Source: Archangium gephyra (GTDB lineage: Bacteria; Myxococcota; Myxococcia; Myxococcales; Myxococcaceae). From it: DNA of 64,000 nucleotides. The stretch's first letter is position 1. Each line of letters begins with the position of its first letter. This document shows positions 1-64,000 of the stretch, in pieces. The stretch is from assembly GCF_001027285.1 (NCBI RefSeq), contig NZ_CP011509.1:6968501-7032500 (forward strand). Reading direction: 5' to 3'. Below the pieces are notes generated by a model. That model saw only the letters and a program-made list of their open reading frames with translations. It was not told the DNA's origin and ran no database searches. The position numbers and the translations under genes are program-made.

Positions 1-1026
1 CGCCTCGAACACGGAGGGCACCTCCGAGTGCAGCAGCGCCACGAAGTGCTCGGCCAGGGTGCTGTAGTGCTCGCGAGCACGTTCCGGGTCCTCTACATCC
101 GTGGGTAGGGCAGAGTCAGCAGGGCGCCACTCCTCGGGCTCAGGCGGGCACCAGGCGTTGAGCTCGGCGATTCTCCCCTGGCGCTCATGACTGGCGGCGC
201 GGTCCACCACTCGAGAGAGGAGAGAGGCCAGGTCCGGATGGAAACGGGGCTCTACGGGGGCAAGCCTGGCGCTGCGCTCGCATAGGGTGCGAAGCACGGT
301 GTCGAACTCGAGGTCCGGCCGAAGGTGGGCGTGGGCTCGGGCCTGCGCGAGCCGCGCCTCCTTGCTCGCGAAATCCGCAACCGTAGGCCACGTCACCAGC
401 AGGACCGAGCCGTTGGGCAGTTCCTCCACACGGTGGGCTGGAGTGGACAGCATGCGCTCGCGGCCCACGGTCTCCACCAGCTTGGGGCCGAATACGTTGA
501 GCCAGAACACCTCGTAGATCTTGTCGAAACCATTCTGCCGGGAGGTCTTCTCGTCGCGTCCGAAGCGAGGAGAGCCCGCCAACTCCGCGTCATCGGCGCT
601 GTGCGCCCTGGCATGCGTGACGGGATAGCGGCAGGCCCAGGCGTGTACCATCTCCACGAAGTGGCGACAGCGCTCCTCCTTCGCGAAGAAGGAGAGCGCC
701 TTGACCTTGAGCACGATGTCCAGCGTGGGCAGAAGAGGCGGCAGGTAGAGACCGAGCAACATGTCCGCCGCGGGCCACTGGGCATGAGAGAGCCCACAAT
801 GCGTGTATCTTTCGCTGCCTCGCTCTTCCAGTGCCCTCAAGACGGCGGCGCGCGTGTACTTGCGTTGCCGCTTGCCTTTGACGAGCTCCGGCATCCACTC
901 ACCGGCGTAGGCCTCAAGCGCCTGAAGAAAGGCCTCGAGCTCGCTCTCCCGTGCTGCCCGCGGGTCGAAGGAACCTTTGAAATCCAGGCGAAGGCTGTCC
1001 TCCTCCCTCGCGCCGCCACCTCCCAT
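1..1026 (-). CDS. Presumed immunity protein of SitA-like toxin (partial, runs off left edge)
   Basis: An open frame of 342 codons runs from an ATG at 1026 to the window edge without a stop, so the C-terminus is missing. The start lies 5 bases after the stop of the large lipoprotein toxin gene, which implies translational coupling. The protein is soluble, with no signal peptide or membrane segment, and begins MGGGGAREEDSLRLDF. It contains a KGKRQRKYTRAAV segment near residue 52 and a LPNGSVLLVTWPTVADF segment near residue 206. I do not recognise a catalytic family. In myxobacterial SitA loci the gene directly downstream of the toxin encodes the cognate immunity protein, and position and lack of export signal fit that role. 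The function is inferred from context only. Confidence 0.75.
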   Translation of the reverse strand, partial: MGGGGAREEDSLRLDFKGSFDPRAARESELEAFLQALEAYAGEWMPELVKGKRQRKYTRAAVLRALEERGSERYTHCGLSHAQWPAADMLLGLYLPPLLPTLDIVLKVKALSFFAKEERCRHFVEMVHAWACRYPVTHARAHSADDAELAGSPRFGRDEKTSRQNGFDKIYEVFWLNVFGPKLVETVGRERMLSTPAHRVEELPNGSVLLVTWPTVADFASKEARLAQARAHAHLRPDLEFDTVLRTLCERSARLAPVEPRFHPDLASLLSRVVDRAASHERQGRIAELNAWCPPEPEEWRPADSALPTDVEDPERAREHYSTLAEHFVALLHSEVPSVFEA

Positions 1027-1031
1027 CACCT

Positions 1032-3257
1032 TCATTGGAACAGGACCTCCACTCCCGGAACTGCCTGCTCGGCAGCAGTCACAGCTGAATCCAGGTCATC
1101 TATCTTCGCGGGCCTGAGCTCACCGCCCTCATAGATGAGGCGAACTCTCGAAACCCGCACCTCGCTTCCGTCCGGGAAAAGTGACTGGAGAGACTCACGG
1201 CGGATGTCCAGCCTCTCTCCGTACTTCCGCAGAGCTTCCCTCGCGTCCTCAATCACCCGCGCTGTCAAGGCATCTGGGTCCAACCTCGACAGATCCCTGC
1301 TCTTGAAGCTCAACGTCTCCACGCGCCGTGGCTGCCCGCCAGTTCCCCCCTCTTCGATGACGAGCACGTCCGCGTATCGGAGGCCGGGGCCCGGCTTCCT
1401 CACGCCTACCTGCGTTTCAAGGCGGGGCCTGTCGAAGTCACCGAGGAAGCGGCGCTCGGCTCGAGGCTTCTCCGCGTCAGCTTTCAGCAGCGTCACCATG
1501 TCGCGCTCGAAGGCCAGCCCCCGGGCAAACCACTTGCGCAACCGCTCGTAGCCCTCCCATTTCAGGGGGCCTTTGCTGGCCTCGCCCTTCTTCACCTCGC
1601 TGAAGCGCTTCTCGTAGTAGTCGACGTACTCGCGCCAGCGCGGGTCGCCCCGGGCCTCGGGCGGCGGGGCGTCGAGGGCCGGGCGGTGCTGTTTCAGAAC
1701 CCTCGTGTCCGTGGGCAGGCGCGGGCCCGTGGCCTCCAGTTCCACCGCCGCCAGCTTCGACTCCACCACCTCCCGCGTGTGGCCCACCCCCTCATCCACC
1801 AGCGAGGCCAGGGTGCCCTGGTACTCCGCGGTAAGGGCCTGCTTCGGGGAGAAGTGTGCGGCGTCGTCCGCCGCGGCGGCGGCTTTCCCGGCGTTGTCCC
1901 CTTCACCGCTCTTCGCGGGTGGGGAGCCGGTGGCCCCGGACCTGACCTTGGACATGAGCGGCCGTGCCTTGGCCACATCCCCTCGCGCGCCGTACAGCGC
2001 CAGCGCTGCGTCCACTCCCCCCACGGCCACGAAACGGCCCGCCTCGCGTCTGGCTTGGATGTACCGGACCAGTTCCCGCAGGCCCTCCACGCCCGTGCCC
2101 AGCTGCGCTTGCAGTTGCCGCGCCTTTTCCGCGAGGGCACCCACTCCTCCTCCCCGGGCCTCGTAGACGGTGCGCACGCCCTTGCCCCCCACGTAAAGGG
2201 TTGCCAGCAGCGCGAGGGGCGTCAGCTCGCGCATGGCCTGCTCGTACTCGCCTTGCGAGAGCGAGTACAGCCCGTGACCTGTACCCGCCGCGAGGTAGTA
2301 GAAGCCCAATGGCACGCCAAAGGTGAGGTGGTCCACGCTGCCCAGAACCACGTTGCCCGCCGAGTAGTGCTGCTTCGCCGCCTCCCGCTCCACCTCGTCG
2401 AGGTCCTGCTGATAGGACGGTGGGAGCTGGCCTCGTTGCCGGGTGTAGTGGGTGTACCAGGCATTCTTCTCCTGCTCGTGGGTGAGCAGGTCGGTGACGG
2501 CGCGGCCTACCCCCCGCGGCAGGTCTCCAGGTTGGAAGTCCCTGTCCGGACGGACCGAGAGTTTCAGGCCCCGCGCCTCCAACTCCGCACGGGCCCTGGG
2601 CATCAGCCCCAGCGTGGACTCCAGCCGCTTCTCCCGGGCGAGCCAGAAGAGAATCTCCCGCAGCTCATCGTCATAGGCTGAGTCGAGGAGGAAGCGGACG
2701 AACACCTCGGCATGGGCGATTCCATACGTGTCGGTGGCATGGAGGATGAACGAGAGACGCTTGCGGTTGAGAAGGCCGGCGGCGTCCTCTCGCACGGGCC
2801 CCAGCGGGCCGAGCCGCACGGCATCCCAATCCGTCAGCGACTCCACCAGCCGGAGCATGTCCACCCGCTCCTGCAGTGCGACGTATTCGGCGGGTGAGGT
2901 GCAGGCGAGGAAGGGGGCGAGGAGTGCTTCGCTGTCGTTGGAGGAGAAGTCGAGCCCGCCTGGGGGCGCGCTCGCCTCAGCGGAAAGGGAGTGCCTGCCC
3001 ACCTCCGGGGAATCAAGAGGAGCGGACACCTCGAGTGGGAGCATACTGGTCCCCGCCTCGCGCAAGGATGAGAGGGCACGGGAGCCCTCCGTGAGGCTGC
3101 CGCCCTGTCGCGGCGTCAGCGTGACGCAGCCGGTGGAGAGCAGCAGAGCCGCCAGCAACGCCGCCCACCTGTGCGCCAGGGCATCAGCGCCGCCCGCCAG
3201 CCGCAGTGGGGCGCCCAGGTTGAGGCCTGGTGCCGCTCCGCCGTCCACCACCAGCAT
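1032..3257 (-). CDS. SitA-like polymorphic toxin lipoprotein
   Basis: A large lipoprotein resembling the SitA5-type toxins that myxobacteria exchange between outer membranes. A hydrophobic stretch ends in a lipobox (LLLSTGC, with the cysteine near residue 44 from the start used here). The frame stays open upstream to 3386, and no ATG or GTG sits close to the hydrophobic segment, so the start is uncertain; 3257 is the nearest in-frame ATG. The long middle part, rich in Leu and Arg, contains VDHLTFGVPLGFYYLAAGTGHG, typical of these lipoproteins as I remember them. The last ~180 residues look like a separate toxin domain: a Trp-rich segment, then YADVLVIEEG and VETLSFKSRD, reminiscent of a PD-(D/E)xK nuclease core although the E-x-K is not canonical. 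The immunity candidate follows immediately. Confidence 0.78.
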   Translation of the reverse strand: MLVVDGGAAPGLNLGAPLRLAGGADALAHRWAALLAALLLSTGCVTLTPRQGGSLTEGSRALSSLREAGTSMLPLEVSAPLDSPEVGRHSLSAEASAPPGGLDFSSNDSEALLAPFLACTSPAEYVALQERVDMLRLVESLTDWDAVRLGPLGPVREDAAGLLNRKRLSFILHATDTYGIAHAEVFVRFLLDSAYDDELREILFWLAREKRLESTLGLMPRARAELEARGLKLSVRPDRDFQPGDLPRGVGRAVTDLLTHEQEKNAWYTHYTRQRGQLPPSYQQDLDEVEREAAKQHYSAGNVVLGSVDHLTFGVPLGFYYLAAGTGHGLYSLSQGEYEQAMRELTPLALLATLYVGGKGVRTVYEARGGGVGALAEKARQLQAQLGTGVEGLRELVRYIQARREAGRFVAVGGVDAALALYGARGDVAKARPLMSKVRSGATGSPPAKSGEGDNAGKAAAAADDAAHFSPKQALTAEYQGTLASLVDEGVGHTREVVESKLAAVELEATGPRLPTDTRVLKQHRPALDAPPPEARGDPRWREYVDYYEKRFSEVKKGEASKGPLKWEGYERLRKWFARGLAFERDMVTLLKADAEKPRAERRFLGDFDRPRLETQVGVRKPGPGLRYADVLVIEEGGTGGQPRRVETLSFKSRDLSRLDPDALTARVIEDAREALRKYGERLDIRRESLQSLFPDGSEVRVSRVRLIYEGGELRPAKIDDLDSAVTAAEQAVPGVEVLFQ

Positions 3258-3544
3258 GGGCGTCAGCTGGGCGTAGGCCCACGGGTAGGTCCGCATCGTG
3301 TGTGCACTCCAGAAGCACCTCGAGCGGGGGGCACCCAAGCAAGCAATACCCGCTCCCTCCGCCAGAACGACTATCACACGAGACATTCACCTGCTGCACG
3401 TTGCGCCTGGCGCCTTACGAAAACTCCAGGCGGAACGATCGTAAGGATTCCTTGAGAACTTCGCGCGAAGACAGTCCTCCGAGGGGAGAACGTGGGGCGG
3501 CCTCACCGCCGCTCCAGGAGGAACCGGATGAGCAGCGACGCCAG

Positions 3545-3609
3545 TTCCGGTCGCGAACGAGAGCAACTGGTCCGACTGTCGGACCAGTTGGTCCGCCGTG
3601 CGGCCGGAA
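3545..3609. repeat. Nested palindrome, REP-like copy A
   Basis: A perfect inverted repeat with 13-base arms (CAACTGGTCCGAC, one-base loop) occupies 3564-3590. It is nested inside an outer stem, TTCCGGTCGC at 3545 with GCGGCCGGAA at 3600, which has one wobble position. Two elements with the same inner and outer design lie in tandem at 25.5-25.6 kb. It sits just downstream of the kinase stop at 3632 and upstream of the toxin gene. It may be a REP-like dispersed element or a transcription terminator. Confidence 0.65.
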
Positions 3610-3631
3610 GGTGCCTCTCCCGTCCCGAGGC

Positions 3632-5131
3632 TCAGGACGGGGGAGGCAGCTCGCCAAGGAAGTCCACTTGAAGCCCGCCGTACTCCGAGCGACCCAGCTG
3701 CAGGCTCCAGCCGTGGAGCACCGACACCTTCCAGGCGATGTTCAGGCCCAGGCCGTGCCCACCCGGTCCGCGCGTGCGTGCCGCATCGCCCCGGACGCGC
3801 CGCTCGACGATGTGGGGCAGCTCGTTCTCCGGGATGCCGGGCCCATCGTCCAGCACCCGCAGCCGGAACGTGTTTCCCGGCAGGCGCTCCAGCACCACGG
3901 CGACATGGCCTCCGCGCGTGTTGTAGCGCACGGCGTTGTAGATGACGTTGCTCACCGCCTGCTCGATGAGCGTGTCGTCCCCGATGACCCGCACCGGCGG
4001 CTCCGGGACGGCGTAGTCCAGCTGCACGCCCTGCCCCCGCGCGATGGAGCGATGGCGGCCGAGGCACCGCTCCACCAGCGCGTTGAGCTCCACCGGCGCC
4101 CGCTGCACGGAGGGCTCGCCCGCCTCCAGCCGCGCCGCGGCGCCCAGGTTGTGGATGAGCGCCGCCATGTAGTGAGCCTCCTGACTCGCCGCCGCGACGA
4201 CCGAGGCCTCCACCGTCTCGCCCCGCGCCGCGCGCTGCTGCAGCTCGGCCAGGTGCCCCTGGAGCACCGTCAGGGGGATCATCACGTCATGCGTGGTGTT
4301 CTCCAGGAAGGAGCGCAGCGTCTGCTCCCGCTTCTCCTTGAGCTCCATCTGCGCGCGCACCTCATGCCCCGCCTCGTCGAAGGCCCGCGCCAGCTCGGAG
4401 ATCTCATCGTTGCCGCGCAGGGTGATGGAGCCCTGGTAGGCGCTGCCCACGAAGGTCCGCACCTCGCGGGTGAGCTGGCGCAGCCGGCCCACCACCGGAC
4501 CCAGCGCGAAGAGCACCCCCGCCAGGGCGAGCCCCGAGGGGAACAGCCAGAACTCGAGAGGGATGGAGGGGCTCCGCTGCTCCCTCGGGCCGGGCCGTTC
4601 CGGCCAGTGGACGAGCACGAAGGCGCACGGCCCCGAGCCCCAGGGCATCCGGACGAGGATCCGCCGCGGCTCCTGCATTCCGAAACCCGAGGACAGGCTG
4701 GCCACCTCCTGCTCCTGCCGCATGGCCTCGGCGAGCGAGGCGTCCAAACGGGGCGCCGCGGGGTTGCGGGCCGAGAGCCGCGTGTCATAGGCGAACAGCC
4801 GGGTGCCTCGGGGCGGACGGGGCCCGCCTGGACCTCCGGGGGGTGGCGGCGGAGGTCTCGGGCCCGGCTCCCGCCCGTCTCCCGAGGGCGGTGGCCCCTG
4901 CCAGCCCGGAGGAGGCTCGCCAGGCGGTGGCCCCCGGGGCTCGCTGCTCCAGGACTCGGGAGCGGCCTCGCAGCGCTCGCGTCCTCCCGAGAGCATGTGC
5001 ACGAGGGCGTACTCGGAGAGGGCCGTCTCGAGCGCACGGGCCTCGACGGCCCGGTGGATCCACGCCATGCAGAGCGCGACGGGGATGGCCACCGCCACCG
5101 TGGTGAGCGCCAGCCGCATGCGCAGCTTCAC
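3632..5131 (-). CDS. Sensor histidine kinase of an OmpR-type two-component pair
   Basis: An inner-membrane histidine kinase of 499 residues. The GTG at 5131 overlaps the stop of the response-regulator gene (GTGA), which fixes the start. A membrane segment at about residues 7-27 is followed by a periplasmic sensor with a striking proline/glycine-rich stretch at about residues 66-108, a second membrane segment near residue 200, a HAMP-like linker, a HisKA region with the phospho-acceptor in TTHDVMIPL, and an ATPase domain with NVIYNAVRY (N box), DDGPGIP (G1) and GGHGLGLNI (G2). The H-box departs from the usual SHDLRTPL but keeps the histidine. The signal is unknown. The neighbouring charged exported protein is a plausible target or partner. 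Confidence 0.9.
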   Translation of the reverse strand: MKLRMRLALTTVAVAIPVALCMAWIHRAVEARALETALSEYALVHMLSGGRERCEAAPESWSSEPRGPPPGEPPPGWQGPPPSGDGREPGPRPPPPPPGGPGGPRPPRGTRLFAYDTRLSARNPAAPRLDASLAEAMRQEQEVASLSSGFGMQEPRRILVRMPWGSGPCAFVLVHWPERPGPREQRSPSIPLEFWLFPSGLALAGVLFALGPVVGRLRQLTREVRTFVGSAYQGSITLRGNDEISELARAFDEAGHEVRAQMELKEKREQTLRSFLENTTHDVMIPLTVLQGHLAELQQRAARGETVEASVVAAASQEAHYMAALIHNLGAAARLEAGEPSVQRAPVELNALVERCLGRHRSIARGQGVQLDYAVPEPPVRVIGDDTLIEQAVSNVIYNAVRYNTRGGHVAVVLERLPGNTFRLRVLDDGPGIPENELPHIVERRVRGDAARTRGPGGHGLGLNIAWKVSVLHGWSLQLGRSEYGGLQVDFLGELPPPS

Positions 5132-5799
5132 GTCCCGCCTCCCTCGCCCAGCCGGTAGCCGATGCCCCACACCGTCTCGACGTGCTTGCCGGGGCCCAGC
5201 TTGCGGCGCAGCCGGGACACGTGCACGTCCAGCGTCCGCTCGGAGCCCTCCCGCTCCGGATCCAACACGTTCTCCACCAGCCACTGGCGCGTCACCGCCG
5301 CACCGGGCCGCTTCGCCAGCGCGGCCAGCAGATCGAACTCCACGCGCGTGAGCTCCACCGGCTTGCCCTCCACGCGGACCTCGCGCGCCTGGAGATCCAC
5401 CTGCAGCGTGCCGAGCTCCAGGAGGCTCTGCCGCTGCATCACCGGACGGCGCAGCCGGGCGCGGACGCGCTCCACCAGCTCCTCGGGCCAGAAGGGCTTG
5501 GTCATGTAGTCGTCGGCGCCCAGCTTGAGCGCACGCACCTTGTCCGCCGTGTCGTTGCGGGCGCTGAGGATGAGCACCGGTACATCCGAGCCCTCGCGGA
5601 GCTGCCGCAGGATGTCCAGGCCGTAGGTGCCCGGCAGCATCAAGTCCAGGATGATGAGCCCGTAGGCCGAGGACTCTCCCGGCTGCAGCGGGCGCCCTCC
5701 GGTCCACCAGGTGGGCTCGAAGCCCGCACGGCCCAGGAAATCGGCGATCTGCGCGCCGAGCTGCGGATCGTCCTCGATGAGCAGGATGCGTTCGCCCAT
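5128..5799 (-). CDS. OmpR/PhoB-family response regulator
   Basis: A 223-residue regulator. The N-terminal receiver domain has the acidic pair in LLIEDDPQ, the phospho-acceptor aspartate in LIILDLMLPG and the conserved lysine in DYMTKPFWPEE. The C-terminal winged helix ends in VSRLRRKLGPGKHVETVWGIGYRL. It is the first gene of a two-gene operon with the downstream kinase (4-base overlap). The start at 5799 is the ATG directly before the receiver domain; the open frame upstream is non-coding. Two 8-base direct repeats with an 11-base period lie 25-43 bases upstream, the arrangement OmpR-type proteins bind, so autoregulation and control of the divergent gene are likely. Confidence 0.95.
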   Translation of the reverse strand: MGERILLIEDDPQLGAQIADFLGRAGFEPTWWTGGRPLQPGESSAYGLIILDLMLPGTYGLDILRQLREGSDVPVLILSARNDTADKVRALKLGADDYMTKPFWPEELVERVRARLRRPVMQRQSLLELGTLQVDLQAREVRVEGKPVELTRVEFDLLAALAKRPGAAVTRQWLVENVLDPEREGSERTLDVHVSRLRRKLGPGKHVETVWGIGYRLGEGGGT

Positions 5800-5823
5800 G
5801 GCCCCAATGTCCTGACAGGAGTG

Positions 5824-5842
5824 TCTTAAGAGAATCTCAAGA
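5824..5842. promoter_or_regulatory. Candidate OmpR-type regulator box
   Basis: TCTTAAGA at 5824-5831 and TCTCAAGA at 5835-5842 differ at one base and are spaced 11 bases centre to centre, one helical turn. They lie in the intergenic region between the response-regulator gene and the divergent charged exported protein. Tandem half-sites with an 11-base period are the known binding architecture of OmpR/PhoB-family regulators. Binding itself is an inference. Confidence 0.55.
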
Positions 5843-5939
5843 CCTCGCCCGGCCCTCTCATGCATTTGGAGGTGAAATAAAAACCCGCCCCTCCCGTCCA
5901 GAGGGGTGTTGGCAGCAACCCACACCGGGAGTCTCCACC

Positions 5940-6524
5940 ATGAAGACGCTGAAGCCTTTCTCTTCCGCCCTCGCCGCCGCCCTCCTCCTCGCTGGTTCCG
6001 CACAGGCCCAGAACCAGAAGCCGCGCGCGCCGGAGCCCCACGAGATTCGCGCGCCGGACCGCCACGAGGAGCGCCAGGACGCCGCCGAGCGCAGGGATGA
6101 CCGCAAGGACGTGGCGGAGCTGGAGCGGGTGCTGGAGCGCTTCGACAACGCGCGGGCGCGCCGGCACAACGCCGCCGAGCTGGCCACGGTGGACAACCGG
6201 CTGCGCGAGCTGCTGAGGGCGGAGCTGGCCGAGGGCCGTGAGGAGAAGTCCCAGGCCCGCGCCGAGACGCGCAGGGAGTGGGGGGAGAGCCGCGCGGAGA
6301 ACCGGGACGACGTCCGGGACGCGCGTGTGGAGGCGGCCTCGCAGACGGCGCGCAAGACGATCGCGCGCGAGCTGAACTCGCTCATGGGGGCCCGCTCCCA
6401 GGCGCAGCTGAGCCGCAAGCGCGAGCTCATCGTGGAGCTGGTGCGGCTCGGCAAGCAGGAGCTGCGGCAGGACCGGCAGGAGCAGCGCGAGGACCGCAAG
6501 GACCGCAAGGACCGGCGCTACTGA
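5940..6524 (+). CDS. Exported highly charged coiled-coil protein
   Basis: A 194-residue protein with an N-terminal signal peptide (MKTLKPFSSALAAALLLAGSA, cleavage likely after AQA). The mature part is almost entirely charged: Arg, Glu and Asp in heptad-like order with repeated EDRKDRKDR and EERQDAAERRDDRKD segments, predicting one long helix or coiled coil. It resembles periplasmic metal- or stress-related Arg/Glu-rich proteins in composition only; no named family is recognised. It is transcribed divergently from the OmpR-type pair, and the direct-repeat box lies in their shared upstream region, which suggests it belongs to that regulon. Confidence 0.85.
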   Translation: MKTLKPFSSALAAALLLAGSAQAQNQKPRAPEPHEIRAPDRHEERQDAAERRDDRKDVAELERVLERFDNARARRHNAAELATVDNRLRELLRAELAEGREEKSQARAETRREWGESRAENRDDVRDARVEAASQTARKTIARELNSLMGARSQAQLSRKRELIVELVRLGKQELRQDRQEQREDRKDRKDRRY

Positions 6525-6547
6525 GCACTCCCCTGCCCTGAAGTCCC

Positions 6548-6721
6548 TCAGCGCCGCGTATCGCGGCGCTTCTGCTGGCGCGCGTACTCCGAGCGCAACG
6601 CGCCGCCGATGCGTTTACCGGACACCTTGGTCATCTTCGAGACCGGGTTGCCCAGCTTCCGGGGCTTGATGGACCCCCCGTTCGTGTTGGGGGTGGGATA
6701 CCGATTGTCCCGCATCCTCAT
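6548..6721 (-). CDS. 57-residue basic protein
   Basis: A small open frame beginning MRMRDNRYPTPN and ending QQKRRDTRR. It is strongly basic, with no signal peptide or membrane segment. An AGAGGA Shine-Dalgarno sequence lies 9 bases before the ATG at 6721, which supports real translation. The RYPTPN and KLGNPVSKMTKVSGKRIGG segments do not look like shadow coding. The function is unknown; size and charge allow nucleic-acid or ribosome binding. It is convergent with the charged exported protein, and its stop codon is embedded in a strong hairpin. Confidence 0.7.
   Translation of the reverse strand: MRMRDNRYPTPNTNGGSIKPRKLGNPVSKMTKVSGKRIGGALRSEYARQQKRRDTRR
6550..6570. terminator. Hairpin between convergent genes
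   Basis: A perfect 9-base stem (AGCGCCGCG / CGCGGCGCT) with a 3-base loop lies 26 bases after the stop of the charged exported protein and spans the last codons and stop of the convergent 57-residue gene. There is no T-tract, as is common in high-GC genomes. It probably works as a bidirectional terminator. Confidence 0.55.
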
Positions 6722-6974
6722 GGAGTGTGTCCTCTCGGAGTCAGACCATCCACCTGCGGTAACGCCCGGCGGCCTCCAGGGATGCCTCGGGCTCCAGGGA
6801 ACGGTCACCAGGCGGCCATGCGACCCCTGGCCACTGCCCGTGTGTCTGGCATCCACCCCAGGGTCGTATGTAAGGCCCCAGGCGCGTTCCACCCAGGTGG
6901 GGACTACTTTCCCATTCTGCTGATGTCTCAGTGGAACGGGGCTTCTGTCCGAGGCCCGGGGGAGGAAATACGGA

Positions 6975-9900
6975 GTGAACCTCGAGACACATCGGTCCAC
7001 GAGCCCACCTGCCTCCCTGGCGGACCTGTTGGATTTCCGGCGGGAGGACATCACCCGCCAGTGGCTCGAGCGTCTGCACGAGGGCCTGGCACCCGGGCCC
7101 CGGACCCGGGCCGCCCTGGAGGACCACATCGGGGACTACCTCCTGGAGCTGGCCACGGTGCTGCGCCGCACCGCGGAGGGCTCGGCCGCCCCGGTGCCGG
7201 ACCAGAGCGCCCAGGCCCGGGCACACGGAGGCGAGCGCCTGGGCCAGGGCTTCGAGCTGCCCGCGGTGGTGCGGGAGTACGGCGTCCTGCACGACTGCAT
7301 CCTCGAGCACGCGAAGCAGGCGGGCGTGCCCCTCTCCCACACCGAGGTGCAGCACCTGGTCTCCTTCATCGTCACCGGCATCGCCGAGGCGGTGGACGCG
7401 TACACCCGCCAGCGCGACGAGGAGCAACGCCGCAACGAGCTCACCGCGCAGCAGGAGGCCGAGGCCACTCGCGCCCGGCTGCTGCACGAGTCCGAGGCGC
7501 AGCGGGAGCGCCTGGCCGCCCTCTTCCAGGAAGCGCCCGCGCTCATCTTCGTGCTGGAAGGGCCCGAGCACGTCCTCACCCTGGCCAACGCCCGTCTCCA
7601 CCAGGCCATTGGCGTGCGCGACATCCTGGGCAAGCCCCTGCGCGAGGCCCTGCCAGAGCTGGAGGATCAGGGCTTCCGGGTGCTGCTCGACAACGTCTAC
7701 CGCACGGGTGAGCCGGCCGTGGGCCACGAGGTGCGCGTCTGGGTGTACCGCGACGGAGGCCCCCCGGTGGAGTGCTTCTTCAACTTCGTCTACGCGCCCA
7801 ACCGGGGAGCGGATGGGCGGGTGGAAGGCGTCTTCGTGCACGCGGTGGAGGTGACGGAGCTGGTGCGCGAGCGCCAGAAGACGGAGGAGGCCCTGGCGCT
7901 GCTGGACACGCTGCTCACCACCGCCCCGGTGGGGCTGTCCTTCATGGATCGGGATCTGCGCTACGTGCGCGTCAACCAGATGCTGGCGGACATCATCGGC
8001 GCCCCCATCGAGAACATCCTGGGACAGGGGGTGAAGGAAGTCGTCCCCGGACTGGCCAGCCAGCTCGGGCCCATGCGCCGCCAGGTGCTGGAGACGGGAC
8101 AGGCGGTGCTCGGCCAGGAGGTGACGGGCACCACCCCGGCGACGGGCGGGGAGCTCCACCACTGGCTCGTCAACCACGCCCCGGTGCGCAACCGCGCCGG
8201 CGAGGTCTTCCTCGTGGCCAGCGCGGTGCTGGACATCACCGAGCGCAAGCGCTCCGAGAGCGCCACCGAGGAGCGCTTCCGCCTGCTGGTGGAGGGCGTG
8301 GAGGACTACGCCATCTTCATGTTGGATCCCGAGGGCCGCGTGGCCAGCTGGAATCCAGGGGCCGAGCGCATCAAGGGCTGGAAGGCGGAGGAGGTGCTCG
8401 GCCACCCCATCTCCCTCTTCTACCTGCCCGGGGACGTCATGGCCGGGGTGCCCGAGGAGTCCCTGCGCATCGCCGCCTCCGAGGGGCAGTACCGCACGGA
8501 GGCCGTGCTCGTGCGCAAGGACGGCACCCGCTTCTGGGCGGACGTGCTCATCAGCGCCCTGCGTGACGAGCGCGGCGGCCTGCGCGGGTTCGCGAAGATC
8601 ACCCGTGACATCTCGCCACGGCGGCAGGCCGAGGAGATATTGCGCGCGACGACGCGGCGGCTCGAGGCCATCCTGGAGACGGCGGTGGACGGCATCATCA
8701 CCATCGACGAGCAGGGCGCCATCCAGAGCGTCAACCCGGCCACGGTGCGCATTTTCGGCTACGCGCCCGAGGAGCTGATCGGCCGGGACATGCGCCACCT
8801 GGTGCCCGAGCCCCAGCAGCGCAAGAACCTCGGCACGGGGGTGCGCAAGCTCATCGGCATCGGGCGCGAGGTGCACGGCCGGCGCAAGGACGGGAGCGTC
8901 TTCCCCCTGGAGCTCTCGGCCAGCGAGACGCTGCTGCCCCAGGGGCGCTTCTTCACCTGCATCGTGCGCGACATCACCTCGCGCAAGCGCGCCGAGGAGG
9001 CCCAGGCCCTGTTCGTCGAGGTGGGCACCCTGCTGTCCCAATCCCTCGACGTGCACACCACCCTGAAGAGCCTCGCCTCGCTCGTGGTGTCACACCTGGC
9101 GGACTACTGCATGGTGGATCTGCTGAGCGAGGACGGACAGCTGCAACGGTTGGAGCTGACGGCCCGGGACGCGGAGCGGCAGGCCCTGCTGCACCACACG
9201 ATGATGTACCCCACCCACCAGGGAAATGGGGGCGTCATGCTCCAGCTGCTCAACACCGGCGTGCCCCTGGCCGAGCCGGACGTCTCCTCCGAGTGGCTGG
9301 ACTCCGTCGCCCGCAGCGAGGAGCACCGGGCCCTGCTGGAGGCGCTCTCGCTCAAGTCGGTGATCCTGGTGCCCCTGGTGGCGAGGGACCGGAAGCTCGG
9401 CATCATCTCCTTCGCGTGGAACCGGTTCCGCCCCACGTGCACCTCGACGGACCTGGAGGTGGCCCGGGGCGTGGCCGATCGCGCGGCCATGGCGCTCGAC
9501 AACGCACGGCTCTACCAGGAGGCCCAGGCGGCCATCCAGGAGCGCGAGGATCTGGTGGCCATCGTCAGTCACGATCTGCGCACGCCCCTCAACGCCATCG
9601 CCCTGTCCGCCACCACGCTGCTCAAGCGCGAGGACGTGGACGAGCGCACCACGAAGGCGGCCCAGCGCATCCACAGCTCGGCGGACCGGGCCAGCCGGAT
9701 GATTCGCGATCTGCTCGACTTCAACCAGGCGCGCATGCGCGGCATCCCCGTGCATCGCGAGCCGCTGAACCTCCACGAGCACGTGCGGCGGGTGGTGACG
9801 GAGGTGCGGCTGGCCTGGCCCGCGCGGCGCATCTCCTTCCAGGCCAGTGGAGACGGCTGGGGCGCGTGGGATGGAGATCGGCTGGCCCAGGTGGTCACCA

Positions 9901-10229
9901 ACCTGGTGGGCAACGCGCTCCAGCACAGCCCCCGGGACACGCCCGTGCGGGTGTCCACCCGGAGCGAGGGCGAGGACGTACTGCTCGAGGTGCACAACGA
10001 AGGCAACCCGATCTCTCCCGAGGTGCTGCCGGGACTCTTCGAGCCCTACCAGCGGGGACCGGATGCGGGGGCGCGCCAGGGGAGCCTGGGGCTGGGCCTC
10101 TTCATCACCCGGCAGATCGTCCTGGGCCACGGAGGCACCATCGACGTGAGCTCCTCCGAGGAGGATGGCACCACCTTCACCGTGCGCCTGCCGAGGCGCC
10201 TGGCGGATCAGGACCAGCTGATGTCGTAG
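6975..10229 (+). CDS. Large cytoplasmic multi-PAS/GAF hybrid-sensing histidine kinase
   Basis: A 1084-residue soluble histidine kinase starting at a GTG behind GGAGGAAATACGGA. In order it has: an N-terminal helical domain of RsbRD type (about 10-140), a coiled coil rich in Glu and Arg (140-180), four PAS domains (about 185-300, 310-425, 430-550 and 555-670; the last contains AVDGIITIDEQGAIQSVN), a GAF domain (about 680-835), HisKA with IVSHDLRTPLN (near 868) and an ATPase domain with NLVGNALQHSP and GLGLFITRQIV. No receiver domain and no membrane segment are present, so signals are sensed in the cytoplasm, perhaps redox, light or small ligands through PAS and GAF. No adjacent response regulator exists, so it is an orphan kinase. 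Its 3' end overlaps the convergent DUF2378 gene by 22 bases. Confidence 0.93.
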   Translation: MNLETHRSTSPPASLADLLDFRREDITRQWLERLHEGLAPGPRTRAALEDHIGDYLLELATVLRRTAEGSAAPVPDQSAQARAHGGERLGQGFELPAVVREYGVLHDCILEHAKQAGVPLSHTEVQHLVSFIVTGIAEAVDAYTRQRDEEQRRNELTAQQEAEATRARLLHESEAQRERLAALFQEAPALIFVLEGPEHVLTLANARLHQAIGVRDILGKPLREALPELEDQGFRVLLDNVYRTGEPAVGHEVRVWVYRDGGPPVECFFNFVYAPNRGADGRVEGVFVHAVEVTELVRERQKTEEALALLDTLLTTAPVGLSFMDRDLRYVRVNQMLADIIGAPIENILGQGVKEVVPGLASQLGPMRRQVLETGQAVLGQEVTGTTPATGGELHHWLVNHAPVRNRAGEVFLVASAVLDITERKRSESATEERFRLLVEGVEDYAIFMLDPEGRVASWNPGAERIKGWKAEEVLGHPISLFYLPGDVMAGVPEESLRIAASEGQYRTEAVLVRKDGTRFWADVLISALRDERGGLRGFAKITRDISPRRQAEEILRATTRRLEAILETAVDGIITIDEQGAIQSVNPATVRIFGYAPEELIGRDMRHLVPEPQQRKNLGTGVRKLIGIGREVHGRRKDGSVFPLELSASETLLPQGRFFTCIVRDITSRKRAEEAQALFVEVGTLLSQSLDVHTTLKSLASLVVSHLADYCMVDLLSEDGQLQRLELTARDAERQALLHHTMMYPTHQGNGGVMLQLLNTGVPLAEPDVSSEWLDSVARSEEHRALLEALSLKSVILVPLVARDRKLGIISFAWNRFRPTCTSTDLEVARGVADRAAMALDNARLYQEAQAAIQEREDLVAIVSHDLRTPLNAIALSATTLLKREDVDERTTKAAQRIHSSADRASRMIRDLLDFNQARMRGIPVHREPLNLHEHVRRVVTEVRLAWPARRISFQASGDGWGAWDGDRLAQVVTNLVGNALQHSPRDTPVRVSTRSEGEDVLLEVHNEGNPISPEVLPGLFEPYQRGPDAGARQGSLGLGLFITRQIVLGHGGTIDVSSSEEDGTTFTVRLPRRLADQDQLMS

Positions 10230-10843
10230 TCCACGTCGAGCGGGGAGATGCGGTGGCCGCGCACCTGGACACCCGGGACGGCGGAGCGCTCCACCACGGC
10301 GGTGAGGGTGCCCTCGATGTAGAGCATGGGCAGGAAATCGCGGCGTGCGAGCATCCGCACCTGCTTCTCCCCGAGCCGCTCGATGGAGCGCTCGCCGTAG
10401 CTCAGCGCGGCGCGGCAGGCATTGGGGAAGGCGGAGAGGAGCCGGTGCGGATCATTGCCGGCGAGTGCCACCATGGTCTTGCCCACGGTGGAGTGGAGGA
10501 AGTCCTCGGTGGCGCGCCGGCCGAGCCGGTGCAGGACGGCATCCCGGCCGCCCAGCTTGGGGGCGAGCACATCCATGGCGGTGTAGATGGCCTTGAGCAG
10601 ATCGGCGACAGGGTAGCTGCGGAAGTCGACGAACTTCCGATCACCGGCGGCCGCGAGGCACTTCTGCCGGGCCTCGTCGCCGCCCAAGGCGCGCGTCGCA
10701 TCGAACAGGCCGTTGAAGAACATGCCGCGGGCGGTATCCGCGGGCGTGGCCAGCGAGAGCAGATGTTCCAGTCCGGGGGCGGGAATGGAGGTAGTGGGCA
10801 AGGGCACGGTGGGTACTCCAGGAACATGTCCGGCGGCCCCCAT
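10208..10843 (-). CDS. DUF2378 / TIGR02265 family protein (copy 1)
   Basis: A protein of about 211 residues from the paralogous family described in Myxococcus xanthus. Recognisable segments are RGMFFNGLFDATRAL, FVDFRSYPVADLL, STVGKTMVALAGNDPHRLL and the C-terminal SPLDVDYDISW. No catalytic motif or membrane segment is visible and the biochemical role of the family is unknown. Two relatives lie at 34.2 and 47.2 kb. The start at 10843 is the nearest ATG to the conserved part, and an in-frame ATG exists at 10870. A 7-base inverted repeat (AGAGCGC / GCGCTCT) lies just upstream of the start and may be an operator. Confidence 0.85.
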   Translation of the reverse strand: MGAAGHVPGVPTVPLPTTSIPAPGLEHLLSLATPADTARGMFFNGLFDATRALGGDEARQKCLAAAGDRKFVDFRSYPVADLLKAIYTAMDVLAPKLGGRDAVLHRLGRRATEDFLHSTVGKTMVALAGNDPHRLLSAFPNACRAALSYGERSIERLGEKQVRMLARRDFLPMLYIEGTLTAVVERSAVPGVQVRGHRISPLDVDYDISWS

Positions 10844-10844
10844 T

Positions 10845-10864
10845 AGAGCGCAAAACGGCGCTCT
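10845..10864. promoter_or_regulatory. Inverted repeat upstream of DUF2378 copy 1
   Basis: AGAGCGC and GCGCTCT form perfect 7-base arms around a 6-base spacer, immediately upstream of the ATG at 10843. The position fits an operator or an mRNA-leader hairpin. No regulator is implicated. Confidence 0.35.
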
Positions 10865-11024
10865 GACCACCTATCGCGTCGTCATCCCCGCTCAGGACCC
10901 ATCACTCCCTCTTCACGCTGCCTGAATTCCAGGATTTCTCGGCCGCGCTACAGCGATGTAGAGCGCCCACCGGGGCCATTGCGGCACCCGGTGGGCGTGG
11001 ATCAGACGCGAGTTGGAGGCCTGC

Positions 11025-13196
11025 TTACGGCAGTTCCTCGACCAGCAGGAGGTTCTGTCCGCGGTTCCAGCCGAAGTAGTTCGAGCCGCAGGAGCTTCCA
11101 TCTCCATGCAGTGTGGTCGACCAGATGGAGAACGTGTGGGGGCCAGGCGTCAGGTTCGGAATGATGCACGTCTGGTTCGTCGGATGGTGGTGGTCCTGCA
11201 CAGCACCCGCATTCCACACGTACTGGCTGTTGATGCACCCGGTAGGCTGGTAGTCGACGTACAGCTGGAATTGGCCCATGCGCCCATTACAGCCGGCGAC
11301 CGCTCGGAACGTATCCGAGTACGTGACCTTCACCGTCTTTCCGGGAGCGCTGACATAATGAACGATCTGTCGCGCGCCGACGCCAGCCCATACACCAGAG
11401 ATCTCGCCACTGGCGAAGCCCATGTTCGAGTAGGTGATCCCCGTGTTCGGGAGTTCCTCGACGAGGAGGAGCGGGTTGCTCCGCTCCCAGCCAAGGTACG
11501 CTTGGCCGCTCGAGTTCGCCGAAAGGGTGACGTCTAGCGTGTGCTGAGCAGCGGAGACGTTCGGCAGGACGCAGGTCATCACAAATGGATTGTGAAGATC
11601 ACCACCGGTTCCCTGCGCGTCATACTTGCCCGTGTAGCAACTCGTGTTGACCCCATCGAGCCGTACCATCACCGTGCCCCATCCGCCGTTCTGGTTGAGA
11701 CCCGTGCGGAGAGTATCCGCGAGCGTCACCTTGAGAAGCGTGGACGCGGACTGTTTGAGGAAAGTGACTTCGCGCCCGTTCACCTTGGAGTACGACGGTA
11801 CGGCCGTAATGTTCGGCCCTCCTGCCTTTGAAAAAGCGTAGGGCCTTGAGCCATCGAGCTCTTCGGCGAGAAGCAACGCACTGCCGGACATTCCATGACC
11901 GATGTAACTGGTTCCTCCATTCGCCATCGACCACACGTCGAATTCGTACAAACCCTTCGGGAGTTGATCGGTGAGGCAAACGTTGGCGAACGGTAGGTGA
12001 TAGTTCTGGCCCCAACCGGAGGCGTTCGCGTTGTACTGCCGGGCATCGCAGTTTATCGAACCACCGTTCATTCGCACCGAGTACCAACCGTTCCCCGTGT
12101 TGTAGTTGATGCCAACCCGGAAGTTGTCGGAGACGGTGAGCTTGATACGCGACGTGTCGCTGGTCTTGTAGATCCAGACCCGGCGCGACACAGGGACCCA
12201 CAGGTTGGTGATCTCACCGGAGTCGTAGCTTCCCGGTTGGTTGTTCGCCCACTTCGTCCTGAAGAAATTGGCCGCGCTGCACACGAGCTGGGTCGTCGTG
12301 ACCTCGGAATCGCTCAGTTTTCCGTCGGCATTCGAGTCGAAACCCGTCTTCACGGCCGTGCCACCGTACGCACAGCTGGCGCCCGCGGGCTCGGAGTCGA
12401 GCCGCACGAGGGCCTCGCCCCGGTTCGGGTCGGTCGTCTCCGTGAGCGCGTTGCACACGAACGTGGTGTTCGTCACCTCGCTGGTGCCGAGCGTTCCGTC
12501 ACCATTCGCATCGAAACCGCTCTTCACGGCCGTGCCGCCCTGGCCGCAGTTCGCATTGGCCGGCGCGGCATCGAGCTTGACGAGTGCCTCGGTACCGCTC
12601 GCGCCCGTCGAGCCGGTGCAGACGTACTGCGTCGTCGTCACCTCGGTGCTCTCGAGCTGGCCGTTGACGTTCACGTCGATACCGCCGAGGACGGCCGTTC
12701 CACCCTGGGGGCAGTTCGAGCCGGCGGCCTCGGACAGCATCTTCATCAGGTACGCATTGCCCTTCTTCTCGTGCTCCCCGTTGCAGAGGTACTGCGTGTG
12801 GGTGACCTCGGAGTCCCCCTGCAGCCCGTCGGCGTTCGTATCTCGCCCGGACAGGACGGCGGTGCCACCGGAGGCACACCGCGCGCCCGCGGCCTCGGGC
12901 ATCAGCTTCACGAGGGACATGCCACCGGTCTGGGTGCCGCTGCCGCTGCACACGTACGAGGTCTGCTCCACCTCGTCGTCGCTCAGCGAGCCGTCCCCGT
13001 TGTCATCGAGGCCCGTCTGGAGCGCGGTGCCGCCCTGGGGGCAGCGCGCACCCGGCGCCTCCGGAATGAGCCGGACGGCGGCGTTCTTGCCGCTCTGCCC
13101 GTCCGCGCCCGGGACTTCCGAGGGCGAGGAACACGCGGTAACCGCGAAGACGAGACCGGCCACGACAGACGGACGCCAACTCCACTGCTGGGACAT
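11025..13196 (-). CDS. Lipoprotein with five DUF7151-type repeats and three C-terminal repeats
   Basis: A 723-residue lipoprotein: signal peptide, lipobox FAVTAC with the cysteine at 22, and an AGGAGAGG ribosome site 5 bases before the ATG. Residues ~39-305 hold five tandem repeats of ~53 residues, each with an EAxGxxC segment, CxxGGTAV and an EF-hand-like acidic loop such as DDNGDGSLSDDEV, then a closing YVC. The two cysteines per repeat may pair, and the loops may bind calcium. Residues ~315-723 hold three further repeats of ~130 residues, each with a TxxDTxR or DNFR segment, a serine/cysteine-bearing loop and a closing LLLVEELP or LLLAEELD motif. This suggests a surface adhesin or ligand-binding protein. 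The upper half matches the DUF7151 domain as I remember it from myxobacteria; the lower domain has no name I know. Confidence 0.85.
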   Translation of the reverse strand: MSQQWSWRPSVVAGLVFAVTACSSPSEVPGADGQSGKNAAVRLIPEAPGARCPQGGTALQTGLDDNGDGSLSDDEVEQTSYVCSGSGTQTGGMSLVKLMPEAAGARCASGGTAVLSGRDTNADGLQGDSEVTHTQYLCNGEHEKKGNAYLMKMLSEAAGSNCPQGGTAVLGGIDVNVNGQLESTEVTTTQYVCTGSTGASGTEALVKLDAAPANANCGQGGTAVKSGFDANGDGTLGTSEVTNTTFVCNALTETTDPNRGEALVRLDSEPAGASCAYGGTAVKTGFDSNADGKLSDSEVTTTQLVCSAANFFRTKWANNQPGSYDSGEITNLWVPVSRRVWIYKTSDTSRIKLTVSDNFRVGINYNTGNGWYSVRMNGGSINCDARQYNANASGWGQNYHLPFANVCLTDQLPKGLYEFDVWSMANGGTSYIGHGMSGSALLLAEELDGSRPYAFSKAGGPNITAVPSYSKVNGREVTFLKQSASTLLKVTLADTLRTGLNQNGGWGTVMVRLDGVNTSCYTGKYDAQGTGGDLHNPFVMTCVLPNVSAAQHTLDVTLSANSSGQAYLGWERSNPLLLVEELPNTGITYSNMGFASGEISGVWAGVGARQIVHYVSAPGKTVKVTYSDTFRAVAGCNGRMGQFQLYVDYQPTGCINSQYVWNAGAVQDHHHPTNQTCIIPNLTPGPHTFSIWSTTLHGDGSSCGSNYFGWNRGQNLLLVEELP

Positions 13197-13604
13197 TCAA
13201 CCTCTCCTGGATTGCAGAAGCGTGGGACACGCCGCATCGCGGTCCGTTCACGCTCGATGCGCAGAAGAGAACTGTGTTTGCCCTATCACCGTCAAGACAC
13301 CGGACCTTCACCGGCAAGGCGCCAGGAATAACGGCCGATCAGCAGGCAAACATGCTTGATTCATATCATACAAGAGACTTCATTTTTCATGTCTCAGACA
13401 TCGAGACAATTGAGTTGCACCAGCAACGAATTTGTAAGCGGCCAGGCTGGAGAAGCAGACGACATGCGGAGTGGAGGGCTCCGCTGCCCGCGTGCTCCTC
13501 CTTCCGCCGGGCTCCCTCTATGAAACAGACCGTCTGGAGGGCAGGCAGGCTCAAGTCCTCCCATTTCTCGTTCTGTTGTTTTGAGGACAAACTTTCAACC
13601 ACCC
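13197..13604. other. 408-base divergent intergenic region with AT-rich core
   Basis: No convincing gene. Positions ~13330-13435 are markedly AT-rich for this genome and carry two small inverted repeats: TGTCTC/GAGACA around 13400 and GTTGC/GCAAC around 13415. The region separates the calcium-repeat lipoprotein from the divergent Gcr-type gene and probably contains both promoters. Confidence 0.5.
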
Positions 13605-15848
13605 ATGCTCGCCAGCCCCGTTCCAGTCCCGTGCCCGGAGCCCGTCCTCTTCTCGCCCACTCTGGAACAACTGCTGACCTGTTACCCGAGGACTCCCGAG
13701 GCGGAGGAGAGGCTGCGTGAGCTGCATGCGCTGCTGACCTCGGCCCGGCCCCAGGCGCCGCTCGCGGCCCGCCTGACGTGGCTGGAGGAGTTGGCCCGTT
13801 GGCTCCAAACCCCTGGCGCCACACCGTCGCGGCGCGGGCGGCTGGCGCCCGTGGAGTCCCCGGGCTCGGCCCGCCTGCGGCTGCTGGTGGAGGTGCTCGG
13901 CGAGGCGCCCGCGTGGTGCGAGGCCTTGCGCGATGTCCTCGCATCGGTGCTCGCCGAGACGTCCGCGCTGACGTTGTTCACCGAGCCGGGCCTGTCCGCC
14001 GGACGCGGCCTCCTGGGAGATGCCGTGACGCGGCTCGGACAGCGGCTCGTGCCCCCCGCGCCGGACGAACGGAATCTCTCCCAGTGGGTGTGGCGCCTGT
14101 TCCCCGGGATGGAGGGGCAGGCCTGGCTGGACGAGGTGTCCGAGGAGCAGGTGGTGGCTCTCTGTGCCCTGCTGCGTACCTCGGTCTTCGCGCCGTTGAC
14201 GGAGGCGGTGGAGGACGCGGTGCTCGTGCTCGCCGCGCGCGCGAGTGCCCTCGGTCTGGCGAGTGACGTGTTGGCGCGGCTGCCCCCAGGGCCGCTCGAG
14301 CACTCCCCGTTCGTCCGCCTGCCACGCGCGTGCGAGGCGCTGCGCTTGGAGGTTCGGGCGGGCGCGCAGGGGTCCACCGTGGAGCGGCGACGGGAGGCCT
14401 GCGCCGAGGCCATCGCCGGTTGCCGTGCCGCCGCGCAGCGCGTGCTGCGCCACATGGATGCCCACGCGGTGGGGACGGATCTCGTCTACCGGCTCGAGCA
14501 GCTCGGCCATGCCCTGGATCGGTTGGAGTCGCTGCTGTGGTTGCTCGCCCCGGACCGCGCCCGTGCCACCCCTGGCGCCGCCCTCCGGTTGCTGTCCTCC
14601 CTGGTGGATGCGCACGCGCGGGAGCGCAGTGTGGCGGCGCTCGTCCGCAGCAGCGTGCGGTGCATCTCTCGGCGCATCTTCGAGCACACCGGGGAGGTGG
14701 GCCGCCACTACATCGCCACCACCCAGGACGAGTACCACCGGATGGTGAGCGCGGCGGCGGGCGGTGGGCTGCTCACCGCGGGCACCGCGGCCTTCAAGCT
14801 GGCCATCACCTTCGCGGCGCTCCCCCTCTTCTTCGAGGGACTGGCCGCCGCCACCAATTACGCCCTGGGCTTCCTGCTCATCCAACTGCTCGGCTTCACC
14901 CTGGCCACCAAGCAGCCCTCCATGACGGCCGCGGCCCTCGCGGCCTCGCTGGACGTGAAGGCCGGCGACAAGGGAATGCACAGCCTGGTGCAACAGCTGG
15001 CCTGCATCACCCGCTCGCAACTGGCCTCGGTCTTCGGCAACCTCGGCGCCGTGGTGGCCACCGTCACCTGCGTGGGACTCGTCTTCCAGGCTCTCCGGGG
15101 CCAGCCGCTGCTGGAGGCCAGCGAGGCGGAGTACGTGGTGCGCTCGCTCCACCCCTTCAAGAGCGGCACGCTCCTCTTCGCCGCCCTCACCGGTGTGCTG
15201 CTGTGGTGCTCGAGCGTCTTCGGCGGGTGGCTGGAGAACTGGGTGCACTACCAGCGCCTGCCGGAGGCCCTCGCGCGTCACCCCGGCCTGCGCTGTCTGC
15301 TCGGCGAGGCCCGGGCCAAGTGGCTGGGCGAGGCCCTCGCGCGTCATGCGTGCGGATTGGGCGCCAATGTCAGCCTCGGCCTGCTGCTGGGCATGACGCC
15401 CGCGGTGTGCCGCTTCTTCGGCCTGTCCATGGACGTGCGGCACGTCACCTTGAGTGCCGGCACCCTCGCCTTCGCCGGCACGGCGCTGGGACCCGAGCGG
15501 CTGCTGGAGCCAGCGTTCCTCTGGGCGGTGGTGGGCATCCTCGCCGTGGGAGTGATCAACCTGGCCGTGAGCTTCTCGCTGGGACTCTCCGCGGCGGTGC
15601 GGGCCCGGGGGTTGGAACCCGTGAGCTTCCCGCGCCTGGCGGGCGCGGTGCTCGCGGGTGGCCTCCGCTCCCTGTCCGACTTCGTCCTTCCCCCCGTCAC
15701 CCTGCTGCCGGCTCCCCCTCCCTCGTCACGCTACAGCGTGCGGTCGGCGGCACGCCCGCGCTCAGCCCCCCGTGGCGGAGACGGCCTGCACGCAATGCCT
15801 CTCACTACGAGTAGAACCCCTCCCAGTACTCATCATCCGAGCAGGTGA
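13605..15848 (+). CDS. Gcr-type 'site-specific recombinase' family membrane protein
   Basis: About 747 residues, resembling the family historically annotated as site-specific recombinase Gcr. The N-terminal half is soluble and helical. A segment SRRIFEHTGEVGRHYIATTQDEYHRM near residue 360 is the family hallmark. It is followed by several membrane segments: LTAGTAAFKLAITFAALPLFF, ALGFLLIQLLGFTLA, FGNLGAVVATVTCVGLVF, LLFAALTGVLLWCSSVF, and two near the C-terminus. It is an integral membrane protein with no known recombinase catalytic motif, so the family name is probably misleading. The open frame extends to a TTG at 13581; the ATG at 13605 is preferred, though the only purine-rich ribosome site (GAGGAC) lies 17 bases before it. 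Its 3' end overlaps the small convergent gene. Confidence 0.82.
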   Translation: MLASPVPVPCPEPVLFSPTLEQLLTCYPRTPEAEERLRELHALLTSARPQAPLAARLTWLEELARWLQTPGATPSRRGRLAPVESPGSARLRLLVEVLGEAPAWCEALRDVLASVLAETSALTLFTEPGLSAGRGLLGDAVTRLGQRLVPPAPDERNLSQWVWRLFPGMEGQAWLDEVSEEQVVALCALLRTSVFAPLTEAVEDAVLVLAARASALGLASDVLARLPPGPLEHSPFVRLPRACEALRLEVRAGAQGSTVERRREACAEAIAGCRAAAQRVLRHMDAHAVGTDLVYRLEQLGHALDRLESLLWLLAPDRARATPGAALRLLSSLVDAHARERSVAALVRSSVRCISRRIFEHTGEVGRHYIATTQDEYHRMVSAAAGGGLLTAGTAAFKLAITFAALPLFFEGLAAATNYALGFLLIQLLGFTLATKQPSMTAAALAASLDVKAGDKGMHSLVQQLACITRSQLASVFGNLGAVVATVTCVGLVFQALRGQPLLEASEAEYVVRSLHPFKSGTLLFAALTGVLLWCSSVFGGWLENWVHYQRLPEALARHPGLRCLLGEARAKWLGEALARHACGLGANVSLGLLLGMTPAVCRFFGLSMDVRHVTLSAGTLAFAGTALGPERLLEPAFLWAVVGILAVGVINLAVSFSLGLSAAVRARGLEPVSFPRLAGAVLAGGLRSLSDFVLPPVTLLPAPPPSSRYSVRSAARPRSAPRGGDGLHAMPLTTSRTPPSTHHPSR

Positions 15849-16035
15849 AGCGCCCGGGCTCGAGCTCTCTCAGCTTCCGGTACCGGAGCACGAACACCTC
15901 TTGCGCCCGCGCGAGCGAACAGCCGAGGCGCTCCCGGATGAAACGAATCCCCCCAAGGATTCCCCTCTCGTAGATGAACGTGTCCAGGGGCTCGCGGGCG
16001 TCGGCGGGCAGGTCGTCGTATCCCTTCTGATTCAT
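15805..16035 (-). CDS. Small conserved-looking hypothetical protein (76 residues)
   Basis: Begins MNQKGYDDLPADAREPLDTF and continues through a helix rich in Arg and Leu (GILGGIRFIRERLGCSLARAQEVFVLRYRKLREL) to an acidic tail DDEYWEGFYS. It has the look of a small stand-alone helical protein with an HTH-like or ribosomal-associated fold, but no family is recognised. The start at 16035 is the first ATG before the ordered part; the frame upstream is low quality. It overlaps the 3' end of the Gcr-type gene by 44 bases in convergent orientation. Confidence 0.65.
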   Translation of the reverse strand: MNQKGYDDLPADAREPLDTFIYERGILGGIRFIRERLGCSLARAQEVFVLRYRKLRELEPGRFTCSDDEYWEGFYS

Positions 16036-16157
16036 CGCATCGGCGAGCGTACACCCGCGTCGCCCAGAGGGGCTCGGCCGTCCCGATTCGTGGACTTTCC
16101 GTGTCGGTCCCGCCCGGTACACTGCGTCTCCGTCGCCACTCCCTCCCGAGCACGACC

Positions 16158-16796
16158 ATGACCGCCGCCCAGACCGCCAAGACCCTCCTCACCCGCCTCC
16201 ACGAGGCCCACCCGGGTGCCCGCTACGAGCTCAACTGGAGCACCCCCTTCGAGCTGCTCGTCGCCACCATCCTGGCCGCGCAGTGCACCGACGAGCGCGT
16301 CAACCGCGTGACCGCCACCCTCTTCAAGAAGTACCCCAGCCCCCAGGCCTTCGCCGAGGCCGACACCGCCGCGCTCGAGGAGGACCTCAAGCCCACCGGC
16401 TTCTTCAAGCAGAAGACCAAGTCCGTGCAGGCCATGAGCCGCGAGCTGCTCGCGAGCTTCGGCGGCAAGGTCCCCAAGACGATCGACGAGCTCATCACCC
16501 TGCCCGGCGTGGCCCGCAAGACGGCCAATGTCGTGCTCAACACCGCCTTCAATCTCCCCTCGGGCGTCATCGTCGACACCCACGTGGCCCGCGTCAGCCA
16601 GCGCATGGGCCTCTCCAAGAAGGAGAAGCCCGAGGAGATCGAGAAGGACTTGATGAAGCTCGTCCCCCAGGACCAGTGGACCTTCTTCGGGCCCGCCACC
16701 GTGCTGCACGGCCGCTACACCTGCACGGCTCGCAAGCCCAAGTGCGAGGCCTGCCCCATGAGCGACATCTGCCCGAAGCTCGGCGTCGAGGAGTAA
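16158..16796 (+). CDS. nth: Endonuclease III (DNA glycosylase/AP lyase)
   Basis: A base-excision-repair enzyme that removes oxidised pyrimidines and cleaves the abasic site. At 212 residues it matches the family length. The helix-hairpin-helix LPGVARKTANVVL carries the catalytic lysine, VDTHVARV carries the catalytic aspartate, and the C-terminal cysteines follow the C-x6-C-x2-C-x5-C iron-sulfur pattern (CTARKPKC, CPMSDIC). The ATG at 16158 was chosen because the upstream frame is unlike the family and helix 1 begins directly after it. It appears monocistronic and convergent with the amidotransferase gene. Confidence 0.96.
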   Translation: MTAAQTAKTLLTRLHEAHPGARYELNWSTPFELLVATILAAQCTDERVNRVTATLFKKYPSPQAFAEADTAALEEDLKPTGFFKQKTKSVQAMSRELLASFGGKVPKTIDELITLPGVARKTANVVLNTAFNLPSGVIVDTHVARVSQRMGLSKKEKPEEIEKDLMKLVPQDQWTFFGPATVLHGRYTCTARKPKCEACPMSDICPKLGVEE

Positions 16797-16818
16797 GCCG
16801 CCCTGCCCCACCCGGTGT

Positions 16819-17526
16819 TCACTTCGCGGCGCGAGCCACCCGCGCGAAGTGGTGGGCGAGCCGCTCGAGCAGCTCCCGGTTCTCGGCTTCTGCCGAGCGG
16901 AGCTTGGGGAGCTGGGAGCGCAGCTCGTCGATGTCCTTCTCGTACAGCTCGACGAGCTCCTCGGCGCCCTGGGTGAACCAGCGGTCGAGCTCGTCCGCGG
17001 TGAGCTCCAGGTGGAACTGGAAGCCGTACGAGTCGCCGAGCCGGAAGGCCTGCTGGGTGTAGCGATCCGTGGAGGCCAGGAGCGTGGCGCCGGGCACGGC
17101 CTTGAAGGTGTCCTGGTGCCAGTGGGCCACGGTGCCACGCGGGCGCACGCCGGCGAGCACGGGATCGGCCAGTCCCTCCTTCGTCCAGCGCACGGGCGCC
17201 ACGCCCACCTCGAGGCCGTTCTTCCCGACGAAGACCTCGGAGCCGGCCGCGGCCGCCAGGAGCTGCGCGCCCAGGCACAGGCCCAGCACCGGCAGCCCGA
17301 GGGCGAGCCGCTCGCTCACCAGCGCCAGCTCCTCGCCGAGGAAGGGGTGGCGATCCGCCTCGTAGACGCCCATGGGGCCGCCCAGCACCACCACCAGCTC
17401 CGCGTTCAGGTCCTCGCGCTTGACGGCGCGGAAGCGCTTCACCAGCGTGAAGCCCGCCGCCTCCAGCGCCGGACCGAGCAACCCCGGCCCCTCGTGCTCC
17501 TCGTGCTGCATCACCACCGCGCGCAT
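16819..17526 (-). CDS. Class I glutamine amidotransferase (GMP-synthase-like)
   Basis: A 235-residue stand-alone glutaminase-type domain. The nucleophile elbow LGLCLGAQLLA carries the catalytic cysteine. QFHLELT provides the histidine and glutamate of the triad, and VAHWHQDTF is the usual nearby histidine segment. It opens with MRAVVMQHEEHEGPGLLGPAL, the HEEHEGPG being typical of the YfeJ/YkfH-like branch rather than of anthranilate or GMP synthase itself. The acceptor substrate is unknown. No biosynthetic partner gene lies nearby. Confidence 0.9.
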   Translation of the reverse strand: MRAVVMQHEEHEGPGLLGPALEAAGFTLVKRFRAVKREDLNAELVVVLGGPMGVYEADRHPFLGEELALVSERLALGLPVLGLCLGAQLLAAAAGSEVFVGKNGLEVGVAPVRWTKEGLADPVLAGVRPRGTVAHWHQDTFKAVPGATLLASTDRYTQQAFRLGDSYGFQFHLELTADELDRWFTQGAEELVELYEKDIDELRSQLPKLRSAEAENRELLERLAHHFARVARAAK

Positions 17527-17625
17527 GGCGCCTCCTGGATGGGAGTCCGCGCACCGTAACGTCGAAGGCCCCACCCGGGAAGCCCGGATGAGGCCTTCAT
17601 CGCCACGGAGCGGGGCTCCGAGCCG

Positions 17626-17772
17626 TTACGGGCAGGGATAGCTGCAGACCAGCTGCCCGGTGATCGGGTGCTTGTAGCAGGTGGGCGTGCAGTCCTCGGC
17701 CTCCACGGGGGCGGACGCGAGGCCCAGGCCCAGGGCGATGGCGGCGACGGCGAGGAAGAGAATGCGCTTCAT
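17626..17772 (-). CDS. Small exported cysteine-containing peptide (48 residues)
   Basis: Begins MKRILFLAVAAIALGLGLASA, a clear signal peptide. The mature part of about 23 residues, EDCTPTCYKHPITGQLVCSYPCP, holds four cysteines that could form two disulfides. An AAGGAG ribosome site lies 7 bases before the ATG. Short exported peptides of this kind are common in myxobacteria and their function is unknown. It lies between the amidotransferase and MocR genes, all on the minus strand. Confidence 0.75.
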   Translation of the reverse strand: MKRILFLAVAAIALGLGLASAPVEAEDCTPTCYKHPITGQLVCSYPCP

Positions 17773-17829
17773 GGGGTGCTCCTTCTTGGGGGGGTTTGAA
17801 GTGAAGCGCGGTGAGGATAGGGGATCGAC

Positions 17830-19350
17830 TCAGGGTCGCGTAGCTTTTCCTGTTCTCCCGGATATTTCCCGTTTCGGCACACGAGCGGTCCTGGGGAGGG
17901 TGCGCGCCATGCGCCGCACCGCCTCGGCGAGCTCGGACTCCTCGAGGCAAGCGAAGCCCAGCCGTACGGCGGGCACGGGGCGGCCGTCGAAGCTGTAGTC
18001 GCCCCCGGCGGTGAAGGCCACCCCCGCCTCCCGTCCCGCGCGGACCCAGGCGCCCACGTCCACGTCGGGTGCACAGTGCGCCCACAGGGCCATGCCCCCC
18101 GCGGGAGGCGAGACGGTGAGCGCGCCCGCCAGCTCCCGCTCCACCGCCTCCACCAGGGCGTCGCGCCGGCCGTGATAGATGCCATGCATCTTGCGGACAT
18201 GACGGCGCACCTCGCCCTCTTCCAGCAGCTCGGCCACGGCCGCCTCCAGGGCGGTGTCCCCCTGCCGATCCACCGCCTCCCGCACCCCGAGGGCGTGCTC
18301 CAGGAAGGGACGAGGCGCGGCGAGGAAGCCCAGGCGCAGGGCCGGGGCCAACACCTTGGACAGCGTGCCCACGTACAGCACCAGCCCGTCCCGGTCCGCG
18401 CTCGCCAGGGGAAGGATGGGGCGGCCCTCGTAGTGGAACTCGTGATCGTAGTCGTCCTCGATGAGGGCCACGCGATGGGTGCGAGCCCACGCCAGGAGCG
18501 CGAGCCGCCGCGCCGGGGAGAGCGTCACGGTGGTGGGGTACTGGTGGTGAGGCGTGAGGTACACCGCGCGCACCGGCGTCCGCTGGGCGAGGGCCTCGAG
18601 CGCCTCCACCCGCAGGCCCTCCCCGTCCAGGGGGATGGGGGCGAGGCGGGCTCCAGCGAGCTGGAAGGCGTGCCAGGCGGGACGGTAGCCAATCGCCTCC
18701 ACGGCCACGGTGTCCCCGGGCGTCACCAGGGTCCGCGCCACCAGGTCCACCGCCCCCTGGCTGCCCCGGGTGACGATCAGATCGTCCGCGCGGACGGCGA
18801 GCCCGCGCAGGGAGGAGAGCATCCCGGCGAGCGCGGCGCGCAGGCGCTGGAGCCCCCGCGCGTCGCCATAGTGGAGCAGGTGTTTGCCGTGGAGCTTCAG
18901 GGCCCGGCGGTAGGCGCGCGCGAGAAGGGAGGCGGGAAGGAGCCGGATGTCGGGGGCGCCTCCGGCGAGGACGAGCGTGCCGCGAGGGGGGTCGGGTTGC
19001 TCACGGCTCAGGGGCGTGGACGGAAGGGAGAAGCCCACCTGGGTGGGCATGGCCGTGCGCGAGGCTCCGGCGGTGGAGCGGGCGGGCACGTCCGGCAGCG
19101 TGGGGGAGACGTAGGTGGCGCGCGCCGCCGAGGTGGAGATCCACCCCTGGGTCTCGAGCTCCCGGTAGGCGGCGAGCACCGTATTGCGGTGCACGCCCAG
19201 GGACTCCGCGAGGGTGCGGCTTCCGGGCAGTGCCGCTCCAGGCGGGAGCCGGCCCCGGCGGATGTCCTCCTCCAGCGCGCGGGCGATGCGCACGAAGAGG
19301 GGCGTGGGAGACGGAGCGTGGAGGTCGAGCGTGAGGTTCCAGCCCTTCAT
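17830..19350 (-). CDS. MocR-type regulator (GntR HTH fused to aminotransferase-like domain)
   Basis: A 506-residue regulator. The N-terminal GntR winged helix (residues ~15-80) contains GAALPGSRTLAESLGVHRNTVLAAYRELE. A linker leads to a fold-type I aminotransferase domain with YGDARGLQRLR, the aspartate of LIEDDYDHEFHYEG and the PLP-lysine segment YVGTLSKVLAPALRLGF. MocR proteins use PLP as a cofactor or effector rather than for catalysis and often control vitamin B6 or amine metabolism. It is divergent from a PNPOx-like flavoprotein and shares with it a perfect inverted repeat, so it probably regulates that gene in response to PLP. Confidence 0.93.
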   Translation of the reverse strand: MKGWNLTLDLHAPSPTPLFVRIARALEEDIRRGRLPPGAALPGSRTLAESLGVHRNTVLAAYRELETQGWISTSAARATYVSPTLPDVPARSTAGASRTAMPTQVGFSLPSTPLSREQPDPPRGTLVLAGGAPDIRLLPASLLARAYRRALKLHGKHLLHYGDARGLQRLRAALAGMLSSLRGLAVRADDLIVTRGSQGAVDLVARTLVTPGDTVAVEAIGYRPAWHAFQLAGARLAPIPLDGEGLRVEALEALAQRTPVRAVYLTPHHQYPTTVTLSPARRLALLAWARTHRVALIEDDYDHEFHYEGRPILPLASADRDGLVLYVGTLSKVLAPALRLGFLAAPRPFLEHALGVREAVDRQGDTALEAAVAELLEEGEVRRHVRKMHGIYHGRRDALVEAVERELAGALTVSPPAGGMALWAHCAPDVDVGAWVRAGREAGVAFTAGGDYSFDGRPVPAVRLGFACLEESELAEAVRRMARTLPRTARVPKREISGRTGKATRP

Positions 19351-19363
19351 GGAGGGGAGCCTA

Positions 19364-19408
19364 CTGGTCCATGGGATTTGTGGAAACTGGGCCTGTTGGA
19401 TGGACCAG
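19364..19408. promoter_or_regulatory. Candidate MocR operator (inverted repeat)
   Basis: CTGGTCCAT at 19364-19372 and ATGGACCAG at 19400-19408 are perfect 9-base inverted arms separated by 27 bases. They fill the short region between the divergent MocR and PNPOx-like genes. Widely spaced half-sites are a feature of MocR/PdxR-type operators. The regulator assignment is inferred from adjacency. Confidence 0.6.
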
Positions 19409-19429
19409 GCCGGGAGCATGAAGAGGAAC

Positions 19430-20083
19430 ATGAACACACTCCCCGCCAGTGAACGCATCACCGTCCGCCGCCTCCCCCAGCGAGCCTCCTATGAGGAAGC
19501 GGCCATCCAGGCCATTCTCGATGCGGGCCTGATGGCCCACGTGGGCCTGGCGGTGGACGGCCAGCCCTACGTGATTCCCATGGTGTACGGACGGCTCGGA
19601 CGGAACCTGTACCTCCACGGAGCCACGGTGAGCCGGATCGCCCGGCAGCTCGCCCAGGGCATTCCGGTGTGCTTCACCGTGACGCTGCTGGATGGGCTCG
19701 TGATGGCGCGCTCCGCGTTCCACCACAGCATGAACTACCGCTCGGTGGTGGTGCTGGGCACCGCGGCGCTGGTGACGGACGAGGCGGAGAAGACCCAGGC
19801 GCTGGAGGCGATCACGGATCACGTCCTGCGCGGCCGCTGGGCCGAGGTGCGTCCTCCCAACGCGCAGGAGATGAAGGCGACGTCCGTGCTGCGGCTGCCC
19901 CTGGAGGAGGCCTCGGCGAAGGTGCGCACCGGACCGCCCAAGGACGACGAGGAGGATCTGGCACTGGACTGCTGGGCGGGGGTGATTCCGCTGCGGCTCG
20001 TGGCGCTTCCACCCGAGGACGCCCCGGAGCTGCGCGAGGGCATCCGTCCCCCCGAGTCCATCCTGGAGTACCGGCGCTCCTGA
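19430..20083 (+). CDS. Pyridoxamine 5'-phosphate oxidase-related flavoprotein
   Basis: A 217-residue protein of the PNPOx-like split-barrel family that binds FMN or F420. YEEAAIQAILDAGLMAHVGL, the PYVIPMVYGRLGRNLYLHG strand pair and SAFHHSMNYRSVVVLGTA are typical of the nitroimidazole-resistance (NimA)-like or flavin-nucleotide-binding branch. The substrate is unknown. An in-frame ATG also occurs at 19418; 19430 was chosen because AAGAGG lies just before it. The MocR gene is divergent with a shared operator, which suggests a role near vitamin B6 metabolism. Confidence 0.88.
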   Translation: MNTLPASERITVRRLPQRASYEEAAIQAILDAGLMAHVGLAVDGQPYVIPMVYGRLGRNLYLHGATVSRIARQLAQGIPVCFTVTLLDGLVMARSAFHHSMNYRSVVVLGTAALVTDEAEKTQALEAITDHVLRGRWAEVRPPNAQEMKATSVLRLPLEEASAKVRTGPPKDDEEDLALDCWAGVIPLRLVALPPEDAPELREGIRPPESILEYRRS

Positions 20084-20099
20084 GGCCGATACTGGCGGC

Positions 20100-20789
20100 A
20101 TGCCCACGAAGCTTCGTTTCATTCCGCTCGCGCTGAGCCTGGCACTGCTGACGCTCGGAGCCGGCGCCGCCGGGGCTCGCAAGAGCGTGGTGGATTACTA
20201 CCAGGAGATTCCCAGGAGCCTCCTGTCGGACGACATGAGGTACGAGCTGAAGCGGACGAAGCACGGCTGGAGCACCCACTCGAAGTACTCCGAGTCCGCG
20301 GCCGAGCGCTCCATCCCCGTCACCGTCGATACGAAGAACGGGTTCATCGAGCTCACCGACGCGGACGACAACCCCGAGACGAATGGTTCCGTCTCGATGC
20401 AGGTGTCCGTCTTCCGCGAGCAGGACGGGTCCCCGCTCATCGCCATCACCCTGGGCATGTCCGATGGGATCGCCAGCGAGGGCCGCATCGTGTTCGTCGC
20501 GCCGGATGGCGGCCAGTGGAAGGCCGTCACGAGCGACGTGTTCCCGGCGCTCCGGCTCGCGGACTTCCTCGAGGACCCGTGCCTGGCGTCCTTGAGCGAG
20601 GAGAGCGGGCAGATGCTGGGCATCCTGTTCTCACTGCCGCGCCAGGGCACCACGATTCGTGCCTCGGTAATGATCCCCTCCTTCGGCTCCCCCACCCCCT
20701 GCCCCGAGAACGTCACCCGCGAGCTGAAGTGGGACAAGAAGGCGGGCCGGTTCCTCCTCCTCGAGCGCCCGAATAAACCTCCCCATTGA
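20100..20789 (+). CDS. Exported protein of unknown function
   Basis: A 229-residue protein with a signal peptide (MPTKLRFIPLALSLALLTLGAGAAGA). The mature part is mostly predicted beta strand, with two cysteines (in EDPCLAS and PTPCPEN) that could pair. No family is recognised. It starts 16 bases after the PNPOx-like gene, in the same orientation, so it may be co-transcribed with it. Confidence 0.75.
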   Translation: MPTKLRFIPLALSLALLTLGAGAAGARKSVVDYYQEIPRSLLSDDMRYELKRTKHGWSTHSKYSESAAERSIPVTVDTKNGFIELTDADDNPETNGSVSMQVSVFREQDGSPLIAITLGMSDGIASEGRIVFVAPDGGQWKAVTSDVFPALRLADFLEDPCLASLSEESGQMLGILFSLPRQGTTIRASVMIPSFGSPTPCPENVTRELKWDKKAGRFLLLERPNKPPH

Positions 20790-20853
20790 GGAAGGATATA
20801 AACCTACACGATAGGCTTGCGCTGGGAATAACCGCCGAATATCCATCTCGCAC

Positions 20854-21477
20854 ATGGGAAGGATATCGGGAGCCCGCAACCGCAATCATGACGAGACGCG
20901 CTCGCGGCTGCTGGCGAGCGTGGCGCAGCAGATCCTCGTGTCGGGCGGCTCGCACCCGAGTCTGCGCGTGCTGGCGGAGGGCGCCGGAGTGGACCCCGGG
21001 ACGCTGCGGCACTACTTCGGTGATCGTCAGGGCGTGGTGGAGGCCGCCTTCGAGTACCTGTTGAAGTTCGGACAGGAGCGCCAGGCCTGGGCGAAGTCCC
21101 TGGGGGAGCTGCCGGCGAGAGCGGCCTTCACGCAGCTGCTCGGGCAGATCGCCGCCGCGTGGTCGGGGGGGCTGGGCGGCATGCACGCCGCGGGCTTCGC
21201 CGAGGGCATGGCCGACTCAGGGCTCGGGCAGATCTACGTGTCGTCGATCCTCGAGCCCACGCTGCGCTCCGTCGAGGAGTTGCTGATCGTCTTCCACACG
21301 CGAGGAGAGCTGTCCGTGCCGGATGCGCGGGTGGCCGCGCTCGCGTTGATGTCTCCGGTGCTGCTGGCGCTCTTCCACCAGCATCAGTTGCAGGGCCGCC
21401 GTTGCCGTCCGCTCGTCCTGGAGAGCTTCATCGAGCAGCACCTGGACGGCTTCTTGAAGGGTTACGCGAAGAGCTAG
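20854..21477 (+). CDS. TetR-family transcriptional regulator
   Basis: A 207-residue regulator. The N-terminal HTH is seen in TRSRLLASVAQQILVSGG, then PSLRVLAEGAGVDPGTLRHYFGDRQGVVEAAFEYLL; the recognition helix is GTLRHYF. The C-terminal ligand domain is helical and divergent. The ligand and targets are unknown. The upstream 64 bases hold a short inverted repeat (CCTA/TAGG around 20803) that could be part of an operator. The ribosome site is weak. Confidence 0.9.
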   Translation: MGRISGARNRNHDETRSRLLASVAQQILVSGGSHPSLRVLAEGAGVDPGTLRHYFGDRQGVVEAAFEYLLKFGQERQAWAKSLGELPARAAFTQLLGQIAAAWSGGLGGMHAAGFAEGMADSGLGQIYVSSILEPTLRSVEELLIVFHTRGELSVPDARVAALALMSPVLLALFHQHQLQGRRCRPLVLESFIEQHLDGFLKGYAKS

Positions 21478-21508
21478 TTCCCCACCTCATTCCACCTGGG
21501 AGTTGTGC

Positions 21509-22903
21509 ATGCGTTCACCGCGTCTATCGACGGTGCTGGTCTTGTTGTGCCTCATTGCCGGCTGTCAGTGCGGCGGAGGGGGCGAGGTTCCCACCGTCCC
21601 GGAAAAAGTCGTGGGCCACTGCGTCTACACGAACCGGTTCAGCAGCCTCGAGGAGTGCCGCGACTATGTCGGTGAGTGGACCGACGAGGCCGCGGTGGAG
21701 GACTGCAAGGATCAGGGCTCGACGGCGGTGCTGGGCTCGGCGTGCAACCTGCCGGAGCGGCTGGGCTACTGCTTCCTGGGGGGCGAGAACGAGCAGTGGA
21801 CGCGCATCAGCTTCCCCGGAGTGGACGCGCAGAAGTGTGGCTCCATGCAGCGCGGGTGCGAGCTGTTCGGCGGGGGCGTGTTCGACCCCGCGCCCGTGTG
21901 CGGTGGGCAGGTGGAGGACACCGGTGGTGGGACGGGGCTGCCCACGTTCCAGCAGCCGGTGCTCAACTGTGTCGAGCCCAAGCAGGGCGAGCCCGCCGGG
22001 ATGTCGCCGGGCGGGAAGGTCTGCACGTGGGAGATGATCTCCGGCGCCACCGAGCCGGGCCGCAGCTTCATGGACTACGCGAGCTGCGATCGCGTGCGCA
22101 CGCAGCGCCCGTACTACCCGGTGCCGCCCGCGGAGAACGCGGAGCGGGAGGACGCGCGCCTGCGGGATCCGGCGTATGTCGCGGAGGCCGGGTGGGTGAG
22201 GTCGCAGATCGAGTCGACGGCCTGTGTCTGCTGCCACTCGACGCGCGCGCCCAAGGGTCCGTCGAACTGGTACGTCGAGTCGCCGGGCAACTTCCTCAAC
22301 TCCTTCCACCCGAGGGGCCTGGCCATGGGCGCCGGGTGGATCAACACGGTGGGCTTCGGCGCGTACCCGCGTGAGCAGAACAACGGCTTCTCGCGAGCGG
22401 GGCCCGAGAACCCGCACGACTCCATCTTCGTGACGACGGATCCGGTGCGGATGATGAGCTTCTTCGAGGCCGAGCTCTTCCACCGGGGCTACAAGCGCGA
22501 GGACTTCGCCGGCCAGACGTACGGCGCGGGTCCGCTGGACGAGCAGCGCTTCTACCGGCCCACGCTCTGTGAGAACGGAGAGGGCGTGGCCGCGGATGGG
22601 ACGCTGTCCTGGAGGGGTGGCAAGGCGCGTTACGTGTACGTGCTCGAGGCGAACGCCACGTCGCCGACGGTGCCGCCGAACCTCGATCTGCCCACGGGCA
22701 CGCTCTGGCGCATCGACGTGCCGGTGGACGGAGCTCCCGTGTCGAGCGGGACGGTGCGGTACGGCGTGGTCCCCACGGGCCTGTCGCAGCGCTTCCCGGC
22801 GTCCGGCCAGCCCGACTCGCTGGTGAGTGGCAGGACGTACTACCTGTACGTGCTGGCGGACATCATCGTCCCCGTCACCCGCTGTCTGTTCACCATGCCG
22901 TAG
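21509..22903 (+). CDS. Lipoprotein with a cytochrome-c-like CxxCH motif
   Basis: About 464 residues. The signal peptide ends in a lipobox, LIAGC, followed by a glycine-rich linker, so the protein is lipid-anchored. Cysteine is unusually common. A CVCCH segment in the middle matches the CxxCH heme c attachment consensus, followed by STRAPKGPSNWYVE. The C-terminal ~110 residues look like a beta domain. It may be a single-heme lipoprotein, but the motif could be a chance product of a cysteine-rich protein and no other heme ligand is identified. The ATG at 21509 has GGGAG 6 bases upstream; an in-frame TTG at 21503 is less likely. Confidence 0.75.
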   Translation: MRSPRLSTVLVLLCLIAGCQCGGGGEVPTVPEKVVGHCVYTNRFSSLEECRDYVGEWTDEAAVEDCKDQGSTAVLGSACNLPERLGYCFLGGENEQWTRISFPGVDAQKCGSMQRGCELFGGGVFDPAPVCGGQVEDTGGGTGLPTFQQPVLNCVEPKQGEPAGMSPGGKVCTWEMISGATEPGRSFMDYASCDRVRTQRPYYPVPPAENAEREDARLRDPAYVAEAGWVRSQIESTACVCCHSTRAPKGPSNWYVESPGNFLNSFHPRGLAMGAGWINTVGFGAYPREQNNGFSRAGPENPHDSIFVTTDPVRMMSFFEAELFHRGYKREDFAGQTYGAGPLDEQRFYRPTLCENGEGVAADGTLSWRGGKARYVYVLEANATSPTVPPNLDLPTGTLWRIDVPVDGAPVSSGTVRYGVVPTGLSQRFPASGQPDSLVSGRTYYLYVLADIIVPVTRCLFTMP

Positions 22904-22988
22904 GCCTCCACGATTTCTGCACGAACATTCCTCGGGGGGTGCACGGGGCGTCCATTCCCGTTGCACCCCCCTGCCCCACTCTGGGCCC

Positions 22989-24296
22989 ATGAGCCCAGAC
23001 ACCCTTCCACTCACGCCCACGCCTTCACCGCGTCCACCGGACTCGCCGGTCCGGCGCGCGTTCGGGTGGCTCGTCCGCCACCACGTCTTCGGCAGCCTCC
23101 TCATCGTCGTCTTCGCCACCGCGGTCATCGCCGGCCAGGTGGCGGACCGGACGGACTTCGCCAGCTCGGAGCTGGCCCGGGACGTGGAGGAGCGCTGGGG
23201 CGCCCCCGTCGTCCAGCCCGCGCCCTCGCTGCGCTACGTGCAGAGCGGCACCATCTTCACCGAGCTCAAGCCCCTGCCCTTCGACAAGCAGCACGTGCAG
23301 GTGCAGTCCCGGATGAACTACCGCAAGCGGGGCCTGCGCTACTTCTCCGGCTTCGACTTCACGCTCTCGGCCGACTACGCCGTCGTCAACCGCGAGGGCC
23401 ACGACATCGACGTGGCCTTCATCTTCCCCATCGAGGTGGACAAGTCCCAGGTGCTCCTCTCGGAGCTGCAGTTCCTCGTCAACGGCGCCGAGTCGGATCT
23501 GGACCTCGGCGAGTCCGGCAACCGGCTCGTCTGGACGGGCCGCATCTCGCAGGGCGCCACCAACACCTTCTCCATCCGCTACCGCGCCCGGGGGCTCGAC
23601 TCGTTCATCTACAAGCTGGATCCCGCCCTGCCGGCGCGTGACGTGAGGCTGCACCTGGCCGTCGAGGGCGGCGAGAACTTCGACTATCCGCCCCAGGTGC
23701 TCTCGGCCACCCAGGTGGAGACGGGGCGGGGCACGGTGGCGCTCGACTGGGCCTTCCAGTCGCTCGAGTCCGGCGTGAACCTCGGCGTCATCCTCCCCTC
23801 GGTGGAGGCGTATGATCTCGTCATCTCCACCATGGCGGGCCGCGCCTGGGTGCCCTTCCTCGCCCTGCTGGCCCTGCTGGGTGCCTTCAGCATCCGCCAC
23901 CGCAGGCCGCTCGCCTTCTACGAGTCGTACCTGCTGGCCTCCGCGTATGGCTTCTTCTTCGTGCTGCTGGCCTACCTCGCGGCCTTCATGAACTTCTACG
24001 TGGCCTATGCGATGGCCACCGCCGGCCTCGGCGCGGCGGTCGTCGTCTACGCGAAGCGCCTCTATCCCCATGAGCGGACCTCGCACCTGGCGGGCGTCTG
24101 GGGGGCCACGCTCGTGGTGCCCACCACCGCCGTCATCCTCCAGGGCTACACCGGCCTCATCTACACGCTGGAGATCCTCGCGGCGCTGCTCGGCCTGATG
24201 GCCCTCTCCACCCGCGCGAGTGTGCGCGCCCTGCTCTCGGATCTCCCCCCCGGCGGTGAACCGCCGCACGCCCCCATCGCCCAGGAAGCGAGGTGA
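22989..24296 (+). CDS. CreD-like inner-membrane protein
   Basis: A 435-residue protein with one N-terminal membrane segment (LLIVVFATAVIAGQV), a large periplasmic beta-rich domain and at least four C-terminal membrane segments (WVPFLALLALLGAFS, ASAYGFFFVLLAYLAAFMNFY, GLGAAVVVYAKRL, LEILAALLGLMALS). The topology and the C-terminal membrane block resemble CreD, a cell-envelope integrity protein, although identity to it appears low. It is 3 bases from the next gene and co-directional, so the two form an operon. Function beyond the envelope is not shown. Confidence 0.75.
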   Translation: MSPDTLPLTPTPSPRPPDSPVRRAFGWLVRHHVFGSLLIVVFATAVIAGQVADRTDFASSELARDVEERWGAPVVQPAPSLRYVQSGTIFTELKPLPFDKQHVQVQSRMNYRKRGLRYFSGFDFTLSADYAVVNREGHDIDVAFIFPIEVDKSQVLLSELQFLVNGAESDLDLGESGNRLVWTGRISQGATNTFSIRYRARGLDSFIYKLDPALPARDVRLHLAVEGGENFDYPPQVLSATQVETGRGTVALDWAFQSLESGVNLGVILPSVEAYDLVISTMAGRAWVPFLALLALLGAFSIRHRRPLAFYESYLLASAYGFFFVLLAYLAAFMNFYVAYAMATAGLGAAVVVYAKRLYPHERTSHLAGVWGATLVVPTTAVILQGYTGLIYTLEILAALLGLMALSTRASVRALLSDLPPGGEPPHAPIAQEAR

Positions 24297-24299
24297 ACC

Positions 24300-25480
24300 A
24301 TGTGGACTTCTTCTCTCGTACTCGGATTGCTGCTGACCGCTTCGGCGAGCTCCCCTTTTTCCCCCACGGTCTCGGGCTCCGCGACCATTCCCCTCGAGGA
24401 GCTGCTCCCGCTGTACGCGAAGCGCCCGGAGCAGGCCCCGCCCGCCCCGCCCACGGATGCCCTGGTGGTGAAGAGCCAGCTCAAGGGACGCCTCACCGCG
24501 GACGCCCTGCTGGTGGACGTGCACTTCGAGGTGGAGGTGCTGGCCAGCGAGCGCTGGACGCAGGTGCGGCTGCTGCGGCTCGACGCGGACACGTACCTGA
24601 CGGCGCTCCCCACGCTGGAGAACGCCACGGTGGGCGCGCTGGAGGACCAGCTCACCCTGGTGACGCGTGAGCCCGGCCGCTACAGCTTCGACGTCAGCCT
24701 CGCGCTGCGGCCCGCGGGCAGCGGCCCCGAGCGCCAGGTGCAGCTGCGCTTCGGCCCCCACGTCACGCCGGTACCGCTGCGGCTGGAGGCGGATGCCTCG
24801 ACCTTCACGGTGACCGAGCCTCCCGCCTCCGGGGTGAGGACTCCGAGGTGTACCCCCGGCAGGGCGTGCTGCGGATGGGCTGGCGCACGGCCGTGGCGCC
24901 GAAGGTGGCCCGCCAGGTGGTGCGTCCGCCGCTGGAGCCGAGCATCCCCGAGGCCCACGCCTCCTGGGTGTCCACGCTGGAGGGCAAGGCCGCGGTGCGC
25001 GTGCGCTACGCGCTGCGGTTGGATCGCGAGCAGGAGCTCGAGCTGGAGCTGCCCGAGGGCCACCGCCTCGAGCGGGTGCTGCTCGACTCCGTGCCCCTGG
25101 TGCCCGCCGAGAAGGACGGCAAGCTGAAGCTCAAGGTGGCCCCGGCGCGCTTCGGGGAGACGGAGGCCTCGCTGGAGGTGGTGCTGGCGAGGGACCTGGG
25201 CGTCTTCCACCTGTCCGGCCGGCTGAAGCTGGCGCTGCCCCGGGTGTCCTGGCCCGTGGCCACGGTGCGGGCCCGGGCGCACTTCCCGGCCGTCTTCAAC
25301 TACCGGCGCGAGGGCGGCAGCATGGAGCAGTACGAGGAGACGGAAACGGGTGGCGGACTCGAGACGCAGACGCCGCTGCCCGGCAAGGTGATCCACTTCC
25401 GCCAGTACCTCGTGGCGGCCTCCGCGCCCACGCTGGAGCTGGGCTACTCGGTGGACATCTCCCAGAGCTACTTCCGGTGA
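24300..25480 (+). pseudogene. Exported protein paired with the CreD-like gene, interrupted by a frameshift
   Basis: The gene starts at 24300 behind GAGGTGAACC, with a signal peptide (MWTSSLVLGLLLTASASS), and codes well to about 24830. There the protein-like reading jumps by one base: after VTEPPASG the sensible frame continues as EDSEVYPRQGVLRMGWR and runs to a stop at 25480. Adding one G to the GGGG run near 24831 would join them into a ~393-residue protein with LEVEVLASERW, QELELELPEGHRLERVLLDSVPLVPAEKDGK and a C-terminal YSVDISQSYF. The intact protein would be periplasmic and beta-rich. Either a true mutation or a sequencing error at the homopolymer explains it. Confidence 0.8.
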
Positions 25481-25496
25481 AGTGCTGAACCGCGAG

Positions 25497-25564
25497 CCTC
25501 CCGGGCGCGCGTTTCACCAACTGGTCCAACAATCGGACCAGTTGCTCGACCTCGCGCCCGGAGG
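25497..25564. repeat. Nested palindrome, REP-like copy B
   Basis: An inner stem CAACTGGTCC (25518) / GGACCAGTTG (25535) lies inside an outer stem CCTCCCGGGCGCG (25497) / CGCGCCCGGAGG (25553). It is the first of two tandem copies between convergent genes and shares its inner stem with copy A at 3.5 kb. It may act as a terminator for one or both neighbours. Confidence 0.7.
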
Positions 25565-25575
25565 GGTCGCACCGG

Positions 25576-25643
25576 CCTCCCGGGCGCGTGCTTCACGAAC
25601 TTGTCCAACAGTTGGACAACTTTCGCGAGACCGCGCCCGGAGG
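25576..25643. repeat. Nested palindrome, REP-like copy C
   Basis: The outer stem is the same as in copy B (CCTCCCGGGCGCG at 25576, CGCGCCCGGAGG at 25632). The inner stem has changed on both arms in a compensatory way, to TTGTCCAAC (25601) / GTTGGACAA (25611). Compensatory change implies that the folded form is under selection or that the element copies as a hairpin. Confidence 0.7.
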
Positions 25644-25659
25644 GTCTCCTCCCCAGGGC

Positions 25660-27039
25660 TCAGCGCCGCGAGAAGCGCACGAGCAGGCCATCGCGCGGGA
25701 GCGGAATCGGGAAGGGAATGGGGCTCAGGTCCTGGCCGGGGACGAGCTCCCACTGGTAGCCGCGCACCAGCAGGGAGGAGACCACGGCCATCTCCACCAT
25801 GGCGAAGTGCTGCCCGACGCACACCCGCGGGCCACCGCCGAAGGGAATGTAGACCCCCTGCGGCTTCTGCTCGTTGCGCTCGGGGCCCATGCGATCCGGA
25901 TCGAACCGCTCGGGGGACGTCCACGGTGCGCGCTGGTGCGTGCCACGGATGCCCAGCGAGACCTGCCACCCCTTGGGGATGCGATAGCCACCGTAGGCCA
26001 CGTCCTGCGTCGTCACCCGGAAGGCTCCCGCGACGGGCGGGATGAAGCGCATCACCTCCTGGATGACCTGGTGCAGGTAGGGCATGGCCCGGAGCGACTC
26101 GAGCGTCAGCGGTCCCTTCTCCGCCACCTGCTGCTGCTCCTGGCGGCACCGCTCCAGCACCTCCGGGTATCGGGCCAGCAGCATCATCAGGTTGGAGGTG
26201 GCCGTCACCGTGGTGTCATGACCGGCGAAGAGCAGGAGTTGGAGCTCGTCGAGCACGGTCTCGCGAGGCAGCGGCCGGCCGTGCTCGTCCCGCGCCGACA
26301 GGAGTGAGCCGAGGGTGTCCGGGGGCTGCTCGGCCAGCTTCTCGCGCTCGGCCACCAGCGGGGTGAGGTACTCGCGCATCTCCTTCTCGGCGGCAGCTCC
26401 CCGGCCGAAAGTGGTGAAGGGGATGTCCAGCGGCACGGCGGCGAAGAGACCCGCCGCCCATTGCTTGAACAAGCGGCTCATGTAGGCCGCGTCCACCCGG
26501 CTCTCGCCCATCAGCAGGACGATGGCCACCTCGAACACGAGCGCGCGCACGGCGTCCACGGCCTTGAACGGCTGCGCCGCCGAGAGCCACTGCTCGCAGT
26601 GCCGGTGGACGAGCGCCTCGATGCGCGGCACGAAGTGGCGCATGGCGGCGTAGGTGAAGTGGGGAGCGAGCAGGCGGCGGCGCTCCAGATGGGCGCTGCC
26701 GTTGATCATGGCAACGGACTGCTGGCCCAGCAGCTTCCGGGCGCTCCGGTGCCAGCGGTTGCGCAGGTACTTGTTCTCCCCGGCGAAGATCCACCGGTTG
26801 GCCTCGGGGCCGATCATGAAGACGATGGGATCTCCCAGCACATGCGAGCGGAAGACATCTCCGTGGAGGCGGCGGCGCTCCTCGATGAACTTCCCGCTGT
26901 CCCGCACGAAGGCGAGCGTCTCGCCCAGGAGGGGAAGTCCCGAGCTGCCGGGCGGCAACGGCAGGTGGGACACATCCACGGAGGGGTCAGGCGAGCTCTC
27001 GGCGGGGGACTGCGTTTCCATGGTCAGGTCGTATGCCAT
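25660..27039 (-). CDS. Cytochrome P450
   Basis: A 459-residue heme monooxygenase. The I-helix oxygen-binding segment FAGHDTT, the EVMR of the K helix (ExxR) and the heme loop FGGGPRVCVG with the cysteine ligand at residue 407 are all intact. It is soluble, with no N-terminal membrane anchor, as in most bacterial P450s. The sequence resembles CYP families acting on terpenoids, sterols or fatty acids (PPGSSGLPLLGETLAFV near the start). It is divergent from two GMC oxidoreductases, suggesting joint oxidation of a hydrophobic substrate. A redox partner is not encoded nearby. ATG 27039 is used; another in-frame ATG lies at 27021. Confidence 0.95.
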   Translation of the reverse strand: MAYDLTMETQSPAESSPDPSVDVSHLPLPPGSSGLPLLGETLAFVRDSGKFIEERRRLHGDVFRSHVLGDPIVFMIGPEANRWIFAGENKYLRNRWHRSARKLLGQQSVAMINGSAHLERRRLLAPHFTYAAMRHFVPRIEALVHRHCEQWLSAAQPFKAVDAVRALVFEVAIVLLMGESRVDAAYMSRLFKQWAAGLFAAVPLDIPFTTFGRGAAAEKEMREYLTPLVAEREKLAEQPPDTLGSLLSARDEHGRPLPRETVLDELQLLLFAGHDTTVTATSNLMMLLARYPEVLERCRQEQQQVAEKGPLTLESLRAMPYLHQVIQEVMRFIPPVAGAFRVTTQDVAYGGYRIPKGWQVSLGIRGTHQRAPWTSPERFDPDRMGPERNEQKPQGVYIPFGGGPRVCVGQHFAMVEMAVVSSLLVRGYQWELVPGQDLSPIPFPIPLPRDGLLVRFSRR

Positions 27040-27133
27040 GGCCGCCGCGCTGTGTTAAAGTCCCGACGCTTCTGGAGCCCAGACATCCACCCACACTCTC
27101 CCAGGGGAGAGGCGGCTCCACAGGGGGGTACAC

Positions 27134-29425
27134 ATGACCGAGACGTATGATGCCCTGGTCATCGGCACCGGCTTTGGCGGCGCGGTGGCGGCCTGCCGGC
27201 TGGCGCAGGCGGGCCTGTCCGTGCGCGTGCTGGAGCGCGGCCGGCGCTACCCCAAGGGGGGCTTTCCCCGGGACTGGGACAACCCGCTCAACGGCTGGCT
27301 GTGGAGGCACAACCAGGGCCTGCTCGACGTGAAGCTGCTGTCGGGCATGAGCGTGGTGCAGTCGGCCGGCTACGGCGGTGGCTCGCTCATCTACGCCAAC
27401 GTGCACCTGCGCCCGCCCGAGGAGACCTTCGCCAACGGCTGGCCCCAGGGCTACGGCCGGGCGATGTTGGATCCGTACTACGACCTGGTCGCCTACATGC
27501 TGGACGTGCAGCCCATCACCACGTCCGCGCGGGGGCTGCCCACCAAGACGAAGCGCATGCGCGAGGTGGCGCAGAAGCTCGGGCGCGAGGCGCAGTTCTT
27601 CCACCCGGACCTGGCCGTGCGCTTCACCCCCGCTGGCGAGCCCCTGCCCAACAAGTTCGGCGTGGCGCAGGAAGGCTGCAACTACTGCGGCGAGTGCGAC
27701 ATCGGCTGCAACGTCCGGGCGAAGAACACGCTGGATCTCAACTACCTGGCCGTCGCCGAGCAGCGAGGCGCCCAGGTGACCACCCAGGCCGAGGCCGTCA
27801 ACATCGAGCCGCTCTCGCCGGGCTACCGCGTCACCTACAAGGACCACGCGGCGGACGGAGTGGAGCGCACGGTGGACGCGCGGCGTGTCTTCCTGTGCGC
27901 GGGTGCGGTGAACACCACCGAGCTGCTGCTGCGCTGCCGGGACGAATCCGGCACGCTGCACGAGCTCAGTGACACGCTGGGCTACCGCTACTCGGCCAAC
28001 GGGGATCTGCTCGCCTTCGCCTTCGACACGCGCGAGCCGTGGGATCCTGCGGTGGGCCCGACCATCACCACCAGCATCGTGGTGGACGAGGGCCAGGGGC
28101 CGGACAAGCGGTGGTTCCTCTTCCAGGAGGGCGGTCACCCCGCGCAGGTGGCGGCGGCCCTCCAGGTGCTCAACCCCACCCAGAGCCTCGCGCGAGTTCC
28201 CACGGACCTGATGCAGCGGGAGCTGGTGAAGGTGTTCCGGCAGCGCGCCCAGGAGATGTCGTCCATCGACGGTGAGCGCGGACGCTTCCAGTCGGTGTTC
28301 CTCGCCATGGGCCGGGACAAGTCCAACGGGAAGCTGGAGCTGGTGCCCCTCACGCGGGAGCTGCAGGCGAAGTGGGACGTGCCCTCCAACCTGCCGCTGT
28401 ACCGCACGCAGGAGCAGCTCTGTCAGGACATCGCGAAGGCCCTGGGCGCGCAGGTGGCCTACAACCCGCTGTGGGAGCGGCTCCACGTGCCGGTGTCCGT
28501 GCACAACCTGGGCGGCTGCGTCATGGCCGAGGACGAGGCCTACGGCGTCACGGATCCGAACGGTGAGGTGCACGGCTACCCCGGGCTGTACGTGCTGGAC
28601 GGCGCCGCCCTGCCCTCCAGCACCGGCGTCAACCCCGCGTCCACCATCGCCGCCGTGGCCGAGCGCAACGTGGAGAAGGCCATCCGCGGCTTCCTCGGAA
28701 ACCCGGACTGGAAGGCGCCGGAGCGCGCCCTGGCCACGCCGCGCGAGGATCTGGTCGGCAAGGTCACCATCCCCGTGGGAGGCACGGTGGCCTCGACCCA
28801 ACCGGTGGTGGGCATGCGCTTCACCGAGCGGATGACGGGCTTCCACGCGCCGGGCCACACACCCGCCGAGGACTACGCGGGCGCGGAGAAGGCGGGACAG
28901 GGCGCCCAGCGCGTGGCGGAGTTCACCGTCACCATCACCCTGGCCAACCTGGATCGCTTCCTGGCCGAGCCGGCCCACGGTGGCATCGCCCAGGGCGTCG
29001 TCCACGTCGCCGGCCTCACCCCTCCCGAGGGCGCCCGGGTGGAGAACGGCGTCTTCAACCTCTTCGTGGACACCGACAGCTTCTACGAGCGGCGGATGAT
29101 CTACCTGCTGCCCTTCATCGGCAAGGACGGCCAGCCCTACCTGCTCGACGGGTACAAGGAAGTGAAGGACCAGGGCGACTTCGACGTGTGGGGGGCGACG
29201 GCTACGCTCTACACCCTCATCCGCCAGGGCAAGGACAAGAACGGGCCGGTGGTGTCCAGCGGCATCATCCGCCTGAACAAGAAGGACTTCGCCGAGCAAC
29301 TCACCACCTTCGAGGTGCTCGGCACCACCTCGACGCAGGCGAAGGCGGACGCGTACTGGCGCTTCGGCTCGATGTTCCTGGGCACGCTCTGGGACGTCTT
29401 CGTCCGCCCGCGGATGGAAAAATAG
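27134..29425 (+). CDS. GMC-family FAD oxidoreductase, cholesterol-oxidase-like, with extra C-terminal domain
   Basis: A 763-residue flavoprotein. The FAD Rossmann motif is VIGTGFGGAVAACRLAQAG (residues ~9-27). A cysteine cluster CNYCGECDIGC (C182, C185, C188, C192) has ferredoxin-like CX2CX2CX3C spacing. Near residues 450-510, VHNLGGC and the GMC C-terminal signature (LYVLDGAALPSSTGVNPASTI) bring the active site together. The last ~220 residues form an added domain (MRFTERMTGFH..., VFNLFVD, YLLDGYKEV) found in cholesterol-oxidase-type GMC proteins of bacteria. The likely reaction is alcohol oxidation of a sterol or terpenoid. It heads an operon with a second GMC gene 9 bases downstream. Confidence 0.92.
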   Translation: MTETYDALVIGTGFGGAVAACRLAQAGLSVRVLERGRRYPKGGFPRDWDNPLNGWLWRHNQGLLDVKLLSGMSVVQSAGYGGGSLIYANVHLRPPEETFANGWPQGYGRAMLDPYYDLVAYMLDVQPITTSARGLPTKTKRMREVAQKLGREAQFFHPDLAVRFTPAGEPLPNKFGVAQEGCNYCGECDIGCNVRAKNTLDLNYLAVAEQRGAQVTTQAEAVNIEPLSPGYRVTYKDHAADGVERTVDARRVFLCAGAVNTTELLLRCRDESGTLHELSDTLGYRYSANGDLLAFAFDTREPWDPAVGPTITTSIVVDEGQGPDKRWFLFQEGGHPAQVAAALQVLNPTQSLARVPTDLMQRELVKVFRQRAQEMSSIDGERGRFQSVFLAMGRDKSNGKLELVPLTRELQAKWDVPSNLPLYRTQEQLCQDIAKALGAQVAYNPLWERLHVPVSVHNLGGCVMAEDEAYGVTDPNGEVHGYPGLYVLDGAALPSSTGVNPASTIAAVAERNVEKAIRGFLGNPDWKAPERALATPREDLVGKVTIPVGGTVASTQPVVGMRFTERMTGFHAPGHTPAEDYAGAEKAGQGAQRVAEFTVTITLANLDRFLAEPAHGGIAQGVVHVAGLTPPEGARVENGVFNLFVDTDSFYERRMIYLLPFIGKDGQPYLLDGYKEVKDQGDFDVWGATATLYTLIRQGKDKNGPVVSSGIIRLNKKDFAEQLTTFEVLGTTSTQAKADAYWRFGSMFLGTLWDVFVRPRMEK

Positions 29426-29434
29426 GAGAGACAC

Positions 29435-30991
29435 ATGGCTGCGATGGCGAACCGGTATGACGTGGTGGTGGTGGGCTCCGGCTTTGGAGGCTCCATCTCC
29501 GCCCTGAGGCTGGCGCAGGCCGGCAAGTCGGTGGCGGTGCTCGAGCGGGGCCGGCGCTACAACCCCGGGCAGTTCCCCCGGGACGTGACGCGCACCAACG
29601 AGCTGCTCTGGCGCCACTCCTCCCGCGAGGAGGCCCAGGGCCTGTATGATCTGCGTTTCCTCTCCGGCATCGGCACGGCGGTGGCCAGCGGCGTGGGGGG
29701 TGGCTCGCTCGTCTACGCCAACATCCACGTGCGGCCGGACGCCGTCGTCTTCGAGGATCCGCGCTGGCCCAAGAGCTATACCCGCGCCGCGCTGGAGCCC
29801 TACTACGACAAGGTGGCCAGCGAGCTGAAACTGACGCCGATGCCCGACTCCATCTCCCTGCGCAAGCGCAACGTGCTGCGCAGCGCCGCCGCGCGCATGG
29901 GCCGGGAGGTGTTCGATCCGCCCGAGGCCGTGGCGTGGACGGAGTCGCCCGGCCCTGGCCGCAAGGCGTGCCAGCTGTGCGCGGAGTGCGAGTTCGGCTG
30001 CCAGTACGGCGCCAAGCAGACGATGGATCAGACGTACCTGGCCCGGGCCGAGGCACTCGGCGCCACGGTGTGGCCGCGCATGCAGGTGTCTCACGTGGAG
30101 CCGGCGCCGGGCGGCGGCTACCGGGTGCACTTCCAGGACCTGGCCACCGGGGAGAAGCGCTTCGTGGAGGGCGCCCGCGTGGTGCTGTCCGCCGGCACGC
30201 TGGGCACGGTGGAGATCCTCCTGCGCAGCCGCGACAAGACGCGCACCCTGCCCAAGCTGAGCGCGAAGCTGGGCCATGGCTACTCGGGCAACGGTGACTT
30301 CCTGGGCTCGGTGTTCAACAGCCGGGAGGACCTGGAGCCCTGGAAGGGGCCGGACGTCTCCACCGTGATGCGCTTCTTCGACGCCGAGCCCTCCTTCACC
30401 ATGGCGGCGCCCACCTTCAACAAGCCCGTCATGGAGGTACTGACGGGCCTGGGGCAGCCGAATATCGGCTCTCCCTTCCAGGGGATCGGCGCGCCGCTGT
30501 GGCCCCTGCTGGGGCCGGCGCTCGACCTGGCCTTCCGCAAGGGGCTGCTCAGCAAGCCGGCCCGCACCTCGGCGGACCCGGCGCGCACGACGAACCTCTT
30601 CGGCATCGGCCGGGACAACGCCAACGGGCGCATGGTCATGAAGGGCGGCAAGCTGGACATCGAGTGGAACTACGCCGCGGAGAACAAGGCGCTCATCGAT
30701 CGGATGGGCAAGGCCATGCAGGAGCTGGCCTCGCAGTACGGCGGCACCTACGCGCCGCTCGTCACCTGGCAGCTCTTCAAGAAGCCCCTCACGGTGCACT
30801 CGCTGGGCGGGGCGCACCTGGCCGAGTCCCCCGAGCGCGGCGTGGTGTCCACCGAGGGCGAGGTGTTCCAGTACCCCGGCCTCTACGTGGCGGACGGCTC
30901 GGTGATTCCCAGCTCCATCGGCTTCCACCCGGTGATGACCATCAGCGCGGTGTCCGAGCGCATCGCCGAGGCCGCCGCGCGCAGCTTCTGA
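29435..30991 (+). CDS. Second GMC-family FAD oxidoreductase
   Basis: A 518-residue paralog of the preceding protein without the extra C-terminal domain. The FAD motif is VVGSGFGGSISALRLAQAG, the cysteine cluster CQLCAECEFGC is at 179, 182, 185 and 189, and the C-terminal segment is LYVADGSVIPSSIGFHPVMTI. AGGAGAGACAC precedes the ATG. Two successive GMC enzymes suggest stepwise oxidation of one substrate or a heteromeric dehydrogenase. The shared CX2CX2CX3C cluster suggests a bound iron-sulfur cluster or metal in both. Confidence 0.92.
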   Translation: MAAMANRYDVVVVGSGFGGSISALRLAQAGKSVAVLERGRRYNPGQFPRDVTRTNELLWRHSSREEAQGLYDLRFLSGIGTAVASGVGGGSLVYANIHVRPDAVVFEDPRWPKSYTRAALEPYYDKVASELKLTPMPDSISLRKRNVLRSAAARMGREVFDPPEAVAWTESPGPGRKACQLCAECEFGCQYGAKQTMDQTYLARAEALGATVWPRMQVSHVEPAPGGGYRVHFQDLATGEKRFVEGARVVLSAGTLGTVEILLRSRDKTRTLPKLSAKLGHGYSGNGDFLGSVFNSREDLEPWKGPDVSTVMRFFDAEPSFTMAAPTFNKPVMEVLTGLGQPNIGSPFQGIGAPLWPLLGPALDLAFRKGLLSKPARTSADPARTTNLFGIGRDNANGRMVMKGGKLDIEWNYAAENKALIDRMGKAMQELASQYGGTYAPLVTWQLFKKPLTVHSLGGAHLAESPERGVVSTEGEVFQYPGLYVADGSVIPSSIGFHPVMTISAVSERIAEAAARSF

Positions 30992-30997
30992 CAACCC

Positions 30998-31019
30998 GGG
31001 CGGCCCACCGGGGCCGCCC
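30998..31019 (+). terminator. Strong GC hairpin inside the oxidoreductase operon
   Basis: GGGCGGCCC and GGGCCGCCC form a perfect 9-base stem with a 4-base loop, 6 bases after the stop of the second GMC gene and 20 bases before the next start. There is no T-tract. It could attenuate expression of the downstream hydrolase or stabilise the upstream mRNA. Confidence 0.5.
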
Positions 31020-31039
31020 CCGTGAACGAGGAGAGCGCC

Positions 31040-32092
31040 ATGAGGCTCATGGATCCACTACCGGCCGCCGAGCGGCACGAAGTGACCGCGGGAGACGGTG
31101 TCCCCCTGCGGCTCACCCGCTACCAGGGCGGCACGAAGGGCCCGGTGTTGCTGGTGCACGGGGCCGGGGTGTGGAGCGGCATGTTCAAGCTGCCCACCAT
31201 CTCGGAGAACTTCGTGCAGTACCTGGTGCGCCATGGCTACGACACGTGGCTGCTGGACTGGCGCGCCAGCACGCAGCTGCCGCTGCGCCAGTTCTCCCTG
31301 GACGAGGCGGCCGAGCACGACATGCCCGCCGCCGTGCGCAAGCTGCGCGAGGTGACGAAGGCGGACAGCGTGCAGGCGGTGGTGCACTGCGCCGGCTCGG
31401 TGACGTTCTTCATGTCGCTGGCGGCGGGGTACCTGCCGGACGTGCGTGGCGTGGTGGCCTCGCAGGTGGCGCTGCACCACCGCGTGCCGCGCTCCACGCT
31501 GCTCAAGTCCCGGATGCGGCTGCCGGACATCCTGGACGTGGCCGTCAACTACATGTCCCCGGACGAGGGCACCCAGAACCCGAGGCTCCAGGCGGCCTTC
31601 GGCAAGATGGTGGACCTGGTGTACCGGGAGTGCGGCAGCACGGTGTGCCACCGGCTCTCCTTCCTGTACGGGCGCCTGTACCGGCACGCGCGGCTCAACA
31701 CCCAGACGCACGAGCGGCTGCACGAGCAGTTCGGCCGCTGCAACATGCAGACGTTCCGCCACCTGGCGCAGATGGCGCGGGCCGGACACGCGGTGCGCTA
31801 CGACTACGGCAAGGAGGAGAACCTCCGGCGCTACGGCAGCGCGAAGCCGCCCGACTACCTGGACCCCAAGCACCTCAAGCTTCCCATCACCTTCGTGGTG
31901 GGCGACCACAACCAGACGTACCTGCCCACCTCCTCGGAGCTGACGTACGAGTGGCTGCGGGAGGCCAACGGGGCCGCCCTCTACGAGCGCAAGGTGCTCG
32001 AGGGGTACGGGCACCTGGACACCTTCATGGGCAGCACCGCCTCGCGCGACACCTACCCGGTGATCCTCCAGGCGCTGGAGGCCCGGGCCTGA
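31040..32092 (+). CDS. Alpha/beta-hydrolase with a cysteine at the nucleophile position
   Basis: A 350-residue hydrolase. The oxyanion strand is VLLVHGAGVWSGMF. The elbow reads VVHCAGSVTFF, placing cysteine 117 where most members have serine. The acid is probably in VVGDHNQTYLP and the histidine in GYGHLDTF. Cysteine nucleophiles are known in dienelactone hydrolases. GAGGAG lies 8 bases before the ATG at 31040, which was preferred over the GTG at 31022. It is third in the GMC operon. Homologs lie beside GMC cholesterol-oxidase genes in other bacteria as I remember, so it may hydrolyse an ester or lactone made in the pathway. Confidence 0.88.
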   Translation: MRLMDPLPAAERHEVTAGDGVPLRLTRYQGGTKGPVLLVHGAGVWSGMFKLPTISENFVQYLVRHGYDTWLLDWRASTQLPLRQFSLDEAAEHDMPAAVRKLREVTKADSVQAVVHCAGSVTFFMSLAAGYLPDVRGVVASQVALHHRVPRSTLLKSRMRLPDILDVAVNYMSPDEGTQNPRLQAAFGKMVDLVYRECGSTVCHRLSFLYGRLYRHARLNTQTHERLHEQFGRCNMQTFRHLAQMARAGHAVRYDYGKEENLRRYGSAKPPDYLDPKHLKLPITFVVGDHNQTYLPTSSELTYEWLREANGAALYERKVLEGYGHLDTFMGSTASRDTYPVILQALEARA

Positions 32093-33004
32093 TCAGCCGG
32101 TGAGGGTGATGCGGCGGCGGCCCAGCACGCCGCCGTCCATCTCCACCACGTCTCCGGCCTTCAGGATGCGCGGGTTGGCGGCGTGGGTGCGCAGCGCGGC
32201 GGACAGCCTCGCGGTGGGGCCCGGCAGCAGCGCCGCCAGCTTGCGCTTCCACGCGGGCACGGTGAAGGCCACCCCCGAGGGCGTCCCGGTGAGCACGGCG
32301 TCGCCCTTCTCCAGCAGCCCCGAGGGCACCGCACGCGCGGCCAGCCGCAGCAACTCGCGCGGCGAGGCGATGAGCTCCAGCGTCCGGCCCCGCTGCCGCA
32401 CCTCGCCATTCACCGTGAGGGTGAGCGTCACGTCCAGGCACGCCTCGGCCTGGGGCGCGTCCGGCACCCACAGGAGGGGCCCGGGCACGAGGAAGCCCGG
32501 GAAGCTCTTGGCGGCGCCCCAGAAGGCCATCCGGTCCGGCCGGCCCTCGCCGAGCACCTGCACCGTGCGCGCCGTCACGTCATTGGCGAGGAAGTAGCCC
32601 ACCGGCGGCGCGAAGTCCGGGCGCTCCAGCGCGTCCGCGCGCACGTCCTCCAGCAGCACCAGGCCCAGCTCCACCTCGTAGTCCAGCAGGGGCGGCAGCT
32701 CCGGGAAGCGCGAGGCCACCCGCGAGGACAGCGCCGCGTCCAACCTCGCCACCGCCGCCAGCATCGCGTCGCGCGAGGGGCTCGCCACCGAGTCCCCCTG
32801 CACCAGCAACGAGGAGACGTCCTTGGCGAAGACGGCCGGGCCTCCCGCGTCGCTGCCCGTCTCGTTGATGTGGGCCGCGTAGGTGAGACCGAGCGCGTGC
32901 ACCCGCTTGGGCGTCAGTGTCAGCGGCTGCGTGCGGCCGGGCGTCCGGTCCGGGTCCAGCGCGGTCAGCGAGGCCGGTACGGCGCGCGCCGCCAGCAGCC
33001 CCAT
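32093..33004 (-). CDS. Fumarylacetoacetate hydrolase (FAH) family protein
   Basis: A 303-residue protein of the FAH superfamily, which cleaves C-C bonds or hydrates/decarboxylates beta-keto and related acids in a divalent-metal site. Metal ligands are visible in DYEVELGLVLLEDV (two glutamates) and LANDVTARTVQ (aspartate); GDAVLTGTPSGVAF is the family C-terminal signature. It overlaps the upstream lipocalin-like gene by ATGA, so the two are translationally coupled. It converges on the GMC operon with a stop-to-stop gap of zero bases. The substrate is unknown, and a role in lipid or aromatic catabolism is plausible. Confidence 0.92.
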   Translation of the reverse strand: MGLLAARAVPASLTALDPDRTPGRTQPLTLTPKRVHALGLTYAAHINETGSDAGGPAVFAKDVSSLLVQGDSVASPSRDAMLAAVARLDAALSSRVASRFPELPPLLDYEVELGLVLLEDVRADALERPDFAPPVGYFLANDVTARTVQVLGEGRPDRMAFWGAAKSFPGFLVPGPLLWVPDAPQAEACLDVTLTLTVNGEVRQRGRTLELIASPRELLRLAARAVPSGLLEKGDAVLTGTPSGVAFTVPAWKRKLAALLPGPTARLSAALRTHAANPRILKAGDVVEMDGGVLGRRRITLTG

Positions 33005-34077
33005 CACTTGCCCTCCGCCGCCTTGAGGGGAGGCGCCATCTCCGGCAGCACGGTGTCGTCCCACCCGACGTAGCGCACGCCATCGAGCTTCTCGTGCCCG
33101 TGGAACTCCAGGGCACCCACGGCGGAGGTGAGCTTCCTTCCGTCCGGCTTCCAGGCCGCGTACGGGTGGGAGCGGGTGAAGAACTCCAGCTCGCAGTTGG
33201 CCACGTCGCTCTGGGCCACGTGCACGTCCCAGCCCTGCGGATCCCTGTACGCGTAGCCCACCAGCGTCCGGGGATCGCACCAGGCGCGCCCCTTCACGGA
33301 CACGGTGGCCGAGGCCGCCTGGAAGAGCAGCTCGCCGGGACGCGGCGCCTCCAGCTTGGTGAACAGCATGCCGGGCATCTCGTGGAAGGTGTGCTTCGCC
33401 TTCGAGGTGCGCAGGTAGATGGGCGTGAGGCGCGGGCCGCGCTCACCCCGGGGACGCACGGTGAGGGCCTCCAGCCGGGCCTCTGCATCCTCGCGGAACG
33501 TCGGGACGTACAGCCACGTCAGCTCCTCGATGCGCCGGTGGCCCCACAGGTGCTTCTGCAGACCCGGAGCGCCGCGCACCTCCATGCGCTTGCCGTCCAC
33601 CGTGACGGTCCCGCTGAAGGTGATGTCGTCGTGCGAGTGGTTGACGTGCGTGGTCAACGGCAACAGGCCGGTTCCCCGCGGCGTGCGCCGGGCGGCCTCG
33701 GTGGACTCGGGGGTGTAGCGCAGATCCCACGCGATGGAGTGCCCACCCGAGGCGACACTGCCATGGCACTTGCCGGGCGACAGCTCCGCGTCCCCGATGC
33801 GGATGCCGAAGCGGCCCGGCGTCCCGGGATCGAAGGCGGAGATGGGATGGATGGCCTTCACCGCCACCGCGGGCCCGGTGGGCGACGCGCAGTCGAAGGC
33901 GGCGGCCCACAGCGTGGCCCGAGGCTCACCCGGTGCACCCGGGGCCGGGGTGAAGATCGTGTACCGCAACCACCAGGCGCGCTCGCCACCCGGGTCGAGC
34001 ACACACAGGAACCAGATCTCGAAGAACCCCGCCTGCTTCTTCCACCGCGGCAGGTTGGCTTGCTCGCTCGTCGGCAT
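33004..34077 (-). CDS. Lipocalin-like (CrtC/AttH-type) hypothetical protein
   Basis: A 357-residue protein with no signal peptide. It is almost all beta strand with repeating tryptophans. A GAPGLQKHLWGHRRIEELTWLYVP segment resembles the HxWG block of the AttH/CrtC lipocalin-like superfamily (carotenoid hydratase-like and tocopherol-cyclase-like barrels), and RFGIRIGDAELSPGKCHG and FSGTVTVDGK fit the first barrel. It likely binds a hydrophobic molecule, either as a chaperone or a cyclase/hydratase. It is first in a two-gene operon with the FAH gene. The family link is a pattern match by eye. Confidence 0.65.
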   Translation of the reverse strand: MPTSEQANLPRWKKQAGFFEIWFLCVLDPGGERAWWLRYTIFTPAPGAPGEPRATLWAAAFDCASPTGPAVAVKAIHPISAFDPGTPGRFGIRIGDAELSPGKCHGSVASGGHSIAWDLRYTPESTEAARRTPRGTGLLPLTTHVNHSHDDITFSGTVTVDGKRMEVRGAPGLQKHLWGHRRIEELTWLYVPTFREDAEARLEALTVRPRGERGPRLTPIYLRTSKAKHTFHEMPGMLFTKLEAPRPGELLFQAASATVSVKGRAWCDPRTLVGYAYRDPQGWDVHVAQSDVANCELEFFTRSHPYAAWKPDGRKLTSAVGALEFHGHEKLDGVRYVGWDDTVLPEMAPPLKAAEGK

Positions 34078-34164
34078 ACCGGCACCCCCCTATAACCTGA
34101 ACCCTCGACCTGAACCCTCGCAGAGCCGACGGGGCCCGGCAAGAACCGGTCGCGTCACGTGGCG

Positions 34165-34725
34165 TCAGGGCTTCGTTTCCGTCCAGGTGATGCGGAAGGT
34201 TACGCCCTCATCGTCAAAGTGGCGCAGCACCGCCTTCATGTTCAGATCACCCGCGCCGCGCGCCGAGCCCTGGACGATGCCATGCTTGAAGTGGCGCAGC
34301 AGGCCGCGCTCGTTCAACCACAGGTCCACCTCGCTGGGCCCCAGATCCGTGATGAGGGCCTCCTGGTAGTTGTTGCCCGCGCGGAAGTTCTGCCGCACGC
34401 GAGACAGTCTCCGCTTGGGATTCATCAGCCGCAGCACGCCGAAGATGGCGCGGCCCAGCATCGTCTCGCTGTACCCCTCGATGTGCCGCTCGCCGAGCAG
34501 CCGGAAGCCCTCCGCTTCCGACTTGTCCGGGTGCAACGATCTCGCCGCCAGGCCCACGCACCGCTCCCAGACCTCGACCGGGTAGGCCGGCATCAACCGC
34601 TTGTCCAGATCCAGCCCCGCCTGCTTCAGTTGCAGCTTGAGGGCGGGCGTGATCTTCGGACCGATTCCCCGGACGAAAAGCCCCTCGACGGTCTGATCGA
34701 AAACGAGTCTCTCGTTCTTCAACAT
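34165..34725 (-). CDS. DUF2378 / TIGR02265 family protein (copy 2)
   Basis: A 186-residue protein. The hallmark blocks are VFDQTVEGLFVRGIG, PALKLQLKQAGLDLDKRLMPAYPVEVWERC, RHIEGYSETMLGRAIFGVLRLMNPKRRL, FRAGNNYQEALI and FRITWTE. This is the more typical branch of the family; the copies at 10.2 and 47.2 kb belong to a shorter-motif branch. Role unknown. It lies just downstream of the truncated kinase that marks the left edge of the island. Confidence 0.9.
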   Translation of the reverse strand: MLKNERLVFDQTVEGLFVRGIGPKITPALKLQLKQAGLDLDKRLMPAYPVEVWERCVGLAARSLHPDKSEAEGFRLLGERHIEGYSETMLGRAIFGVLRLMNPKRRLSRVRQNFRAGNNYQEALITDLGPSEVDLWLNERGLLRHFKHGIVQGSARGAGDLNMKAVLRHFDDEGVTFRITWTETKP

Positions 34726-34840
34726 GGTGTTGCTTCCTTGCTGTGCCCAGACCCGTGGGTCAGGCCCCCTTGGCACGCAGGCACCCCACTTATGGCGTCA
34801 TGACCGCAGCCTACCATGGGACCCCTCGAGCGAGGTGGGT

Positions 34841-35699
34841 CTAGCCCGAGGCAGGGCCCGTCCACAAGCGGGGAGCCGCCTCCACCACCGCGAAGGCCGC
34901 CCCCCGTTGCGGTTGTAGCCCCGATGGCAACAGCTCCAGGCTGGCCCCGAAGGCCCGCAGCATCGACTGGGCGATCGTCAGGCCGAGCCCCGTGCCTCCC
35001 CGCTCGCGGGCCGTGGTGAAGAAGGCGTCGAAGACACGGGCCCGGTTGGACTCGGAGATGCCCTTGCCATCGTCGCGCACCACCACCCGTCCCCTCCCCT
35101 CCCCTTCCACGTCCGCCTCCAGCCGCACGTGCACCCCCTCGCCCCCATGCTGGGAGGCGTTGGTGATGAGCTGCCAGAGGATGTCCTCCAGCACCTCGGC
35201 GGGCAGGCCCAGGACGAGCCCCGCGGGCACGACCCCCACCTCCACGGCCAGCCCCTGAGCCCGGCCCCGCTCGGCCAGGGCCTCCAGCAACGGGGCCACC
35301 GCCGTCCGCGACGGACGGGCCACCAGCGAGTCCGCGCGGGCCAGCTCCAGCAGCCGCTGCACCAGCCGGGTGAGCCGCCGGGCATCCGCGTCGATGTTGG
35401 CGAGGAAGCGCTCGCGTTGCTCGGGGGACATGGCGTCGGCGCTGTCGCGCAGCAGTTCCACCGCGCCCTGGATGAGAGCAGCACCGCGCCCCAGACCCGC
35501 TCGCCCTCGAGCACCGGCAGCACCACCGTGACGCGCATCCCAGTGTCGCGGCTCAAGGAGGCGAGCGATGCGTCCTCGGGATCGGCGAGGCGTCGGCGCA
35601 GGACGCTGCGAGGCTCGCCGCGCAGGGCGCGCTGGACTCCTGGCGGGCCAGCAGCGTGGTCCCCAACCCTATGGAACTGCTGGCCTCCCTGGGCGTCCA
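34841..35699 (-). pseudogene. Truncated, deleted copy of the histidine-kinase gene
   Basis: This segment matches the intact kinase at 43.4-45.0 kb. It keeps a piece of the sensor region (VLRRRLADPEDASLASL), then joins directly to the dimerisation helix (MELLRDSADAMSPEQRER) and the complete ATPase domain (WQLITNASQHGGEG, RDDGKGIS, GGTGLGLTIAQSM). Compared with the intact gene, 331 bases are missing at about 35474, which shifts the frame, and a smaller deletion lies near 35690. The 5' part of the gene is absent. The final ~28 residues (PSGLQPQRGAAFAVVEAAPRLW) differ from those of the intact copy and look like an authentic kinase end, so this may be the original 3' end of the gene. A residual open frame 34841-35461 could still make an ATPase fragment. 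Confidence 0.85.
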
Positions 35700-35736
35700 C
35701 TCCATTTGGCTGAATGGAAATAAGGAAGGTCTTCCC

Positions 35737-37005
35737 TCAATCCTTAATCTCAGCAGAAGCAGGTGCCGAATCTGATGAATCCCTTAGCCGGAGAATCTCG
35801 CGCAACTCTTGCCCATCTCGTTGCGCACGAGTATTCCTGTCGGAAATATCGAACCACTCCTTCAACTCATCGAGGAAAAGCGATTCGGTTTGGGAGCCAG
35901 AGACGACGGGCAGCAACTCGTACTCGATCAAGTGCGCGAGGATCCACGTCATTGCGACTGCATGGGCCTGCTGGCCGAACTCCCTTCTGTATTCACTCAA
36001 CTGTTGATCGAGCACGTTTAGCAGACCCAGAGGGGTTTGGTGCTCCGTTTCGTACTTCTTGGGGAACACTTGCTCCAAGACTTTTTTCAATCGACGGAAG
36101 AGTTCCTCAGCCGCTCTGTGATGGGAATTCCACCGTTCGAATACCGCGTACAGCCGTTCGATCACTTCGCTCCGTTGCACAAACCCACTAACACCGGACC
36201 CAACCGGTGATGCATTCGGCTCAAAGCCTCGAACAACAAATTGTCCCGCCCCACGACCAACTGATAAGAATGCAGCATTAGCGAGGGCTGGAACGGTACG
36301 ATAAGGAAGAAAAATGTCCGTGAGGCAGAGTCGCCCGGAACCAGTAGACCCCAATGGATCCCGGTGCAGTTTGCGCAAATTACAGAAGTGACAGACAGGC
36401 AACAGATTGTAGGGGTGGCACGAGAACTGAGGATAAAGCGATTCCGGCAGGAAATGATCAAGTTCTGTTTGAATCTTGTTCCTATCCTGCGTGTAGTACG
36501 GCCCCTCGTCGCAGACGAAGCAGATCGGTCCACCATTCGTGGCGACGAACTCCCGCAGGAAGTCTTGTGACGAGTAGTTCTTGGCGTCAGAGAAGAAACA
36601 CCCAGGGATCGTGTTGCGGCGGAACTCGATGTAGAACATCCGCAGGAACTCGGCCCCATTCTTTTGCCAGTCTGACGCGCCTTTCTCGTCGAATGGCGTG
36701 ACATCTCCGCGCGCAGTTTTCAGGAATTGGAGCGCCTCGCGTCTCCTTGGCCGCAACCAGAGAAGCTTATCCGCGCGAGTGCCTCCAGCGAATCCTTCAA
36801 GCGCGGCGTGTCGTGTACTACCACGCCAAAGCCAACGAGCGATCTCCTTGCTACGTTGACCATACCTGCGCAGCAGAAACGCCTCGCACCCTGTTTCGGT
36901 GAGCGTTGATTCATGGCTCGCATATCGAAGGAGCGAAAATTGGAGCAGTACAACCTCGCGCAGGTGCTGTTCTGCAGAAGGAGGGAGATAGGCAGAGTGC
37001 AGCAT
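35737..37005 (-). CDS. HNH endonuclease, likely effector of the defense operon
   Basis: A 422-residue protein and the last gene of the operon. A zinc-ribbon HNH core is complete: CFVC (C162, C165), LDHFLPES (D183, H184), HPYNLLPVC (N200, C205) and CNLRKLHRD (C208, H214). The flanking regions are helical and unnamed. HNH proteins of this layout pair with RecF/SbcC-like ATPases in Septu-type defense and retron effector modules; here the ATPase gene lies directly upstream, 2 bases before this ATG. CGGGAGAG provides a ribosome site 8 bases before 37005. With no HsdR in the operon, this is the most likely DNA- or RNA-cutting component. Confidence 0.88.
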   Translation of the reverse strand: MLHSAYLPPSAEQHLREVVLLQFSLLRYASHESTLTETGCEAFLLRRYGQRSKEIARWLWRGSTRHAALEGFAGGTRADKLLWLRPRRREALQFLKTARGDVTPFDEKGASDWQKNGAEFLRMFYIEFRRNTIPGCFFSDAKNYSSQDFLREFVATNGGPICFVCDEGPYYTQDRNKIQTELDHFLPESLYPQFSCHPYNLLPVCHFCNLRKLHRDPLGSTGSGRLCLTDIFLPYRTVPALANAAFLSVGRGAGQFVVRGFEPNASPVGSGVSGFVQRSEVIERLYAVFERWNSHHRAAEELFRRLKKVLEQVFPKKYETEHQTPLGLLNVLDQQLSEYRREFGQQAHAVAMTWILAHLIEYELLPVVSGSQTESLFLDELKEWFDISDRNTRAQRDGQELREILRLRDSSDSAPASAEIKD

Positions 37006-37007
37006 AC

Positions 37008-38531
37008 TCAACTCTCCCGCGGCAGCACTGACCTGAGCCGATAACTCCAATATCCAGGTCCAACTTGACCCTGGAGAACCCTGAGTTGTTTCGTGTTCTC
37101 CTCGGTCGGGTTTTCAAGATAGCGCCGAATGGCTTCGTTGACCCGCTGGATCCCCCTTTCTCCAGAGGCATACGGAGCCTCGAAAACATGCACCAATACG
37201 TCGCTAGGATCAGAGGCCAGAGTCTTAAACGAGGGGGGGTGTGCGAACCGGGTATAGCGCCCCTTTCTCTCAAACACGACCACGTCCTCCCGGGGGACAT
37301 CGGTCAATGTGATGCTTGAGTGAGTGGCCATGAGCACGTGACTATCCTGCTCTGCGAGCACTGCGTTCAACAGGCTCCCGATCCGCCGCTTCCACGAGTC
37401 GTTGAAGTGCACCTCCGGCTCGTCAAGCAGGATGAGTCCCTCCATATGACCGAGCAGCGGGAATAGCGCCATTCGTCCTAGAAAGCTCCTCTCACCGTCG
37501 CTCAACTCGTCGAATAGGAGGAGTGGCGGCCGCGCCCCGCCGTCGTCCTCGGATGATGGCTGTCGAGACAGGAATAGGTTTACCTCTGTTAAGACAGCAT
37601 CTTCTCCTTCAACGGGGTCCATCAATCTATTAAGGCTGCGGAAGAGTTCTAGCGCTCCGGGTGGCTGGCCAGGCAGATCGAGTAATCCTCGTGCAGTGGT
37701 TTGTGGATCCACTCCGAGGTCGAAGACAAGTAGGCGCTCGCTTCCCTGGCGCACGGCTCTCGTACTTCTGCGAGCCAATGTTCGGACGAATTCCATGTCC
37801 TCTTCACGAGTGAGCCCAGTTAGTAAACGGAAGCGCAACGAGAATCCTTGGAGGTCCTCCATGCGCACGGCATCCAGCACGCCCTGAAGGCGGCGCCGCT
37901 TAACGGGACCACCATCAGCTAAATCGGCCAACATACCGCAGAGGGAAACTAGAGGCAGCCTCTTCGTCCGAATGAGTTGAAACCTGCTCCGCTCGCGTGG
38001 ATTGCCCTCAGAGGAAGAACGGCTCGGCGAGACACCGGGAACCTCGCGAAACATTTGCTCCTCCGGTGTCATCCCCTCCGGCAGGGTCGACCGACTACCG
38101 AACTGACTCGCCTCGCGCTCGGTCAATAACTGCCACTCGACCTCGCTGCCCGTTGTGAAGACAATTACTCGTGGAGGCAGAAGCTCGGCGCGCGGGCTAT
38201 CCTCGTGACCATCGACCAAGATCCGAAGCGGTCGCGTTTGGCCTACTTGACCGCCCGCGTCTGGTTCCGGCAGGTTCGACCAAGAGATGCGTGCTGGGAC
38301 ACCACCCAGCTTCATGGTGTATTCAAGCGCGAATGGGAAAGAAACTTGGCGGTCGGCATCGAGTTGCAGCAGCACGTCGACGAGGGCCCGGAGCACCGTT
38401 GATTTCCCGGTGCCATTCACCCCTACTAAGAAGTTGAGGGAGTAGGGTGCTTCTGTCTCGGCAGTATCGAAAACGATGTCGACGTCCCGAAGCACGCGGT
38501 ACTCGCCGATGTAAAAGTTGAGGAGCTTCAT
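37008..38531 (-). CDS. AAA ATPase (OLD/RecF-like), restriction-system associated
   Basis: A 507-residue ATPase with a split ABC-type core: Walker A GVNGTGKST (residues 36-44), signature LSDGERSFL, Walker B GLILLDEPEVHF and the switch histidine in MATHSS. The arms between Walker A and the signature are short and not a long coiled coil, so it is closer to the OLD/AAA_21 group than to SbcC. It opens MKLLNFYIGEYRVLRDVDIVF. The ATG overlaps the stop of the second methylase gene (ATGA), so it is translationally coupled. It probably senses or gates the HNH nuclease encoded next. The open frame upstream of 38531 is non-coding. Confidence 0.92.
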   Translation of the reverse strand: MKLLNFYIGEYRVLRDVDIVFDTAETEAPYSLNFLVGVNGTGKSTVLRALVDVLLQLDADRQVSFPFALEYTMKLGGVPARISWSNLPEPDAGGQVGQTRPLRILVDGHEDSPRAELLPPRVIVFTTGSEVEWQLLTEREASQFGSRSTLPEGMTPEEQMFREVPGVSPSRSSSEGNPRERSRFQLIRTKRLPLVSLCGMLADLADGGPVKRRRLQGVLDAVRMEDLQGFSLRFRLLTGLTREEDMEFVRTLARRSTRAVRQGSERLLVFDLGVDPQTTARGLLDLPGQPPGALELFRSLNRLMDPVEGEDAVLTEVNLFLSRQPSSEDDGGARPPLLLFDELSDGERSFLGRMALFPLLGHMEGLILLDEPEVHFNDSWKRRIGSLLNAVLAEQDSHVLMATHSSITLTDVPREDVVVFERKGRYTRFAHPPSFKTLASDPSDVLVHVFEAPYASGERGIQRVNEAIRRYLENPTEENTKQLRVLQGQVGPGYWSYRLRSVLPRES

Positions 38532-40456
38532 TTGCCGCCCTCGTTCTCGACGCTGTCTTCCTCGAAATTCCACCGGTCACGCTCTGTAACACGGCGGTAA
38601 TACGTCCTAGGCTCTAAGGATTGGCCGTCCGCGATAGAAACCTTGACCACTAGACCCATTCGCTCAAGCAGGCTCAAAGTGGATGCGTTTGAATCTCCGA
38701 CATCGGTGGGGCCGAACCTCGCCGCAGTTCGGTACATTGTGCGAGGTGGGTTCATTGGTTCGATCGTAGTGACCTGCGCTGAAACCACCTCCCATATCCT
38801 GTGCTGCTCCCAGCCCAATCTTCCAAGCAAGGTCAGTTGTTCAAGGCCTCCCTCCCAAAGCGGCTCGGGGTACACGTCTCCTGTTACGGGGGGCCGCTCC
38901 AGCCGACCCATGAGCAGGTGAATTCGTTCGAGCAACTCGCGCTGGTGTCGGCTGATCGCTGCGAGAATGCGAGCTGGAGGTACATCAGCCTGAGTGTCCG
39001 GCTGGACTGTGATGTACCTCTGGGGGCGTAATTCATAGGCATTGGCACGCAGGGCCCTACTGGGAATGGTCACTCCAAGGAGGCGTCCGTCAGCCGAAAT
39101 AACAATAGCTTGGTTCTTTTCTTCGCCACTGTATATGTTTGAGGAACTCAAAGCCGAGGCGCTGTCTCTGGACAGTCGGAGTTCAGCAGAACTCTCTTCC
39201 TCCGGTTCTCCTTCTGAAAGAGGAATGTTCAGGTTAATGTGCTGGCCACGCTCAAGGTGGATCGCCTGCACCCACAGCGATGTCACCCGGCTGCGACTGC
39301 GGAGTTCGACGGTACGGACGGCCCCCCCGTTCACGCCCTCAATAAGGTAACCCAGTGATCTCGATTCTGCCGAAAGGCGTCTGACGCTCAAGATTGGATA
39401 GTCGCCAGCCGGGAACGACGAACTGCCGCTGCCACGGGCTAAAAGCGCATGCTCGATTAGTACGAGATCGTTGGGTTCTCGCGGTCGCTGTGTCAGTTCC
39501 CTGGCTCGACCGGCGCGATACCCGTCATCTTGGAGTTGGAAAAACCACGTCCGATGGCTGTCCTGTGGCTTGAGTCTATCAACGAGAATCAGATGGGTCT
39601 GCGTCAGACTGAACGGCTGGAAGGCATCTCGAGGCAAGGACACGACACCCAACAGTGAGCAGTCGTCCACAAGTTGCTTGCGCAGTACGATCTCAGCACC
39701 GTCCTCCCGGTAAAGAACACCGCTCGGCACAAGGACCGCAGCTCGCCCTCCCTCTCGCAAGCAACGCACAGCTAAGAGCGTCAGAGCAACCTCGCTCCGG
39801 TTCGCGCGGGAGATGCCAAGAGTCCTGAGAACCAGTTCTTCGGATTGTGGGATTCCAAAGGACGGGTTCATGAGGATCCGATCGAAACGCTGGTCCGAGA
39901 GGTTCCCGCCGGGACCGAATGCATCAAGGGCATTGTCTGCCAAGATTCGGATATTCCGGGCGCCGTGGAGTGTTGCATTCGCCAAAGCTAACCGCGCCCA
40001 CTCCACGGAAATGTCGACTCCAATGGTCGCGCCGGAAGCCTCGGAATCCTTCAATCGCTGGACGAGGAACCCGCCGCTGCCACATGAGAGATCAGCGAGG
40101 TCGTGCTCCGCGCGAACGTCGGCCAGCCGTGACATCGTGCGAACAAGGTGCCTCGGTGTCGGGTAGCGGCGGCCAGCGATCATCTCCGTCAGCCAAAAGA
40201 GAACGTGCTCATTTAAAAGCGTAGCTGAGCCACCAACTGCCTGAGCTGCGGCTCGAAGCGAGACAACCAAATCGTCTACCACCAAGTTGTTGCCGCGAGG
40301 ATATCTTGCTTGAAGCATCTCGGGCCCTTGATGAGCTCGACTTTCCATCCGTAACAGAAGCGCTGCAACATGTTCGATGATGGTCAGGTCGTCGGCCACG
40401 CCAACTCGGTCAAATGCCGACCACACCTTCTTCAGTTCGGATTTCACGTCCGACAT
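38528..40456 (-). CDS. Second N6-methylase-like protein with altered catalytic motif
   Basis: A 642-residue protein resembling HsdM, with a SAM-binding motif I (LADLSCGSGGFL, ~121-131) and a motif IV reading NPSF (197-200). The usual motif is NPPF or DPPY; the second proline is replaced by serine. The C-terminal ~300 residues are unlike HsdM and contain a predicted beta/helical region (REPNDLVLIEHALL, YRRVTERDRW) that may be a specificity or interaction domain. It starts 3 bases after the end of the S-subunit gene and overlaps the ATPase gene by 4 bases. It could be a second active methylase, or a degenerate one acting as a modification sensor. The motif change makes the second option worth testing. 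Confidence 0.85.
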   Translation of the reverse strand: MSDVKSELKKVWSAFDRVGVADDLTIIEHVAALLLRMESRAHQGPEMLQARYPRGNNLVVDDLVVSLRAAAQAVGGSATLLNEHVLFWLTEMIAGRRYPTPRHLVRTMSRLADVRAEHDLADLSCGSGGFLVQRLKDSEASGATIGVDISVEWARLALANATLHGARNIRILADNALDAFGPGGNLSDQRFDRILMNPSFGIPQSEELVLRTLGISRANRSEVALTLLAVRCLREGGRAAVLVPSGVLYREDGAEIVLRKQLVDDCSLLGVVSLPRDAFQPFSLTQTHLILVDRLKPQDSHRTWFFQLQDDGYRAGRARELTQRPREPNDLVLIEHALLARGSGSSSFPAGDYPILSVRRLSAESRSLGYLIEGVNGGAVRTVELRSRSRVTSLWVQAIHLERGQHINLNIPLSEGEPEEESSAELRLSRDSASALSSSNIYSGEEKNQAIVISADGRLLGVTIPSRALRANAYELRPQRYITVQPDTQADVPPARILAAISRHQRELLERIHLLMGRLERPPVTGDVYPEPLWEGGLEQLTLLGRLGWEQHRIWEVVSAQVTTIEPMNPPRTMYRTAARFGPTDVGDSNASTLSLLERMGLVVKVSIADGQSLEPRTYYRRVTERDRWNFEEDSVENEGGK

Positions 40457-40459
40457 ACG

Positions 40460-41734
40460 TTAGAGCTCTCCGTGGATGGCTCGCTCCAAGATCGATTGCT
40501 CCAGCTGACCCAACAACGCCTTGTCGACCACATACGATTCGTGGATGTGCCTCAAATTAGTTACGAGATCATCAAGGTATGAGTCAATTGACCGCTGTTC
40601 GGAGCGTGACGGCAACCAAATCTTAAGCTCATTCAAGGTCCGCAAGTTGATGTTACGCAAGGTGGCCCCGGGCGCATTTCGCTCCAGCTCTACACGGTGG
40701 TAGCGCAGTTGCCAGAACAAGAAGCCTGTATCGAGCTGAGCCGTGTCCGGGTTAATACCGACTAGACTATCTGGGAAGCAAGCCTCCATATTGAGGATGC
40801 CGAGCGCCCCAATAGTTGCGGCGATACTAATTACCAAAGTCCCTTTGGGGAACACACGACTCACGGACACACCTTCTGGATTGAGCGTATCCATGGAGTC
40901 GATAATGTACTTGTTGAACTCGCCAGGCAGGTTCTGAATCTGAACCCATGGCATGGTCCCACCGAAGAACTTTGGGTCGTTCCTTGGCCTTGCCGAGAAC
41001 CGTCCTCGCGCGAGAGTGGCGACCTCATGGAGCTGTTTGACTACTCGCTGCTGGGAAATGCGAGGTGCCGCTGCGGGACCAAATATCTCTGCAAGGGCTG
41101 CGGGAAGCACGCGCGCCGTATCGGCATGGATGCGGGCCAAGTACTCCCGAGCCTCACCGATTTCGGTCATGTAGGATGAGACGCGCTCAAGTAATTGACG
41201 CTGGACCGTGAGCGAGCCCGGAACTGGGATGAGGACACTTCGTAAGAAGTCCTCCGGCACACGCTGCTGACCCACTGCACCCTGAAAGTGGTTCATAGCT
41301 TCGCGCCGAAACGACAGTCGCCTCAGGTAGATGTGGATCCAGCCGGGGAGAACATTCTGCCTGGGTCGGAGGACATGGAACTCGGTGGAACCGAAGCCGA
41401 TCCCGTCGAGCAGACCGGTGGCTATCGCGCACTTCCCGTTCTGCATTGAGGGAGTGATCTTGGCGAAGAGGACATCGCCCTCTCGAAAGAAAGTGAAACC
41501 CTTGGCAACCGCCGAGAACGGCCGCACCTCAACAGCTTCGATGGTGCCGCGGACCTCGTCAATGCCCTGCATGGGAAGGTACGACACCAGTGATTCGCCG
41601 GGAAGGTTCAGGCGCGGTGGCCGCCTCGGGTTTATCTCGGTGACTTCCCCGAGCGTGCGCCACTGCCAGCCTGCGGGCAATGGTGCATCCCCAATGCCCG
41701 GGGACTCGCGGCTCTCGAAGCCCTTGTCACTCAC
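40460..41734 (-). CDS. hsdS: Type I restriction-modification specificity subunit
   Basis: A 424-residue protein with two target-recognition domains, at about 20-180 (GWQWRTLGEVTEINPR, FREGDVLFAKITPSMQNGKCAIA) and 235-400 (VATLARGRFSARPRND, FPKGTLVISIAATIGALGI). Each is followed by a helical spacer (LTVQRQLLERVSSYM; SRSEQRSIDSYLDDLV). This is the classic type I S architecture recognising a bipartite site. The ATG overlaps the stop of the methylase gene (ATGA). It would direct the M subunit, and perhaps the second methylase-like protein, to DNA. Confidence 0.95.
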   Translation of the reverse strand: MSDKGFESRESPGIGDAPLPAGWQWRTLGEVTEINPRRPPRLNLPGESLVSYLPMQGIDEVRGTIEAVEVRPFSAVAKGFTFFREGDVLFAKITPSMQNGKCAIATGLLDGIGFGSTEFHVLRPRQNVLPGWIHIYLRRLSFRREAMNHFQGAVGQQRVPEDFLRSVLIPVPGSLTVQRQLLERVSSYMTEIGEAREYLARIHADTARVLPAALAEIFGPAAAPRISQQRVVKQLHEVATLARGRFSARPRNDPKFFGGTMPWVQIQNLPGEFNKYIIDSMDTLNPEGVSVSRVFPKGTLVISIAATIGALGILNMEACFPDSLVGINPDTAQLDTGFLFWQLRYHRVELERNAPGATLRNINLRTLNELKIWLPSRSEQRSIDSYLDDLVTNLRHIHESYVVDKALLGQLEQSILERAIHGEL

Positions 41735-43263
41735 AGCCCAACCCTCGCGCTGAGTTTCTTGTGGAGCCGTTGAATGAGTTGGTGGAGATCACTGGTGCTG
41801 GCGAGCAAACGGGCAGTCAGATCCGCAACGTTGGGGATTTCATCCTGGCTTCGATCCTCAGGCTTTCGAGAGGACAAATCGAAGCCGCGCGCCTCAATCT
41901 CTCGATAGCTCTCGATCCAGCACCACCCAGTGGCTGCAGGCCTCGGGTGCGCACCTCTGCGGTATGAGGCCCAACCATTCCAAGTCGCACGCGCGAGTTC
42001 GAAGTGCTCGTCAGAGAGCGGAGTGTTCTTGTTGAACCCTTTCTGGCCAGGCCGTGCTTCGATGCGCTGGTAGAGAACCTCGCGAGTGGGACCCCCGCGC
42101 TCAAAAAAAAGCAAACTCGTCTTCACGTTTGAGTAGGGCGCGAAGGCACCAGGTGGGAGGCTCACCACCATGAAGAGGTCGTAATTGTTCAGGAGTTCTT
42201 GCCTTGCACGGGCAAAGGCTCCGCCCCGGAACAAAGTCCCCTCGGGCACGACTAGTGCGCAGCGAGCATGACCGGAGCGCTTCAACTTGTTCATGATATG
42301 TTCAAGGAACAAGAGTTCTGTGGCATTTGCTTTTAGCTGGAAGTTTTGTTGGACCCGAATGTTCTCAGTTCCGCCAAATGGGGGATTGCTGAGGACCACG
42401 TCGAACAGCGCAGAGGGCGTCCTGGAATCCTGCTCAAGCGTGTTGCAGCGGCGGATCTGCGGGACCGTAGCGCCGCGAAGAAGCATGTGGACAAGGCCGA
42501 GCAACGCTGGGACCGGCTTCTTCTCATTTCCAAAAAACGTGGGCTGTTGTTGAAGCCGACGCTCATCTTTGGGCGTGCGTGCAGCCTTACGCATGTACTC
42601 AAGCGCCTCGACGAGCAGCCCGCAAGTTCCGCACGCTGGATCGTAGACCGTCTCCCCGATACGCGGCTCGATGACATCGACCATAAAGCGCGCAATTGCA
42701 CGGGGCGTATAGAACTCTCCGGCGAGTTTATTCTCCCGACCGAGCTTCCGCAGCAGTTCCTCGTACACACTTGAGACGGTGTGGATATCGTCCTCGTTCT
42801 CAAAGTGTATGCCGTCGATGATGCTAAGCACCTCTCGGAGGTTCTGGGGCGACGCACAGAGAACGACGGTGCGACCGTTGAAGATGCCCGCAACTACTTG
42901 GTGTTCCGGTGAACCAGCGAGCGAGGCGAGGTAGGGCAAAAGATCGTTCCGCAGATACGACATGAGTTGATCGTCGTTCCACATTGGCGACCCGCGACGT
43001 ACGCCGTCCGCCGCTTTGCGGCCGAGCGCCTTCTCAGTCCAGGCGGACCAACGATACTTGCCGTCGATCAATAATTTAGAGTTCCTATGCGACCTGCGTT
43101 GGCTGCTGCTAGACGCTGGGTCAGGCTCGTCAATGAACTTCAGGAAGAGCAACCAAGTGAGGTGCTCTAGGTACTCCATCGCGCCGCCGCAGTTGTTATC
43201 GCGACGCATGATGTCGCAGGCTCGCCAGATATCGTTGGCGAGCCTCTCTCGCGTCATTGGCAT
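41731..43263 (-). CDS. hsdM: Type I restriction-modification DNA methylase subunit
   Basis: A 510-residue adenine-N6 methyltransferase and the first gene of the operon. The N-terminal helical domain is typical (LANDIWRACDIMRRDNNCGGAMEYLEHLTWLLFLKF). Motif I is VYDPACGTCGLLVEA, with a cysteine in place of the second glycine as in some HsdM proteins, and motif IV is the intact SNPPFGG. It methylates the site chosen by the S subunit. Two ATGs lie at 43263 and 43257, neither with a strong ribosome site. No HsdR gene exists in the island, so classical ATP-dependent translocating restriction is not possible from this operon alone. Confidence 0.95.
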   Translation of the reverse strand: MPMTRERLANDIWRACDIMRRDNNCGGAMEYLEHLTWLLFLKFIDEPDPASSSSQRRSHRNSKLLIDGKYRWSAWTEKALGRKAADGVRRGSPMWNDDQLMSYLRNDLLPYLASLAGSPEHQVVAGIFNGRTVVLCASPQNLREVLSIIDGIHFENEDDIHTVSSVYEELLRKLGRENKLAGEFYTPRAIARFMVDVIEPRIGETVYDPACGTCGLLVEALEYMRKAARTPKDERRLQQQPTFFGNEKKPVPALLGLVHMLLRGATVPQIRRCNTLEQDSRTPSALFDVVLSNPPFGGTENIRVQQNFQLKANATELLFLEHIMNKLKRSGHARCALVVPEGTLFRGGAFARARQELLNNYDLFMVVSLPPGAFAPYSNVKTSLLFFERGGPTREVLYQRIEARPGQKGFNKNTPLSDEHFELARATWNGWASYRRGAHPRPAATGWCWIESYREIEARGFDLSSRKPEDRSQDEIPNVADLTARLLASTSDLHQLIQRLHKKLSARVGL

Positions 43264-43355
43264 TGGGGTGCTGACGAACCTAACCGCATGATGCTGTTCA
43301 GGCAACAACAGAGAGGATCGCACCAAGAAAGAGGCTCACAGAAGCCGTTGAATCG
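43264..43355 (-). promoter_or_regulatory. Leader region of the defense operon
   Basis: The 92 bases between the kinase stop and the methylase start must carry the operon promoter or read-through from the kinase gene. Nothing resembling a strong -35/-10 pair or a regulator gene (such as a C protein) is seen. Confidence 0.35.
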
Positions 43356-45008
43356 CTACTTTCGATGAGGTATTGGTGTCGGGTGGGCTGTGGTCGCCAC
43401 TACCACCGCGAACGCAGTTCCCGTCCCCTCTGCGGGCAACAGCTCCAGGCTGGCCCCGAAGGCCCGCAGCATCGACTGGGCGATCGTCAGGCCGAGCCCC
43501 GTGCCTCCCCGCTCGCGGGCCGTGGTGAAGAAGGCGTCGAAGACACGGGCCCGGTTGGACTCGGAGATGCCCTTGCCATCGTCGCGCACCACCACCCGTC
43601 CCCTCCCCTCCCCTTCCACGTCCGCCTCCAGCCGCACGTGCACCCCCTCGCCCCCATGCTGGGAGGCGTTGGTGATGAGCTGCCAGAGGATGTCCTCCAG
43701 CACCTCGGCGGGCAGGCCCAGGACGAGCCCCGCGGGCACGGCCCCCACCTCCACGGCCAGCCCCTGAGCCCGGCCCCGCTCGGCCAGGGCCTCCAGCAAC
43801 GGGGCCACCGCCGTCCGCGACGGACGGGCCACCAGCGAGTCCGCGCGGGCCAGCTCCAGCAGCCGCTGCACCAGCCGGGTGAGCCGCCGGGCATCCGCGT
43901 CGATGTTGGCGAGGAAGCGCTCGCGCTGCTCGGGGGACATGGCGTCGGCGCTGTCGCGCAGCAGCTCCACCGCGCCCTGGATGGAGGCCAGCGGCGTCTT
44001 GAACTCGTGCGACACGTTGGCCGCGAAGGAGCGGATGTACTGGTTGCGATCCCTCAGCGCCGTGGCCATGCCGGCCAGGGACTCGGAGAGCTCGGCGAGC
44101 TCCTCCACCACCGGGCGCGCCACCGGCTCGAAGCCCTCGGGCGCACTGGCGGCGATGGCCCGCGTCTGCCGCACCAGGGCCCTCACCGGGCGCACCACCA
44201 GCGCCGTCGCGGCCAGCGACATCAACGCCACCACGCCCAGCAGCACCAGCCCGGTGGCCGTGAGGTTCCACCGGTCCGCGTAGAGGGCCTTGGCGAACGT
44301 CATGGGCGTGCGGGAGAGCAGCACCGCGCCCCAGACGCGCTCGCCCTCGAGCACCGGCAACACCACCGTGACGCGCACCCCGGTGTCGCGGCTCAAGGAG
44401 GCGAGCGGTGCGTCGTCGGGATCGGCGAGGCGCCGGCGCAGGACGCTGCGGGGCTCGCCGCGCAGGGCGCGCTGGACCTCCTGCCGGGCCAGCAGCGTGG
44501 TCCCCAGCCCCATGGAGCTGCTGGCCACCACCACCCCCTGGGCGTCCATCACGCGGATGCCCGCCAGCGTGGAGCGCCGCACCTGGGCGAGCAGCGGAGA
44601 GAGCCGCTTGCCAGCCTCGCGCGCACGAGGCTCGGCGGGGATGGCGGAGACGGGGGGCTCCTCCGGCGCGGGCAGCGCCTCGTCCGAGGCCCGGAGCGAG
44701 GGAAGGATGGGCTGCAGGTTCGAGTCCGCGGGCGTGGCGAAGGGCCAGGATGACAGCCGGGTCACGCCATAGTCCTCCGTCCCGACCTTCTCGCGCAGCA
44801 GCTCGCCGTACAGCGAGACGACCACGGTGCCCTGGGCGATGAGCTCGGACTCCGTCTGGCGGATGAGCTGGTTGTCGTAGACGCGGACGAGCGCCATGCC
44901 GAGCAGTGCGATGACGAGGGCACCCAGCCCCACCGCGGCGAAGACCATCCACAGGCGCGGGCGGGCGCGCGGGCGGTCAGGGGAGCGCGAGCCGGTAGCC
45001 AAGGCCAT
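43356..45008 (-). CDS. Membrane sensor histidine kinase (intact copy)
   Basis: A 550-residue kinase. Membrane segment 1 (VFAAVGLGALVIALLGMALV) is followed by a large extracytoplasmic sensor, membrane segment 2 (ATGLVLLGVVALMSLAATALVV), HAMP, HisKA with ANVSHEFKTPLASIQG and an ATPase domain with QLITNASQHGG, RDDGKGIS and GGTGLGLTIAQS. It overlaps the response-regulator gene by 32 bases. Its last ~26 residues (PAEGTGTAFAVVVATTAHPTPIPHRK) and the following DNA are AT-richer than the rest and differ from the partial copy at 34.8 kb. They may therefore derive from the incoming element. Confidence 0.93.
   Translation of the reverse strand: MALATGSRSPDRPRARPRLWMVFAAVGLGALVIALLGMALVRVYDNQLIRQTESELIAQGTVVVSLYGELLREKVGTEDYGVTRLSSWPFATPADSNLQPILPSLRASDEALPAPEEPPVSAIPAEPRAREAGKRLSPLLAQVRRSTLAGIRVMDAQGVVVASSSMGLGTTLLARQEVQRALRGEPRSVLRRRLADPDDAPLASLSRDTGVRVTVVLPVLEGERVWGAVLLSRTPMTFAKALYADRWNLTATGLVLLGVVALMSLAATALVVRPVRALVRQTRAIAASAPEGFEPVARPVVEELAELSESLAGMATALRDRNQYIRSFAANVSHEFKTPLASIQGAVELLRDSADAMSPEQRERFLANIDADARRLTRLVQRLLELARADSLVARPSRTAVAPLLEALAERGRAQGLAVEVGAVPAGLVLGLPAEVLEDILWQLITNASQHGGEGVHVRLEADVEGEGRGRVVVRDDGKGISESNRARVFDAFFTTARERGGTGLGLTIAQSMLRAFGASLELLPAEGTGTAFAVVVATTAHPTPIPHRK
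43435..44548 (-). repeat. Kinase segment duplicated in direct orientation at 34926-35699
   Basis: This part of the intact kinase aligns with the remnant at high nucleotide identity. It is interrupted by a 331-base stretch (about 43984-44314) that is absent from the remnant, and by a smaller gap near 44530. The copies flank the defense island. Confidence 0.85.
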
Positions 45009-45684
45009 GCACCGTCTGGATGACTTCGCCTCCGGCCGAGGCGAACTTCTGCCGGATGTGCCGCACGTGGCTGTCGATGGTGCGGTCACTCACCACCACG
45101 TCCTCGTAGACGCGCGTCATCAGCTCGTCGCGGGTGAAGGCCTTGCCGGGCGCGCGCAGGAGCGCGGTGAGCAGGTGGAACTCGGTGACGGTGAGCACCA
45201 CCTCCTGGCCGTTCCAGTACGCGCGCCACAGGTCCAGGTCCATCCGCAGGGGCCCGCGTTGCAGCACCTGGGCGGGCGAGGGAGCGGGCGCGGAGGCAGC
45301 GGGGCTCGCGGTGGCACGGGCCCGCCGCAGCACGGCCTTGATGCGCGCCACCAGCTCACGCGGGCTGAAGGGCTTGGCGATGTAGTCATCACCGCCCAGC
45401 TCCAGCCCGAGGATCCGGTCCACCTCGTCATCGCGCGAGGAGAGGAAGACGATGGGGACCTCGTGGGCGCGGCGGACCTCGCGGCACATCTCCAGCCCAT
45501 CCATCTCGGGCATCATGATGTCCAGGACGATGAGCGCGGGCACGGAGCGGCGCACCTGCTCCAGGCCGGCACGTCCGTTGGAGGCCTGCTCGACGTGGAA
45601 GCCCGCCTGCGAGAGGGCGAAGCCCACCACCTCGCGCAGGTGCGGATCATCATCGACCACCAGGATGGAAGAACGTTCGGTCAC
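44977..45684 (-). CDS. OmpR/PhoB-family response regulator
   Basis: A 235-residue regulator starting at GTG 45684. The receiver has ILVVDDDPHLRE, the phospho-acceptor in LIVLDIMMPEMDG and the lysine in DYIAKPFSPREL. An Ala/Pro linker (TASPAASAPAPSP) leads to a winged helix with FTRDELMTRVYEDVVVSDRTIDSHVRHIRQKF. It forms an operon with the downstream kinase. It is divergent from the SPFH gene across a 131-base region that must contain both promoters. The signal and targets are unknown. Confidence 0.94.
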   Translation of the reverse strand: MTERSSILVVDDDPHLREVVGFALSQAGFHVEQASNGRAGLEQVRRSVPALIVLDIMMPEMDGLEMCREVRRAHEVPIVFLSSRDDEVDRILGLELGGDDYIAKPFSPRELVARIKAVLRRARATASPAASAPAPSPAQVLQRGPLRMDLDLWRAYWNGQEVVLTVTEFHLLTALLRAPGKAFTRDELMTRVYEDVVVSDRTIDSHVRHIRQKFASAGGEVIQTVHGLGYRLALP

Positions 45685-45815
45685 GGCACCCTGGAACCTA
45701 TCACGGTCGTCATGGTGCGATCCTTGGCCACCCCCTCCGCTTCCGGCAACAGTCTGATTAGATGCGCGCGAAGACTCCGGGTATGGCGTGCCGATGACCG
45801 GCGCCCTTCCGGAAC

Positions 45816-47234
45816 ATGGGGGCACCGATGTCAATGAACCACGAGCCGGTGAGGAACGAATACCTGGATCAGGTCCGCGAGCAGCAGCAGCGCCTCGAGG
45901 TGGACCTGAAGGCACGCAAGGCCGTGATGCCCATGGCCCAGGCCCAGATGGCGCCGAGAGCCGCCCGGGCCTTCGCCGCGCCCCCTCGCGAGATTCCGGG
46001 CAACGCCGTGGACGTGCGCATCACTGGCTTCTGGCGATGGAAGACGGTCGTGGTCCCGCCCAACGCCTACGTCGTGCACACCCGCCGGGGCCATGCCCAG
46101 CCCCTGCACATCGGCCTGGGCGTGTCCTTCCGTTTCAACCCTGCGACGGACTCGTTCCTGGTCGTGCCGGGGGCCATGCAGACCATCCTCATCAACGCGC
46201 ACTGCATCTGCCGCGAGCTGCAGGGGCTGCTGGTGCAGGGCTACGTGCAGTGGATCATCGAGGACTTCGCCACCGCGTACAAGAAGCTCGACTTCACGGA
46301 CGCCGAGGACCCGATGCGGGTGGTGAACGTGCAACTGCGCGAGCAGGCCGAGGCCGCCATCAAGGACAAGGTGGCCACCATGAGCATCGACGCGGTGCTC
46401 TCGGACAAGCAGCCGATCATCGAGGAGCTCACGGCGCGCCTGCGCCATGTGGCCGAGGGCGGCGGCGGTGGCGACAAGGGCCTGGGGCTGCGCATCGTCA
46501 CGGTGCAGATCAAGGAGGCGGTGGTGAGCTCGGCGAGGCTCTGGGAGAGCCTGCAGAAGCCCTTCCGGGCCGAGCGCGAGCGCGTGGCGCGGCTGGCCAC
46601 GCTGGAGACGGAGGATGCCATCACCCACCGGGAGCTGGAGGTGGAGCAGCAGCGCGAGCGGACGCGGCTGGAGACCGATGGCGAGCTGGCGATGCTGCGC
46701 GCGCGCAAGGAGGCCGAGGCGTACGACCGCGATCAGGCCGAGCGGCTGCGGCGCCAGCAGCGCGAGGAGGAGGATGCCCGGAAGCTGGCCGTCGAGCGGC
46801 AGCAGTCCGCGCTCCAGGGCGCCGAGTTGGAGAAGGCGCGCCTGGCGGTGGAAGCGGAGCTGGCGAAGCAGAAGCAGGAGGCCGAGGCCGCTCAACGCAA
46901 GCGCGAGGCCCTCTCGGCCATCGAGCTGCTCGACACGCAGCGGGCCGCAGCCAACCGGCAGAAGCGGGTGGAGCTGGAGTTGCTGGAGACCCGCCAGCGC
47001 ATCCTCAACGGGCTCAGCTCGGCCAACCTCCAGGCGCGGATGGTGGAGCTGCTGCCGTCCATCGCCGAGAAGATGCCTCGGCCCCAGGAGCTGCGCTCCG
47101 TCACCATCGGCGGAGGCGCGGGAGCCCAGGAAGGCCAGGCACTCACCACCCTGGTGGCGCAGATGATGGCCCTGGTGGGGGCCATGCGGCCCGAGGGAGA
47201 ACCGTCCGCCCCCGAGCAGACGGAGCACCGGTAG
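45816..47234 (+). CDS. SPFH/band-7 domain protein (flotillin-like)
   Basis: A 472-residue protein. The N-terminal SPFH domain (about 60-230) includes TVVVPPNAYVVHTRRGHAQP and FNPATDSFLVVPGAMQTI. It is followed by a long charged coiled coil (about 255-395, EQQRERTRLETDGELAMLRARKEA) and a C-terminal flexible tail. No membrane segment is visible, so it may associate peripherally or oligomerise in the cytoplasm. SPFH proteins scaffold membrane domains. ATGs at 45816, 45828 and 45834 are all possible starts. Confidence 0.85.
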   Translation: MGAPMSMNHEPVRNEYLDQVREQQQRLEVDLKARKAVMPMAQAQMAPRAARAFAAPPREIPGNAVDVRITGFWRWKTVVVPPNAYVVHTRRGHAQPLHIGLGVSFRFNPATDSFLVVPGAMQTILINAHCICRELQGLLVQGYVQWIIEDFATAYKKLDFTDAEDPMRVVNVQLREQAEAAIKDKVATMSIDAVLSDKQPIIEELTARLRHVAEGGGGGDKGLGLRIVTVQIKEAVVSSARLWESLQKPFRAERERVARLATLETEDAITHRELEVEQQRERTRLETDGELAMLRARKEAEAYDRDQAERLRRQQREEEDARKLAVERQQSALQGAELEKARLAVEAELAKQKQEAEAAQRKREALSAIELLDTQRAAANRQKRVELELLETRQRILNGLSSANLQARMVELLPSIAEKMPRPQELRSVTIGGGAGAQEGQALTTLVAQMMALVGAMRPEGEPSAPEQTEHR

Positions 47235-47243
47235 GCCTGGCCT

Positions 47244-47831
47244 ATGCACCTTGGCTCCGAGGAGGAGATGCAACAGCGGCTGGCCTCCATGCCGCTTCAC
47301 CACACCATGCGCGGGCTCTTCTTCAACTCCGTGCTGGACGTGGTGCGGCAGCTGGAGGACGAGAACGCCGTGACGCACTGTCTGGAGAGCACGGGAGAGA
47401 CGAGGTACCTCGACTTCTTCAGCTACCCCACCAGCACGTATGTCCGGCTGCTCTACACGGCGGCGAATCTCCTGAGCACCCGATACGGAGGCTTCGAGGG
47501 CGCCCTGCGGGCGATGGGGGCGCGGACGATCCTGAAGTTCCTCGACTCCGCCGCGGGCAAGGCCCTCCAGCTGGTGGTCGAGGGCAATCCGCAACGGCTG
47601 CTCAACAACATCCCCGTGATCCACAAGATGGTGATGAGAGGCGGAGAGTGCTCGATGAAATGGGCGAGCCCCACGGGTGGGCGCCTCACCATCGAGCGCA
47701 TCTCCGCCCCCGCCCCCTTCATCGAGGGCGCGCTGCAGGCGGTCTTCGACGCCACGCATGTCCGGGGCGCGAAGGTGGCCTCACGCCAGATCGGTCCCCT
47801 CGACGTCGAGTTCGAGGTGTCCTGGCGGTAG
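47244..47831 (+). CDS. DUF2378 / TIGR02265 family protein (copy 3)
   Basis: A 195-residue protein with RGLFFNSVLDVVRQLED, YLDFFSYPTSTYVRLLYTAANLL, SAAGKALQLVVEGNPQRLL and the terminal GPLDVEFEVSW. It aligns block by block with the copy at 10.2 kb and more distantly with that at 34.2 kb. It starts 9 bases after the SPFH gene and is co-directional, suggesting an operon and a possible functional link to the scaffold protein. Confidence 0.88.
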   Translation: MHLGSEEEMQQRLASMPLHHTMRGLFFNSVLDVVRQLEDENAVTHCLESTGETRYLDFFSYPTSTYVRLLYTAANLLSTRYGGFEGALRAMGARTILKFLDSAAGKALQLVVEGNPQRLLNNIPVIHKMVMRGGECSMKWASPTGGRLTIERISAPAPFIEGALQAVFDATHVRGAKVASRQIGPLDVEFEVSWR

Positions 47832-47833
47832 CG

Positions 47834-48706
47834 TCACCGCGTCGCGTGCGCGAACACCTGCCGGGAGAGGTCCGCGATGAGCGAGCGGGCCACCTTCTCG
47901 TCCGGGATGCCGCTGGTGAGCACCACGAGGACGTAGGGAGGACGGCCGGACGGATAGACGATGGCGGCGTCGTGGAGGACGCCGGAGATCTGCCCCGTCT
48001 TGTGCGCCACGGGCGTGCCCGGCGGCAGGCCCGCGGGGATCTCCAGGTTCAGCTCCTGGGCCAGGAGGATGGAGCGCATGGCCTGCGTGGAGGCGGGTGA
48101 CGCCGCCTTCCCCTGCTCGATGGCGGTCATCAGGGTGGCGAGGTCCCGCGCCGTCGCGGAGTTGTTGAGGCCCTTCTGGTAGGCCTTCCCATCCTCCACG
48201 CCGCGCAGCACGGTCATCTGGCGGGCCCCGAGCGAGCGCAGCGTCTTCGTGACACGCTTCGCGTCCACCAGGGCGATGACGGTGTTGGTGGCCAGGTTGC
48301 TGGAGCGGGTGATCATCCGCTCGACGAGCTCGCGCGCCGGCACCGGCTTGCCGAGCCGCTCATAGAGGGAGGCATCCTCGTCGTCCTTGGCGTCCAGGGC
48401 ATACGGCGAGCCATCCACGATGGAGGCGAACTGATTGGCCAGGGTCAGCTCCTGGCCCACGGACAGCTTGCCGGCATCCGCCTGGCGGAAGAACTCGATC
48501 ATCACCGGCACCTTCATGGTGCTGGCCGCATGGAAGGAACGATCGGCCTCCAGGAAGAGCGAGTCCCGGGGATTGCCGAGGTGTTGGTAGGCGACGGCCA
48601 CGGTGGCCCCCTTCACCTGGGCGATGCGCTCCTGGAGGGAGGCGCGGAGGGTATCGGTGCCAGACGGCGTCGCGGCGAGGAGGACGAGGAGCGCGGTGGA
48701 GAGCAT
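47834..48706 (-). CDS. Class A beta-lactamase-like serine hydrolase
   Basis: A 290-residue exported protein (signal peptide MLSTALLVLLAATPS). The penicillin-binding fold motifs are present: STMK (SxxK with the nucleophile serine), SSN in place of SDN, and HKTG (KTG). A possible general-base glutamate occurs in LRGVED ahead of GLNNSATARDL, matching the omega-loop layout of class A enzymes. It may hydrolyse beta-lactams or act as a DD-peptidase-like enzyme. No resistance operon is near. It is divergent from the APC permease. Confidence 0.85.
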   Translation of the reverse strand: MLSTALLVLLAATPSGTDTLRASLQERIAQVKGATVAVAYQHLGNPRDSLFLEADRSFHAASTMKVPVMIEFFRQADAGKLSVGQELTLANQFASIVDGSPYALDAKDDEDASLYERLGKPVPARELVERMITRSSNLATNTVIALVDAKRVTKTLRSLGARQMTVLRGVEDGKAYQKGLNNSATARDLATLMTAIEQGKAASPASTQAMRSILLAQELNLEIPAGLPPGTPVAHKTGQISGVLHDAAIVYPSGRPPYVLVVLTSGIPDEKVARSLIADLSRQVFAHATR

Positions 48707-48803
48707 GGGGGCGGGGGATGAAGGTTGAACGGCGAGCCTAGCTGGCGAGAGCGGGCCTCATCACGGGGATGTTGTTATGCTCACGCGCGGACCCGAGGAC
48801 GCC

Positions 48804-50216
48804 ATGGATGAACAACACGAAGCAGCGCCGCGCATCGTCGTGGAGGACCGAGCCGGGTATTCGCGACGTGTCGGGCTCTTCTCGGGCGTCATGCTCGTCA
48901 TCGGCGGCATCATTGGCTCGGGCATCTTCCTCAACCCCTCCATCGTCGCGCAGCGGGTCCATACGCCGGAGCTCACCCTGGGGGTCTGGGTGCTCGGCGG
49001 AGTGGTGGCGCTGATTGGGGCCTTCGTCTACGGCGAGCTCGGTCAGCGCGCTCCGAAGGCGGGTGGCAGCTACGTCTACCTTCGCGACGCCTTCGGAGCG
49101 CTGCCGGCCTTCCTCAACGCGTGGGGCCTGCTGCTGATCATCGCCACCGGCGCGATCGCGGCGGTGGCGGTGGCCTTCGCGAGCTACACGATCGCGCTGC
49201 TCGGGCTGCCGGCCACGGCCCGGCTTCCGCTCGCGGTGGGCGCCATCGTCCTGCTCTCGGGCATCAACTACATCGGAGTGAGGCTCGGGACGCTCACCCA
49301 GAATGTGTTCACGCTGCTGAAGCTGGTGGCGCTCGCGGTGCTCTGCGGTGCCGGGCTGCTGCTGGCCAAGGTGGCGCCGGAGACAGCCGCCGGCGCTTCC
49401 ACCGCCCTGCCCGACTCGCTCGGACTGGCCGTGGGCGCGGCACTGGTGCCCGTTCTCTTCAGCTACGGCGGCTGGCAACAGACCAACTTCGTGGCCGAGG
49501 AGATGATCGACCCCGAGCGCAACCTGCCTCGCGCGCTCCTGCTCGGCGTCATCGCCGTGGTGACGGTCTACCTCCTCGCCAACCTCACCTACCTGCGCAC
49601 GCTCGGTGCGGAGGGGCTCGCGGCGAGCAGCGCGCCCGCGGCGGACGCGCTCGGACAGCTGCTCGGGCCCGGAGGCCGGACGTTCATCACGGCGGGCATC
49701 GCGGTGTCCACCTTCGGCTTCCTGAACCTGGTCATCCTCGTCTCGCCGCGCGTCTACCAGGCCATGGCGGCGGATGGACTCTTCTTCCCGCGGCTCGCCC
49801 GGTTGCATCCCCGCTACCACACCCCCACGTCCGCCATCGTGTTCCAGGCGGCCTGGGCCATCGTCCTCACCCTCTCCGGGACCTACGGCGACCTGCTCGA
49901 CTCCGTCGTCTTCGCCGACTGGCTCGTCTTCGGCGCCACGGCGGCAACGCTCTTCGTCTATCGCGCACGCGAGCGTGCGGGCAGCGTGCCGCGAGCGCGA
50001 TATCGGGTTCCCGGCTACCCCCTCACCCCGCTGCTCTTCATCGCGGCCGCCGCCTACGTCGTCATCGGCTCCATTGCGTCCAACCCCGCCAACGCGCTCA
50101 AGGGGGCACTGCTCCTGCTCGCCGGCGTCCCGGTCTTCTTCTTCTGGCGGCACCGCACGTCCGGGGGGAAGAGCGCGCCGCGGGTGAGGGACGGGTTACA
50201 CTCCGCCCCACCATGA
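48804..50216 (+). CDS. APC-family amino-acid permease
   Basis: A 470-residue transporter with about 12 membrane segments, starting with GLFSGVMLVIGGIIGSGIF (the GSGIF motif of the substrate site). SYGGWQQTNFVAEEMIDPERNLPRALL is the typical consensus after membrane segment 6. It likely imports or exchanges amino acids or amines by proton or substrate coupling. The ATG at 48804 has GAGGA a few bases upstream and is preferred over 48777. Its stop overlaps the start of the Lys-rich small gene by ATGA. Confidence 0.93.
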   Translation: MDEQHEAAPRIVVEDRAGYSRRVGLFSGVMLVIGGIIGSGIFLNPSIVAQRVHTPELTLGVWVLGGVVALIGAFVYGELGQRAPKAGGSYVYLRDAFGALPAFLNAWGLLLIIATGAIAAVAVAFASYTIALLGLPATARLPLAVGAIVLLSGINYIGVRLGTLTQNVFTLLKLVALAVLCGAGLLLAKVAPETAAGASTALPDSLGLAVGAALVPVLFSYGGWQQTNFVAEEMIDPERNLPRALLLGVIAVVTVYLLANLTYLRTLGAEGLAASSAPAADALGQLLGPGGRTFITAGIAVSTFGFLNLVILVSPRVYQAMAADGLFFPRLARLHPRYHTPTSAIVFQAAWAIVLTLSGTYGDLLDSVVFADWLVFGATAATLFVYRARERAGSVPRARYRVPGYPLTPLLFIAAAAYVVIGSIASNPANALKGALLLLAGVPVFFFWRHRTSGGKSAPRVRDGLHSAPP

Positions 50217-50392
50217 CGACTCGAACGAAAGCAGCGAAGAAGCAGGTGAAGTCCCCCACCAGCACGGCGAAGAAGGCCGCGTCGAAGAAGAGCCCGGCGA
50301 GGATCCTCCTGCCCAGCGGTGTCACGGACGGCGACACGAAGAAGGCCACGCCGAGGAAGAGCCCGGCGAAGCGCCTCGAGTCTGGCAAGTAG
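50213..50392 (+). CDS. 59-residue Lys/Ser/Pro-rich histone-H1-like protein
   Basis: Reads MTTRTKAAKKQVKSPTSTAK and ends SPAKRLESGK. It has three KSPxx blocks, is about one quarter lysine and has no hydrophobic core. The composition resembles histone-H1-like tails that bind DNA non-specifically. The ATG overlaps the permease stop, so translation is coupled. That overlap, together with a protein-like composition unrelated to the permease frame, argues that it is real. The role is unknown. Confidence 0.65.
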   Translation: MTTRTKAAKKQVKSPTSTAKKAASKKSPARILLPSGVTDGDTKKATPRKSPAKRLESGK

Positions 50393-50407
50393 TCCGGACG
50401 TCATGCG

Positions 50408-51550
50408 TCAGGCCCGCCAGGGGTGAGGCGGGAAGAGCCAGCCCCGCTCGCCCACCAGCCGCTCCAGGGCCTCGAGGCTGGCTCGATGCTCAGGGTCGGG
50501 ATAGGTCACCGCGCCGCAGACGTCGAGCAGTTGCTGGGCCTTGCGGGTGAGCGCCTCCCACCCGGGAGCGAGCTTTCCTCGCTCGTCGACGAGCAGCAGG
50601 GTGGTGGTGGCCAGCAGTGGCGCCAGCTCCGAGCCGGGTGGGAGCGCATGGACGAGCTTCACGGTGAGCTGCAGCACCTGCTCGGCGGGCACTCCCGGAA
50701 TGCGGAGGGCCAACCAGAGCCCCTGCGCCAGCCAGCCGGTGGTCTCCTGGGCGCCGTCGAGATTCAGGCCGACGAGGACGGAGACCAGGTTGGGCCACTG
50801 GCGCAAATAGGCGAACAGCCTCATTGCCTCGAGCCGCAGCTCGCGGCTGTGCTCCAGGTCACCCAGCTGGAACGCGGCCCAGGCCAGGCTGTCGAGGGTG
50901 GCGGCCATGTCTCCGAGGTCACCGAGCTTCTTCTTGAGCTCGAGCGCCTGCCGCCAGAGTCCCTGGGCGCGGGGGTAGTCTCCCTGCCGGGCCATGGCAC
51001 CCGCCATGCTATCGAGGACGGAGGCCTTGCCCTTCACGTCGTCGAGCACCTCCTTCATCCGGAGGGCCTGCTGGAAGAGCGGGATGGCGCGGGCGTGGTC
51101 TCCCTGCTCGGAGAAGAAGCGGCCCAGGCTGTTGAGGAAGCCGGACTGAGCGCGCAGGTCACCCGTCTTCTCGGAGAGCGCGAGCCCCTGCTCCAGCAGC
51201 GCGAAGCCCCCCGCCCCGTCGCCCTGCCGTATCAGGACGCCGGCCAGCGAGTGGATCATGGCGATCTGGCGTGGGTGATCGCCTATCGGTTCGCAGAGGG
51301 AGATCGCCCGCCGCCACAGCTCGACGCCTCGCGAGACGTCCACGTACCGGACGGTCATCTCGGCCATGTTGTTGAGCATGGCGATACGTGAGCCCACGTC
51401 GCCGCCGTCCCGGAAGAGCTCCTCGGCCTGCCGCCAGCCCTCGAGGGCGCCGCGGATGTCCCCCCGCTCGAACGACTCCTGGGCCTTCTGGTGAAGCCGG
51501 TGGGCCCGGGCGTTGACATTGTCCGGAGTGAATGCCGTGTTGGAGCTCAT
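50408..51550 (-). CDS. Tetratricopeptide-repeat protein
   Basis: A 380-residue soluble protein with about six TPR units of ~40 residues, for example ARAIPLFQQALRMKEVLDD, YPRAQGLWRQALELKKKLGD and HSRELRLEAMRLFAYL. The C-terminal ~100 residues form a separate helical domain. TPR proteins act as scaffolds; the partner is unknown. It is divergent from the transporter gene across 164 bases. Confidence 0.9.
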   Translation of the reverse strand: MSSNTAFTPDNVNARAHRLHQKAQESFERGDIRGALEGWRQAEELFRDGGDVGSRIAMLNNMAEMTVRYVDVSRGVELWRRAISLCEPIGDHPRQIAMIHSLAGVLIRQGDGAGGFALLEQGLALSEKTGDLRAQSGFLNSLGRFFSEQGDHARAIPLFQQALRMKEVLDDVKGKASVLDSMAGAMARQGDYPRAQGLWRQALELKKKLGDLGDMAATLDSLAWAAFQLGDLEHSRELRLEAMRLFAYLRQWPNLVSVLVGLNLDGAQETTGWLAQGLWLALRIPGVPAEQVLQLTVKLVHALPPGSELAPLLATTTLLLVDERGKLAPGWEALTRKAQQLLDVCGAVTYPDPEHRASLEALERLVGERGWLFPPHPWRA

Positions 51551-51714
51551 GCAGCCGTCCCCCCCTCACTGCGAGCGTTCGCGGAAGTATACGCCGTCTC
51601 CTGCTAGCGCGTAGGTGCAGTGGAAGACGTGCTCCAGGGGTGTAGCGTTCGACACGCTCCGGAAGACGTGCTGGATTCGGCCACGACCCACGTGACGTCC
51701 AGGAGGAGCATCTG

Positions 51715-53118
51715 ATGGAGTCTCCCACCACCGCAGCCACCGTGCCCGTCGAAGCCGCGGACCCCGCCACCTTGCGCCGGGTCATCACCGCGGCCTCCCT
51801 GGGAACCCTCTTCGAGTGGTACGACTTCTATCTGTACGGCAGCCTCGCCGTCTTCTTCGGCGGCCTCTTCTTCCCCAAGGGGAACGAGACGGCCCAGCTG
51901 CTGGCGAGTCTGGCCACCTTCGGCGCCGGCTTCGGTGTGCGGCCCCTGGGTGCCATCGTCTTCGGCCACGTGGGAGACCTGGTGGGCCGCAAGTACAGCT
52001 TCCTCATCACCATGGCCACCATGGGCCTGAGCACCGCCCTCATCGGCCTGCTGCCCACGTATGAGCAGGTCGGCCTGTGGGCCACCTTCCTGCTGGTGCT
52101 GCTGCGGCTGCTGCAGGGTCTGGCGCTGGGCGGGGAGTACGGCGGCGCCGCCACCTACGTGGCCGAGCACGTGCCGGACAGCAAGCGCGGCTACTACACC
52201 AGCTACATCCAGACGACGGCCACGCTCGGCTTCTTCTTGAGCATGGGCATCATCGGCACCACCCGCGTCCTCATGGGCGAGGAGTTCTTCAGGAGCAGCG
52301 GCTGGCGCGTGCCCTTCCTCCTGTCCTTCATCCTGCTGGCCGTCTCCCTCTACATCCGCCTGAAGATGAGCGAGTCGCCGCTCTTCTCCAGGCTGAAGAG
52401 CAGCGGCAAGACGTCCAAGAATCCCCTCAAGGAGAGCTTCGCCAATCCGCTCAACCGCAAGTACGTGCTGCTGGCCCTCTTCGGTGCCACCGCGGGCCAG
52501 GGCGTCGTCTGGTACACCGGCCAGTTCTACGCCCTCACCTTCCTGCAGAGCGCGCTGAAGCTGGACTGGAAGACGGCCTACATCCTGGTCTCCATCGCCC
52601 TGGCCATCGCCACGCCGCTCTTCATCTTCTTCGGCTGGCTGTCGGACCGCATCGGCCGCAAGCGCATCATGCTCGCCGGGTGCGTGCTGGGCGCGCTCAC
52701 CTACGTCCCCATCTTCATGGCGATGAAGCACTTCACCAACCCGCAGGGCCTGCCCGCGGCGGACCCCGCGCAGGTCAACCACTTCATGATGGTGGTGCTG
52801 CTCACGGTGCAGATGGTCTACGTGTGCATGGTGTACGGACCCATCGCCGCCTTCCTGGTGGAGCTCTTCCCCACCCGCGTCCGCTACACCTCCATGTCCC
52901 TGCCCTACCACCTGGGCAATGGCTGGTTCGGTGGCTTCCTGCCGCTCATCGCCACGGCCGTCACCACCTCCACCTGGGCCCAGACGACCTTCGGCGAGGG
53001 GGCCCTCTACACCGGCCTCATCTACCCCATCGTCGTCTGCATCATCACCGTCATCGTCGGCGGGCTCTTCATCCACGAGACGAAGGACCACAAACTGGAG
53101 ACGCACATCCAGACTTGA
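51715..53118 (+). CDS. MHS-type MFS transporter (metabolite:H+ symporter)
   Basis: A 467-residue MFS protein with 12 membrane segments. The hallmark GTLFEWYDFYLYGSLAVFF (membrane segment 1) and the loop VGDLVGRKYSFL between segments 2 and 3 place it in the metabolite:H+ symporter branch with ProP, KgtP and ShiA. GGEYGGAATYVAEHVP lies in segment 4 and SDRIGRKRIMLAG in the central loop. It likely imports an organic acid or osmolyte. AGGAGGAG lies 6 bases before the ATG. Confidence 0.94.
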   Translation: MESPTTAATVPVEAADPATLRRVITAASLGTLFEWYDFYLYGSLAVFFGGLFFPKGNETAQLLASLATFGAGFGVRPLGAIVFGHVGDLVGRKYSFLITMATMGLSTALIGLLPTYEQVGLWATFLLVLLRLLQGLALGGEYGGAATYVAEHVPDSKRGYYTSYIQTTATLGFFLSMGIIGTTRVLMGEEFFRSSGWRVPFLLSFILLAVSLYIRLKMSESPLFSRLKSSGKTSKNPLKESFANPLNRKYVLLALFGATAGQGVVWYTGQFYALTFLQSALKLDWKTAYILVSIALAIATPLFIFFGWLSDRIGRKRIMLAGCVLGALTYVPIFMAMKHFTNPQGLPAADPAQVNHFMMVVLLTVQMVYVCMVYGPIAAFLVELFPTRVRYTSMSLPYHLGNGWFGGFLPLIATAVTTSTWAQTTFGEGALYTGLIYPIVVCIITVIVGGLFIHETKDHKLETHIQT

Positions 53119-53226
53119 AGTAGGTTCGACTCGAGGCGGCGGGCAACTTCTCGCGGAGGCGGTACTGGGTGAGTCGTTGCGTCCCGCCTCCCTCTTACCT
53201 CCGCATCACCTCGTGAGAACGATTCA

Positions 53227-54546
53227 ATGAAGAGAATGTCTTTGCTGTGGTGCTGTTGCGCCGTGCTGCTGGCGGCGTGTCCTGAGAGTGGAAACTCCGG
53301 CCCGATGAATCCCGATGCTGGCTCCGGAGATGGAGGCACCCCTCCCACCAGCCTGTCCGTGAGCGGAACGTTGGTGGACACCCAGGGGAACCCAGTCCCG
53401 AATGCCTCGGTTCTCGTCCTGGGCAGCAAGACCCCCACCGTCACGAACAGCTCAGGCGCCTTCAGTCTCACGGGAGTGAAGGCCCCCTATGACATCGCCA
53501 TTCTGGCCAATGGCTCGCGGATCGCCACGGTCTACAAGGGGCTTTCGCGTCAAGACATCACGCTCACTCTCCTCGGAACCCTTGCGCTGACTCCTCGCAC
53601 GGGGACCCTGGAGGGGAGCCTCTCCGGTGGCGAGACGACCACGGCTGACCACATCGTGCTGTTCGCCTCGCCGGAGGTCCGCGCGGTACCCTCCAAGCTC
53701 TTCATCACCATCACCTCTTCCGGGCCCACCTACTCGGCGCAAGTGCAATGGGCAGGTCCGGCCGTCACCACCGGCACGCTCTATTCGCTGCAACCCGTGC
53801 GGACGACTCCGACAGCGATCCCCTCGCGCTACACGGGCTTTGGGCGGCGCGAGAACGTGAGCCTCGGTGATGGAGCCACCGCTTCCGGTCAGGACATCCT
53901 GATGAGCAGCGTGACCCATTCCACCTTCTCGGGGACCATCACCCTCCCGAGCGGCTATACCCTCGAGAGCAAGGAGCTGAGCCTCGCGCTTCCTCCGGAC
54001 TCCCAGGTTCGCTTGTTCAGTGATTCTTCCTCCGGCACCACTTTCAGCTACGCGGTGCCCGTGATACCGCAAGCCCGCCTCTCGCTCGTCCTGAAGGCAC
54101 TCCGCGAAGGTGCTTCCTCGTCGGTTGTGAAGGCGGGATTGGCACCCGACACCAGCAGCGTGACGCTGTCCCTCCCGGAGGCGCCCCGCCCGCTCTCGCC
54201 AGCGGATCAGACGACGAATGTGACGCGAACCACTCCCCTTTCCTGGACGGCCTACTCGGAAGCCGTGTTCTTGCTGGGAGTTGATAAGTCCAATCCGACC
54301 GGCACGCCCTATCGGATCTACATCGTGACGAGCGAACAATCGGCCACGATCCCGGATCTGAGCGCCCTCGGCATGTCCCTGCAGGGGAACACTGCATTCT
54401 CCTGGGGCGTCACGGCGCTGGCCCCCCTGGCCTCCACCGATGACGCGGTGACGGGCCCGAGAGTGAGCGAGCTGTTGAGGCACCGGATCGATGGCGCCAT
54501 CAGCTCTTCCGCGTGGCGCGACTTCACCACCGCCGCCTCGCCCTGA
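53227..54546 (+). CDS. Lipoprotein with a carboxypeptidase-regulatory-like N-terminal domain
   Basis: A 439-residue protein. The signal peptide ends in VLLAAC with a following acidic Gly/Asp linker (PDAGSGDGG). Residues ~45-115 (LSVSGTLVDTQGNPVPNASVLVLG, FSLTGVKAPYDIAIL) match a carboxypeptidase-regulatory-like beta sandwich. The remainder is beta-rich, with a second sandwich near the C-terminus (PRPLSPADQTTNVTRTTPLSW). Such lipoproteins are abundant on the myxobacterial surface. The function is unknown. Confidence 0.85.
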   Translation: MKRMSLLWCCCAVLLAACPESGNSGPMNPDAGSGDGGTPPTSLSVSGTLVDTQGNPVPNASVLVLGSKTPTVTNSSGAFSLTGVKAPYDIAILANGSRIATVYKGLSRQDITLTLLGTLALTPRTGTLEGSLSGGETTTADHIVLFASPEVRAVPSKLFITITSSGPTYSAQVQWAGPAVTTGTLYSLQPVRTTPTAIPSRYTGFGRRENVSLGDGATASGQDILMSSVTHSTFSGTITLPSGYTLESKELSLALPPDSQVRLFSDSSSGTTFSYAVPVIPQARLSLVLKALREGASSSVVKAGLAPDTSSVTLSLPEAPRPLSPADQTTNVTRTTPLSWTAYSEAVFLLGVDKSNPTGTPYRIYIVTSEQSATIPDLSALGMSLQGNTAFSWGVTALAPLASTDDAVTGPRVSELLRHRIDGAISSSAWRDFTTAASP

Positions 54547-54612
54547 ACCACCGGCGGGAGACACGACGCCCGGCTGTTGGGGGCGGGCCTCGCGGCGGCG
54601 GGAAACCTCTAT

Positions 54613-54690
54613 TGGAGACGGCGGGAATCGAACCCGCGCCGGGCGGTGCGAAACTCCCAGCAGAATCGCGCCCTTACCTCGTAACCGCCT
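54613..54690 (-). ncRNA. ssrA: 3' fragment of tmRNA (ssrA), probable attachment-site remnant
   Basis: On the minus strand the segment ends with a T-arm and acceptor strand: GGGTTCGATTCCCGCC followed by GTCTCCA. It is preceded by GGGAGTTTCGCACC, the tmRNA-type junction before the T-stem. The rest of the gene (the MetTyr-like 5' GGGG...ACATGG end and the tag reading frame) is absent within the following ~300 bases, so this is a truncated copy. No encoded CCA follows. The 3' end of ssrA is a classical integration site, which fits a remnant. The 5' limit is approximate. Confidence 0.7.
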
Positions 54691-54824
54691 GGAATGCTTG
54701 GGAGCCGATATCTGGCCCCTTGCTGCTCCCCTCGCGTGCGTTCGTGGCTGTTGGGGCGCGCCGTCATACTCCGAGCGGCCCCGCCAGGACCCGCCGAGTC
54801 CTAGCTCCAATGGAGGACCCGGCC

Positions 54825-55482
54825 ATGCGTCTCCGAGCGTGCATCGCACTTCTGCTCTTTCTCTCAGCCTGTACGACGACACCGCCAAGCCCAAGAGAGC
54901 CAGCGGCCCGGGACCCCAGGCTCGCCAACCTCCAGCGAGCGGCGACGCTGCCCTGGACAGACGGGGGGCGGTGCGCCGTTCAGGAGGCTTCCGAGCCCTG
55001 AAACAGCGCCCGCCCCGCAGAAACCCTCGCCGAAAAAAAGGCCCAAGCCGGGGCCAAAAGGGCCGGATTTCCCTCCGGTGGGGCCAACCGGCATCTCTGA
55101 ACGAGAGCGCCGCAGGTGCGAGCCCGTCCCGGCGAAGCGCCATCTTGGTGGAAATAAACTGCATGACAAGTGCGCCGACAGAATTCCGAACAACAGTTTC
55201 CCCGGCAGGGACGTGTTCGTGAATGGGAAGAACTTCGACGCGCTGCAACTGGCCACGCGCACGCTTTGGGAAGTCAAGACCGACAACTTCGACACGTACC
55301 CGCCCGACCTTCGAGAAATTGTGATCGAGAGTCAGGTGGAAAAGTTGCGGCATGAGCGCGCCCTCGCTCTGGCCTGTGGATTTGACTTCCGGATCGGCGT
55401 GCGGAGCCCCGCGCACAAGGAGGCGCTGGAGTTCGCGGCCCGCGATCTTAACGGACTCATCGTCGTCATGGATTGGTGCTGA
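54825..55482 (+). pseudogene. Disrupted DUF6310-type lipoprotein toxin gene
   Basis: The start is a good lipoprotein leader (MRLRACIALLLFLSAC), then PWTDGGRCAVQEASEP and a stop at 55001. A different frame then resumes with KRPKPGPKGPDFPPVGPTG and runs into a complete C-terminal domain ending VVMDWC at 55482. In homologs, as I remember them, these two parts belong to one ~250-residue lipoprotein with a DUF6310 C-terminal domain, so an internal deletion with frameshift has occurred here. The surviving open frame is listed separately. An intact partner gene follows. Confidence 0.75.
55078..55482 (+). CDS. Surviving DUF6310 domain frame
   Basis: An open frame from a GTG at 55078 carrying a ~134-residue domain: RRCEPVPAKRHLGGNKLHDKCAD, FPGRDVFVNGKNFDALQLATRTLWEVKTDNFDTY, ACGFDFRIGVRS and a terminal VMDWC. 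The LWEVKTDNF segment (with E-x-K) and upstream aspartate resemble a nuclease-like PD-(D/E)xK core. Without its signal sequence it would stay in the cytoplasm, so expression may be harmful or silent. It ends 1 base before the partner gene. Confidence 0.6.
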   Translation: MGPTGISERERRRCEPVPAKRHLGGNKLHDKCADRIPNNSFPGRDVFVNGKNFDALQLATRTLWEVKTDNFDTYPPDLREIVIESQVEKLRHERALALACGFDFRIGVRSPAHKEALEFAARDLNGLIVVMDWC

Positions 55483-55483
55483 G

Positions 55484-56287
55484 ATGCCGGCTACACAAAA
55501 AAATCAACTTGGCATGATCGTTTACGCGCCCGCACTCGTGGGCAATGATGGCCGCCCTTTGGCCGTTGTTCATGCAATGGAGCGCGCACTCCCTGGCTTG
55601 CGCTTGGAGTGGACGATTTCTAGCGAGGGGAAGCGCATCCCAGTGCCGCAGCGCGAGGCATTTCTCGCCCGAGGAAGGCCAAACGGGCGTGGATTTCCGC
55701 TCCTCCGAAACGGGGATGATGACTTCCGGGTCACGGTGACTGGATTGGAACTACCGGCGGGCAGCTCGCCGGGTGGCCAAGCCCAGCTTGATATTCATGC
55801 GGTGTTGCCTTTGACCGTAAACGGCATCGCAGCGGCAGCAGAGGTGCTGGAAGCCATAGCGGAGGGGGCTCGCGCGTTCTGGGGGCACGCAACGCCCTTC
55901 GGCGCAGGGGTGGACATCGCGCGCCAGACGAAGAATCGGCCAGACGACCTGGAGCCGCCCCCCAGAGGGCTGCCGGTAATCAAGTCCCCTGGTGCTATGC
56001 GCTCACCTGAGATTCCGCATCACCTCGGATGGATGAACTACTGGTCGGCTGCTGCCGCACGAGCCATCAGCTTCCCGGACCCCGCCCGCGACGCGGAGCT
56101 GCTGTCGCGCTCACGGCATACCGCGACGGGCGGGTGGGTTGTCAGGCTCACCGAGGCGCCGCTCGACCTGGACAACCCCGCGCACCTGGACGCGCTTAAA
56201 CGGGCCTACGAGCGCTTCCCGGAGATCGGCGGGCGCTCCACCCGTTCAGGATCGAACTCGTCCGGGTCCCACTCCCAGTCGGAATAG
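55484..56287 (+). CDS. DUF5953 family protein, presumed immunity partner
   Basis: A 267-residue soluble protein. PLAVVHAMERALPGLRLEW, HLGWMNYWSAAAARAISFPDP and GGWVVRLTEAPLDLDNPAHLDALKRAYERFPEIGGR match DUF5953, which in myxobacteria usually sits next to DUF6310 toxins. The ATG lies 1 base after the toxin stop. The last ~16 residues are serine-rich and read through sequence that also looks coding on the other strand, so the C-terminus may be altered. Its persistence next to a broken toxin fits an orphan immunity gene. Confidence 0.85.
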   Translation: MPATQKNQLGMIVYAPALVGNDGRPLAVVHAMERALPGLRLEWTISSEGKRIPVPQREAFLARGRPNGRGFPLLRNGDDDFRVTVTGLELPAGSSPGGQAQLDIHAVLPLTVNGIAAAAEVLEAIAEGARAFWGHATPFGAGVDIARQTKNRPDDLEPPPRGLPVIKSPGAMRSPEIPHHLGWMNYWSAAAARAISFPDPARDAELLSRSRHTATGGWVVRLTEAPLDLDNPAHLDALKRAYERFPEIGGRSTRSGSNSSGSHSQSE

Positions 56288-56433
56288 GTGGGCGTCGGGC
56301 CGAGGGCTTCACCCGTGTACTTGGGCTCGCCCGGATCATTGTACCTGTCGTCAGCGACCTGGATGCCGACCCGGAAGTGAGGGGTGTGTCCCTCCTGTAA
56401 CGCGAAGCGGGCGCATGTGACGGCGGCGCACTT
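56206..56433 (-). other. Possible C-terminal remnant of a lost gene
   Basis: In the minus frame ending at 56206 the last ~75 residues (FALQEGHTPHFRVGIQVADDRYNDPGEPKY..., SDWEWDPDEFDPERVE) have a natural protein composition, while upstream the frame degenerates. It overlaps the 3' end of the DUF5953 gene. It may be the tail of a gene cut by rearrangement; low certainty. Confidence 0.3.
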
Positions 56434-56706
56434 GGTGTGGCCTGCGCCTGCTGGAGAATGAACTGGCTGTCCGGCTCGTCGGGGCACATGCGCCCAGGGG
56501 TCCCCAGGCTGGCAGCGAGCGACGCACGTCCATGCCTGGAGGAGGGCCCGGGCTCGCCCGCATCCCGGAAATCGATTTTCCTCGGGATTTTTCGGGGGCG
56601 GCACCACGCCAAATGGCGCAACCGGTTTTGGGGGGATATTGGCTTTGGGCGGCTGTTCTCGTATTCCTTGTTTCGTCCAACGGCAACAAACCGAGGTCTT
56701 CCCCCC
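56288..56706. other. 419-base region without an intact gene
   Basis: Apart from the possible remnant at its left end, no gene is evident. The right ~130 bases (56570-56706) are more AT-rich, with TATTGGC and TATTCCTTG stretches, and probably hold the promoter of the CHAP lipoprotein. GAGG lies 10 bases before its ATG. Confidence 0.4.
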
Positions 56707-57225
56707 ATGTTTCGCTCCCAGATGAAGATTGTGGCGCTGTCCCTTCTCTCCCTCTCTCTCGCCGTTACCGGCTGTGGCGGTGTCGAGCAGGAGGACATGG
56801 CTTCTGAGCAGCAGCTGAGCAACGAGGACCAGGCGGCCCACGCGGACCACGGGCATGAGCAGGACATCGGCACCACGGAGTCCGCGGTGTGTGGCAATTG
56901 CGACAACTGCGTGCTGCACGCGCGGTGCAGGCAGCCCAATCTCCCGTACGGCCTGACCTACTGGAGCGAGAAGGCGGCGATCGCCAACAGCAACCACGCC
57001 CACGCGGGTTGTGTGGCGCTGATCCCGACGGGGAGCGCTTACGGGCACGTCGCGTACGTCGAGAGCGTGGACCGCACGGTCAGCCCCTGGAGGGTCTCCC
57101 TGCGTGAGGCCAACTGGCAGCCCAACACCTGCAGCGGGCGCACGGGCACGAAGGACGGTCTGGGCATCTGGAACTACTGGTGCCCCGCCGGCTCGCACAC
57201 CTCGAACTGCGCTGGCCCGATGTAA
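56707..57225 (+). CDS. CHAP-domain lipoprotein (peptidoglycan amidase-like)
   Basis: A 172-residue lipoprotein: leader and lipobox LAVTGC, an acidic/His-rich linker, then a CHAP-type domain. The catalytic cysteine is likely in NCVLHARC and the histidine in GHVAYVE, with the downstream LREANW block. CHAP enzymes cleave peptide bonds in peptidoglycan. The domain is short and rich in cysteines (CGNCDNC). It is anchored at the inner or outer membrane, where it could remodel the wall or act as an antibacterial. Confidence 0.82.
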   Translation: MFRSQMKIVALSLLSLSLAVTGCGGVEQEDMASEQQLSNEDQAAHADHGHEQDIGTTESAVCGNCDNCVLHARCRQPNLPYGLTYWSEKAAIANSNHAHAGCVALIPTGSAYGHVAYVESVDRTVSPWRVSLREANWQPNTCSGRTGTKDGLGIWNYWCPAGSHTSNCAGPM

Positions 57226-57420
57226 GAACAGCCCGAGCTGTCTCTCCTCCGCTGTCCGCGAAGCCTCGCGGGCGGCGGTTTCGTTTTGGGCGCGCGGCTG
57301 GCCAGGAGCTCGCGGAGGAACTGCTCGGAGGGCGCCTCCGCGGGACGGTACAACCTCTTGGGGTACTCCCCTGCCCCAGCTCGCGCACCAGGCCTTCTCT
57401 GGTTCGGCTCCGTCCCGCCG

Positions 57421-58299
57421 TCAGTTGCACCCGACGCACCCGCCGGGCGCGCCCCGGTAGGTGCCCGTCGTGAGAAACCACTGCTTCTGGCCCAGCGTCC
57501 CGCTGCTCGTGCTGGTCTGCTCGTGGACGTGGTAGTGGTAGACGGGCGTCGCCGGGCTGTCCGCGGTGACGCCGGTGTGGCCGCCCACCGAGTCCAGCGC
57601 CGGCGCGCTGCCGTCCGCGTCCTTCCTCCCGTAGATGGGGTAGCCGTCGCGCATGACGCCGATGAAACGCGCGTCGTCGTAGGAGAGCGCGTAGGGCTCC
57701 GAGTGGTAGTGGTAGACGCCCGTGTTCTGCGGATGGGCGCCGCACCGGTCGAACGTCTTCGCCTCCGTGAAGATGTCATCGCCGGGCGCCGCGAAGTTGC
57801 CGAAGATGGGCACGCCGTTGAGGGCCAGCCCGACGATGGCACCCCGCATGGCCTGGGACAGCCTGTCCTGCACGACGGGGAAGTCGATGGTGTAGCGCTG
57901 CGCCGCAATCGAGTTGGGGTTGTGGATGCCGCCCGAGTACGTCTCGTAGCAGGCGTTCGTCGAGGAGAAGTAGAAGCTCTTGTAGTCCGGTTGGCCGTCC
58001 GCCTGCGCCCGCACCATCTTCAGGCCGTTCGTCGTCGTGGACGAGAGCGAGACGCGGCAGGAGAACTGGAGCCAGTAGCCCGAGAGCCCCTGGGCCTTGC
58101 GCTCGGCCTCGCACGCGCTGGTGTCGCGCGTGAGGACAGGGCACCCCGAGGGGCTGACCGTGGACGTCTCCGCGGTGTTCGCCGTCAGCGTGCAGGTGCT
58201 CGCGTCGGGGCTCGTCCCCGGGTTCTCCGGGTCCGCCCCACACGCCGCCAGGCCCAGACACATCCCCACTGCGAAAATCCGATTCCAGGTGCGATTCAT
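57421..58299 (-). CDS. YHYH-domain lipoprotein
   Basis: A 292-residue lipoprotein (lipobox LGLAAC). The YHYH domain is marked by YHYH repeats (GVYHYHSEPYAL and PVYHYHVHEQT), IGVMRDGYPIYG and LNGVPIFGNFAAPGDD. The protein ends CVGCN. The histidines suggest metal binding, but the activity is unknown. The ATG is used; a GTG lies 3 bases before it. Confidence 0.88.
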   Translation of the reverse strand: MNRTWNRIFAVGMCLGLAACGADPENPGTSPDASTCTLTANTAETSTVSPSGCPVLTRDTSACEAERKAQGLSGYWLQFSCRVSLSSTTTNGLKMVRAQADGQPDYKSFYFSSTNACYETYSGGIHNPNSIAAQRYTIDFPVVQDRLSQAMRGAIVGLALNGVPIFGNFAAPGDDIFTEAKTFDRCGAHPQNTGVYHYHSEPYALSYDDARFIGVMRDGYPIYGRKDADGSAPALDSVGGHTGVTADSPATPVYHYHVHEQTSTSSGTLGQKQWFLTTGTYRGAPGGCVGCN

Positions 58300-58432
58300 C
58301 ACGCGGTTCTCCCCTGCTCCGTTCACGAGCACATTCCCTGGGACCCGTGGAGATGAATTCCGGGCAACCCGGTGATCGTCCTGCAGCCTGGCGCCCACGG
58401 ACCCGCGCTTGCGTATCAGGAGCCTCCCCTCC

Positions 58433-58740
58433 CTACAGCAGCACTCCGGCGAGCACGAGGTCGATCAGGGCTTCCAGGCGTGCTTCGTCCGAGCCGTCCG
58501 GGTGGAGCAACTCGAAGTGGAGGACGGCGCCGAAGAGCACGCCATGGATGAGCCGGGGGTCGGCGTCTGGCCTCAACTCACCGCGCTCGATGGCGCGCTC
58601 GTAGATGTGCACCACCTGGGCATCCTTCTCGTCTCGGAGCTTGAGCACGAGGTCCCCTCCGCGACGAGCCGCACCGCGGCCCGGATGAGCTCCAACTTCG
58701 TGGGCCAGTGCCTGTAGAGCGTGGGACGAACGGCCGAGAA
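58433..58740 (-). pseudogene. TetR-family regulator remnant
   Basis: Reading down the minus strand, the recognition helix (RPTLYRHWPTKLELIRAAV) is present without the preceding HTH helix. After VAEG the frame shifts by one base into the C-terminal part (LVLKLRDEKDAQVVHIYERAIERGELRPDADPRLIHGVLFGAVLHFELL), which runs to a stop at 58433. One missing G in the GGGG run near 58654 explains the shift. The N-terminus is truncated as well, so this is a degraded gene. Confidence 0.75.
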
Positions 58741-58833
58741 GCAGGGGTGGGTGCTCGGCAAGCGCGGGGGAGGCTACGGCGAGGGGTCTGTCCCTCCTGC
58801 ACAGGGTGCTGCGGTTGTTGGAAGACGGGCTCC

Positions 58834-59955
58834 TTACCCGTCGGTCCGTTGCTCCTCAGGACCCGAGAGCTCCAAGAGGACAGCCATCATCCCGTCGAGC
58901 GACCACTCCTTGCCGAAGCACTCACCGTGCTCGGGCTGCTCGCACCTGGAGCGGTGGTCCTCGAGGGCCTGCCGCCTTGCCAGGTCCAGGGCCTCCCGCA
59001 ACTCCCGAGCGAGCGCCTTTCCCCGTGCGTCCAGCACCTTCAGGTACCCCGCCTCGAACCGGGCTTTCAGACACTTCAGCGCCTCCTCCGCGGCCAAGGC
59101 GACCCAGTTGATCTTCGTCTCGTCACCCTGGGACGGCTTGCGCCAGAACCTCAGCGCGACCTCCAGTACCCACGCGTCCGCCTCGGGCTCGGAACGGGGC
59201 TCCAGCAGTTCCAACGACCACATGGCCCGATAGAACTGAGAAAGGGGCTCCAGCAGTTCCAACAACTGCGTGTCCCAATAGGGATCGGGCTCCCCACTCT
59301 GGGTGAAGGGCCGCAGACACTCCCACGGGAGCTCCGCCTCCTTCCAGTGCATCCTGTAGAGCGTCAGCACGAACTTGAGCACCTCTACCGGGTCAAAGTC
59401 GGGCTCGAGGTTGAGACGGGCCTCGAACTCCTCTTCGGACGGCCCATGTCTCAAGAGCCCGGCCCACTCCATCAGCTTGTCGACGGCGGCGCGCCGCACG
59501 TCGAGGCTCTCATCCCCTGTCCTGGCGGCCACCGCGCCGCGGAGAAAGGCGGGAATGTGGGGCGGGAGGTAGGCGATGGCGGTCCGGCGCACCTCGGCGG
59601 ACGCATCCGACTCCAACCGCTCGTGGAGCACGCGCCAGGACTCGGCATCCTCGGGGCCGCCGAGCGTCCCGAGGTACTGACAGGCCACGGCACGGACATC
59701 CGCGTCGAAGTCCTGGCGCGCGAGGGTGGCCAGCACCACCCGCTCCTGGTAGCCGGCGAGAACGACCACCAGATGCCGCCGCACTCCCGGGTGGGGCTCG
59801 GCAAGCGAGCCCTGGATGAGCTCCGGGCGGACGGTCCCACCCAGGCGCAAGGCCAGGGCCCAGGCGGCGCGGATGCGCTCGGGAGGCTCCCCCGTTTCGA
59901 GCAGGGAGCGGATCACCTCGGTGTCCTGGCGGACGATTTCGACGAAGTCACGCAT
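58834..59955 (-). CDS. HEAT-repeat protein
   Basis: A 373-residue soluble protein. The N-terminal ~200 residues form HEAT-like repeats (AAWALALRLGGTVRPELIQ, VRAVACQYLGTLGGPEDAES, VRRTAIAYLPPHIPAFLRG, VRRAAVDKLMEWAG). The C-terminal part is helical, with a tryptophan-rich middle. HEAT repeats act in binding. The partner is unknown. It starts at ATG 59955. Confidence 0.85.
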   Translation of the reverse strand: MRDFVEIVRQDTEVIRSLLETGEPPERIRAAWALALRLGGTVRPELIQGSLAEPHPGVRRHLVVVLAGYQERVVLATLARQDFDADVRAVACQYLGTLGGPEDAESWRVLHERLESDASAEVRRTAIAYLPPHIPAFLRGAVAARTGDESLDVRRAAVDKLMEWAGLLRHGPSEEEFEARLNLEPDFDPVEVLKFVLTLYRMHWKEAELPWECLRPFTQSGEPDPYWDTQLLELLEPLSQFYRAMWSLELLEPRSEPEADAWVLEVALRFWRKPSQGDETKINWVALAAEEALKCLKARFEAGYLKVLDARGKALARELREALDLARRQALEDHRSRCEQPEHGECFGKEWSLDGMMAVLLELSGPEEQRTDG

Positions 59956-60086
59956 GCCCGAGCAGAATAGGGGCTCTGTTGAGGAGGTTCGACTTCGACG
60001 TGTTCGCCTGCGCAAGGTGGCGGCGGGCAACCTCTATCTCCAGAGCGTCCCCTTCACCGTCGTCGCGCAATTCGAGTGAGGGGGCG

Positions 60087-60923
60087 TCAGTCATTGGCGC
60101 CCGCCACGAAGGCACGGTCGAGCCGGTTCTCCGCGAGGTCCGCCTCGTGGATCAGCACGTAGACCCAGTTGGATCCCCAGCCGAAACCGGTGGGGCGGTC
60201 GAAGGTGAGCCGCAAGAGCTGCACGTACTCGTCGAGGGCACTGCCGCGCCCGGGTGGAGGCTCGAAGCCGTAGGGTTCGTCGAGCGCCGCGCTGCGGTGG
60301 CCGAAGAGCCGGTGCCATTCTTCGCGCTCGTCCTCGAGGAAGCCCTTCGGCGTCCAGTCGTTCCACTCAGACGAGAGCTCCTCGTCACCGGCGGGAAGCG
60401 GCGCTTCCCACGACTGCCCGCCCGGGAGCGACCACCCCGGAGAGAACACCATCCGCGTCTCCCAGGGGCCGACACAGGGTGGCACCGCGCCGGCCCGGGA
60501 GCGCTCCTCGGAGGGCTCCGGGTACCAACGCATGCGGAAGAGGGGCATCCCGTTCTCTGCCTCCCCGAAGTCGAGCGCGAAGAGCCCGCGACGCGGCATC
60601 CCCGGAGGCGGGTCCTCGACCTGGGCGAAGTTGATCTGCCCGAGGAACGAGTAGGACTCCCAGCTCAGGTCCGCCTCCTCGACGTACGGAACGCCGCCAA
60701 ACTTGCTATCGACGGGCGCGAGCACCGGTTTCGCGGCGTCGCCGAGGAACAGGCGGCCCAACCAGGAACGGCGGAGCGGCGCACGGGCGACACGTTCTGA
60801 CCGGATGTACGTGCATCTCCGGGGTGCCTCGGCGAGGAAGCGCTCGACCTCGGCCACGAGCTCCGCGGACCGCGAGCGAAGCAACTGGCGCAGATCCGCG
60901 GGCAGTTCGAGAGACGGTCTCAT
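60087..60923 (-). CDS. DUF1963 (YwqG-like) protein
   Basis: A 278-residue protein. SKFGGVPYVEEADLSW, YSFLGQINFAQVEDPPPGMPRRGLFALDFG, FRMRWYPEP and the C-terminal WVYVLIHEADL match DUF1963, whose fold is known (YwqG) but whose function is not. It is soluble. The ATG at 60923 precedes the conserved part; the frame upstream is non-coding. Confidence 0.85.
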   Translation of the reverse strand: MRPSLELPADLRQLLRSRSAELVAEVERFLAEAPRRCTYIRSERVARAPLRRSWLGRLFLGDAAKPVLAPVDSKFGGVPYVEEADLSWESYSFLGQINFAQVEDPPPGMPRRGLFALDFGEAENGMPLFRMRWYPEPSEERSRAGAVPPCVGPWETRMVFSPGWSLPGGQSWEAPLPAGDEELSSEWNDWTPKGFLEDEREEWHRLFGHRSAALDEPYGFEPPPGRGSALDEYVQLLRLTFDRPTGFGWGSNWVYVLIHEADLAENRLDRAFVAGAND

Positions 60924-61138
60924 CGCCCGCGTCTTATCGCGTTTCCGAAAGGGAGCGGTATCCCGCAGACCGCGCTCGGATTCTTCGCGGGCGCCATCCG
61001 CGGGTATCTCGGCATCTCTGACGAGTTCAAGCAACCTGGGCCTGCGTGTGTTGGACGAATCAAGAGCCGTCCTGTTTGGGTGGCCACGCACCGGAGTGGT
61101 ACGAGGTACAGCCCCCATCGCCACCCGCCCTGATCTCC

Positions 61139-62098
61139 ATGCCGAGCCCCACCGAGCCCCCAGCCCCTCCGCGGCGCTTTCACGACGAGCCACTCATCCT
61201 CGTGGTCCAGCACCTGCGCGAGGCGCTGGGCGTTGGCAGGGCGAGCATCGAGGTGCCCGACCCGGACCTCGGCCGCGGGTGCTACCCGGGTGAGCGCGTG
61301 GGCCCCGGAGGGGGCCTGGTGTACCGGCCGCTGCGCAGCTGGTGTGACCTGGCGGAAGGGCTCTCGTGCCGGCTGCTCACGCCGCGCGCCGTGGATGGCA
61401 CGCACGTGGCGCTGACCTTCGAGCGGCTGGGCCCGGAGGCCCCCTGGCACGCGGGCGGCGCCGAGGCCGGGGCGCACCCGCCGCAGGAGCGCTACGGGAC
61501 GGCGTCGGCCTTCGCCCGGCTGCGCAAGCTGGAGGACGCGGGCTTCCTGCTGCCCTGGCTGGAGGCGCTCGGGCGGATACGGCTGCCGGCTGGGGCGCGG
61601 GTGCTGGACCTGGGCGTCAACCGCGGTGACGAACTGGCCGCCTTCTCCTGGCTGGCGGAGGCGCCGGACGTGTCCTTCGTCGGGGTGGACCACAGCGCCA
61701 GCGCGCTTGCCGAGGCACGCGCCCGCTTTCCGGAGGAACGCCACGCCTTCGTCGTCGCCGACCTCAATGCCCTGCCGCCGGGGCTGGGGCGCTTCCACCT
61801 GGTGGTGTCGGTGGGCACGCTGCAGAGCCCGGGCGTGGACGACCACGCGCTGCTGCGCCGGCTGGTGCAGGAGCACTTGGAGCCCCAGGCCGCGCTGCTG
61901 TTGGGCTTTCCCAACTCCCGCTTCCAGGATGGGGAGGTGGTGTACGGCGCCCGGGTGCGAAACCTCAGCGAGCCGGACCTGTCGCTGCTGGTGAAGGACC
62001 TGTCCTTCTATCGCCGGTACCTTCACCAGCACGGCTTCCGCACCTTCCTCGGCGGCAAGTACGACCTGCTGCTGACGGCGATGCGCGGCGAGGGCTGA
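61139..62098 (+). CDS. SAM-dependent methyltransferase (class I)
   Basis: A 319-residue protein with a non-conserved N-terminal third (residues 1-130) and a Rossmann methyltransferase domain: motif I VLDLGVNRGDELAAF, acidic loop VGVDHSASAL, motif post-I FVVADLNALPPGLGRFHLVVSVGTLQS. The C-terminal YRRYLHQHGFRTFLGGKYDLLLTA is a closing strand. The substrate is unknown. A small operon is not evident. Confidence 0.87.
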   Translation: MPSPTEPPAPPRRFHDEPLILVVQHLREALGVGRASIEVPDPDLGRGCYPGERVGPGGGLVYRPLRSWCDLAEGLSCRLLTPRAVDGTHVALTFERLGPEAPWHAGGAEAGAHPPQERYGTASAFARLRKLEDAGFLLPWLEALGRIRLPAGARVLDLGVNRGDELAAFSWLAEAPDVSFVGVDHSASALAEARARFPEERHAFVVADLNALPPGLGRFHLVVSVGTLQSPGVDDHALLRRLVQEHLEPQAALLLGFPNSRFQDGEVVYGARVRNLSEPDLSLLVKDLSFYRRYLHQHGFRTFLGGKYDLLLTAMRGEG

Positions 62099-62125
62099 AG
62101 GGCTGGGGTTGTTCGAGAAGCAGAC

Positions 62126-63577
62126 TCAGGGACTCTTCTTGCGACCACCCTTATGACAGGCCAGCCCAGTGGCGTCGAAAGGAATGGACTGTGTCTTGAG
62201 CTGCTTCCCCGTGGCACGAGCGAAAGTGAGCAACTGTGTTTTCGTACCGCTTCCCTGCCCCAGGATGAGCAGATGGCCATCTTCGGTAACGTCCAGACCC
62301 ATGATCCACCCATTGTACCCCTCGAGCTTGAGCTTCTCGGGGGTGGCACCACGCTTCAGCGCGAGGGTCGAGATCGAGTCCGTGGCGTGCCAGGCAAAAT
62401 ACCCCTGGTCTCTCTGGACTGCCATCCTGGAGGCGTGAAGCTCGTGGTCGAGCGAGCACGAGCTTTCATGTCGCGCCGCGTCCTCGAAGGAATCGAACTG
62501 GGCGAGCGCACGGCTGAAGCCATTGCCGGTGCTGTCGCCGTGGAGCATGACGAGCAGTCCATTGCGGTGGGAGGCGACCCCCTCACATGAAAGGGGGGCA
62601 ATATCCACGCTTCCGTCAAGGAGGGAGATGCGCGCCAGGCCCCTCTCTCTGATACAGGCGTAGAGATAGTCACCCCGCCACGCCAGGGAGGAGGAATCGT
62701 ATCGAGCGGCTCGCTCGATGGGCACTCCAGAGCACATCCGTCCACTGTCGAGCCCTAGTACGGTGGGAGTGTCGGAGTTGAGGGTCATGCAATAGGTCGA
62801 CTCTTTCGCGAACTGTTCACACCCCCTGGGCAGCGTGGGTTTCTGACGATTGGACACCTTGTTCGCGGGCTTCAGGGTCCCTGGTTCGCCGACTTCGAAG
62901 CTGACCGCCTCGTAACATCCCCGGAAGGAGGTGAGCTCTCGCCTGAAGAGACTCTCGGAGGCATTGACGAGTCTGGCGGAAGAGAGGGTCGGCCAATCAT
63001 AGCCGGTTGAGCCCAGACTTTTTTGGGATTGCTTGAAGCTTTGGAGCCCGACGGGGATACCCTCTGGAGCATTGATTCGCTGCTCCTCGAAGCCACTCAC
63101 GAGGATGCGCTCCACCTGGGCCCCTGGTGCGACCTGGACATTCCAGGTGGTTTGACTGTACGCGGAGAGCACGAGCACCGAGGAGCCAGGGCGCGTGACC
63201 CGCACCTGGACGCTCCTCTGATTATCAGCCCCCTTCTTCGCTTGATAGATGCCGATGACATGCAGTTGCGGCCCGGTTCCGGCGTTGTGTTCATACTGAA
63301 CATACCGGCCGCGCCCGCATTCATGGGGGCCGGAGGCATTGCCCCCGTCGAGAGTACCCCGTGTCGGTTGGGTCGTGAGGGGGGAGAAGTCTCCGCCCGA
63401 GGGACACCAGGACGAGGCATTGTCTCCGGTCGCGGGGGGGCGACTCCCCTTCGCAGGACGCTTGACTCCCGCGTCCTGGGGGCCCGCGTTCGCTCGAGGT
63501 GCCTGCAAGAACCCGACGAGAAACACCAGGCCGAGCAGTCGCGTGCCAGGCCAAGAAAGCTTGAACTTCATTCCCAT
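62126..63577 (-). CDS. Exported hypothetical protein
   Basis: A 483-residue protein with a signal peptide (WPGTRLLGLVFLVGFLQAPRANA). GGAGGAG lies 6 bases before the ATG. The mature part has a basic Pro-rich linker, six or more cysteines, and a region of repeating beta segments (YACIRERGLARISLLDGSVDIAPL, LDVTEDGHLLILGQGSG) reminiscent of a beta-propeller. No family is recognised. Confidence 0.8.
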   Translation of the reverse strand: MGMKFKLSWPGTRLLGLVFLVGFLQAPRANAGPQDAGVKRPAKGSRPPATGDNASSWCPSGGDFSPLTTQPTRGTLDGGNASGPHECGRGRYVQYEHNAGTGPQLHVIGIYQAKKGADNQRSVQVRVTRPGSSVLVLSAYSQTTWNVQVAPGAQVERILVSGFEEQRINAPEGIPVGLQSFKQSQKSLGSTGYDWPTLSSARLVNASESLFRRELTSFRGCYEAVSFEVGEPGTLKPANKVSNRQKPTLPRGCEQFAKESTYCMTLNSDTPTVLGLDSGRMCSGVPIERAARYDSSSLAWRGDYLYACIRERGLARISLLDGSVDIAPLSCEGVASHRNGLLVMLHGDSTGNGFSRALAQFDSFEDAARHESSCSLDHELHASRMAVQRDQGYFAWHATDSISTLALKRGATPEKLKLEGYNGWIMGLDVTEDGHLLILGQGSGTKTQLLTFARATGKQLKTQSIPFDATGLACHKGGRKKSP

Positions 63578-63769
63578 GAAGAACTCCTCCCGTGCCGGAA
63601 GTAGACTCCCGGCGCACCGGACTTGCTACGCGTCTGTTCGTGTTTTGATCAGGAAGGACGCAGCCCTTCGAGATCCCTGGTCGAGCGTCCCGAGCGGGTA
63701 CGTGCCTTCCTTGCTCCAGGAGTGGGGCCTGCGCATCGGCTCGCTCACCTGCTACGGGGCAAGCCCGCC

Positions 63770-64000
63770 TTACGCGGACCCTCTGTCCGCGCGCTGGCGC
63801 AGCTCGCTCCACGCTTGATTGAGCTTGCGCGTCTCCTCCGCGGCCAGCGCCTGGAGCTTCGGCCCCAGCTGCGCCACCTTGTCCGGGTGGTACTGGGTGA
63901 TGAGGGCCAGGTAGGCCTGCTTCACCTCGGCCAGGGGCGTGCCCGGCGCCACGCCGAGCACCTCCCAGGGGCTGTGGGGGGCGGGCCTCGCGGCAGCGGG
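63770..64000 (-). CDS. J-domain protein, C-terminal part (cut by right edge)
   Basis: An open frame runs from the window edge to a stop at 63770. It ends with a J domain at its C-terminus: PWEVLGVAPGTPLAEVKQAYLALITQYHPDKV, with the HPD tripeptide needed to stimulate Hsp70, then AAEETRKLNQAWSELR. A C-terminal J domain resembles DjlA- or TerB-associated proteins. The N-terminal part is outside the window; the GTG at 63961 is not a start. Confidence 0.85.
   Translation of the reverse strand, partial: PAAARPAPHSPWEVLGVAPGTPLAEVKQAYLALITQYHPDKVAQLGPKLQALAAEETRKLNQAWSELRQRADRGSA

Follow-up and report, generated by a model that had tools for sequence, protein, structure and literature searches.

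Archangium gephyra carries an operon in which a type-I-like modification module with two different methylases and no HsdR is combined with a PtuAB-like effector pair, and in which the second methylase is degenerate. The operon lies in a 64-kb stretch of DNA (the window) from a host genome of 12.5 Mb assembled as one contig. The best explanation, to which we give about an even chance, is that the modification subunits would form an HsdR-less clamp coupled to the effector, with the second methylase (M2) binding while methylating little or not at all. Comparison of the relatives' sequences suggests that the change in the M2 catalytic motif goes with loss of HsdR, in a small sample of lineages that are not fully independent and with one distant possible exception.

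The operon and its insertion site

Five genes, all open, tightly packed and on the reverse strand, follow one another in the compact order M1-S-M2-ATPase-HNH. M1 (41731-43326; likely ATG start near 43263) is a canonical HsdM-type N6-adenine methylase with the Pfam domains N6_Mtase and HsdM_N and a phmmer match to 5ybb_A (E 1.9e-173). It is followed by S (40460-41734), an HsdS specificity subunit with two target-recognition repeats, matched in two stretches by Pfam Methylase_S, and by M2 (38528-40456), an HsdM-like subunit of 642 aa assigned by N6_Mtase, full-length relatives and fold matches. The N6_Mtase matches of M2 (E 1.5e-29) and M1 (E 3.9e-55) are both well over the cut-off, as HsdM_N and Methylase_S also exceed theirs; HsdM and HsdS are thus encoded together, as in type I restriction-modification (R-M) systems. 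An HsdR-like helicase-nuclease was found nowhere in the 64-kb window, both flanks of the operon included.

The last two genes encode an OLD/ABC-type ATPase (37008-38573; likely ATG start at 38531, overlapping the M2 stop codon) and an HNH nuclease (35737-37050; likely start at 37005). The ATPase matches the PADLOC model PtuA1 (E 2.2e-34) and NCBIfam TIGR04435, the restriction system-associated ATPase (E 1.1e-28), the latter with 100.3 bits, under the curated 300-bit cut-off. The nuclease matches PDC-M01B (E 1e-12) and PtuB (E 4.2e-7) of PADLOC, and PtuB models were matched by all nine HNH relatives. A PtuA-type ATPase therefore adjoins a PtuB-type HNH protein, the arrangement that characterizes Septu-like PtuAB pairs. 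The Walker A, SDGE, DEPE and H-loop motifs of the ATPase are invariant across the relatives, and so are the HNH residues C177, C180, H199, N215, C220, C223 and N224 in nine relatives; in both cases members without HsdR are included.

On either side of the operon lies one copy of a 549-bp direct repeat that corresponds to the 3' portion of a histidine-kinase gene; the left (34926-35474) and right (43435-43983) copies are 99.5% identical. A second repeat stretch, 91% identical, also flanks the operon (flanking regions 34926-35700 and 43435-44548). In two genomes of the same genus the operon is absent, its two sides are contiguous and the kinase is present once. These observations indicate that the operon was most likely a recent gain in this lineage, in which the end of the kinase gene was duplicated. 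The intact kinase gene now immediately precedes M1 in the same orientation, and the operon may be expressed by read-through from the kinase operon. Elsewhere (L053, 5573-6481, and L054, 5671-6540), the two Pseudomonas operons without HsdR have the same PEP mutase/isocitrate lyase-type gene upstream of them; this site is likely an integration hotspot.

The second methylase subunit

Motif IV of M2 (aa 197-200; 39857-39868, reverse strand) reads NPSF, encoded by the codons AAC CCG TCC TTT (39868-39857) as N197, P198, S199 and F200, so that Ser199 takes the place of the second proline. Motif I, the SAM-binding DLSCGSGG (aa 122-129; 40070-40093, reverse strand), is intact. Codons and translation thus bear out the original prediction, which had noted NPSF next to an unimpaired motif I and a canonical NPPF in the first methylase; the latter is present in M1 at aa 314-317 (42376-42387, reverse strand). 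M1 being intact in its sequence, methylation as such is apparently not abandoned in the window.

Motif IV was surveyed in 92 N6_Mtase-core matches across all the DNA surveyed, 89 of them readable and a few of them duplicates. NPPF, NPPY or DPPW was found in 79 of the 89 and NPSF in one, a rarity that is more than chance. The M2 motif I residues D122, C125, G126, G128 and G129 are invariant among eight aligned M2 proteins, and the SAM motif and acidic motif II are kept in all M2s compared. A methylase-like protein with HPPM (L069/L147) was excluded as a relative since it sits in an unrelated locus; its neighbours in Ktedonobacter racemifer (L147, 2801-15833) are a caspase-like protein, a second methylase that carries NPPY, and a third protein of large size.

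The AlphaFold model of M2 has a mean pLDDT of 66.5, with values mostly of 80-93 in the blocks of the methylase core, and its best fold matches are HsdM structures (2okc, Z 30.8; 7eew, Z 30.5; PacII 7vs4, Z 29.1). The C-terminal extension had been described as unlike HsdM, which holds for aa 341-448 (approximately), unstructured in the model, and for aa 533-630, but not for aa 465-525 or so. This last region (38882-39025, reverse strand, for aa ~478-525) matches the HsdM C-terminal helix, forming a second domain in the alignment of the M2 profile to 3lkd, is helical in the models of both the whole protein and the C-terminal part alone, and is presumed to be the contact to S. Residues ~533-630 (38567-38860, reverse strand) form a probable winged-helix domain in the model of that part alone; its top matches are mostly winged helices, but they are weak (best Z 6.8). 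The C-terminal domains are kept across the relatives despite about 30% identity. In the M2 of locus L109 (8395-10572), near-identical short repeats of the EVQ-DGDASAQGT type occupy aa ~425-490, within the disordered region between the methylase and C-terminal domains.

Loss of HsdR and the state of motif IV

The ATPase alignment was used to scan genomes of bacteria and archaea for relatives, and Chloroflexota, Pseudomonas and the phylum to which a planctomycete genome (G199) belongs were targeted in addition. The genomes sampled were 193-195 from the phylum of the window, 400 plus 298 from Chloroflexota, all 47 of one class, 101 of another and 199 from the phylum of G199. The two-methylase kind was rare among them, with nine loci including the window (Herpetosiphon L044, and L046, L047, L048, L049, L107, L108 and L109); the eight M2 relatives all come from Chloroflexota or from searches of Chloroflexota and share the gene order of the window. 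The Herpetosiphon plasmid pHAU02 has the M1-S-M2-ATPase-HNH order with an extra HsdR-like gene upstream, and is the only one of the plasmids searched with a two-methylase operon; a Pantoea plasmid bears the single-methylase kind. The latter, consisting of HsdR, M, S, ATPase and HNH genes, was found in L051, L052, L077, L110, L111, L166 and L167, and without HsdR in the Pseudomonas loci L053 and L054. The viral contigs searched held no full system. Two of these loci are disrupted: a transposase-like gene interrupts M2 in L046 (7339-8313), a locus from an Anaerolineales metagenome-assembled genome that also lacks M1 and the greater part of S, and the methylase gene of the Planctomycetes operon L051 (5573-6757) is interrupted between motif IV and the C-terminal half.

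All five two-methylase loci with HsdR (L044, L047, L048, L107 and L109) have NPPF in M2, whereas the second proline is missing in all four M2s without it: NPSF in the window, APSF in both L049 and L108, and NPAF in the insertion-broken gene of L046. For these nine M2s, with relatedness ignored, Fisher's exact test gives p 0.008. The single-methylase kind divides in the same way, the motif being canonical in 7/7 loci with HsdR and DLPL or DLPH in the two Pseudomonas loci lacking it. HsdR was not found near L046, L049 or L108 when both flanks were searched; a weak helicase-like match 4 kb downstream of L049, on the opposite strand, is by its position no HsdR candidate. A possible exception is L114, a distant TIGR04435 operon with an NPPF methylase, where the search revealed no HsdR belonging to the operon itself, although it has an independent type I system as its neighbour. 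Changes in M1 also occur, with HPPL as its motif IV in L049 and loss of the acidic residue of motif II in L108.

The serine itself is not conserved among homologs, as had been asked at the outset: five of the eight other M2s carry NPPF, and the idea of a family-wide serine was rejected on this count. That homologs would mostly carry NPPF was expected to mark a random loss. The majority was indeed found, but a random single loss is disfavoured because the change tracks the absence of HsdR. The distribution of the proline, lost in every M2 without HsdR and kept in every one with it, speaks for an M2 with weak catalysis or none in the HsdR-less branch. The original prediction had proposed M2 as a possible sensor of the methylation state or a bridge to the ATPase.

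In phylogenetic trees the M1 proteins form one clade (support 100/99) and the M2 proteins another (100/100), so that M2 is an old paralogue and not a recent copy. The pairing of a canonical with a possibly impaired methylase in one operon, as predicted, is thus real, and it is old. On the ATPase tree either trait, HsdR or motif IV, requires four changes, and these coincide; only two independent contrasts fall on well-supported branches, too few for significance. The four M2s from HsdR-less loci, L046 included, group weakly (74/90), and a tree holding the window, L049 and L108 together, without L046, was not rejected (p-AU 0.24). From these results, the proline may have been lost in one event (NPSF/NPAF, later APSF) and independently in Pseudomonas.

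A process of decay would also connect the two traits: HsdR would have been lost when the operon moved, selection for methylation would have relaxed, and M2 would be drifting towards a pseudogene. The youth of the insertion, between nearly identical repeats and absent from other genomes of the genus, fits such a course, as do the very long M1 branches of L049 and L108 and the M2 of L046, already broken by the transposase-like gene. This reading is nevertheless rather improbable, since all five genes of the window are open and closely packed, the catalytic residues of ATPase and HNH are invariant where HsdR is lacking, the SAM motif and C-terminal domains of M2 persist at such low identity, and the proline loss is common to distant members without HsdR.

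A putative clamp, its precedents and its meaning

The closest precedent for the modification subunits is PacII, a non-canonical type I R-M system (M1M2S; PDB 7VRU/7VS4), in which one S holds two different HsdM-type M subunits; M1-S assembles first and recruits M2 (PMC9613975). Like PacII, the window combines a single S with two different M proteins, as seen in the gene order and the two separate clades, and chain A of PacII can be superposed on the M2 model (Z about 29). PacII differs in that its M2 carries NPPY and makes m4C, and HsdR is present (PMC9613975), whereas the window operon has NPSF, an ATPase and an HNH nuclease, and no HsdR. The combination of NPPF in M1 with NPPY in M2 is found neither in the window nor in its HsdR-bearing relatives, where M2 has NPPF. 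M2 was rejected as an m4C subunit of the PacII kind, as its motif is not NPPY and chain A of PacII (NPPF) outscores chain B against its profile.

In PacII M2 the target amino group is contacted by the Asn side chain and the main chain of the first proline, and the aromatic cage around the base includes the second proline, P287; mutants of this pocket reduce m4C while m6A formed by M1 is largely kept (PMC9613975). P287 corresponds to Ser199 of the window M2. By analogy, Ser199 would remove a wall of the cage, and M2 should bind but may transfer methyl groups slowly or not at all. Alternatively, M2 could still be active, M1 and M2 modifying one strand each with the ATPase-HNH pair as a restriction arm replacing HsdR. 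Both amino-group contacts known from PacII (PMC9613975) are present in M2, which retains Asn197, Pro198, Phe200, Tyr98 and the SAM motifs. This alternative is the less probable one, given that the missing proline belongs to the base cage, that the nearest HsdR-less relatives, L049 and L108, have lost the Asn as well, and that NPSF is so rare among methylase cores.

In the preferred explanation, M1, M2 and S would assemble much like PacII M1M2S and hold a bipartite DNA site in an asymmetric clamp. M1 would be competent to methylate one strand, while M2, with its SAM pocket, base-flipping aromatics and S-binding helix, would bind and read its half-site but transfer methyl groups poorly, if at all. 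The clamp, on an unmodified or half-modified target or obstructed by an anti-restriction protein from a phage, would then gate the ATPase according to its state, with no HsdR motor-nuclease involved, and the gated ATPase would license the HNH nuclease, presumably in defence.

Precedents also exist for the effector side. As in Septu, retron-Eco7 and TIGR04435 systems, an ATPase gene precedes an HNH gene and the profiles match; retron-Eco7 PtuAB depletes tRNA-Tyr (PMC11555353). Unlike these, the window ATPase falls below the TIGR04435 cut-off, its HNH protein is longer, and the pair is tied to a type I M/S operon, while Septu occurs alone or with a retron. The latent anticodon nuclease PrrC, a toxic ATPase-nuclease, is encoded alongside the type I complex EcoprrI, which is able to silence it (PMC2610378), but PrrC is a single protein with a different nuclease, and EcoprrI has HsdR. 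OLD-ABC ATPases with HNH partners are known to back up BREX and R-M-like systems as additional effectors (PMC12839542); the same type of dyad adjoins a modification system there, but as an extra layer on a full system, whereas in the window operon it is the sole remaining nuclease. A methylase fold without catalysis, as M2 may be from its sequence, is found in the inactive DAM methylase domain of DndH, proposed to occupy sites (PMC10853773); that domain is, however, part of a large ATPase of phosphorothioation-linked systems, in an unrelated operon. MADS combines the HsdM-like MAD2, the S-like MAD5 and an ATPase, but lacks the layout of two methylases and HNH, and the profile matches of the window are weak: against MAD2 and MAD3, M2 reached 44 of 720 bits and the ATPase 29 of 420 bits. 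Membership in MADS or BREX was rejected, with scores far under the cut-offs.

Tentatively, a branch of type I systems may have dispensed with HsdR and, step by step, with methylation (from NPSF to APSF; in Pseudomonas, DLPL/DLPH). Its M-S complex would have become a DNA sensor that does not methylate and that sets off a nuclease of the PtuAB type; the window would represent an early stage, with one methylase intact and one impaired. If methylase subunits with broken sites survive only without HsdR, the parts of R-M systems would be rewirable into a recognition module for another effector. If so, many proteins annotated as "methylases" in defence islands may have no methylating activity, and operons of this kind would offer a testable case of discrimination between self and non-self with one or no active methylase.
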